From a virus: a stretch of 30,902 nucleotides of DNA. The notes beneath the pieces are model-generated. The model made no database searches and was not told where the DNA came from. It worked only from the letters and a program-made list of their open reading frames with translations. The translations under genes were made by a program, and so were the position numbers. Below are positions 1-30,902 of this stretch, in pieces (within the stretch, counting starts at the first letter, position 1; the number at the start of each line of letters is the position of its first letter). Where the stretch lies: positions 1 to 30,902 of IMG/VR virus record IMGVR_UViG_3300010334_000186; one strand, given 5' to 3'.

Positions 1-666
1 AGCATAAAAGACGCAGAAAAGCTAATGAATGGGGAACTTGCTGATATGGTTCTTACCGACCCGCCCTATGGCGTAAGCTATACTGGCAAAACCAAGGACG
101 CATTAAAAATTGAGAATGATGACTTATCAGAATCAGACCTAATTGAAAAATGTAAAAATTGGTTTGATGTGGCCGAGTCTATGTCTAGGGATGGGGCATA
201 TTGGATTGCAACCGTCCCGGCGGGACGGTTGCATAGTGTGTTTTTGAACGATTGGAAAGGCCGAGAAATATTAAGACAAATACTGGTATGGAATAAAGAT
301 TCTATGGTTATGGGTCATAGCGAGTACCACTATAAACACGAACCCATATTGTTCGGCTGGAAACCGGGTGAAAGATTAAAAAACAAAGATAGAACAAAAA
401 CAACTGTTTGGGACTTCAAAAGACCAAAAGCATCAAGAGAACACCCCACAATGAAACCAATCGAGATGTGGTGTTATGCGATGGGGAATCACACGAAGAA
501 CGGAGACCTTCTTTACGAGCCATTCTGCGGTTCTGGTACAACCATAATCGCCGCCGAGCAATTAGGACGCAAATGCTACGGAATGGAAATAAGCCCAAAC
601 TACTGCGATGTGATTGTGAAGCGATGGGAAAACCTTACTGGCAAAAAGGCCACGCTTGCCAAATGA
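1..666 (+). CDS. DNA methyltransferase, beta-class (N6-adenine/N4-cytosine), 5' partial
   Basis: The reading frame is open from base 1, so the N-terminus lies outside the window. Visible residues carry the catalytic motif IV DPPYG near the start and the S-adenosylmethionine motif I FCGSGTT close to the C-terminus. This IV-before-I order defines beta-class amino-methyltransferases that methylate adenine N6 or cytosine N4. The residues before the first in-frame ATG at 25 (SIKDAEKLMNGELADM) resemble the run-up to DPPY in ParB/methyltransferase phage proteins, so an upstream ParB-like half is possible but unseen. It sits just ahead of the small terminase. Probable role: modification of phage DNA against restriction. 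The class is clear; the target sequence and exact base are not. Confidence 0.9.
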   Translation, partial: SIKDAEKLMNGELADMVLTDPPYGVSYTGKTKDALKIENDDLSESDLIEKCKNWFDVAESMSRDGAYWIATVPAGRLHSVFLNDWKGREILRQILVWNKDSMVMGHSEYHYKHEPILFGWKPGERLKNKDRTKTTVWDFKRPKASREHPTMKPIEMWCYAMGNHTKNGDLLYEPFCGSGTTIIAAEQLGRKCYGMEISPNYCDVIVKRWENLTGKKATLAK

Positions 667-699
667 ATGAGGACTATCCCTCCGCAGTTATCCTAGCCA

Positions 700-1299
700 A
701 TGATTACGCAAAAAGAACTCCGAGAAAAGTGGGGCATCGATGCGGGGCAGTTGTCTCGAATGGTAAAGCGGGGTATGCCCCTCACTTCCGAGTCAGACGC
801 TCAAAGATGGAGGCTCGCAAATCAGAAGCGAGTGAGCAAATCACAGATAGCCCGAACACCATCCCTGACCTCATCAGAGCCATTAAAAGACTCGGATGCC
901 GAGTCATACAAATCGAAAACCTCGCTTGGCAGATTGAATCGAGCGAAGCAAGCCGAGGTAGTTGCTTACTCATTGGTAGCTACGGCGGCAAACAATCAAA
1001 ACCCAGTCGCTATGCGGGCGGCGGTGCAGGGATGGGGCGAGGCAAAAAAGCGAGTCGCAGAAGCCGAAATGGAACACGCTCGGTTCGAGGAAGTAACCAG
1101 AGTGCTAGTGAGAATGGACGAGGTGCGAGAAGTGTTCGGCAAATGGCTAGGAGCAATTAGAAACCTAATGGATGCTATGCCTTCGAGCTTGGCCGCCAGA
1201 GCAAACCCTAGCGACCCAGAATGTGCTAAAAGGGCTATTCAAGAGGGCATCGATCAAATCTTTGTGACCATTCAGAAAGCAGAAGGAGCATTCAAATGA
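700..1299 (+). CDS. Terminase small subunit (Nu1-like DNA recognition protein)
   Basis: 199 residues. The N-terminus (about 1-45; ITQKELREKWGIDAGQLSRM) looks like the winged helix-turn-helix DNA-binding domain of lambda Nu1-type small terminases. A charged helical middle (about 85-140) and a hydrophobic helical C-terminus would serve oligomerisation and large-subunit contact. Its job would be to recognise the packaging site and load the large terminase. Position supports this: only three small genes separate it from the large terminase. The start is the ATG at 700; no good Shine-Dalgarno is visible. A longer frame over the same DNA (408-1160) is low-complexity and basic and was not accepted. 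The call rests on HTH pattern plus synteny, not on a unique motif. Confidence 0.75.
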   Translation: MITQKELREKWGIDAGQLSRMVKRGMPLTSESDAQRWRLANQKRVSKSQIARTPSLTSSEPLKDSDAESYKSKTSLGRLNRAKQAEVVAYSLVATAANNQNPVAMRAAVQGWGEAKKRVAEAEMEHARFEEVTRVLVRMDEVREVFGKWLGAIRNLMDAMPSSLAARANPSDPECAKRAIQEGIDQIFVTIQKAEGAFK

Positions 1300-1370
1300 A
1301 CGAGTGCTTCATTGTTTTGCTGGTAGCAATCGCAATCCTTGGCATAGTGCTTCCATTCTTTGACCGATGA
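1296..1370 (+). CDS. 24-residue single-pass membrane peptide
   Basis: A tiny gene whose ATG overlaps the small-terminase stop (ATGA) and whose TGA overlaps the next ATG (ATGA). The translation begins MNECFIVLLVAIAILGIV and ends LPFFDR: a short polar start, about 16 hydrophobic residues, and an acidic/basic end, so a membrane peptide. The perfect double overlap argues that it is translated. Its last six codons and stop lie in a 22-bp repeat shared with the end of the following gene, where the C-terminus is VPFFDR. It could be an independent peptide or the remnant of a larger gene that lost its middle. Function unknown. Confidence 0.5.
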   Translation: MNECFIVLLVAIAILGIVLPFFDR

Positions 1371-1372
1371 AA
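1351..1372 (+). repeat. 22-bp direct repeat, copy 1
   Basis: Bases 1351-1372 are identical to 1656-1677. The copy spans the last codons and stop of the 24-residue gene and the first codons (ATG AAA) of the next gene. See copy 2 for the consequence. Confidence 0.9.
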
Positions 1373-1675
1373 ACCGCAAAGCCCACAAGAATAGCCTTGG
1401 CTTACTGCCCGAACTCTAACCATTCTACGCTTTATGTTCCAAACACCGGACAACTCACATACTTTGAAGAAGCACATAAATTTGCTATGTGCGTAGGGTG
1501 TTGCTTCAAAAACTACCCAAAGACAAGGCAGGGCGTTGGAAGATATTGGATGGTTCACTTTCATCACGCAGTTGTTAGGGACAAGGCAGACCCAATCGCA
1601 CTTCACAAAACCCTTATGCAGATACCAGAGTTTAGGGATTTATGTGCCCACGATGTTCCATTCTTTGACCGATGA
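1367..1675 (+). CDS. Hypothetical protein, 102 residues
   Basis: Not recognised. The translation (MKTAKPTRIALAYCPNS...) has scattered Cys and His (CPNSNH, CVGCC, HFHH, LCAHD), which could bind a metal, but no known finger pattern is clear. There is no signal peptide or membrane segment. It starts at the ATG overlapping the preceding stop and ends overlapping the HNH gene ATG. It is bounded on both sides by the same 22-bp sequence, so it looks like a discrete one-gene insertion between terminase genes. In other phages this spot often carries small, fast-evolving genes. Confidence 0.7.
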   Translation: MKTAKPTRIALAYCPNSNHSTLYVPNTGQLTYFEEAHKFAMCVGCCFKNYPKTRQGVGRYWMVHFHHAVVRDKADPIALHKTLMQIPEFRDLCAHDVPFFDR

Positions 1676-1677
1676 AA
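1656..1677 (+). repeat. 22-bp direct repeat, copy 2
   Basis: Identical to 1351-1372 and in the same position relative to reading frame: it encodes PFFDR-stop and the ATG AAA of the following gene. Recombination between the copies would remove 305 bp, that is exactly the 102-residue gene, and restore an intact ATGA junction between the 24-residue gene and the HNH gene. Confidence 0.9.
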
Positions 1678-1977
1678 CGCTCTTCACTTAAACGCAAAAC
1701 CCCACTAAAACGAGGGGGCAAACTACGCCGAGTATCTGCAAAGAGAAAAGGCCAGAACGAAGTCTATAAAGATGTGCGAGAGAAGTTTCTAATCAACAAT
1801 CCAGTCTGCCAAGTCTGCAAGTGCAAGATGGCAAGCCAAGTTCACCATAGGCGAGGAAGGTTCGGGGATAGGCTCAATGAGGTAGAGTTTTTCTTGGCGG
1901 TGTGCTTTGAGTGCCACCATCAAATCCATATGAACCCCGCTTGGGCATATGCGAAAGATTATCTGGTTAAGAGATGA
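1672..1977 (+). CDS. HNH endonuclease
   Basis: 101 residues. The N-terminus is strongly basic (about 1-28). Then come CQVC (C46, C49), the HHRRG core (H58, H59) and CFECH...IH (C78, C81, H82, H86). This is the treble-clef HNH layout with a four-Cys structural zinc and a beta-beta-alpha metal active site. Small HNH proteins beside terminase genes are common in phages, and in characterised cases (e.g. HK97 gp74) they assist terminase cleavage during packaging. Its ATG overlaps the preceding stop and its stop overlaps the large-terminase ATG, so it is translationally coupled to packaging. A homing-type nuclease is the alternative, but the compact coupling makes a packaging role more likely. Confidence 0.88.
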   Translation: MKRSSLKRKTPLKRGGKLRRVSAKRKGQNEVYKDVREKFLINNPVCQVCKCKMASQVHHRRGRFGDRLNEVEFFLAVCFECHHQIHMNPAWAYAKDYLVKR

Positions 1978-3761
1978 ACCAGATTGATGAAGCCAAGAAC
2001 TTTGCTCGCCTTTTGTTTGAGCCAAGGGAACAACTCTCAATCCCAGAGTGGGCAGAGAAAAACTTAACCCTTTCGGCAAGAGTAACGAACATACCCGGTG
2101 CTTATTCAACAACGCTCACGCCCTATGTCCGTGAACCGCTAGAGGCTTTTGGCGATGATTCGATTCGTAGGGTCGTGTTGGTATGGGGGGCACAAACAAG
2201 CAAGACCACAACGATTCTGGCTGGCCTAGCATATCGAATAGCAGAACGACCCTGTCCTGCCTTGTGGGTTATGCCCAGCGAGCATTTAGCCAGATCATTC
2301 ACAGAAACTCGCTGGCTTCCTATGATTGATGATTGCCCAGCCCTAGCGAAAGAGAAGCCAGACAACACCGACAAAATAAAAATCCTAGAGCAACATTTCA
2401 AGCGATGCTCGGTATGGTGGGCTGGCACTAGCCCCTCTGCTCTTTCCAGTCGATCGATTGCGTTGCTCTGTATGGATGAGGTAGACAAGTTTCCAGAACA
2501 AGCGGGGTCGGGGCGAGAGGCAAACCCAGTTCAATTAGCAGAGGCTAGAGTTAGCACCTACCCAAACCATCTCATCATAGCAACCAGCACCCCGACAACT
2601 GCCGACTCAATCATTTGGAGCGAATGGCAAAAAGGGGATATGCGCTTTTACTTTGTGCCTTGCCCTCATTGTGGGCATAAGCAGAAGCTGGTCTGGGGGC
2701 AAGTGAAATGGGACGAGTCTGCCAAGATCGAGGATGGAGTTTATGATTTTAAGCTGGTTAAATCCTCGACCTACTACGAGTGCGAGGGGTGCAAAGAAAA
2801 GATTACAGACGGACAGAAAACCAAGATGCTTCGAGAGGGCGAGTGGAGGGCAACCAATCTAAAAGGCGAACCAGCTAGACGCTCCTATCATCTCAACGGC
2901 CTCTATGCCCCTTGGGTTAGCTTCGGAAGTTTGGCTGTAAAGTTTCTTCAAGATAAGCACAATGGAATCATAGGGCTACAAGACTTTGTGAACCGAGTTC
3001 TAGCAGAGCCTTGGATGGAACACGAAAGCGAGAAGATGGAAATTGTTGCTGGCGACTACAAGATGGGCGAAGTCAGAGTAAATGAGAAGCTGATTATGTC
3101 GTGCGACATTCAAGAGGCGGGGGGCTTTCACGCTTGGTGTGTTGTTAGGGCTTGGAATATTGAGGGCAGATCACGGCTTGTATGGGCTGGAAGGCTAGAG
3201 ACTTGGGGGGACATCAAAGCAAAAGCCGATGAGTTTGGGGTGGAATCGAAGTGTGTTTTCTGTGATAGCGGCGATCAGACCAGAGATGTCTATTTCCATT
3301 GTTGTAAATGGGGCTTTATGGCTCTGGTTGGTTCAGACCGCACTAGTTTCTCTGAAATTGTAGGGGAGCAAAAACTACAACGCCCCTACGCCAGAATTGC
3401 TAATGGAGACCCATTCAGCGGGAAGGCAATTCAATCGAAGGCAGGGTGGAAGTGGAAGTTCTGCCCGGTTTGGCGGTGGTCAAATCCATCCATCAAAGAC
3501 ATTCTATCTAACCTAATCAAAGAACCCGGCTACATCGCCCTAGATACCCCCGATGTTTGGCGAGTGCATATCGAGGCAGAGGTTAAGGTGCGAGTGAAAA
3601 ACCCTATGACTGGAAGAGAAAGGCTTGTATGGAAGCAAGTCGGGAAGCACAATCATTTGATGGACTGTGAGTGTATGAACATCGTTGGTGCGGCACTTTA
3701 TGGACGATTGAAAGTCTCACCCGCAAGTTTGACAGAGGAGGTTGAGAATGGCGAAGGGTGA
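1974..3761 (+). CDS. Terminase large subunit (lambda gpA family)
   Basis: 595 residues, within the usual size of GpA-type large terminases. It is the packaging motor ATPase and headful/cos nuclease. Visible: a variant Walker A WGAQTSKTTT (residues 71-80, K77), Walker B LLCMDEVDKF (D168, E169), a zinc-binding pair CPHC (230-233) and CEGC (270-273) as seen in gpA relatives, then the RNase H-like nuclease with candidate acidic residues D378 (SCDIQEAGG), D431 (CDSGDQT) and D564 (HLMDCE). The ATG overlaps the HNH stop by four bases. A TTGACA and a strong Shine-Dalgarno for the next gene lie inside its last codons. Assignment is firm. Confidence 0.95.
   Translation: MNQIDEAKNFARLLFEPREQLSIPEWAEKNLTLSARVTNIPGAYSTTLTPYVREPLEAFGDDSIRRVVLVWGAQTSKTTTILAGLAYRIAERPCPALWVMPSEHLARSFTETRWLPMIDDCPALAKEKPDNTDKIKILEQHFKRCSVWWAGTSPSALSSRSIALLCMDEVDKFPEQAGSGREANPVQLAEARVSTYPNHLIIATSTPTTADSIIWSEWQKGDMRFYFVPCPHCGHKQKLVWGQVKWDESAKIEDGVYDFKLVKSSTYYECEGCKEKITDGQKTKMLREGEWRATNLKGEPARRSYHLNGLYAPWVSFGSLAVKFLQDKHNGIIGLQDFVNRVLAEPWMEHESEKMEIVAGDYKMGEVRVNEKLIMSCDIQEAGGFHAWCVVRAWNIEGRSRLVWAGRLETWGDIKAKADEFGVESKCVFCDSGDQTRDVYFHCCKWGFMALVGSDRTSFSEIVGEQKLQRPYARIANGDPFSGKAIQSKAGWKWKFCPVWRWSNPSIKDILSNLIKEPGYIALDTPDVWRVHIEAEVKVRVKNPMTGRERLVWKQVGKHNHLMDCECMNIVGAALYGRLKVSPASLTEEVENGEG
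3729..3734 (+). promoter_or_regulatory. TTGACA motif upstream of gpW-like gene
   Basis: TTGACA lies 13 nt before the ATG at 3748, within the end of the large-terminase gene, followed by the Shine-Dalgarno GAGGAGG (3735-3741). It is one of eight such hexamers near late-gene starts. No matching -10 box is visible at 16-18 nt spacing. Confidence 0.4.
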
Positions 3762-4005
3762 TTTTATTGGGCTACCCCTCACCACCCTAACTTCTCTGCG
3801 TGATAAATATATCACTTGTCTTGAGGCGATTGCGGTGGCGGGTTCAAGCTATTCGATAGCTGGACGCTCTTTTTCTAGGGCGAATCTAGGTGAGGTGAGA
3901 GATACAATTGCGGAATTGACCCTAGCCATTCAGCAAGCAACTGGTGGAAGGATTCGCACAACATACGCAAAGTTCGGCCCTGCTCGTTCGCTTGGGATGA
4001 TATAA
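3748..4005 (+). CDS. gpW-like head-tail connector
   Basis: 85 residues (MAKGDFIGLPLTTLTSLRDK...). The start is the ATG at 3748 rather than the in-frame TTG at 3742, because a strong Shine-Dalgarno (GAGGAGG) ends six bases before it. Two amphipathic helices flank a short beta-hairpin-like middle (SSYSIAGRSFSRANLGEVRD), the shape expected of the small gpW family, which plugs the portal vertex and stabilises packaged DNA. It sits exactly where lambda W lies, between the large terminase and the portal. Sequence likeness to W itself is weak, so the call rests on size, fold pattern and position. Confidence 0.6.
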   Translation: MAKGDFIGLPLTTLTSLRDKYITCLEAIAVAGSSYSIAGRSFSRANLGEVRDTIAELTLAIQQATGGRIRTTYAKFGPARSLGMI

Positions 4006-6465
4006 GTGAAGAAGGTTGAATTAAACCTAATTGATAAGGCGATTGCCTTTGTTAATCCGCAAGCCGCCGTTGAGCGTTTGGCTTCTAGAGCAAAACTCAC
4101 AGCGTTTGAATATGACGCAACTCAATACAATAGACAACGCCGTGGGCCGTCCTCTTTATCTGGTGCAGAGGGCTTTCGTTCTAATTATGATCGAGTAGAA
4201 TTGCTCAAGCGTTCTAGGGACTTGGCAGAGAATGTTGGCCTTGTTCGTGGCCTATTGATGAAGTTTGCAAGCCATTGTGCAGGGAATATCTCCTATCAAG
4301 CAAGAACCGAAAGCCCAAAAGTTAATACTGATGTAGAGGCTTATTGGAACGATTGGTGGGACAAGTGCGATTTGTCGGGAAGGCATACTGGCTCGTTTCT
4401 AATGCAGATCGCTATGATGTCGATGCTCCGTGATGGCGATTTCCTTTTTGTTTTGATAAGATCGCAAGATGGAACTCTGAAATTACAAGGAATTGAAGCA
4501 GATAGACTTGGCGACCCTAATCGCACTTACACCAGTCTTAATCTTATCAGCGGTATTCACATTGACCAAGAAACTGGCGCACCAGTTGGATACGACATTT
4601 ACCTTCGCACCTATGGCAACGCTTACATTTTCCAAACAACCGTACCAGCAAGCCAAGCATTCCACTTGTATGACCCGCTACGCATCGACCAGTATCGAGG
4701 AATCTCTGCTTTCCACACAGCAATCAATGATTGCGTGGACATCTACGAGATTATTGCTTCAGAGAAGATGGCCGCTAAATACGCCAGTTCACAAGCTGGA
4801 ATCGTAAAGCGGAATAATAATAACGCCTCTGATCTTTCCTCGCTAACAAACGACCTTAACGCAGACAACCAAGGAATCAAACTAGAAACCATTGAACCGG
4901 GTAAAGTCAGTTATCTAGAAGTCAATGAGGATATTATTTTCCCAGATGGGCCGAGCCGTCCCTCTGGTGCGTTTGCAGAGTTTCACAAGATTCTCCTGCG
5001 AAACATTTGTATGGGTGTTGGCATTCCTTATAGCTTTGCAGTAGACCCCTCCTCGATGTCTGGCCCGACAGCTAGACTTGAAATGCAACAAGCTGGACGC
5101 ACTTTCCGCAGATACCAGAAGCTCCTAGAGGATAGAGTTCTTCGTCCTTTAAAGAACATCGTAATTGCAGACGGAGTAGCAAGGGGATTGATTGCAAATA
5201 ACCTTGGAGGGAAAAGTGCCAAGGGTGTTTTCAATTTTGGTGCGAATGTTTCCATAGACCTTGGCCGCGAGAGCCAAGCCAATATTGCAGAGTTTCGAGC
5301 CGGCCTTACGACCGCAAGTTCGATTTACGCAGAGAAGGGACTCGATTTTGAAAGTTCAATGCGACAGAGAGCATTGGAGGCAAAGTTAGTTAAGGATTTG
5401 GCAGAGCAGTATGGAGTTGCACCAGATACAATTTCCGACATCAACAAGCCAATCCCTGCCCCTATGTTTGGCTCGACAGCACCAGCACCAGAGCAAATGC
5501 AAGACGAGGCACAAGACGAAAACGCAGTTGTTGTTGTCCCTCCGATTAAAGAGCAGGACACAGCAAGTCGAACAACTGGAAGCGATGGGGATATTGATGT
5601 GGGTGAAGAGCGTGAGCCTACTGAAAAAGGAGCAACCGAGGATACACAGAAGATTGGCGGAAAACAGATTGATAACAACCTTGAAGAACTTTCAAAACTA
5701 GACAACAAAAGCGTTAAGATGCTTATTAGCGGAATACTAAATGCTTGCGAGTTGGGCAAGTATTCGGACATTGATTTTACGCCACCACAAGGGGCTAGGG
5801 ATGCGGCTAAACGAGCTTTAGAAGTTCGAGGAGAGAAACCACCAAGCCAACGAGGAATGACCTCTGTTGGAATTGCTAGGGCTAGAGATTTGATTGCTGG
5901 AAAATCATTATCGCCAGACACAATCCGTAGAATGCACTCTTTCTTTAGCCGTCACGAAGTCGACAAGAAGGGTGCTGGGTGGGACGATCAAGGCAAGGGC
6001 TGGCAAGCGTGGAATGGTTGGGGCGGTGACGCGGGATTTTCTTGGGTCAAGAAGCTTATTAAGCAAATGGACAGCCGAGATGAAAAGCTAGAAGAACCAG
6101 CTTCTTGCCCAATCGCAACGCAAGACATCAAAACCAATTTAGCCAATAGACAGAATGCCGTGGACGATGCAAACTACGGCCCTGCCAATCCAAACGAGCC
6201 AAACGATGCTTACTGGAAAGCAAAGGCAAACGAGTTCCAAGGCGATGTAGCCACGGCAAAGAAAATGCGTTGCGGTAATTGTGCGGCTTTTAATCAAACC
6301 AACAAGCTCCTTGGTTGCATTAAGAAGGGAATTGGTGAGGATGCAAACGAAGTAGCAGTTGGTGGCGATCTAGGCTACTGCGAGATTTTTGATTTTAAGT
6401 GTGCGGCTAAACGGACTTGCGATGCTTGGATTGTTGGTGGGCCGATCAAAGACAAAGCGAAGTAA
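4006..6465 (+). CDS. Portal protein (lambda gpB type) with C-terminal extension
   Basis: 819 residues, far longer than typical lambda-type portals (about 500-550). Residues 1-490 fit the portal family, with FEYDATQYNRQRRG near the start, the clip/stem region and the segment GIPYSFAVDPSSMSGPTARL. The portal forms the dodecameric ring through which DNA enters. After an acidic, low-complexity linker (about 490-560) comes a second module (about 570-690) with RGMTSVGIARARDL, RRMHSFFSRHEVDK and a Trp/Gly-rich end, and then a Cys-rich tail (about 750-810; CGNC...CI...YC...C...C). Both modules occur in many phage head proteins but their function is not established. The start is GTG, directly after the previous TAA; no better ATG lies nearby. 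Confidence 0.9.
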   Translation: MKKVELNLIDKAIAFVNPQAAVERLASRAKLTAFEYDATQYNRQRRGPSSLSGAEGFRSNYDRVELLKRSRDLAENVGLVRGLLMKFASHCAGNISYQARTESPKVNTDVEAYWNDWWDKCDLSGRHTGSFLMQIAMMSMLRDGDFLFVLIRSQDGTLKLQGIEADRLGDPNRTYTSLNLISGIHIDQETGAPVGYDIYLRTYGNAYIFQTTVPASQAFHLYDPLRIDQYRGISAFHTAINDCVDIYEIIASEKMAAKYASSQAGIVKRNNNNASDLSSLTNDLNADNQGIKLETIEPGKVSYLEVNEDIIFPDGPSRPSGAFAEFHKILLRNICMGVGIPYSFAVDPSSMSGPTARLEMQQAGRTFRRYQKLLEDRVLRPLKNIVIADGVARGLIANNLGGKSAKGVFNFGANVSIDLGRESQANIAEFRAGLTTASSIYAEKGLDFESSMRQRALEAKLVKDLAEQYGVAPDTISDINKPIPAPMFGSTAPAPEQMQDEAQDENAVVVVPPIKEQDTASRTTGSDGDIDVGEEREPTEKGATEDTQKIGGKQIDNNLEELSKLDNKSVKMLISGILNACELGKYSDIDFTPPQGARDAAKRALEVRGEKPPSQRGMTSVGIARARDLIAGKSLSPDTIRRMHSFFSRHEVDKKGAGWDDQGKGWQAWNGWGGDAGFSWVKKLIKQMDSRDEKLEEPASCPIATQDIKTNLANRQNAVDDANYGPANPNEPNDAYWKAKANEFQGDVATAKKMRCGNCAAFNQTNKLLGCIKKGIGEDANEVAVGGDLGYCEIFDFKCAAKRTCDAWIVGGPIKDKAK

Positions 6466-6471
6466 TTGACA
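6466..6471 (+). promoter_or_regulatory. TTGACA motif upstream of DUF5856-like gene
   Basis: It directly follows the portal TAA and ends 16 nt before the ATG at 6488. A weak Shine-Dalgarno (AAAGGT) lies between. Member of the recurrent late-gene motif set. Confidence 0.4.
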
Positions 6472-6487
6472 AACTAGAAAGGTAATT

Positions 6488-6865
6488 ATGGAAAACGCCA
6501 ACGGCGAGACAATTCTCACAACTTTACTGACCTACCAGAATCAGTATAAGATATTTCATTGGCAGACAAGGAGTTATAGCCAACACAAGAGCTTTGGAGA
6601 AATCTACGAGTCTCTTACAGAGAACATTGATGAGTTTGTGGAAACCTTTATGGGAAAGTATGGCAGAATCATCTCTGCTTCTACCTTTGACTTTAGCCTA
6701 GATAACTACTCCGAAGGCTTTGCGGAATACAATGATGAGTTTATTTCCTTCTTGTCTGACGAGTTGCCGGGTTATCTGAATGAAGGTGACACGGACTTGC
6801 TCAATATTCGAGATGAGATTCTCGGTAATGTGAACCAGTTAAAATACCTCTTAACCCTAGTTTAA
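6488..6865 (+). CDS. DUF5856-like, Dps/ferritin-like helical protein
   Basis: 125 residues, mostly helical. Residues 20-60 (YKIFHWQTRSYSQHKSFGEI, then IDEFVETFMGKYGR) match the pattern of DUF5856 proteins and more loosely the ferroxidase helix of Dps (HW, a second His about nine residues on, then DEFVE). H24, H33, D48 and E52 would be candidate metal ligands. DUF5856 proteins occur in phages and large eukaryotic viruses; their role is not known. This one lies between portal and protease, inside the head operon, so it may be a virion or assembly component. A metal-storage role is only an inference from the Dps-like pattern. Confidence 0.65.
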   Translation: MENANGETILTTLLTYQNQYKIFHWQTRSYSQHKSFGEIYESLTENIDEFVETFMGKYGRIISASTFDFSLDNYSEGFAEYNDEFISFLSDELPGYLNEGDTDLLNIRDEILGNVNQLKYLLTLV

Positions 6866-6869
6866 TTAT

Positions 6870-8075
6870 ATGCCACTAATCACACCAGAAAAAGGCGAGA
6901 AAACAAAAGACTTCGTTGGTCGCTTTATGGGCAATAAGACAGCCGTAAAAGACTTTCCAGACACCAAGCAAAGGGCGGCCGTTGCCTATCAAACCTATCG
7001 GGACACAAAGAAAAAGCAACGCAAAGAGGCTAGGCTGGAAGAGGATTCCACGGTTATTCCTAATGTCTATATCTTGAGCCAAGGAGAGGCGCGAGGCCAC
7101 GATTTATTTATTGATAAAACCTCTATTGAGAAGGCTTACCAGCTAATGTCTCAAGCACCCAATGGCGTGAAGGTTAAGATGAATCACGGCTCTGGATTAG
7201 AGGCAGTTTTAGGATTTGCACGCAACCCTCGAATTGAAGGCGATAAGCTCTTGGCCGACCTTCACTTGCTCAAAAGCTCCCCTCATTATGGCCTAGTAAA
7301 AGAGATGGCAAATGAAGCTCCCGACCAGTTTGGCGTGAGCCTTGCCTTCTTGAACGAATCTGAAACTATCGGAGGCAAGGACTACATTCGCCCCCAGAGG
7401 ATTGAATCTGCCGATCTAGTTTCTAGCCCTGCATCAAATGAGAAGTTTAGAGACTTTCAAAGCAAAGATGTTGAGATGCTTGTTTTCGCAGTTGGAACAA
7501 AGTTCCGATGCTGGGAAGGTTACAAACCAGCAAAGGGAGTTCCAGCATACGAATCTGGTTCTTGCGTAAAGGCAGAATCAAAATTGTCATATAATGCGGG
7601 AGGCGTGAGCATCCCTGCCGATACACAAGCCGTTGTGGAACACGAACCAATACTTGACAACAAGGAGAATAAAAATATGAATAAGAAATATATGGACGAA
7701 TTGAGCGAACTTAAAGCTCGCCTAGCGGCTCTTGAAGCCGCTATGAAACCCGCAGACGAAGCCGCAGACCAAGCTGAAGATAAGGCTGAAGGCGTGCCAG
7801 TTGCTGATGTTCCTTCCCCCGAAGATAAGGTGAAGAAGGATGACACGCAGATGGCCGAGAAACTCAAAGCAGTTCTCACCGAGTTTGGCATTAAGCCCAT
7901 CTCTGCTTCACCAGTTGTTGAAGCCCCTGCGAAGGTTGAACCCAAAACTTTTGAAGAACTCGTAGCCGCCCACAGCGACTACTCCACTTCAAAGCTCAAG
8001 GCTATGCAAGCCGTGATGCTGTCTAACCCCACAGAATATGCCGAGGCCAAAAGCCGTGGCATTATCAAAATCTAA
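6870..8075 (+). CDS. Prohead maturation protease fused to scaffold
   Basis: 401 residues in four parts. Residues 1-50 are a helical module (PEKGEKTKDFVGRFMGN...) common at the front of phage head proteins. Residues about 60-195 are the protease, with candidate catalytic His106 (KMNHGSG), Ser157 (FGVSLAF) and Asp182 (ADLVSSPA), as in S78/herpes-assemblin-like proteases. Residues 208-235 hold a compact motif GTKFRCWEGYKP...SC (C214, C232). Residues 270-401 are an acidic, coiled-coil-prone scaffold domain. The enzyme would cleave scaffold and capsid proteins during maturation. The last third is also made separately from an internal start. The order protease, nested scaffold, decoration, capsid mirrors lambda C-Nu3-D-E. 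The exact protease clan is inferred. Confidence 0.82.
   Translation: MPLITPEKGEKTKDFVGRFMGNKTAVKDFPDTKQRAAVAYQTYRDTKKKQRKEARLEEDSTVIPNVYILSQGEARGHDLFIDKTSIEKAYQLMSQAPNGVKVKMNHGSGLEAVLGFARNPRIEGDKLLADLHLLKSSPHYGLVKEMANEAPDQFGVSLAFLNESETIGGKDYIRPQRIESADLVSSPASNEKFRDFQSKDVEMLVFAVGTKFRCWEGYKPAKGVPAYESGSCVKAESKLSYNAGGVSIPADTQAVVEHEPILDNKENKNMNKKYMDELSELKARLAALEAAMKPADEAADQAEDKAEGVPVADVPSPEDKVKKDDTQMAEKLKAVLTEFGIKPISASPVVEAPAKVEPKTFEELVAAHSDYSTSKLKAMQAVMLSNPTEYAEAKSRGIIKI
7654..7659 (+). promoter_or_regulatory. TTGACA motif upstream of nested scaffold start
   Basis: It lies inside the protease coding region and ends 17 nt before the internal ATG at 7677. Its placement before an internal start makes a coding coincidence less likely. 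Confidence 0.4.
7662..7667 (+). promoter_or_regulatory. Ribosome binding site for nested scaffold gene
   Basis: AAGGAG followed by nine A/T-rich bases before an in-frame ATG at 7677, within the protease gene. This is one of the best Shine-Dalgarno sequences in the structural region and decides the internal start. Confidence 0.75.
7677..8075 (+). CDS. Scaffold protein, nested in-frame (Nu3-like)
   Basis: 132 residues read in the same frame as the 3' third of the protease gene. The internal ATG has AAGGAG nine bases upstream. The product starts MNKKYMDELSELKARLAALE, a classic coiled coil, followed by an acidic Ala/Asp/Glu-rich stretch and a helical C-terminus (residues about 90-130) that probably binds the capsid protein. 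This is the arrangement of lambda C/Nu3, where the scaffold is the C-terminal part of the protease gene. The scaffold directs shell assembly and is then degraded. The nested start is read directly from sequence; function follows from architecture. Confidence 0.78.
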   Translation: MNKKYMDELSELKARLAALEAAMKPADEAADQAEDKAEGVPVADVPSPEDKVKKDDTQMAEKLKAVLTEFGIKPISASPVVEAPAKVEPKTFEELVAAHSDYSTSKLKAMQAVMLSNPTEYAEAKSRGIIKI

Positions 8076-8092
8076 CAAAAGGATAAACTAAA

Positions 8093-8455
8093 ATGTCTAC
8101 TCAAATTGATAATGTTTTCCGTACATTCGGAACGGCCTCTGCTGTTTCGGCTTATCGGTTCGTTACCCCCGACACCACCACGGCGGGTTTCGTAAATGTT
8201 GCTGTTTCTGGTGCTAACAAAACCATCGGAGTAACTCAAGAAGATGCTCCCGCTGGTGGCTTCGTGACCGTCAAGATGCTTCACCCAACCTTCTTTGCAA
8301 CCGTCTCTGGTACGGCGGCAGTTGGTAACACGGTGTTCTTCGATGCGGCTGGTCAAGTAACCACACTTGCGGCTAACACCTCGACTGCTGGAATCGCTCT
8401 TGAAGCGGCCACGGCAACATCGGCGGTTATCGAAATCGCAGTTCCATTGTTCTAA
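8093..8455 (+). CDS. Capsid decoration protein (DUF2190-like)
   Basis: 120 residues rich in Ala, Thr, Val and Gly and predicted to be nearly all beta. The pattern GVTQEDAPAGGFVTVKML and GTAAVGNTVFFDAAGQV resembles DUF2190 proteins, which are small trimeric decoration or spike-like proteins of phage capsids. It lies immediately before the major capsid gene, the place of lambda D. It would bind at capsid three-fold sites and stabilise the shell. A Shine-Dalgarno (AAAGGA) precedes the ATG. The fold call is good; the exact family is less certain. Confidence 0.78.
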   Translation: MSTQIDNVFRTFGTASAVSAYRFVTPDTTTAGFVNVAVSGANKTIGVTQEDAPAGGFVTVKMLHPTFFATVSGTAAVGNTVFFDAAGQVTTLAANTSTAGIALEAATATSAVIEIAVPLF

Positions 8456-8494
8456 ACAATAGTAACAACAAACAAAGAAAGAATATAATATAAA

Positions 8495-9463
8495 ATGAGC
8501 TTTATTTCTGGTGGCACGACCATTCGTGCTGATATTAACCAAGCCCTCATCGAAGCCCCCGCAGAGATCGGCTTGATTGGTGCTGATGTTATGCCTCTCT
8601 TGCCAGTATCGGCAAAGAGTGGTGTCTACCTAAAAGTGCAGACGGCTGATGCTGACCTCTTGAACGCTGATGCGGCCAAGCGGAATGCTGGTGCTGAATA
8701 CGCTCGTGCGGTTCGGAAATTCACCTCTGATACCTACGATTGCCAAGAGACCGGCCTAGAGGAATTGTTGGACGATTCCTTCCGTTCGGATGCTTCACGC
8801 TTCTTCGCAATCGAGGCAGAAACAGCGAAGTTCTTGCTCCGCCAAGTCAAGCTCTCCCACGAAAAGCGGGTGGCTGACTTGTTGTTTGCAACAACCACGC
8901 CATTCACAACGGCTGATTTAACTGCAACTGGTAGCATCGCCTATACAGAAGCTAACTTGGCAACCATCAACGCCCCTGCGGATGTTGCGGCTGGCAAATT
9001 GGCTCTTAATAAATTAGGTTATTCGGCCAACGCCGTCATAATGAGTGCTAATGTTTATGAGCGTATTCGCAGAACTACCCTCTTGCAGAATCAGTTTTAC
9101 GGCACTGTTTCTAGCACTGGTGGTCGCTTGCTTGATGAAAAACAGATTGCACAAGCGTTTGGTGTGGACAATGTCTACATTGGTCGTGCGGCTTACAACA
9201 CAGCGAACAAGAACAAGTCATATTCTGGCTCGTTCATTGTTCCAGACAGCAAGATCATTGTTGCTAATGTTGCAACTGGTCAGTTCACCGCTGGTGGACT
9301 AGGACGCACCTTGGTCTGGTCTGATGATGCTCCGGGTGGTTTTGTCTCCGAGAGCTATCGTGACGAAGCTCGCCGTTCTAACGTACTCCGAGTGCGTATG
9401 AACACAGCCGAGAAAGTCATTGATGCGAACGCCGCAGTCCGAATCACGACTCAATACAGCTAA
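8495..9463 (+). CDS. Major capsid protein (HK97 fold, gpE-like)
   Basis: 322 residues. It starts MSFISGGTTIRADINQALIE and has the layout of phage major capsid proteins of the E family: an N-arm, ARAVRKFTSDTYDCQETGLEE, a long spine helix (FFAIEAETAKFLLRQVKLSHEKRVADLLF), and an A-domain-like end (GGLGRTLVWSDDAPGGF, ESYRDEARRSNVLRVR). It forms the icosahedral shell. It is followed by a strong terminator, as often seen for the most abundant phage protein. Upstream, 8484-8489 is TATAAT, six bases before the ATG, but there is no -35 box and the A-rich leader has only a weak AAAGAA ribosome site, so a dedicated promoter is doubtful. Confidence 0.9.
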   Translation: MSFISGGTTIRADINQALIEAPAEIGLIGADVMPLLPVSAKSGVYLKVQTADADLLNADAAKRNAGAEYARAVRKFTSDTYDCQETGLEELLDDSFRSDASRFFAIEAETAKFLLRQVKLSHEKRVADLLFATTTPFTTADLTATGSIAYTEANLATINAPADVAAGKLALNKLGYSANAVIMSANVYERIRRTTLLQNQFYGTVSSTGGRLLDEKQIAQAFGVDNVYIGRAAYNTANKNKSYSGSFIVPDSKIIVANVATGQFTAGGLGRTLVWSDDAPGGFVSESYRDEARRSNVLRVRMNTAEKVIDANAAVRITTQYS

Positions 9464-9490
9464 AAACTTGGTTGGTTGATTCCTCCAAAG

Positions 9491-9531
9491 AAGGAGGAGC
9501 AGGGGAAACCTTGCTCCTCCTTTTTCTTTTT
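9491..9531 (+). terminator. Rho-independent terminator after major capsid gene
   Basis: An 11-bp perfect stem (left arm AAGGAGGAGCA at 9491-9501, right arm TGCTCCTCCTT at 9512-9522) with a ten-base loop able to pair GG with CC inside, followed by a T-rich tail at 9521-9531. The stop codon of the capsid gene lies about 30 bases upstream. A TCCTCC at 9481-9486 can pair instead with GGAGGA in the left arm (9493-9498), giving a weaker competing hairpin. Confidence 0.92.
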
Positions 9532-9535
9532 GACA
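9530..9535 (+). promoter_or_regulatory. TTGACA motif directly after terminator
   Basis: It overlaps the end of the terminator T tract and ends 16 nt before the ATG at 9552. The following gene has no Shine-Dalgarno. The terminator-motif-start order suggests a new transcription or translation unit begins here, but no -10 box at normal spacing is seen. Confidence 0.5.
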
Positions 9536-9551
9536 TTGGCATAATAAAACT

Positions 9552-9842
9552 ATGTCAGACCTTTCTAATTCTGAACCTTATTACGATCAAATTTCCCACG
9601 CCGCAAGAGCGGGAACTAGATATGTAACCACAACTGCAAGCTCTGTTACTGGCTCATTTGCTGGCCTAGTTGCAGTTACAGAAACAAAGTTTTATTCAAT
9701 CACATCTACCGTTACTGGTATGAGTGCGATTGCGAATACAACATTGGCTAGTGCAACGACTATTCCCGCTGGTGCTTACATCGCTGGGAATGTTTCCAAT
9801 TTTCAAATTCATTCTGGTGTAGTTCTAGCAATCGGAGGCTAA
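9552..9842 (+). CDS. Small beta-rich structural protein
   Basis: 96 residues (MSDLSNSEPYYDQISHAARA...), rich in Thr, Ser, Ala and Val with alternating hydrophobics, so mostly beta. The segments FYSITSTVTGMSAIANTTLA and TIPAGAYIAGNVSNFQIHSG resemble small proteins found after capsid genes in many environmental phages, where they are usually annotated as structural. There is no signal peptide or membrane segment. The leader lacks a Shine-Dalgarno but has TTGACA 16 nt before the ATG. A minor capsid or decoration role is inferred from position and composition. Confidence 0.6.
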   Translation: MSDLSNSEPYYDQISHAARAGTRYVTTTASSVTGSFAGLVAVTETKFYSITSTVTGMSAIANTTLASATTIPAGAYIAGNVSNFQIHSGVVLAIGG

Positions 9843-9843
9843 A

Positions 9844-10227
9844 ATGGCTGGTTACGGATACGGAATGTCCGTAAGCAGTAGCAGGACAGCTTATGTTGCT
9901 AGTAGCACACAAACAGATTCTAATTTACCAGCACAAATTATAGTTTCTGGTTCTGCTGGTGCAGATGGATTATATACAAAGACAACTTTAGCTGGAATTA
10001 ATACACCAGCACCAATAGGGGGAACTTTTAATTATTTATTGGGTGTTGGAGTATTTTATATTACATCACCGGGCAACTCAAACTATAATGGTGACTATGC
10101 TGGTAATGATTGGGTTTTGGCATCTGGAAATGATGCGGCTACTATTTATTCAGAAAACGCAAGCACAGATGCAACAATTATACCTAGGTCTGGGTGGTCT
10201 CCATCTATCACTATCACCGCAGTTTGA
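9844..10227 (+). CDS. Hypothetical Gly/Ser/Thr-rich protein
   Basis: 127 residues. It starts MAGYGYGMSVSSSRTAYVAS, is rich in Gly, Ser, Tyr, Asn and Thr, and is without charged clusters: likely a beta-structured virion protein. A strong Shine-Dalgarno (GGAGG at 9834-9838) inside the end of the previous gene precedes the ATG, so the two are probably co-translated. The centre (ITSPGNSNYNGDYAGNDWVL) resembles carbohydrate-facing repeats seen in capsid or fibre surface proteins, but no family is recognised. It lies directly before the glycosyltransferases, so it is one candidate for the glycosylated protein, as inference only. Confidence 0.6.
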   Translation: MAGYGYGMSVSSSRTAYVASSTQTDSNLPAQIIVSGSAGADGLYTKTTLAGINTPAPIGGTFNYLLGVGVFYITSPGNSNYNGDYAGNDWVLASGNDAATIYSENASTDATIIPRSGWSPSITITAV

Positions 10228-10248
10228 TGAATAACTAAAATCAATAAA

Positions 10249-10254
10249 TTGACA
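10249..10254 (+). promoter_or_regulatory. TTGACA motif upstream of glycosyltransferase
   Basis: It lies in a 55-base gap and ends 28 nt before the GTG start at 10283, the largest spacing of the eight copies. No Shine-Dalgarno precedes the GTG. Confidence 0.35.
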
Positions 10255-10282
10255 TCCTCTAGCAGTTAGAAATCCTATTCAA

Positions 10283-11935
10283 GTGAAATATCCTATTTCA
10301 GTCTATCTCATCGCTGGAAATGAAGAAGAGTATATCGGTAGATGCTTGGAAAGCTTTAAGCCTATTTCAGCGGAACTTATTGTTTGCATTTCTAGGGGGT
10401 CAGCTACGCCAGATAAAACCGAAGAAATTGCTAGTGAGCTTGGGGCAAAGATCGTTCATTACCAGAATAAAAGAACTGACTGGAATCATATAGACGATTT
10501 TGCAACGGCTAGGAACACGGCTCTTGAGGCTTGTTCAAATGAATGGTGCTTATGGGTAGACGCTGACGATGTAATGGCCGAGGATGGGGCTAGGGTAGTC
10601 GAACAGGCTATTGACCTTGCAATTCAAAAAGACGCTCACCTAGTAGCCTTAAAATATTGGGTTGAAAATGCTGGATTGTTACCCCTTCGAGAAGAAATTT
10701 CCAAGAAAGGCACTTGCTACTGGAAGAACCGAGTCCACGAAATGCTTGTTACTAAAGAGCCAAACAAGACGATTGGGGTGGACAAGATTTTTAGAATCCA
10801 TAAACCCCACGGATACAAGCCAAGAAGCGCAGAAAGAAACTTAAACATTTTGGCAGATACTCTTTTGCCAGCTCCCAACTCCCTTTACTATCAAGCTCAA
10901 GAATACTTTTTGTCGAATCAAATTGAAAAGTGCATTGAGTCAAGCAAGCGAGCATTAGTATTCCCAGAGCTAGAGGACACGCTTCGGTATGATGTGCTTT
11001 GCAACCTTGGAAGATGCACACCAGAAAACGATAGGCTTTCTTATCTAGGACAAGCCATAGCCCTGCAACCAGATCGCAGAGAGGCTTATTTCTATATAGC
11101 AAATCATTGGTCTGGTAAGGGGAACTGGATAAAGACTTATGGTGCAATTAGGTCTTGTATGACCCTGCATCGCCCAAAAACTCACTATTGGAATCTTGTC
11201 GAGGCAATCTATAATTGGCAAGCGATGGATTTGTATGAGACAGCATCGGTGTGCGTTGGAGAATTTGGTGAAGCAGAGAAGATGAAAAAGATGCGGCCAA
11301 CCCCCAAAATCAGCATTGTTCACGCTACAAGGGGCAGACCGCAGATCGCTTGGCAGAGGCGATGGATGTGGCTTTCTTTGGCCGAGAAGCCCCTAGAAAT
11401 TGAATGGCTCTTTATGGTCGATCACAACGACCCCATAGATTACACTCCTCATCAAGCCATTAGATGCAATCCGGGTGGAATGATTAACGCTTGGAACGCA
11501 GGGGCAAAAATAGCCAAGTCAAACATTGTAATACAAATGAGCGATGATTGGACACCCCCGAAGCATTGGGATGCCCTAATTTTGACCGCTATTGGGGATA
11601 CAACGCAAGAGAAGGTGCTGGCAGTATCTGATGGGCTACGGCAAGATAAACTGCTTTGTATGGCTATTTTAACGCAATCTAGGCTAAAGAAGCAGGGGCA
11701 TCTATTTCACCCAGACTACCAAGAGTCAGATGGCATCTATTCAGACAATGAGTTCACAGAGAGAGCCTATGCGGAGCAAGTGATAATTGAGGCTAGACAC
11801 ATTAAATTTACCCACGATAATCCTATGTTTACTGGGGGGCAACCAGACGAACAGCTAAAAAACCATAATAAGCCAGAATTTTACGAAAAGGGAAAAGCCA
11901 TCTATGAAAAGCGCAAGGCAAGCAACTGGGCTTAA
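10283..11935 (+). CDS. Two-domain glycosyltransferase with helical-repeat middle
   Basis: 550 residues. Residues 1-130 are a family 2 GT-A domain: ISVYLIAGNEEEYIGRCLES, then the nucleotide-sugar/metal motif WVDADD (D93, D95, D96). Residues about 190-320 are helical with TPR-like spacing (YYQAQEYFLSNQIEKCIESS; REAYFYIANHWSGKGNW). From about 340 a second GT-A-like domain begins (ISIVHATRGRP), with MVDHND (D380, D383) and QMSDDW. It would transfer sugars from nucleotide donors. Phage transferases can modify virion proteins, phage DNA or host surface glycans; the location inside the late structural block favours virion or receptor modification. The start is GTG with no ribosome site. The domain calls are solid; the substrate is unknown. 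Confidence 0.85.
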   Translation: MKYPISVYLIAGNEEEYIGRCLESFKPISAELIVCISRGSATPDKTEEIASELGAKIVHYQNKRTDWNHIDDFATARNTALEACSNEWCLWVDADDVMAEDGARVVEQAIDLAIQKDAHLVALKYWVENAGLLPLREEISKKGTCYWKNRVHEMLVTKEPNKTIGVDKIFRIHKPHGYKPRSAERNLNILADTLLPAPNSLYYQAQEYFLSNQIEKCIESSKRALVFPELEDTLRYDVLCNLGRCTPENDRLSYLGQAIALQPDRREAYFYIANHWSGKGNWIKTYGAIRSCMTLHRPKTHYWNLVEAIYNWQAMDLYETASVCVGEFGEAEKMKKMRPTPKISIVHATRGRPQIAWQRRWMWLSLAEKPLEIEWLFMVDHNDPIDYTPHQAIRCNPGGMINAWNAGAKIAKSNIVIQMSDDWTPPKHWDALILTAIGDTTQEKVLAVSDGLRQDKLLCMAILTQSRLKKQGHLFHPDYQESDGIYSDNEFTERAYAEQVIIEARHIKFTHDNPMFTGGQPDEQLKNHNKPEFYEKGKAIYEKRKASNWA

Positions 11936-11938
11936 AGT

Positions 11939-12619
11939 ATGCAAGAAGTAACAACCCCTATGAAGCCTTGGCTTTGGCTGACGGCTTGTAGCCCCAGTCA
12001 TCAAGGTATGATGGATAATCATTTTCTTCCAAGCTTTGGGAAATATCTTGAGGCAGATTGCGAATTAAACATTAAAAAAATAGATTATTGCGGCAACTTT
12101 GGAGAGCCAGCTTTTAACGAAATGGGGCGAAAAGCGGTTTGCATTCTAGCCAAGGAGATTCGCGAAAACCTTGGTCGAAAAATAGTTACTAGCGGTTGTG
12201 ATTTTCGCTTTTATTCATCCTTTATGCCAGAGATTGACCGCGCTTTGATTGGTCACGAAATGGTTGGAATAAACGATGTCTACGGCCCAGTTTGCGGGGA
12301 TTTTCTTGCCTTTACTGCATCAGAAAAAATCGCCTCACTATTTGATTGGATTGGCCTTCACGATCATAATTTTGCAAATGAACAACTGACTCTAAACGAA
12401 GGCATCAAAGAGTTGGGAGCTTCTGTTGCTCTTTTGCCCGACAGATTTTGGACATTTGGCTTGCAATATGGGATTCCTTGGGAGTTGGGTATGGATGTAT
12501 CGCCCCCCATCAATTTAGCCTTACATCACGCAAACTTCACGATTGGCTCAAAAAATAAGGAATCTTTGCTTCAAGCCGTCTACGAGCATACTTTGGCTAG
12601 ACAGCTTCCTCAAGATTGA
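11939..12619 (+). CDS. Putative second glycosyltransferase-like protein
   Basis: 226 residues. The features fit a nucleotide-diphospho-sugar transferase fold: an N-terminal strand LWLTACSP, a CDFRFY segment (in SGCDFRFYSS) where a DxD-like motif would sit, VCGDFLAFTAS in the middle, and a C-terminal LALHHANFTIGSKNK resembling the His-Ala-Asn ending of some nucleotide-sugar transferases. There is no classical DxD, so activity is uncertain. It begins three bases after the two-domain transferase and is surely co-expressed. It may add a second sugar or act on the same target. An ATG at 11960 is an alternative start. Its TGA forms part of the next TTGACA. Confidence 0.55.
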   Translation: MQEVTTPMKPWLWLTACSPSHQGMMDNHFLPSFGKYLEADCELNIKKIDYCGNFGEPAFNEMGRKAVCILAKEIRENLGRKIVTSGCDFRFYSSFMPEIDRALIGHEMVGINDVYGPVCGDFLAFTASEKIASLFDWIGLHDHNFANEQLTLNEGIKELGASVALLPDRFWTFGLQYGIPWELGMDVSPPINLALHHANFTIGSKNKESLLQAVYEHTLARQLPQD

Positions 12620-12621
12620 CA
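12616..12621 (+). promoter_or_regulatory. TTGACA motif upstream of connector gene
   Basis: It overlaps the stop codon of the transferase-like gene and ends 14 nt before the ATG at 12636. Member of the recurrent late-gene motif set. Confidence 0.4.
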
Positions 12622-12635
12622 CTAAGAGTGGTTTT

Positions 12636-12953
12636 ATGGCTGGAACTATCAGCACCTCCTACTTCGAAACGGACTTGTCCTATATGATTCAAGACCTATA
12701 TCAATCCGTGACTGGCTTAGGTTCGTCCTCTGTTTCTGCCTCCGTTACAGACCTAACAACGGCAAGCGAGTTAGAGATAGGTGGAGAGGTGTTTAGGGTT
12801 ACGCAAAGCCTAGTCGTTTTGGCTTCGTCAATTTCTGCCCCAACTATTGGCTCTCTATGCACCGTGAGTGGAGTGGAGCGTATGATCGGAGGATTTTCGC
12901 AAAGCACAGATGGTCTTTCTTATACCATTGAACTTGCGGAGATTACGACCTAA
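12636..12953 (+). CDS. Head-tail connector-like protein
   Basis: 105 residues from the ATG at 12636 (MAGTISTSYFETDLSYMIQD); a longer frame from 12543 runs back into the previous gene and was not accepted. A short helix at the N-terminus is followed by beta strands, including SELEIGGEVFRVTQSLVVLA, reminiscent of the lambda FII type of head-completion protein (beta barrel with a G-E/G-F-x-V strand). Its position after the head genes and before the terminator-like genes fits a head-tail joining role. The stop overlaps the next start (TAATG). The family assignment is tentative. Confidence 0.55.
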   Translation: MAGTISTSYFETDLSYMIQDLYQSVTGLGSSSVSASVTDLTTASELEIGGEVFRVTQSLVVLASSISAPTIGSLCTVSGVERMIGGFSQSTDGLSYTIELAEITT

Positions 12954-13369
12954 TGGCCTCTATTGAGAGGGAGGTCGAGAATGCCCTCCTTAATGTAGTT
13001 TCTGGGATTACCGGGGTGAACTTCTTTACGAGTGAGAGAGGTACAGCGAGGACGATGCCAAGCGTCACGGTTCAAGCACAAATCAGCGGCGAGGAGGTTA
13101 TGCCCTTTTCTGGTGTGTTTAGAACCCCAGCATCAATCACCTATGTAGCAAGGGCAGACACCACGGCCAGAGCAGATTTTGACTCTAAGTTCACAGATAT
13201 TTTAGAACAGCTTTATCGTTCACCAGACCTAGCGAGCTATCTTACCGATCACTCAAACATAACTTTTTATGTAGCCAAAGTTACAGATGATAGCCCTGCC
13301 ATAAATGGTCAAAATCGAACTTGGTCAAGGGCTATGACTTTGGACATTATGGCAACCGCAAAGAAATGA
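12953..13369 (+). CDS. Tail-terminator-like protein, paralog 1
   Basis: 138 residues. The fold pattern is helix (IEREVENALLNVVSGITGVN), strands (MPSVTVQAQISGEEV), then a helix with ADFDSKFTDILEQLY and a final strand with RTWSRAMTLDIM. Size and alpha/beta layout suit the tail terminator (lambda U class) or tail-completion proteins, which form the hexameric ring capping the tail. It is coupled to the connector gene (TAATG) and to the next gene (ATGA), which is a clear paralog. Function is inferred from position and fold pattern. Confidence 0.55.
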   Translation: MASIEREVENALLNVVSGITGVNFFTSERGTARTMPSVTVQAQISGEEVMPFSGVFRTPASITYVARADTTARADFDSKFTDILEQLYRSPDLASYLTDHSNITFYVAKVTDDSPAINGQNRTWSRAMTLDIMATAKK

Positions 13370-13788
13370 ACAACAGCGTTCAAATCAATGTGGAGGATGC
13401 GCTCGCAAGTCTGCTATCTGGCATTTCTGAATTGAATGTCTATAAGACAAATAAGGTGGGGGCAAAACTATTCCCATACGCCACAATATCTGCATCCATA
13501 TCCGGGCAAGTATTAGGAAATTATACTGGTGTTTATGAGGTAGATGTATCAATTAACTACTCGGACACGGCGGCCAAGATAAGCCAAGCAAACTTTGACG
13601 CTAAATACTGCTCTATCTTTGAGGCTTTCTATTCTGAAACCCCAACACTCTTCACAAAGATTCAAAATAACATAGTAGACACAAAGGTTTATACTGCTCG
13701 AATCGTTGGTCAAAATCCAACCATTAAGACAGCTAAAAGGGCTTGGCAAAGAGGCTTAAAGATGAGCCTTGTCTGTACCCCACAATAA
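13366..13788 (+). CDS. Tail-terminator-like protein, paralog 2
   Basis: 140 residues from the ATG at 13366, which overlaps the stop of paralog 1; an in-frame upstream extension was rejected. It shares the same plan: N-terminal helix (VEDALASLLSGISELN), PYATISASISGQVLGNYTGV (against PSVTVQAQISGEEVMPFSGV), then ANFDAKYCSIFEAFY (against ADFDSKFTDILEQLY), and a closing KRAWQRGLKMSLV (against NRTWSRAMTLDIM). The likeness is clear but low, so the duplication is old. One copy may be the terminator and the other a completion or head-closure partner. Confidence 0.55.
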   Translation: MNNSVQINVEDALASLLSGISELNVYKTNKVGAKLFPYATISASISGQVLGNYTGVYEVDVSINYSDTAAKISQANFDAKYCSIFEAFYSETPTLFTKIQNNIVDTKVYTARIVGQNPTIKTAKRAWQRGLKMSLVCTPQ

Positions 13789-13828
13789 ACATTCTGCTTC
13801 TTTTGCTAATTTAACACCTAACCCAATT

Positions 13829-13954
13829 ATGCCCATATTGCTCATCGCCTTATTGCTTGGCTCTTGCTCGCCAAGGCATACAGATAATAATGCACTGCCG
13901 CGCTATTCAGATATGTCGGCGGCTGAAGATGCAGGAAGAGTCAAAAGTCAATGA
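13829..13954 (+). CDS. Small lipoprotein
   Basis: 41 residues from the ATG at 13829 (MPILLIALLLGSCSPRHTDN). The N-terminus is a short signal peptide with lipobox LGSC, so Cys13 would be lipidated and the protein anchored to a membrane. The mature part is only 29 polar residues. A longer in-frame start at 13769 would put the signal peptide internally and is rejected. The stop overlaps the next ATG. It could be an o-spanin-like or superinfection-exclusion lipoprotein; it is not near the lysis cassette at 22 kb, so an exclusion or entry role is equally possible. Confidence 0.6.
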   Translation: MPILLIALLLGSCSPRHTDNNALPRYSDMSAAEDAGRVKSQ

Positions 13955-14106
13955 GTGCAACGGAAGATACCAATACCCCTAGCTGGCGGGATTTTATGGC
14001 AAGTCTAAAATTTCTAGAGGCCGAGGGCTACATAGAGATATTCTATAATGATAAGGGAGAGCAGATGGTAAGGATTGCTCCCGGTGCAGAGAAGGCAAGG
14101 CTATGA
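13951..14106 (+). CDS. Hypothetical 51-residue protein
   Basis: The translation begins MSATEDTNTPSWRDFMASLK and ends GAEKARL; soluble, acidic, with a helix-strand-strand pattern (LKFLEAEGYIEIFYNDKGEQ). It resembles a tiny winged-helix wing but is too short to assign. Its ATG overlaps the lipoprotein stop and its TGA overlaps the next ATG (both ATGA), strong evidence that it is a real coupled gene. Function unknown. Confidence 0.55.
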   Translation: MSATEDTNTPSWRDFMASLKFLEAEGYIEIFYNDKGEQMVRIAPGAEKARL

Positions 14107-14357
14107 GTTCCGACCAAGTTGCAGACTTGAGGGAGAGACTGGCAAGAATCGAAGAAAGGCAAGTAAATTTAATTGCTGTTTTGGAGCGTCACACCAGCGA
14201 AATAGCCGAATGGACTGGCAGGATGAACGGCAAGGTAGACACCCTAGAAAGGGACGCTCACACCATCAAAACAAAGTTATGGCTAGTTGCTCTAGTGTCT
14301 GGGGCAGTATTCTCTACAATATGGGAGCTAATCAAAGTCAGAGTGCTTTCTAGATAA
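14103..14357 (+). CDS. Coiled-coil, tail-anchored membrane protein (XhlA-like)
   Basis: 84 residues. Residues 5-55 are an amphipathic coiled coil (DLRERLARIEERQVNLIAVL), and residues 59-76 are one hydrophobic segment (LWLVALVSGAVFSTIWEL) near the C-terminus. This layout, coiled coil then membrane helix, is that of XhlA-type holin-associated proteins. It is coupled to the 51-residue gene. Together with the lipoprotein 150 bases upstream it forms a small membrane-directed cluster between tail-terminator and tail-tube genes. A lysis-accessory or exclusion role is possible; nothing here is diagnostic. Confidence 0.6.
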   Translation: MSSDQVADLRERLARIEERQVNLIAVLERHTSEIAEWTGRMNGKVDTLERDAHTIKTKLWLVALVSGAVFSTIWELIKVRVLSR

Positions 14358-14358
14358 T

Positions 14359-14364
14359 TTGACA
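14359..14364 (+). promoter_or_regulatory. TTGACA motif upstream of tail tube leader
   Basis: It follows the previous TAA and ends 16 nt before an ATG at 14381. TATGAT at 14380-14385 gives a -10-like box, but at 15-nt spacing, so this is the one copy with a fair promoter reading. Confidence 0.45.
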
Positions 14365-14380
14365 CCCTTAAAGTAGAACT

Positions 14381-14413
14381 ATGATTAACAATTTTTTTGA
14401 GGTTTCAATCTAA
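14381..14413 (+). CDS. Possible 10-residue leader peptide
   Basis: ATG at 14381 opens a ten-codon frame (MINNFFEVSI) whose TAA shares a base with the ATG of the tail-tube gene (TAATG). The TTGACA spacing (16 nt) matches that of true gene starts elsewhere, while the tail-tube ATG itself is 48 nt away and has its own GAGGT ribosome site inside the leader. It may be a coupling leader or simply chance. Confidence 0.25.
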   Translation: MINNFFEVSI

Positions 14414-14760
14414 TGCCAGCCACAACTATCGGGAATGCTGGGCTTGTGTTTGGTTTGAACACGGAAACGATTGGCCTTGTGCAGAGCTTCTCTGAAACAC
14501 GAAACATTGAGAAGAATGAAATTAGAAATTCAACTGGCGATATTTCTGCCGTTGGATACTATAACCCAACAACGGCTTATTCTTTGAGCGTTGCGATTAC
14601 TGGTGCTAACACAAGCCTAACGGTTGGTGGTGCTTTTGCTTCTCTCGCTAATGCTACTACGGTTGGAACTTGCCGAATTGACTCAATCGCTTTGAGCAAG
14701 ACGAATACTGGATTCGTCACTCTCGACATCTCTGCTACTGGTTATCCAAACGTAAGTTAA
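14413..14760 (+). CDS. Major tail (tube) protein candidate
   Basis: 115 residues, small and beta-rich (MPATTIGNAGLVFGLNTETI...). The segment FSETRNIEKNEIRNSTGDIS followed by GYYNPTTAYSLSVAITGANT is typical of short tail-tube proteins: it has the 'EKNEIRNSTGD' loop and alternating beta strands. Position supports it: after terminator-like genes and before chaperone and tape measure, the place of lambda V. A GAGGT ribosome site lies nine bases upstream. No lectin-like Ig domain is appended. The tube protein would polymerise into hexamer rings around the tape measure. The call depends mainly on synteny and fold pattern. Confidence 0.65.
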   Translation: MPATTIGNAGLVFGLNTETIGLVQSFSETRNIEKNEIRNSTGDISAVGYYNPTTAYSLSVAITGANTSLTVGGAFASLANATTVGTCRIDSIALSKTNTGFVTLDISATGYPNVS

Positions 14761-14779
14761 TAGAGGTTCTAATCCTCTA
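14761..14779 (+). repeat. Inverted repeat after tail tube gene
   Basis: TAGAGG (14761-14766) pairs perfectly with CCTCTA (14774-14779) around a seven-base loop. It begins at the first base after the tail-tube stop. There is no T tract, so it is not a classical terminator; it could slow 3' decay of a highly expressed message. Confidence 0.5.
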
Positions 14780-14796
14780 ATCGAAATCCTAAAATT

Positions 14797-15177
14797 ATGG
14801 AAGGCAGTAGTTACTGGGGAACGACAAACATTAAGGTTGCTAGTGCCGTGGCGGCTTTTGGTGGAACACTTCGACAATCAGACCCGGTCACGCATATAGT
14901 CCGTGAGGATGGTTCAAAGCAGATTACATTCTGGTTTAATTCTGGTGGGTCTGGAAGTATGGCAAAGAAGGAGATGGAGGCTAAATGGTCGGAAATGACT
15001 AGCGATGGAGAAGCTCCAATTCGTTATGTCCGAGCCGCACTAGAGAACCGAGAAACGCTCCTAGGGTTGGTTAAAAGAGCCGAACCAATCCAGATCATAA
15101 AGAGAGGGGGGCAGACGCTTCTCGTCCCTACAAACGCCAAACCAGAGCTAAAAAGGGCTATCCTAAAGGCAATATAA
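14797..15177 (+). CDS. Hypothetical tail-region protein
   Basis: 126 residues (MEGSSYWGTTNIKVASAVAA...). It is not recognised. The first half has beta-like stretches (HIVREDGSKQITFWFNSG) and the second half is basic and helical, ending ELKRAILKAI. There is no membrane segment. It lies between the tail tube and the tail chaperone, one base before the next gene. A tail-assembly role is inferred only from neighbours. The ATG is preceded by GAAATCCTA but no ribosome site. Confidence 0.6.
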   Translation: MEGSSYWGTTNIKVASAVAAFGGTLRQSDPVTHIVREDGSKQITFWFNSGGSGSMAKKEMEAKWSEMTSDGEAPIRYVRAALENRETLLGLVKRAEPIQIIKRGGQTLLVPTNAKPELKRAILKAI

Positions 15178-15178
15178 T

Positions 15179-15562
15179 ATGAGTGACATCCTAGACGAAG
15201 AATTAAACGCATCATTTGTTCAGCCCCATAAATCCTTCAAGGGCGAACAGATTGCAGAATACACAGAAGGCTCACGCCTTTTAATGTTACAATGCAAGGA
15301 TAAGAACGATTCATCGGTATATTTTGTTTGGTCTTTTCTCTATTTGCATTTACTCCTTCACAAGAATAAGCGGGAGGCAATTAAGCTGGCTTGGGATAAG
15401 GACACTTTTAGGGAGAGGGTGCTAGATTGGGTGGCCGATAAGACTGATGAGGATAGGGATATTGCTACAAATATCGTATCCACAATCATAGAAGATGCTG
15501 GAAAGGCAAGGGTTTCAATCGTTCAATCTGGGATTGAGGGGCAAGCTTCGGGAAACGAGTAA
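15179..15562 (+). CDS. Tail assembly chaperone, short form (gpG-like)
   Basis: 127 residues, mainly helical and acidic at the N-terminus (MSDILDEELNASFVQPHKSF), with VYFVWSFLYLHLLLHKNKRE and DWVADKTDEDRDIATNIVST. It occupies the position of lambda G, between the tail tube and tape measure. The last codons contain the slippery heptamer GGGAAAC, and a second open frame continues past its stop. The short form would bind and solubilise the tape measure before tube assembly. Identity rests on position, size and the frameshift architecture, which together are diagnostic of tail chaperones. Confidence 0.82.
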   Translation: MSDILDEELNASFVQPHKSFKGEQIAEYTEGSRLLMLQCKDKNDSSVYFVWSFLYLHLLLHKNKREAIKLAWDKDTFRERVLDWVADKTDEDRDIATNIVSTIIEDAGKARVSIVQSGIEGQASGNE

Positions 15563-15771
15563 CGCCAGCGTGGACGGCTTACACGCTCTTTACGCTGGCA
15601 GAACGAACCGGGTGGACTATGGAATACATTTTATGGAGCATTCCAATACGCCTTCTAAACCAAGGCATTCATACATACTTATTTGGAAGCGGGGTTAAGG
15701 TTGTGAGAGATTCCTCTGTAAGTTCAGAAGAGAGAAGCGAAATGGCAAAATTGATGGGCATTCAAATTTAA
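15179..15771 (+). CDS. Tail assembly chaperone, -1 frameshift fusion (gpGT-like)
   Basis: Reading 126 codons in the first frame through AAC (15554-15556), then slipping back one base and continuing from 15556, gives a further 71 residues to the TAA at 15769-15771 (197 residues in all). The new part starts RVTPAWTAYTLFTLAERTGW, contains EYILWSIPIRLLNQGIHTYL and ends AKLMGIQI. It is well composed and fills a stretch that otherwise has no acceptable gene. As in lambda G/GT, a minor share of ribosomes would make this form, whose tail recruits tube protein. The overlapping frame 15495-15698 is a poorer candidate and is rejected. Confidence 0.8.
15550..15599 (+). promoter_or_regulatory. Programmed -1 ribosomal frameshift signal
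   Basis: The slippery heptamer G GGA AAC (15550-15556) is in phase with the chaperone frame and fits X XXY YYZ; lambda uses G GGA AAG at the same place. After a seven-base spacer, GCCAGCGT (15564-15571) pairs with ACGCTGGC (15592-15599), an 8-bp stem around a 20-base loop. The first-frame stop TAA (15560-15562) lies in the spacer. All three elements of a -1 signal are present. Confidence 0.82.
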
Positions 15772-15786
15772 CACTAGGCAATTTAT

Positions 15787-16575
15787 ATGATAGAAATTGA
15801 CCTTCTGAATCAAGCCAAGTTTATTCATAAATTGCAACAATATCAGCAAGTATCAAAAAAGAATATGGCTGATGTTATAAATTCAAAATTAGGCGATGTT
15901 GCTGTTACTGCAATAGGAACTACCTACAGAACTAATGCGGCACAAATAGCAAGTGAATTACAAAGGGTAGAAGGGAAAGTTGTTACTAAAAAAGTATTTA
16001 AGCCATTTGGACTTACAAAATCTGGTAAGATTAAGAAGCGAAAGATAGGCGAATATGTAGTTGGATACAAAGCTCAATCAGTAAGTTATGCTGGTACATA
16101 CAAGCTAGTTAATTGGCTTTTGAAAAATAGAGGGCTTCCAACATTAGGAAAGACAAAGCTTGGAGTTGGTGGATTAGGAATGGGCACAAAACCCGGAACA
16201 ATCGGGGCATTGGCTAGAAGGCTAGTGGCTGGAAGAAAACGATCTATCAACTATATTAGGAATGGATGGGCGGCAGCGGCGGCGGTATTTGGGAAGCGGG
16301 AAAATCTTACTAGGGGTGATTATAGCAAAGAATCAATTAAACGACTTGGTGGAGGAACAAAGGCCGATAGTGAAAAGGCTCAAATGGAGGGAATCATCTT
16401 TAATCGCGCTGGTGACCTAGACACAAGATATTATCCAGTAAGGAAAAGAGCCATTTCTGGTGCGGCCAAGGTTGGTATGCCGGGGCTACTAATGGCTATT
16501 GATAAAGTTATGAAAGATATGAATGTATATCTTGCAAGAAAGAATAAAGAGGAAAGTGACAAGTTAGGATTGTAG
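15787..16575 (+). CDS. Hypothetical tail protein, 262 residues
   Basis: It is basic, begins MIEIDLLNQAKFIHKLQQYQ, and has a Gly/Lys-rich middle (LGKTKLGVGGLGMGTKPGTI) and a helical end (LLMAIDKVMKDMNVYLARKN). The N-terminal helix-rich part and the IRNGWAAAAAVFGKR segment recall minor tail or tail-completion proteins, but no family is recognised. It sits between the chaperone and the tape measure, fifteen bases after the fusion stop and one base before the tape measure. A minor tail or tube-associated role is likely from context. Confidence 0.6.
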   Translation: MIEIDLLNQAKFIHKLQQYQQVSKKNMADVINSKLGDVAVTAIGTTYRTNAAQIASELQRVEGKVVTKKVFKPFGLTKSGKIKKRKIGEYVVGYKAQSVSYAGTYKLVNWLLKNRGLPTLGKTKLGVGGLGMGTKPGTIGALARRLVAGRKRSINYIRNGWAAAAAVFGKRENLTRGDYSKESIKRLGGGTKADSEKAQMEGIIFNRAGDLDTRYYPVRKRAISGAAKVGMPGLLMAIDKVMKDMNVYLARKNKEESDKLGL

Positions 16576-16576
16576 T

Positions 16577-18160
16577 ATGGCAGACGCAACACAAGAACTA
16601 ATGCTTCGAGTTAGGGGTGATAACTCTGGCGCAGATAAGGCAGTAGCGGGAACAAAAGCCGCTATTGATGAGCTTAATATAAGCGGTCAAAAGGCAAAAC
16701 AAGCATTTAAGAGCTTTAGCCATAGCCTAGCAGAAGCTAGAGACGCTTCGGATGTTGCGGCCTCTGCGGCAAATAGTCTTTCTACTATTGTTGGGAAGTC
16801 TCTTATGGGGGCATTTGCGGTTGGTGGGATTAAGATATTTACAGACCAAATCAATCGAATGGGGGAGGATGTAAAGGCAGTTGCCACCGAAGCCCAACAA
16901 GCCTTTAACAATATAGAAAAAGCTGGTCAAGCGATGAGCTTGGCAGAGGCCACAAACCAAGTTGCACAGCTAGACGCACTATTGGAATCTACTTCAAAAA
17001 AGTTGAGCGACCTTGACCGAAGCCCATTTCAGAATTTTATTGCTGGTGCTACTGGTGCTAGAAGTGCTATGGAAGACCTTGTCGAGACATCTCAAAGACT
17101 ACGAGATGTGAAATTGGCAGAAGGCTTGGCAAGCGAAAACGCAAATGCAGAACATCTTTCTGGGCTTGATAAGCAATCTCTTGCAATCGCAAAGGTAAAT
17201 GAAGAATATGTAAAACGAGGGAAACTAGCTCAAACATTTACAGACAAAGAGGCATATCGATTATTTCAAGAAGAAAGTGCCGCAATAAAGGTTAGGGAAA
17301 CCAATGCAATTATCGACAAGGGAATAGAGGAGAGAACTGACAAGGAAAGAGAGGCAACGGATACTCGCAGAAAAAATGCGATGGATGAATTTCAACTTGA
17401 GATTGACGCTCAAAACAAAAAGACAGAAGCTGAAAGCAAGGCATTTTTTGAGAAGCTAGATCATCAAAAGCAATTATTGGAGCAAGCCAAGAAAATAGAG
17501 GAATCAGAGGGAAAGCTAAACGACTTGTTAAATAAGAGAATTGGAATAGAAGATCAGCTTCAGCAAGCGCAACAAGGCGAAACAATAAGGCAAGGGGAGC
17601 TGGCGACTATGACCGCAGGGGTTGGCGGGTCGTTGCGTGGGGCTGGGCAAAGAAAAACATCTTTTGAAATTGGACTAGGAAAAGCTGCAGATAGGGCATA
17701 CCAAGATCAAAAAAGACAAGAACAAGAAAAGCAAGACGAGATAATTTCCAGCGAACTGAAAGCTCAAGGAAAATCTTATGGAAAACAAGATGTTCAAAGA
17801 GAGAAGGTTGCAAGGGCAGAAGCGGCAGCAAGAGAAAAAGCTAAAAAAGAATTTGAAGATCCATATCAAAAACAAATAGAAAATACAACAAAAGCACTCA
17901 AGGATAATGAGCAAGAAATTTTAAAGCAATTAAATGCAATACAAGATCTTGGTGGGTCGGCTTCTTCTGCGGAAGCACAAATAAATGCTATGGCTAATTC
18001 GATCGGAGGACTTTCTGGGGCTATTAATTCTTTGAGCGTAGATTCCAGCGAAATTTCATCTGGTGGTGTGGATTCATCATCATATCTAGCATTAAATGAT
18101 ATTAAGGAATTATTGCAGAAGAATTTTGAAGAACTGAAAGCGTATGCACACGCAACCTAA
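16577..18160 (+). CDS. Tape measure protein, short
   Basis: 527 residues. It opens with ELMLRVRGDNSGADKAVAGT, the N-terminal pattern of tape measure proteins (self-pairing LRV-x-GDNSGAD followed by a helix). A hydrophobic stretch (about 68-90, SLMGAFAVGGIKIF) is followed by long charged coiled coils (about 225-470: KEREATDTRRKNAMDEFQLE; KQIENTTKALKDNEQEILKQ) and a Ser/Gly-rich end. The protein is much smaller than usual (about 700-2000) but agrees with a short tail. It sets tail length and is ejected ahead of DNA. No lytic transglycosylase or peptidase domain is seen. Identity is supported by position after the frameshifted chaperone. Confidence 0.82.
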   Translation: MADATQELMLRVRGDNSGADKAVAGTKAAIDELNISGQKAKQAFKSFSHSLAEARDASDVAASAANSLSTIVGKSLMGAFAVGGIKIFTDQINRMGEDVKAVATEAQQAFNNIEKAGQAMSLAEATNQVAQLDALLESTSKKLSDLDRSPFQNFIAGATGARSAMEDLVETSQRLRDVKLAEGLASENANAEHLSGLDKQSLAIAKVNEEYVKRGKLAQTFTDKEAYRLFQEESAAIKVRETNAIIDKGIEERTDKEREATDTRRKNAMDEFQLEIDAQNKKTEAESKAFFEKLDHQKQLLEQAKKIEESEGKLNDLLNKRIGIEDQLQQAQQGETIRQGELATMTAGVGGSLRGAGQRKTSFEIGLGKAADRAYQDQKRQEQEKQDEIISSELKAQGKSYGKQDVQREKVARAEAAAREKAKKEFEDPYQKQIENTTKALKDNEQEILKQLNAIQDLGGSASSAEAQINAMANSIGGLSGAINSLSVDSSEISSGGVDSSSYLALNDIKELLQKNFEELKAYAHAT

Positions 18161-18163
18161 TTT

Positions 18164-18907
18164 ATGCCAAACATCATAGGAATACCAGCAGGGAAGATGA
18201 TTCGTACTTCGGTTATATCCGATACTGACGATTTGGGTTTAAGCAGACTTACGGAATCATACGCATTTGCAACTAGCGAGTTTCAGACATTCCGAACAAG
18301 GATAATAAACTTTACCCCATACAACACGGTAATGCAGTATGTGTATCCAACGCCAAGCACGAACTATCCGTATGTGCTAGTTGAATCTGTGAATGTAACA
18401 GAGGAAGCGGGTGGAATCAGCAGAGCAACCATTCAATACCAAGGAATTTTAAAGTCTGGAACGGCAAGCATTGGTGACACTTCTTGGTTGCCACCAGCAA
18501 AGCAGAGATACCAACCCTTCTTAAATGGCTCTGGAATTACAATAAATCCGCTTTCAGTTATTGTAGATTTTATTTATTATAGTGATGGCGTTACGCCAGA
18601 ATTGGATTTGCTTAAAAGGTACGGAGAAAAAACCTCTTTACCCACATCAATCAATGGAACTAATTTATATAGAAGCATAAAAGCACCATATATAATTCAG
18701 CAAGAAACTATTGTGGTAGAGCCTAGCTTTGGGGTCGCTGGCTCTGCGGTTGCAAATGTTAAAGGTGGTACTTTTTTACAGACATATTCATACTTGGGTA
18801 TGTTATGCACATCTCATTTTTCAGAGCGAAAAGGATTGTTCTTCTATGTAACAAATACTTATACAGATTCCTTTAGCGTAATAACTGAACAAATACTTGG
18901 CAAGTAA
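18164..18907 (+). CDS. Distal tail / minor tail protein candidate
   Basis: 247 residues, mostly beta strands, starting MPNIIGIPAGKMIRTSVISD. It lacks recognisable catalytic motifs, but size and position right after the tape measure suit a distal tail or baseplate hub component. Aromatic-rich stretches (NFTPYNTVMQYVYPTPSTNY; FLQTYSYLGMLCTSHFSERK) are typical of such beta-sandwich proteins. It lies four bases after the tape-measure stop, so is co-translated. No ribosome site is obvious. Function inferred from context. Confidence 0.6.
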   Translation: MPNIIGIPAGKMIRTSVISDTDDLGLSRLTESYAFATSEFQTFRTRIINFTPYNTVMQYVYPTPSTNYPYVLVESVNVTEEAGGISRATIQYQGILKSGTASIGDTSWLPPAKQRYQPFLNGSGITINPLSVIVDFIYYSDGVTPELDLLKRYGEKTSLPTSINGTNLYRSIKAPYIIQQETIVVEPSFGVAGSAVANVKGGTFLQTYSYLGMLCTSHFSERKGLFFYVTNTYTDSFSVITEQILGK

Positions 18908-18933
18908 CAAAATCCAATAGCTATATTTAATTT

Positions 18934-19182
18934 ATGCCTAGGAATGATAAACAATTAAACGAAATCCCTTCTGGTAAAATTAAGATGGGAAGGGAATTTT
19001 TCAAGAATGTTAGGGATAGAATTGAGACTATACGGCCAGTAGCAGGAGATTATATTAGGGTACAACCACAAGTAGGATATGGCCTAAAGATTTCTGGTAA
19101 CTTTCAAATAGTCACTCTAAATGTGTGTGTAAATGGCGCACCCGGAACACTTGATGTGCTTTCACCAATTACAACCACTTAA
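18934..19182 (+). CDS. Small hypothetical tail protein
   Basis: 82 residues (MPRNDKQLNEIPSGKIKMGR...). Basic N-terminal half with helix FFKNVRDRIETIRPVAGDYI, then strands (GYGLKISGNFQIVTLNVCVN). It resembles short linker proteins found between distal tail and fibre genes in environmental phages. No membrane segment. Not recognised; role presumably in the tail tip. Confidence 0.55.
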   Translation: MPRNDKQLNEIPSGKIKMGREFFKNVRDRIETIRPVAGDYIRVQPQVGYGLKISGNFQIVTLNVCVNGAPGTLDVLSPITTT

Positions 19183-19197
19183 CAAGAGAGCTAGATA

Positions 19198-20895
19198 ATG
19201 GCATCGAATATTGACATCTATTTGGACGCACAAGGCGGCGGCATTCAAGTTGGGGGTTCGGCGGCTGGCGGTGTGCTTCCGCAATTCACTAGGAACGATG
19301 TCTATACATTTAGGCTTCGTGTTCAAGACGCTCCTACTGGACAAGTGCCAGTCGATATTGACACAACTGGAACAAGCTTAAAGCTTGGTATTGGGAACAT
19401 AGATGATGTTCCTACAGATGGTCAGTTCAAGCTGACTTGTAACGGAACAACATCTTCTGCAATTACATTTAACTCAACAGCCCTTCAAATCTACACCGCA
19501 ATTTCTAATAATGTTTCTACGGTAACTACATTCGGAAACGAGGAATATAGTTATGTTCTGACCGCCACCCAGCCAAACACGGCAATGTCGTTTGGTGGCG
19601 ATAGCTTTACGCTTTTCCCATTAAGCTCAATCTTTATTAGCACAAGAAGATTCCCAGCTTCTAGCATTAAAGCACAACAAGTCATTAGACTGCGCCGCAA
19701 TCCAGCGGTTTATGCCAATAGCTTTGTTGCCTCTTCAACCGCTGGCCAAGCAGTATTAACAAAGACACAAGATGGCTCTTCTACATCAAACGAATCTTAT
19801 AGGCTTGCATTCGGCAAGGATGTTGTTGGAGGTTCATTTGTTCTGAATTATGGAAGCAACTCAACCACGGCCATAGCAATCGGAGCAACTGCTGTATGTG
19901 CAACAGAGGCTCTTACTGGGGTTACTGGAATCGGAACTGGCAACATTTCAGTTTCACCTCTAAATGGTGAGAACGGATATTCAATTTCCTTTGTTCGTGC
20001 ATTAGGTTCGCAGAATGTAACGACACAACTATTCCTAGACGCAAGCGGAATTTACTTTGCGCCTTGGCGGCAAGCAACGGTTACATTTGCAACCGCAGAG
20101 CTTGATGAATTATTTGCCGAGGCTGGCACAGATACCTTAACCCCTACGATTGAAATTGAGATGACCGATGGCGGGAATCCAAAGACCCTGCACCAAGGAA
20201 GCGTAACGATTAGAAAAGATTTGATTAGCACCGGGTCTGCAATACCAGCAACTCAAGAAAGCTATTACACCAAGGCAGAGGCCAACGCACTTTTTGTTGA
20301 GGATTCAACCAGTAATGTTGATGCTACCAATAGATATTTATGGGACAGCAGCGGGGAAGTTGCTATTGATTGGGGCTATAGGGCTAACTTTGATATAGAG
20401 GGAATTTCTAGTTTTAGTTGGGCGCAAGGATTCCGCGTCTTTGCAAATACAATCGGTTTCTATGGTAGTGCGGCAGTTACTAAGCCTACTGGAACAAACA
20501 TCGTCTCTGGTCTAACAAACCTTGGCCTTCTTTCCTACACTCAGCCAACTTCACTTAATGTAGTTTCTGCACTTAATCAGGCTGGGTTGCTTGTAAATAA
20601 TAACACAAGCACCTTCGGAGTGTTGCCTCTTTCTTCTAGGACACTCACAGCAATAACTTACGCAACATTTGGAACTGTCGGAGCTAATTCAGTTGTCTCT
20701 ATTACCGTTCCAGTAACTGGGGCTGTGAGTAATGATATTGTTATGATTGGATTGCCCTCAGATATTACAGAAGGTCTGATTTTTTCGGCGCATACTGCTT
20801 CAACAAACAATGTTCATATTGATGCCCTAAATGTGACTGGAAGTGGAAAGACACAAAACGCAACAACATTCCGAATAACTGTCATCGGTTATTAG
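19198..20895 (+). CDS. Tail fibre / receptor-binding protein candidate
   Basis: 565 residues, Thr/Ser/Ala-rich and beta-structured. The N-terminal part (MASNIDIYLDAQGGGIQVGG; FTRNDVYTFRLRVQD) would join the tail. About 355-375 is YYTKAEANALFVEDS, a short trimerising segment common in tail fibres, then a shaft-like FYGSAAVTKPTGTNIVSGLT typical of small fibre repeats. The last 80 residues (from ITYATFGTVGANSVVSITVP to FRITVIGY) fit the C-terminal jelly-roll found in many tail-tip proteins. It would bind the cell surface. Ribosome site GAGAG upstream. Exact receptor unknown. Confidence 0.75.
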   Translation: MASNIDIYLDAQGGGIQVGGSAAGGVLPQFTRNDVYTFRLRVQDAPTGQVPVDIDTTGTSLKLGIGNIDDVPTDGQFKLTCNGTTSSAITFNSTALQIYTAISNNVSTVTTFGNEEYSYVLTATQPNTAMSFGGDSFTLFPLSSIFISTRRFPASSIKAQQVIRLRRNPAVYANSFVASSTAGQAVLTKTQDGSSTSNESYRLAFGKDVVGGSFVLNYGSNSTTAIAIGATAVCATEALTGVTGIGTGNISVSPLNGENGYSISFVRALGSQNVTTQLFLDASGIYFAPWRQATVTFATAELDELFAEAGTDTLTPTIEIEMTDGGNPKTLHQGSVTIRKDLISTGSAIPATQESYYTKAEANALFVEDSTSNVDATNRYLWDSSGEVAIDWGYRANFDIEGISSFSWAQGFRVFANTIGFYGSAAVTKPTGTNIVSGLTNLGLLSYTQPTSLNVVSALNQAGLLVNNNTSTFGVLPLSSRTLTAITYATFGTVGANSVVSITVPVTGAVSNDIVMIGLPSDITEGLIFSAHTASTNNVHIDALNVTGSGKTQNATTFRITVIGY

Positions 20896-20923
20896 GCTTG
20901 GGCTAATGCCCTAAAGAAATCCT

Positions 20924-21556
20924 ATGGGAAAAGTTTTATTTCCTAAATACTTTCCAACTTGCCCAGCCAGCGGAAGTGATTTTATAGTTCCAAGCTATAC
21001 AAATGTACTAACCTCAAATATAGAAAATACTATGAAAATTTTTTGGAGGCCAAGGAAAATAAAGGTCTCTGGTTCTTATACACAGTATAATGGAATATTG
21101 AGAGAGTGTAGTACGCCCGCAAATTATGAGCTAATTATTCAAAGTCCGTATGGTTCAGAAGAGGAGATGTGTTGCGAGCCTATAAATCAGTGGACTCTAA
21201 CCTCCTCAACAAATATTCTTAATCCAGAGGCATCGTATTCTTGGGACAGCAAGCCATTCTATTATATAGATCAAGATGCTTTATTTACTTTTAACAGTTT
21301 TAATTTTCAGTTAAATCAAGGAGACTCCTCTCCGGGTGGATGTTTATTTAGTGTTGCAATAAAACAACTATATCCAATCGAAGGAAATGGCGGCACTTAT
21401 GATTATCAAGCCATAAATATACTTGGGGTTAATTTCAATATGGCGACATATATTAACGACTTTACACAAATTGGATATGTTCAGCCGACCATAGAAATTA
21501 TAGAATGGTGGTCATTTGGAGGCACATACGACACGATAACCGGCGAACCTATATGA
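20924..21556 (+). CDS. Hypothetical tail-tip protein
   Basis: 210 residues (MGKVLFPKYFPTCPASGSDF...). It is aromatic- and Ser/Asn-rich, with beta-type stretches and five or six Cys spread along it. No signal peptide or membrane segment. It follows the fibre and precedes a Cys-rich mini-protein with which it overlaps by four bases. A/T-richer base use than the neighbours suggests a variable or recently acquired gene. A fibre-tip or adhesin-cap function is possible; nothing diagnostic is seen. Confidence 0.55.
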   Translation: MGKVLFPKYFPTCPASGSDFIVPSYTNVLTSNIENTMKIFWRPRKIKVSGSYTQYNGILRECSTPANYELIIQSPYGSEEEMCCEPINQWTLTSSTNILNPEASYSWDSKPFYYIDQDALFTFNSFNFQLNQGDSSPGGCLFSVAIKQLYPIEGNGGTYDYQAINILGVNFNMATYINDFTQIGYVQPTIEIIEWWSFGGTYDTITGEPI

Positions 21557-21774
21557 GTTGTTCTGCTTGTGAAATGGCGAAAGGCTTATCTGGTTCACTT
21601 ATAGAATGGGCTAATGCGGGGATGCCTATTGCAACTTTACCCACGATTCAAAATCGAGAATCTATTTGTCAGGCGTGTGAGTATTATAGAAAACCAATTT
21701 GTCTGCGATGCGGTTGTGTCACAGCCATAAAAGCTAGAATGCAGACTAGCAAATGTCCTATTGAAAAATGGTAA
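21553..21774 (+). CDS. Cys-rich zinc-binding mini-protein
   Basis: 73 residues from the ATG at 21553, which overlaps the preceding stop (ATGA); the longer frame from 21505 is not accepted. Two CxxC pairs are present: CQACEYY and CLRCGC, followed by IKARMQTSKCPIEKW. The pattern R-x-x-I-C-x-x-C ... C-x-x-C-G-C ... K-C-P-x-x-K-W is common in small phage proteins near the end of tail operons and looks like a zinc ribbon. Its role is unknown; it may be a structural knob or a regulator at the tail-lysis boundary. Confidence 0.72.
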   Translation: MSCSACEMAKGLSGSLIEWANAGMPIATLPTIQNRESICQACEYYRKPICLRCGCVTAIKARMQTSKCPIEKW

Positions 21775-21777
21775 CCT

Positions 21778-21783
21778 TTGACA
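21778..21783 (+). promoter_or_regulatory. TTGACA motif upstream of lysis cassette
   Basis: It lies four bases after the preceding stop and ends 14 nt before the holin-like ATG at 21798. That leader is C-rich, without Shine-Dalgarno. It marks the first gene of the lysis cassette. Confidence 0.45.
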
Positions 21784-21797
21784 CCCCACCCTTCCTT

Positions 21798-21968
21798 ATG
21801 AACCAAATCTTAACCTTCGTTCAGTCTCAAGATGTGTTTGCTTGGGTGGGTGCATTGGTTGCCCTTCTCTCTGCGGTGATTGCTATTGCCTCTTTGATTC
21901 CCGGTGACGAGCCAGAAGCGACCTTGACCAAGGTGGTTTCGTTCTTGAGTCGCTTCTCTAGGAAGTAA
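21798..21968 (+). CDS. Holin-like single-span membrane protein
   Basis: 56 residues from the ATG at 21798 (MNQILTFVQSQDVFAWVGAL...). Residues 14-34 form one hydrophobic segment (FAWVGALVALLSAVIAIASL), followed by IPGDEPE and an amphipathic basic C-terminus (LTKVVSFLSRFSRK). The plan resembles small phage holin-like proteins with VxALxSAIAxLxP sequences. It heads the lysis genes and would make pores that release the endolysin or trigger lysis. An in-frame ATG at 21768 overlaps the previous stop and would add ten polar residues; the later start fits the TTGACA spacing. Confidence 0.65.
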   Translation: MNQILTFVQSQDVFAWVGALVALLSAVIAIASLIPGDEPEATLTKVVSFLSRFSRK

Positions 21969-21970
21969 CA

Positions 21971-22132
21971 ATGTGGGAGGCTATTCTCGCCTCGCTTGCT
22001 GGACTAATTGGAATCGTTGCTTGGTGGACAAAAAACCGAGCCAAAACAAAAAAAGAACGAGACGATGAAGAAATTGCTTATAACCGTCGTCTCCGTGATT
22101 CAGAAGTGGACGCTTGGATTCATCGCCGCTAG
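21971..22132 (+). CDS. i-spanin-like small membrane protein
   Basis: 53 residues, below the usual gene-finding cutoff. Residues 3-19 are a membrane segment (EAILASLAGLIGIVAWW), and the rest is a highly charged helix (KTKKERDDEEIAYNRRLRDS). An AGGAAG ribosome site lies just upstream. Its 3' third is overlapped in another frame by a lipoprotein gene, the genetic signature of inner/outer membrane spanin pairs (lambda Rz/Rz1). The periplasmic part is short for a spanin, so the pair may be a minimal or divergent one, or this may be a second holin-type protein. Confidence 0.6.
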   Translation: MWEAILASLAGLIGIVAWWTKNRAKTKKERDDEEIAYNRRLRDSEVDAWIHRR

Positions 22133-22343
22133 TTTAATTTGTGGGTGTGCAACCACCCGCCCTTACGACATTGGCGAAGTCCCGAACCAAGATTCAATTA
22201 CGGACTACATTATGCGGTGGGACAAACTCGACCGAACCAAGGCAATCCCAGACGAATACCGCCAGCTTTATGGGCAAACGCTCAAAACGATTTCTAGACT
22301 TGTGGAGGAGAATGAACGACTCCGCAAGAGGCTTGATCAGTAA
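22065..22343 (+). CDS. o-spanin-like lipoprotein, overlapping out of frame
   Basis: 92 residues from the ATG at 22065 (MKKLLITVVSVIQKWTLGFI...). A signal peptide ends in the lipobox ICGC, so Cys28 is the likely lipidated residue. The mature part has an acidic middle and a coiled-coil C-terminus (LKTISRLVEENERLRKRLDQ). The first 68 bases overlap the i-spanin-like gene in a different frame. It would sit in the outer membrane and fuse with its partner across the periplasm after wall digestion. A longer in-frame start (22008) would bury the signal peptide and is rejected. The stop shares a base with the endolysin ATG. Confidence 0.68.
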   Translation: MKKLLITVVSVIQKWTLGFIAASLICGCATTRPYDIGEVPNQDSITDYIMRWDKLDRTKAIPDEYRQLYGQTLKTISRLVEENERLRKRLDQ

Positions 22344-22849
22344 TGACGATTCGAGATGCGGTAGAAAGGTCAAGAGGCCACATAGAAAAGTGTGAGCCTA
22401 GTTTTGGTAGGAGGGTGGGAGCTTGGTATTCCGAGTTGATGAGCAAAAAGATTCCAGTTTTGATCTACTGCTCAACCAGAACGCCCCAAGAGCAAGAGGA
22501 ACTATACGCCCAAGGGCGCACCAAGGCAGGGAGGAAAGTCACAAACGCCCGCGGGATACCACCGCAATCGCTCCACATTGATCAAGGTAAAGGCTCTCAC
22601 GCAATAGACTATGTTCCCCTTGCTCGTACCCCGACTAACGATTTAATCCCCTCTTGGGAGGACGACCAGACCTATTCAATCTGTCAGAAGATAGCCGAGA
22701 AGCACCAGCTACGGCACTTGGATTGGGAACAACCTCATTTAGAGGATAGCACAATCTCTGGATGGAGGGAGTTGGTATCTCCACAAAAGCAGGAAGTGAA
22801 TAATCAAAAACTTTCTCTAGTCAGCAAGCGTCCGTGGTCTAGCAGATAA
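22343..22849 (+). CDS. Endolysin, M15-family L-Ala-D-Glu peptidase
   Basis: 168 residues. The zinc-peptidase pattern is present: SLHIDQGKGSHAIDY gives candidate ligands His78 or His86 and Asp89, and HLDWEQPHLE gives His125 and His132, as in VanY-like and T5/A500-type endolysins. TRTPQEQEELYAQGR is the usual element ahead of the metal site. It cleaves the peptide stem of peptidoglycan. No signal peptide, so it needs the holin. TAATG overlap with the lipoprotein stop couples it to the lysis cassette. The His-Asp spacing carries a small insertion relative to the usual S-x-H-x6-D; identity remains good. Confidence 0.85.
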   Translation: MTIRDAVERSRGHIEKCEPSFGRRVGAWYSELMSKKIPVLIYCSTRTPQEQEELYAQGRTKAGRKVTNARGIPPQSLHIDQGKGSHAIDYVPLARTPTNDLIPSWEDDQTYSICQKIAEKHQLRHLDWEQPHLEDSTISGWRELVSPQKQEVNNQKLSLVSKRPWSSR

Positions 22850-22853
22850 AAGG

Positions 22854-23216
22854 ATGACATCAACGCAAGGCGTGGAGAAAACAACTCAAAAACATTTTAC
22901 AAAAAAACACGAACTCCATATGACTACCCTGCAAATGGCGGCGGTAGAGTCGATGGAAAAGAAATACAAGCGGGGAGTCGAGGAAAACCAAGGAACAAAG
23001 TTATGGGAGATGCCATCGGTAAGGCTCGTTGAGAATGCCATAGAGGAAGCAACTGACCAGCTAACCTATCTGCTCACACTTCGTTCCCAGATGCACGTAG
23101 TTTTAGAATTAGCAAGGGATGGATGCACAGACGAGACATTGACAAATCCTAGAGCAAGAGAGTGTTGTAATTTAATTTACACAACTTTAACTGGACAAAC
23201 CAAAACCCCATTATGA
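22854..23216 (+). CDS. MazG-like nucleotide pyrophosphohydrolase candidate
   Basis: 120 residues. KYKRGVEENQGTKLWEMPSV then VENAIEEATDQLTYLLTL fits the helix with E-x-x-E-E-x-x-D seen in MazG-like all-alpha NTP pyrophosphohydrolases (candidate metal ligands E92, E95/E96, D99 approximately), though only one such helix is clear. These enzymes hydrolyse NTPs or dNTPs and may limit stress signalling or adjust nucleotide pools. The ribosome site AAAGG abuts the ATG too closely, so an internal ATG at 22920 is an alternative start. It opens the post-lysis gene block and overlaps the next start (ATGA). Confidence 0.5.
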   Translation: MTSTQGVEKTTQKHFTKKHELHMTTLQMAAVESMEKKYKRGVEENQGTKLWEMPSVRLVENAIEEATDQLTYLLTLRSQMHVVLELARDGCTDETLTNPRARECCNLIYTTLTGQTKTPL

Positions 23217-23953
23217 AGCCAATTAAGTTTGTCGCTTGTGGTGATATACACGGCGATGAACAAGATGCTCCCTCGGTAAAGGCTTTACTCGCATTTACGA
23301 AAGAATATCAGCCCGATCTAGTGGTTTGCATTGGTGACCTCTGGGACTTTCGAGCCATTCGCAAGGGGGCTGGGGATGAGGAGCAAGCGTCCAGCTTGCA
23401 GAAGGATTGGGATTGTGGAGAGGAGTTCTTGCGGGAGTTCTTCAAGTTTGGTGATGAGAGAATCTTTCTTCGGGGCAACCACGATGAACGAATTTATGAT
23501 ATGGCTAGGAATAGTCGAAGCGGCGTGGCTCGCGATTATGCCAACGATGGGATTGAGAATATCGAATTGATAATGAAGGAGACGAAGGCGAGGATGTTTC
23601 CCTATGATTCAGTCGGTGGTATTTACAAGTGTGGCAACCTCTCCTTTGTTCACGGCTACGGCCACGCTATGCACAGCGGGAAGCAACACGCAGACGCTTA
23701 TGGCGATGTTATCTTTGGGCATACCCACGCCATTGATTATTTTAGAAGCGTCTCGATTGACCCACGCACCGGGTATAACATCGGATGCCTTTGCAATAAG
23801 ACCCCAGAATATAATCGAGGCCAGTTGCGTAGATTAAGATGGCAACACGGCTGGGCTTATGGGATGATTCACCAAGACAAGACGCACGATGTATTTCAAG
23901 CAAGACAACGAGGAAATAAATTCCATCTCCCGACAAACATAAAATCGTTTTGA
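23213..23953 (+). CDS. Calcineurin-like metallophosphoesterase
   Basis: 246 residues with all family motifs: GDIHG (D11, H13), GDLWDF (D42), GNHDE (N89, H90), HGYGHAMHSG (H147) and GHTH (H170, H172). It hydrolyses phosphoesters with two metal ions; family members cleave nucleic acids, cyclic nucleotides or phosphoproteins. In phages such genes often sit in the DNA-metabolism block. The ATG overlaps the preceding stop. The substrate is not predictable from the sequence. Confidence 0.93.
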   Translation: MKPIKFVACGDIHGDEQDAPSVKALLAFTKEYQPDLVVCIGDLWDFRAIRKGAGDEEQASSLQKDWDCGEEFLREFFKFGDERIFLRGNHDERIYDMARNSRSGVARDYANDGIENIELIMKETKARMFPYDSVGGIYKCGNLSFVHGYGHAMHSGKQHADAYGDVIFGHTHAIDYFRSVSIDPRTGYNIGCLCNKTPEYNRGQLRRLRWQHGWAYGMIHQDKTHDVFQARQRGNKFHLPTNIKSF

Positions 23954-23954
23954 T

Positions 23955-24230
23955 ATGAAACCACGAAATCCTTGGCAAGAGCTTTTAATTACAGCAATCA
24001 GAACCAAGGTTGCACCGCCACGACCAGAGGGATTTTTTACGAGAGAAGAGATTGCGAAGGAGTGGGGAATGAAAATGAACACAGCCACTCGCCACCTAGA
24101 TAATTTGCTCAAGCAAAAGAAGGTTGAGATGATTCGCCAGATGTCCGTGATTCAATCAAAGGATGGAGAGAAGTTGCTACGAAAGCTAAAGATGTTTAAG
24201 ATTATCCCAACAAAGCCCCATCACAAGTAG
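23955..24230 (+). CDS. Small winged-helix DNA-binding protein
   Basis: 91 residues. FFTREEIAKEWGMKMNTATR then HLDNLLKQKKVEMIRQ is a helix-turn-helix with an attached wing, like MarR- or ArsR-type single-domain regulators. It is basic at both ends. It follows the phosphoesterase by one base and is followed by the only sizeable spacer of the early block (24231-24314), so it may regulate that promoter region. Target unknown. Confidence 0.68.
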   Translation: MKPRNPWQELLITAIRTKVAPPRPEGFFTREEIAKEWGMKMNTATRHLDNLLKQKKVEMIRQMSVIQSKDGEKLLRKLKMFKIIPTKPHHK

Positions 24231-24233
24231 CGT

Positions 24234-24253
24234 GTTTATAGGGACTTATAAAC
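24234..24253 (+). repeat. Perfect inverted repeat in spacer, possible operator
   Basis: GTTTATA (24234-24240) and TATAAAC (24247-24253) are exact inverted arms around GGGACT. It starts four bases after the winged-helix gene stop, in an 84-base non-coding spacer. It may be a binding site for the adjacent regulator. The rest of the spacer holds an A-rich run and a TAGACA at 24281-24286, 28 nt before the next ATG. Confidence 0.45.
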
Positions 24254-24314
24254 AATCGTTAAGATAGGATAAAAAAAGAGTAGACAACTTGGGGAAGTGT
24301 GTTAGGGTTGGAGT

Positions 24315-24602
24315 ATGCAAACAACCAACAGCAACACCACATACTCGAAACAACGCCACACCTTCACCCACAATCACGATTACGAAATTGAATCAGTCAA
24401 CGCAATCGTGTATGGTGGGCTTGAATACCCCAACGACATCAATGGCAACATCCATATTGTTGACCTTGGTGAAGGTAATGAAGGTGGCAGATATATGCTC
24501 ACCCTTGAAAATGACGGATGGATGTCCGATGATTTAAGTGAGCTTGAGCCTCGTCTTTTTCAATGGATGAATGATTCTGGTTTCGAATACGATTCTAAAT
24601 AA
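24315..24602 (+). CDS. Hypothetical acidic protein, 95 residues
   Basis: MQTTNSNTTYSKQRHTFTHN at the start, then an acidic, Gly/Asn-rich body (YPNDINGNIHIVDLGEGNEG) ending in a helix (LEPRLFQWMNDSGFEYDSK). The ATG follows TTGGAG, a fair ribosome site. A second overlapping frame (24289-24537) is rejected as a composition shadow. No family recognised; its isolated promoter-like spacer suggests separate control. Acidic small proteins in this position are sometimes host-takeover factors, but nothing specific supports that here. Confidence 0.62.
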   Translation: MQTTNSNTTYSKQRHTFTHNHDYEIESVNAIVYGGLEYPNDINGNIHIVDLGEGNEGGRYMLTLENDGWMSDDLSELEPRLFQWMNDSGFEYDSK

Positions 24603-24626
24603 ACAAGTAAGAAAGAAGGAACTAAT

Positions 24627-24719
24627 ATGAAATACATCAAAGCCTATACGCTCCTAATGTTCGGCATACTCATCGGAATGGGAGTATGCCAATGGATTGA
24701 ATTGCTCTTGACCAAATAA
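24627..24719 (+). CDS. 30-residue membrane peptide
   Basis: MKYIKAYTLLMFGILIGMGV at the start and CQWIELLLTK at the end: nearly one membrane helix with basic residues at both ends. A good ribosome site (AAGGA, six bases upstream) supports translation. It fills most of the 140-base stretch between its neighbours. Too short for assignment. Confidence 0.55.
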   Translation: MKYIKAYTLLMFGILIGMGVCQWIELLLTK

Positions 24720-24742
24720 ATCCAACGAGCATAAATCCCACA

Positions 24743-25312
24743 ATGACATCCTTCCCACTACCAGCAAGGCCAGTAGGTTCAGTCGTGCCAGCGAGCCACG
24801 ATGAGTTTTCCGATGGGTTCTCGATTGAGGGCAAGCTCAACGGATGGCGTGGCTGGTTCGATCAAGAAACCAAACAAGGCTACAATCGCCACGGCCAGTT
24901 TGCATCGAATCATAATTTAATGGCAGATCGAATCCTTGGTGCTGGAATCAAGTCTAGGTTTGTAGACTGCGAGATTATGGGACAACGCACCAAGACTGGC
25001 AAAGGAACAATCGTAGTGATGGACGCATTCGACCCCGCCAACCCCAAGCCTTACGCCGAGAGGATGAAGGAGATTGAACACCTCGAAGCCGTGACTTTTG
25101 ATGTGCCACAGAACAAGCTCCTCCGCTTTGTCCGTCTTGCCCACCACAAGATAAATGCAATCTGGGAAGAGATGAACTTTCAAAACAATAAGGCTGGCGA
25201 GGTGGTATGGGAAGGCTTTGTAATGAAAGCCTTAAACGATGGGAAATATCCCTTCATCACTCACCCAAGTTACTGCTCTCACGCTTGGCAGAAACAAAGG
25301 ATACGCTCGTGA
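24743..25312 (+). CDS. Minimal ATP-dependent DNA/RNA ligase-like nucleotidyltransferase
   Basis: 189 residues. FSIEGKLNGWRGWFD holds motif I KxNG (candidate adenylated Lys31, with R36), FVDCEIMG is motif III (E77), VVWEGFVMK is motif IV (E157, K162), and KYPF follows as motif V-like. These define the ligase/capping nucleotidyltransferase core. The OB-fold that completes DNA ligases (usually from 100 further residues) is absent, so this is a stand-alone catalytic domain. It could seal nicks with help from a partner or adenylylate something else. GTGA overlap with the next gene. Confidence 0.8.
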   Translation: MTSFPLPARPVGSVVPASHDEFSDGFSIEGKLNGWRGWFDQETKQGYNRHGQFASNHNLMADRILGAGIKSRFVDCEIMGQRTKTGKGTIVVMDAFDPANPKPYAERMKEIEHLEAVTFDVPQNKLLRFVRLAHHKINAIWEEMNFQNNKAGEVVWEGFVMKALNDGKYPFITHPSYCSHAWQKQRIRS

Positions 25313-25524
25313 TATTTGGCCTTCTAGTTTTTATTGGCCTTGTAATTTTGCAAGGGGTAAGGCTTTTTGCAAAGCATATCGACCAGCAGAATTATGAGAG
25401 GCGCAGATTTTATTTGAGTGTTGCCGCAGACCTAGATCGCCTAGATAAGATTATTGCAGAAGGCAACAAGCCCAAACAGCCAGAGCTAGTCCTACCTAGC
25501 AAGAACTGGGTTGGGCGTAACTAA
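25309..25524 (+). CDS. Small N-terminally anchored membrane protein
   Basis: 71 residues from the GTG at 25309, which overlaps the ligase stop (GTGA). Residues 2-18 are hydrophobic (IFGLLVFIGLVILQGVR), then a charged helix (QNYERRRFYLSVAADLDRLD) ends in a Pro-rich tail. The longer frame from 25207 would overlap the ligase gene by over 100 bases and is rejected. It may anchor the cytoplasmic replication or nuclease proteins to the membrane, or be an exclusion protein. Function unknown. Confidence 0.6.
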   Translation: MIFGLLVFIGLVILQGVRLFAKHIDQQNYERRRFYLSVAADLDRLDKIIAEGNKPKQPELVLPSKNWVGRN

Positions 25525-25525
25525 A

Positions 25526-25837
25526 ATGAAGCTAACCCCATCTGCCAAGTTTGAGATTCTTTGGAAGAGTCTTGGTGGTGCGGAGCTAAAAAAGGAATAC
25601 AAATTCGCCGAGGGAAGAAGGTTTCGTTTTGATTATTATTCTTTTGGAATAGCTATTGAACTAGAGGGCGGTGTTTGGACAAGAGGCAGACACACCAGAC
25701 CCTCCGGGTTCTTGAACGATATGGAGAAATACAATCTTGCCGCCTCAATGGGCATCCTAGTTTTCAGAGTGCCATCTCACGACATCAGTGCCAAATGGGT
25801 TTCCCCGATAGTTAAAACAATAATGGAAAGGTATTAA
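25526..25837 (+). CDS. PD-(D/E)xK-like endonuclease (VSR/DUF559-type)
   Basis: 103 residues from the ATG at 25526; an in-frame TTG at 25511 would overlap the previous gene. FRFDYYSFGIAIELEGGVWT gives candidate Asp36 and E45-x-E47, and RGRHTRPSGFLNDMEKYNLA is the conserved block that follows in phage homologs; GILVFRVP is the last strand. It fits the Vsr/DUF559 branch of the restriction-endonuclease fold, with ExE in place of ExK. Phage members of this type are usually annotated as DNA-processing or Holliday-junction-type nucleases. Specificity unknown. Confidence 0.78.
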   Translation: MKLTPSAKFEILWKSLGGAELKKEYKFAEGRRFRFDYYSFGIAIELEGGVWTRGRHTRPSGFLNDMEKYNLAASMGILVFRVPSHDISAKWVSPIVKTIMERY

Positions 25838-25840
25838 ATT

Positions 25841-26053
25841 ATGAGTGATTGTGTTCCGCAGTATCCCAAACGCCTTGAAGGAGAAACCCTAGAAGAATGG
25901 GTGACTAGAGTGGATGGCCCGATTCCAGACACGCTCTACGACCAGACGCACGATTTAAGATGTTTGAATCTTCCAATCAGAGGAAGCAGAGAAGATCGTG
26001 AGTCGCTGGGAGACTACGACTACAACCAACAACCAATAAGGAGAATGAAATAA
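25841..26053 (+). CDS. Hypothetical protein, 70 residues
   Basis: MSDCVPQYPKRLEGETLEEW, acidic middle, then RCLNLPIRGSREDRESLGDY and a Tyr/Gln/Arg end. No membrane segment or recognised motif; probably a disordered or mini-domain protein. Its stop shares a base with the next ATG (TAATG), coupling it to the recombination-type gene, so it could be a partner of that protein. Confidence 0.6.
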   Translation: MSDCVPQYPKRLEGETLEEWVTRVDGPIPDTLYDQTHDLRCLNLPIRGSREDRESLGDYDYNQQPIRRMK

Positions 26054-26886
26054 TGAGTGATAACCAATTAGTAGTTCAGAATGGCAACGGAGTCTCAACC
26101 CACATTCGGCAGGCAACTGATGTGGCTGGGGCTTGTCGTGCCATCGTAAAAGAAACTTGCCAACGCATAGGACAAAAGGACTATGTTCGAGTTGAGGGAT
26201 GGCAAGCAATCGCAGTAGCCCACGGATGCGTAGCAAGTGCAAGAGATGTCGAGCGTCTTGAGGACGGCTATCGTTGCATCGGTGAGGTCAAGAGGATGGA
26301 CAACGGCCAAGTAATCTCAAGTGCCGAAGGGTTCTTGGGTGATGACGAAAAGATGTGGTTCGAGCGTCCGACCTATGCAAAAAGGGCTATGGTTCAGACC
26401 AGAGCAATTAGCAGGGCTTGTCGTTCAGCATTTGCACATATCGTCGTGCTAATAGATTCCAAATTGAGTACCACACCGGCAGAGGAGATTCCTATTGGAG
26501 GGTTCGAGGACATCAACACGGACAAATACGAACCAGCACCAAAGCCAATTAAACTAGACACGGTTAAGTCTGATTCGATTAGCAAGACCGACTTGGCCGA
26601 CATCACGGCTAAACTCAACGGAGTTGCGGTCAAGACGAATGGTGGTGAGCCTAGAGATATGGAATTAAAGTTTGGAAAGCACAAAGGCTCGACCCTTCGT
26701 CAGATCGCCGCCTTTGGAAACAAGGGCTTGGATTATTTGGAGTGGCTATCCAAGCAAGACCTTAAACCCGGAGCAGATGGTAAGCCATACAAGAACGACA
26801 TCATAAGAAATGAAATTATCGCAGAGATTCTTGCAGAAGCAGATGCAATAGCGAAAGGAAATCCAAATGATGAAATCCCATTCTGA
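26053..26886 (+). CDS. Recombination-type protein with ExoX-like C-terminal domain
   Basis: 277 residues. Residues about 35-140 (VRVEGWQAIAVAHGCVASAR; WFERPTYAKRAMVQTRAISR; ACRSAFAHIVVLID) match a domain widespread in phages and actinobacteria and often placed next to recombination or single-strand-annealing genes; its exact family is unsure. After a Pro/Lys linker, residues about 200-265 (MELKFGKHKGSTLRQIAAFG; LDYLEWLSKQ) match the ExoX-type C-terminal/DUF3820 domain, a small DNA-associated fold. It would bind single-stranded DNA in replication or recombination. Linker length separates the two domains clearly. Confidence 0.68.
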   Translation: MSDNQLVVQNGNGVSTHIRQATDVAGACRAIVKETCQRIGQKDYVRVEGWQAIAVAHGCVASARDVERLEDGYRCIGEVKRMDNGQVISSAEGFLGDDEKMWFERPTYAKRAMVQTRAISRACRSAFAHIVVLIDSKLSTTPAEEIPIGGFEDINTDKYEPAPKPIKLDTVKSDSISKTDLADITAKLNGVAVKTNGGEPRDMELKFGKHKGSTLRQIAAFGNKGLDYLEWLSKQDLKPGADGKPYKNDIIRNEIIAEILAEADAIAKGNPNDEIPF

Positions 26887-27055
26887 ACAAGTGCAAGACA
26901 TAATCAACGATGCGATGCGTAAGGCCGCAACTCTCGAAAGGGAGAGGTGTGCTGAGCTTGTGCAACGCCTATCTGACGGAACAGAAGATCAAGTGATTAA
27001 AGAAATCCTAAACGAAGTGGTGACAGCCATTCGGAGGCTTTCAGATGTCCGTTGA
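26867..27055 (+). CDS. Small helical hypothetical protein
   Basis: 62 residues, all helical, highly charged (MMKSHSEQVQDIINDAMRKA; TLERERCAELVQRLSDGTED). Its first 20 bases overlap the end of the previous gene and its end overlaps the next gene. ATG at 26867 or 26870 could be the start. The ERxRCAxL pattern resembles short phage helical proteins of unknown role. Confidence 0.58.
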   Translation: MMKSHSEQVQDIINDAMRKAATLERERCAELVQRLSDGTEDQVIKEILNEVVTAIRRLSDVR

Positions 27056-27263
27056 TGTTGATGTTCCAGATACGAAATGGTCAATGCTTGAATGGCATAC
27101 AGCCAAGGAGAGTCCTAAAAAAGATGAAAGAATACTTATGGAATCTGGCGGTGTGGTCTTTAGTGGTAGGTATCTCGATGATCGCTTTGTGTGTGCGTTT
27201 GGTGAGGTACTTAAAAAAGATATTCGGCTCTGGTCAAGCTGGCCGACTGCACCCAAATGGTAA
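27045..27263 (+). CDS. DUF551-like small protein
   Basis: 72 residues (MSVDVDVPDTKWSMLEWHTA...). W-x(5)-ESPKKDERILM, a short strand GGVVFSGRYLDDRFV and a closing W-SSWPTAPKW fit DUF551, a small phage and prophage domain of unknown function. It overlaps its neighbours by eleven bases upstream and lies 17 bases before a small membrane gene. A longer frame in the same DNA (27052-27399) is rejected as shadow. Confidence 0.6.
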   Translation: MSVDVDVPDTKWSMLEWHTAKESPKKDERILMESGGVVFSGRYLDDRFVCAFGEVLKKDIRLWSSWPTAPKW

Positions 27264-27280
27264 CTTTCCTTTTGTCCATC

Positions 27281-27409
27281 GTGAAAGTTTTGTGGGACTT
27301 ATTCCTAATAGGTTTAGGGTGCTTGAGTCTATATCTCACAATTATATTCGTGAGCGGCATATTGTGGGATTTGGGAAAAGATATTCTGGAAAGGATTAAA
27401 AAGAAATGA
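27281..27409 (+). CDS. 42-residue membrane peptide, GTG start
   Basis: Begins MKVLWDLFLIGLGCLSLYLT and ends DILERIKKK. Residues about 6-29 are one hydrophobic span, followed by a basic amphipathic helix; a positive C-terminus predicts an in-facing end. Its TGA overlaps the next ATG (ATGA), which supports translation. It fills the gap between 27263 and 27406. No ribosome site beyond TTTTGTCC is seen. Role unknown. Confidence 0.55.
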   Translation: MKVLWDLFLIGLGCLSLYLTIIFVSGILWDLGKDILERIKKK

Positions 27410-27615
27410 GCGTTAAAAGATTAAAACTATTAGAGGAGTTCCACGCAATCGTATCAAAGCGTTTGAAAGATTTATTTAAGGACTTCGACCACGCCAAGCG
27501 TGAGAATTACAAGGACATCATCAGTCACCTAGATTATAGCCATCGTATCACCAAAGAGCTATTAGAGCGAGCCAAGAAGTATCAGAAGATAGATATGGAA
27601 AAGGCTAAGAAGTGA
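27406..27615 (+). CDS. Basic helical hypothetical protein
   Basis: 69 residues, Lys/Arg/Glu-rich helix (MSVKRLKLLEEFHAIVSKRL; LKDLFKDFDHAKRENYKDII). Overlaps both neighbours (ATGA, GTGA). It lies directly before the replication initiator, so may help replication, for example as a DNA-binding accessory. Not recognised. Confidence 0.58.
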   Translation: MSVKRLKLLEEFHAIVSKRLKDLFKDFDHAKRENYKDIISHLDYSHRITKELLERAKKYQKIDMEKAKK

Positions 27616-28343
27616 AGTTGCCTTGGATTAAATTTTATGTGGCTGACTGGCTTTCCGATGAGGCTCTGCGCTCTTGCTCGGTTGAGGCTAGAGGTCTTTG
27701 GGCAGATATGATTTGCTTAATGGCAAAGTCAGATCGACACGGTTATTTGCTTATCGGTGGCAAGCCAGCAAGAAGCGAACAACTGGCTAGAATATGTGGC
27801 CTAACCTCACAGCGAACAGCAGAATTGATGGACGAGTTGCACGCATCTGGGGTGTTCTCATTCGACAAAGAGACCATCATTTCTCGCAGAATGGTGAAGG
27901 ATGAGCAGTTGCGTAAGTCAGACGCTACTAGGAAGATGCGTATGCGTCACGGCGATGTCCAGCAAATGTCCAGCAAATGTCCCACCGAAAGTCCGAGGCA
28001 GAGACTAGAAGCTAGAAGCAAGAAGCTAGAACATACAAGAACGCAAGAGCGTCCTATGCGTTCGGATTGGATTGGTTATGCAAAAGAAATTGGCTGGGTA
28101 GGAACGGATGTGGAAAGTGCTTTTGATTATTATGAGAGCAACGGATGGAAGGTCGGTGGCAGGGCATCGGTTAAGGATTGGAGGGCGTGTGCGAGAAATT
28201 GTCAGCGTAGGAGCAACCAACAACCAACCAAAGGAAACCAAACAATGAAAAAACCAATCAAGTCGGGGTGCGAATCCCCACCAACATATAAATTAGCAGG
28301 ATTCAATACTCACGCTGAGTGGGTAGAGGCGGGGTGTCCGTGA
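27612..28343 (+). CDS. Replisome organiser / initiator-like protein
   Basis: 243 residues from the GTG at 27612 (GTGA overlap). The N-terminal part (MKLPWIKFYVADWLSDEALR; ARGLWADMICLMAKSDRHGY; QLARICGLTSQRTAELMDEL) fits the DUF1376/phage replisome-organiser winged-helix domain. A low-complexity linker (about 110-145) is followed by a helical domain (WIGYAKEIGWVGTDVESAFD; YYESNGWKVGG; WRACARNCQRR) like that of DnaT-type loaders, so the protein would bind the origin and bring in the helicase. Its linker DNA contains short tandem repeats that could be origin iterons. Confidence 0.72.
   Translation: MKLPWIKFYVADWLSDEALRSCSVEARGLWADMICLMAKSDRHGYLLIGGKPARSEQLARICGLTSQRTAELMDELHASGVFSFDKETIISRRMVKDEQLRKSDATRKMRMRHGDVQQMSSKCPTESPRQRLEARSKKLEHTRTQERPMRSDWIGYAKEIGWVGTDVESAFDYYESNGWKVGGRASVKDWRACARNCQRRSNQQPTKGNQTMKKPIKSGCESPPTYKLAGFNTHAEWVEAGCP
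27955..28032 (+). repeat. Tandem repeats in initiator gene, possible replication origin
   Basis: ATGTCCAGCAA occurs twice in tandem (27955-27965, 27966-27976), followed by a partial third ATGTCC. From 28005, four 7-bp units follow: CTAGAAG, CTAGAAG, CAAGAAG, CTAGAAC (28005-28032). The 11-bp unit length is not a multiple of three, so the same DNA is read in two frames; repetition is therefore not driven by protein repeats. As in lambda O, origins often sit inside the initiator gene at its interdomain linker, as these do. Confidence 0.5.
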
Positions 28344-28735
28344 ACGAGCTAGTTCTAGCGGCAACCATTCACCGGGTGAAAATGTGCGAGGACAGAATCA
28401 AAGAGTTCGAGCAAATGGTAACAACACTAACCGCACAGATGGCACACAATCGCGCGGAATTGGCCTCTAAAGGGCTTGCAAACCTAGTTATGGGCACAAC
28501 TACCCCCCTAGACATTCCAAAGGAGCTAGTGCCAACCTACGGAAAATATAGAGCAAGGGGCAATCGAACTCACGCGGTTGTTATGAAGCGTTGGGAAATT
28601 TGGAAGGCTCAACACGAGTCTGGGCTTTCGCTTCGAGATATTGCAAGGGCTTGGGGGTGTCACCCCACAAGCGTTCTTAATGCCAAGAATAGAAAGTTCA
28701 AAGCACGAAAAGCAACTGGGAGGAACACAAAATGA
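28340..28735 (+). CDS. DnaA-domain-IV-like HTH protein
   Basis: 131 residues from the GTG at 28340, which overlaps the initiator stop (GTGA). The first half is coiled coil (VKMCEDRIKEFEQMVTTLTA). The C-terminus (about 85-125) is a helix-turn-helix, THAVVMKRWEIWKAQHESGL then RDIARAWGCHPTSVLNAKNR, reminiscent of DnaA domain IV (FG-x-RD-x-S-T-V-L-x-A). Position right after the initiator suggests a replication partner or regulator. The DnaA likeness is limited to the HTH. Confidence 0.6.
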   Translation: MNELVLAATIHRVKMCEDRIKEFEQMVTTLTAQMAHNRAELASKGLANLVMGTTTPLDIPKELVPTYGKYRARGNRTHAVVMKRWEIWKAQHESGLSLRDIARAWGCHPTSVLNAKNRKFKARKATGRNTK

Positions 28736-28998
28736 TCGCTATGGTTGAAGCAGAGCAGTTTGAGTTGCCTTTTATGAGGACAACACATCCAGTAAAGACG
28801 GACGGGCACGATCAGAACGCTCGCATCCTAGCCCACTTGAAATCTGGACGAACACTCACGGCTCTGGAAGCACTCGATTGGTTCAAGTGCTTTCGCTTGG
28901 CAAGCCGAGTTTGCGATTTGCGAAAGGCTGGTTACGATGTGCAGAAGCGAACCATAAAGACGAACAGCGGGAAGAATGTTGCGGAGTATTATTTGTGA
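28732..28998 (+). CDS. HTH_39-like small DNA-binding protein
   Basis: 88 residues. ARILAHLKSGRTLTALEALD, WFKCFRLASRVCDLRKAGYD and a beta end NSGKNVAEYYL match the short phage helix-turn-helix family that includes HTH_39 (ILxHLxxGxxLTxxEAL). It is overlapped at both ends, ATGA before and GTGA after. Probable transcription or replication regulator. Confidence 0.7.
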   Translation: MIAMVEAEQFELPFMRTTHPVKTDGHDQNARILAHLKSGRTLTALEALDWFKCFRLASRVCDLRKAGYDVQKRTIKTNSGKNVAEYYL

Positions 28999-30074
28999 AT
29001 TACGAAATCAAACAAGGCGATTGCTTGGAAGTTCTAAAAACACTTCCTAGCGAGTCGGTAAATTGTTGTATCACATCGCCCCCATATTGGGGATTGAGAG
29101 ACTATGGAACTGCAAAATGGGAAGGAGGAAATGGAAATTGCGAACACACTATAAGTCATTATTCAGACAACTTAAAACCAGATTGTGATAGACCAGTTCG
29201 AGGAGATAGAAGTTTGTGTATAAAATGTGGTGCAAAAAGAATTGACTCGCAAATTGGACTTGAACTTACTCCACAAGAATATGTCGAAAAGATTGTTTTG
29301 ATATTCCGTGAGGTGAGAAGGGTTTTAAGGGCAGACGGAACGCTATGGCTAAATCTGGGCGATACATATTCAGCCCAGCGATGGACAAAGAAAGGGGAGA
29401 CAACAACCCCGGCACAACCAATGAACGGAATGAGTGACACTTGGAGGGCGATAGCACCCACAAAAGAAAGTGGTTTGCCAGACAAGAACCTTGTTGGAAT
29501 CCCTTGGCGTGTGGCCTTCGCATTACAAACTGACGGATGGTACTTACGCCAAGACATTATTTGGCATAAGCCGAACCCAATGCCCGAAAGCGTTACGGAT
29601 AGATGCACCAAGGCTCACGAATACATTTTTCTTATGAGCAAAAATCCAAATTATTATTTTGATAATGAGGCTATTTCCGAAAATGCAATATCAAAACAAG
29701 GAAAAGGAGCAATCGGAAGGGGACAACAAGGTTATTCCGTTGCCTCTGGAAAAGGAATGTCTCCACAACAAGACCACAGTGGATGGATGGGTGGAGATGG
29801 AAATACTAGAAATAAGAGGAGTGTTTGGTCGGTAACGGTCAAGCCCTACAAAGAAGCTCACTTCGCAACATTCCCCAAGGAACTTATAGAGCCGTGCGTA
29901 TTGGCTGGATGTCCTAAAGACGGAACAATTCTAGACCCATTCGGAGGTAGTGGCACAACGGCAGAAGTAGCAATCGAGAATGGGAGAAATGCGTTGCTTG
30001 TAGAACTTAATCCAGAATACATCGAACTGGCAAAGACAAGAATAAGCAATACGCAGACAAATCTATTTTGTTGA
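28995..30074 (+). CDS. DNA methyltransferase, beta-class (N6-adenine/N4-cytosine)
   Basis: 359 residues from the GTG at 28995 (GTGA overlap with the HTH gene). Motif IV is SPPYWG (28-33) and motif I is DPFGGSGTT (314-322), the beta-class order. A segment with Cys/His (C49, H51, C64, C75, C78) between motif IV and the ENGLTL-free helix part suggests an inserted zinc module. The middle EYVEKIVLIFREVRRVLRAD and LWLNLGDTY are the usual motif VI-VII region. SPPYW is typical of N4-cytosine or N6-adenine enzymes of phages. Would modify phage DNA. Only the target sequence is unknown. Confidence 0.92.
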   Translation: MNYEIKQGDCLEVLKTLPSESVNCCITSPPYWGLRDYGTAKWEGGNGNCEHTISHYSDNLKPDCDRPVRGDRSLCIKCGAKRIDSQIGLELTPQEYVEKIVLIFREVRRVLRADGTLWLNLGDTYSAQRWTKKGETTTPAQPMNGMSDTWRAIAPTKESGLPDKNLVGIPWRVAFALQTDGWYLRQDIIWHKPNPMPESVTDRCTKAHEYIFLMSKNPNYYFDNEAISENAISKQGKGAIGRGQQGYSVASGKGMSPQQDHSGWMGGDGNTRNKRSVWSVTVKPYKEAHFATFPKELIEPCVLAGCPKDGTILDPFGGSGTTAEVAIENGRNALLVELNPEYIELAKTRISNTQTNLFC

Positions 30075-30129
30075 ACAACCCAAAACCAGCCCTTGCCTCA
30101 ATAAAAACTCAAAGTAAGTTGCAAACTCA

Positions 30130-30423
30130 ATGAACGAAGCATACACAACCCCAGATGCCAAGGCCAAGAGCATTCTTTCTGACCGCTACCCCGGCAAAGA
30201 ACTAGAAAAACTTTACGCAACGACTCGCAACCAAGCGACCATTGATATGCTCCGAGATGCCGTGTTCACCCTAATCACCAACGAGATTCCTACTTGCACG
30301 ATTGCGGAGGTGCTAAAGAAAACTCACGGGGCGATTCAGTACCACCTACGATATTTAGAGGGTAGGGGCAAGATCAAAAGGCCAAACAAGCGATGCCATT
30401 GGACAGAGGTCAAATGTGAATGA
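30130..30423 (+). CDS. Winged-helix DNA-binding protein
   Basis: 97 residues. IPTCTIAEVLKKTHGAIQYH then LRYLEGRGKIKRP is a helix-turn-helix plus wing. The N-terminal half (MNEAYTTPDAKAKSILSDRY) is a short linker. It follows a 55-base spacer after the methyltransferase, with no clear promoter, and its end overlaps the start of the cytosine methyltransferase by eight bases, suggesting control of that gene. Basic C-terminus. Confidence 0.66.
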   Translation: MNEAYTTPDAKAKSILSDRYPGKELEKLYATTRNQATIDMLRDAVFTLITNEIPTCTIAEVLKKTHGAIQYHLRYLEGRGKIKRPNKRCHWTEVKCE

Positions 30424-30902
30424 AAAGCCAACTCACCTCGATTTGTTCAGCGGAATCGGAGGATTCGCTCTTGCCGCTGGATGGGCTGGATTTGAAACCA
30501 TTGGATTCTGCGACAACGAACCCTACGCCCAAGCCGTCCTCAAAAAGCATTGGCCTAATGTCCCAATTCACGGAGACATCAAAACACTCAATGGCACGGC
30601 ATATCGAGGAGTCACTCTTCTCACGGGAGGATTTCCCTGCCAGCCGTTCAGTAACGCCGGGAAGCGGAGAGGCAAGGACGATGACCGCTATCTCTGGCCG
30701 CAAATGCTCCGAGTCATACAAGAGGCAAGGCCAGATTGGATTGTTGGTGAGAATGTTGTTGGGGTCATCGGCTTGGCACTCGACCAAGTGTGTTCTGACT
30801 TGGAAGCAGAGGGTTACGAAGTCGAGCCGATCATTATTCCAGCTTGCGGTGTCGATGCCCCGCACAGAAGAGACAGGGTTTGGATTATGGGCAACGCCAA
30901 AT
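30416..30902 (+). CDS. C5-cytosine DNA methyltransferase, 3' partial
   Basis: 162 codons are visible before the window ends. Starting at the GTG at 30416 the frame reads HLDLFSGIGGFALAAGW (motif I), GGFPCQPFSNAGKR (motif IV, catalytic Cys75), GENVVG (motif VI) and ACGVDAPHRRDRVW (motif VIII). These are in the standard m5C order. The target-recognition domain and C-terminal motifs lie beyond the window. It would methylate cytosine C5 in phage DNA to block restriction. An antisense open frame over the same bases is a shadow. The GTG overlaps the winged-helix stop; no better ATG is in frame. Confidence 0.95.
   Translation, partial: MNEKPTHLDLFSGIGGFALAAGWAGFETIGFCDNEPYAQAVLKKHWPNVPIHGDIKTLNGTAYRGVTLLTGGFPCQPFSNAGKRRGKDDDRYLWPQMLRVIQEARPDWIVGENVVGVIGLALDQVCSDLEAEGYEVEPIIIPACGVDAPHRRDRVWIMGNAK

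Follow-up and report, generated by a model that had tools for sequence, protein, structure and literature searches.

Does a short gene in the tail region of an uncultured phage end in a signal that would carry some ribosomes into a second reading frame, and is the longer product likely to serve tail assembly? The question is raised by the window, that is the whole 30,902-base stretch analysed here, an IMG/VR virus record (IMGVR_UViG_3300010334_000186), for which a preliminary description had proposed that a GGGAAAC heptamer joins the two halves of a tail chaperone on the gpG/gpGT plan of lambda. A -1 slip at the end of a short gene is standard in the tail building of tailed phages; the window carries genes for a large terminase of the gpA type, a portal of the lambda type and a major head protein, and its affiliation to the tailed phages is therefore clear. 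We consider it very probable that a programmed -1 ribosomal frameshift would yield two tail assembly chaperones from one gene at this site. The gpG/gpGT plan is supported by the conservation of heptamer, stop, stem and extension frame in 30 loci, by shuffle and covariation tests and by dN/dS values. The elements at the site are as follows.

15179 to 15562, plus strand: zero-frame ORF of 127 residues, from the ORF listing, with 62-92% identity in a 13-sequence alignment; putative short tail assembly chaperone with a gpG-like role, judged from gene order.
15550 to 15556, plus strand: slippery heptamer GGGAAAC in the phase G GGA AAC, read from the sequence and identical in 30 relatives.
15557 to 15563, plus strand: 7-nt spacer GAGUAAC (GAGTAAC in the DNA), read from the sequence, which includes the zero-frame TAA at 15560-15562.
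15550 to 15771, plus strand: predicted -1 frame extension of 71 codons after the slip, closed by the TAA at 15769-15771, with a putative gpT-like role; from ORF, alignment and dN/dS.
15564 to 15574, plus strand: 5' arm of the putative stimulatory stem, from folding, synonymous shuffles and covariation.
15589 to 15599, plus strand: 3' arm of the same stem, on the same grounds.

Heptamer phase, seven-base spacer and 71-codon frame were all found where they had been placed. Codons 125 and 126 of the short ORF, whose product ends in GQASGNE, are GGA AAC and are preceded by a G, giving the X XXY YYZ phase one codon ahead of the stop TAA. The predicted fusion, recomputed as 126 + 71, comes to the 197 residues given earlier. 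In-phase X XXY YYZ heptamers are common in the window (36 in about 9,500 codons of its likely genes), and the heptamer alone therefore means little, although only the one at 15550 lies no more than 30 nt from its own gene's stop. The main evidence for a frameshift signal is comparative and comes from alignments of related loci, not from the heptamer by itself. A small third-frame ORF at 15495-15698 was dismissed as spurious, as selection acts in the -1 frame. A Shine-Dalgarno-like GAGGGG stands just 5' of the heptamer in the window and its close relatives and is absent from two other related loci (L010 and L015).

Scans of IMG/VR, queried with each half and with the aligned extensions, returned 35 distinct extension loci, in all of which the stop follows the heptamer at 3 nt. 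Thirty of them (L004-L033) carry a related short ORF, the exact GGGAAAC with the stop one codon later, the same spacer and stem position, and extensions of 70-73 residues that are 38-90% identical to that of the window. The remaining five (L034-L038) have GGGAAAG at an unchanged distance from the stop; their extension is 29% identical to the window's, and their short ORF has no detectable relation to the window's short ORF. In the part of the extension that lies beyond the stem, the -1 frame gives dN/dS values of 0.05-0.20 for pairs with an estimable dS (one pair was saturated), and this pattern is lost when the same stretch is read in the other two frames. Judged from these alignments, purifying selection acts on the extension as read in the -1 frame.

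Downstream stimulatory structures at 5-9 nt are often, though not always, present in G/GT-type pairs. The stem of the window starts 7 nt past GGGAAAC, inside that expected range. A hairpin had been described here as 8 bp around a 20-nt loop; its presence stands, whereas its dimensions do not, the minimum-energy structure having 11 bp between 15564-15574 and 15589-15599 and, further in, a helix of 3 bp. Its folding energy is -22.8 kcal/mol over a 47-nt segment, and the region has a z of -3.1 over an 84-nt segment. In a shuffle test that keeps the encoded extension unchanged, only 0-3.2% of codon-preserving synonymous shuffles fold as well as the natural sequence, and this holds for 19 of 19 distinct segments of the GGGAAAC family; the stem has no such support among the distant GGGAAAG loci (7% and 52% of shuffles as good). 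Across 22 distinct aligned sequences, gathered by protein similarity, pairing is seen in 95.5% of cells, compared with 30-51% with slid partners. No shuffle reached the observed covariation score of these 22 sequences, but such shuffles do not control for relatedness, and it is therefore the slid controls and the pair changes that carry the weight. A pseudoknot between the loop and downstream sequence was also considered and rejected, the best complementarity being just 5 bases.

A wider family was assembled from 65 loci with a YTEGSRL motif in the short form, which amount to 50 distinct sequences among the matches listed. The DNA pattern used for it predetermines the heptamer together with the three leading bases of the 5' arm, positions that are thus no evidence in this set, and leaves pairs 18/47, 19/46 and 20/45 and the entire 3' arm free. 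Among the matches listed, the first six stem pairs are unbroken in all 50 distinct sequences, and pair 20/45 is C-G in 33, G-C in 15 and G-U in 2. Higher up the stem, pairing is more variable, at 54-94%. The unbroken first six pairs, including a swap from C-G to G-C, indicate that the RNA structure itself is selected.

These data bear on three other accounts of the locus. The extension could be a separate small gene with its own start, or one reached by reinitiation past the TAA. The closeness of the zero-frame stop to the extension frame is in keeping with such an arrangement, as is an ATG with an upstream GGGTGG at codon 24 inside the window's extension. The preliminary description had named a downstream frame with its own start in homologs as the finding that would speak against a fusion; we checked the relatives for it and did not see it. 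In the window's close relatives L004-L015, no ATG, GTG or TTG occurs from the point where the frame opens through the first 60 nt of the extension, and the start codons found in the extensions of other groups are internal and not common between groups. The stretch ahead of codon 24 ranks with the best conserved parts of the extension and would be lost from a product begun there, and the invariant heptamer would be left unexplained. We regard a separate gene as very unlikely. A once continuous gene broken by a real or a sequencing frameshift would likewise leave two adjacent frames of common history; however, the break would have to fall at the identical base, with heptamer, stop and stem, in 30 loci whose extensions diverge down to 38% identity, and there is purifying selection on the -1 frame. 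Conservation across these 30 loci already refutes the broken-gene account, to which we assign practically no probability.

The third account accepts a fusion and lets it arise by transcriptional slippage, or gives it a function other than tail assembly. The latter is favoured by the want of direct homology support for a chaperone role, whereas the place of the pair before a tape-measure-like gene fits tail assembly. As to transcriptional slippage, runs of three bases are too short for usual polymerase slippage and those of GGGAAAC are just three bases long, whereas a selected stem 7 nt downstream fits slippage by the ribosome. We give this account, in either form, only a slim chance. Under the preferred reading, programmed ribosomal frameshifting, most ribosomes would stop at the TAA at 15560 and release a 127-residue chaperone, whereas a minority would pause at the stem 7 nt past GGGAAAC, shift from G GGA AAC to GGG AAA by tandem -1 slippage and read 71 more codons, giving the 197-residue fusion as the minority form. 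If lambda gpG/gpGT is a guide, the part common to both products would form a coat on the tape measure protein, and the tail tube subunit would be recruited by the extension. The slippage, its efficiency and these binding roles are what we infer for the pair.

How far the two halves can be tied to known proteins was addressed by homology and structure searches. Neither half matched Pfam at E up to 1, and the Pfam cut-offs for lambda G (PF06894) and T (PF06223) were reached by neither, whereas lambda's own G and T proteins, run as a control, match these families. BLASTP and profile alignment of the pair against lambda G or T gave no alignment, so that the extension is, as first described, unrelated in sequence to lambda T by the BLASTP, Pfam and profile comparisons run. 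Across Pfam and PHROGs together, the only match of either half was to phrog_11996 (208 positions) at 0.0034, near its C-terminal end, which is where the fused form would place it; no tail chaperone family of either collection was matched. Annotated phage records held no relative of the short form and only chance-level matches to the extension, and a sequence search of the PDB gave no match. One scan of genome contigs found no relative, and therefore no host was suggested. The homology search and structure prediction earlier proposed for the extension were carried out, the former pointing to no known chaperone family and the latter giving AlphaFold models of the two halves with pLDDT 67 and 63 (moderate to low confidence). 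Comparison of the short-form model (pLDDT 67, moderate confidence) with solved structures gave no significant match and was uninformative as to a tail chaperone fold.

Comparison with known systems places the pair more closely. In lambda, the fused form bridges tape measure complex and tube subunit (PMC5009743). The window resembles lambda gpG/gpGT in that a short ORF carries a heptamer close to its 3' end and is followed by a -1 extension ahead of the probable tape measure gene, and in both a small share of the longer form is expected. It differs in that the heptamer is GGGAAAC instead of GGGAAAG, the stem is strong and conserved, the extension is shorter and without detected homology to T, and a further gene separates the pair from the probable tape measure gene. 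The preliminary description had treated the GGGAAAC heptamer as notable; it is not, being published for two other viruses and present at several other junctions found here. Caulobacter phage Colossus has a GGGAAAC slippery site in its chaperone gene ahead of the tape measure gene (PMC3556154), and the g-t junction of HCTV-1 has the heptamer G_GGA_AAC, as it is cited in PMC5009743; both are likened to the window by site alone, and HCTV-1 differs in being a virus of halophilic archaea. In Escherichia coli, which may not be the host of this phage, A_AAA_AAC is less shift-prone than A_AAA_AAG (PMC5009743). The pair is a divergent member of an already known type of frameshift chaperone, and its choice of GGGAAAC is ordinary.

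Scanning IMG/VR with the pattern GGGAAACGNNTRACGCC returned at least 120 sites, the window's own counted; for at least 91 of them, the frame upstream is open over 80 codons or more and the extension counts 60 or more. Some of these 91 or more are probably chance occurrences (for example L142 and L155), and some other sites look like different chaperone pairs as judged by their encoded proteins. At one of these (L123) the extension, unlike that of the window, passes the Pfam Phage_tail_T cut-off (7e-6), and the short form weakly resembles Phage_TAC_13; the short forms of L123 and of another site (L076) resemble tail assembly chaperone PHROGs. Both sites share heptamer, stop position and the GKRxTP extension start with the window, features that are all fixed by the pattern. 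When the extension was compared with gpT-like extensions by profile, only GKRxTP aligned; it is imposed by the search pattern and was not counted as homology.

The extension carries the motif GKRxTP...A...GW..YILW..P...Q. That it is a tail-initiator domain with an origin independent of lambda gpT, exchanged between unrelated chaperone halves, is a tentative idea that we think has the lesser chance of being right. At positions 2600-3243 of L034, a related extension domain sharing GW..EYILW..P stands behind GGGAAAG after a short ORF for which no relation to that of the window could be detected. An exchange of chaperone halves is a possible reading of this arrangement.

With this window, a divergent and hitherto unannotated family is added to the tail chaperone pairs of uncultured phages, and in this family the comparative evidence for a selected RNA stem behind the slip site is unusually clear. 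A short DNA pattern around GGGAAAC can find chaperone pairs where protein families fail, which offers a way to correct gene callers where these omit the extension or split it. The understanding of tail assembly is unchanged by this pair.

The tail-chaperone role itself we infer from gene order, the tape measure gene of L034 and the frameshift architecture, and not from homology. Three neighbouring genes matter here.

14413 to 14760, plus strand: 115-residue protein, possibly the tail tube protein from its position; its upstream place is kept in L005, L016 and L028.
15787 to 16575, plus strand: 262-residue protein, a distant relative of the gene at the equivalent place in L005.
16577 to 18160, plus strand: 527-residue coiled-coil-like protein, the probable tape measure, with 30% identity to an ORF of L005.

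In the window and in L005, L016 and L028, a 115-residue gene is followed by a gene of 123-126 residues, the pair, a gene of 258-300 residues and one of 433-566 residues. The pair sits between a possible tube gene and a putative tape measure gene, as in the order expected of such pairs, but with one extra gene before the putative tape measure. The window's own tube and tape measure genes were not recognised by Pfam or PHROGs, the 115-residue gene being without a family match in either. The L005 counterpart of the gene at 16577-18160 has a weak PHROG tape-measure match, and for the ORF in the tape-measure position of L034 the matches to tape measure PHROGs reach 2e-9. Identity to L005 is 85-91% for the chaperone pair and only 24-30% for the next two genes, the change being abrupt right at the end of the extension; so sharp a drop would be odd if a chaperone must fit its tape measure protein.

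Further observations concern the region upstream. The ORFs at 12953-13369 and 13321-13788, of similar length and with similar motifs, appear by eye to be a tandem duplicated pair. Inside the tail region, 13769-14357 holds two small ORFs, of which one has a lipobox-like LLGSC and the other a coiled coil and a single membrane-like segment; the two are possibly lysis genes (spanin and holin). A family 2 glycosyltransferase gene (10283-11935) sits among the structural genes.
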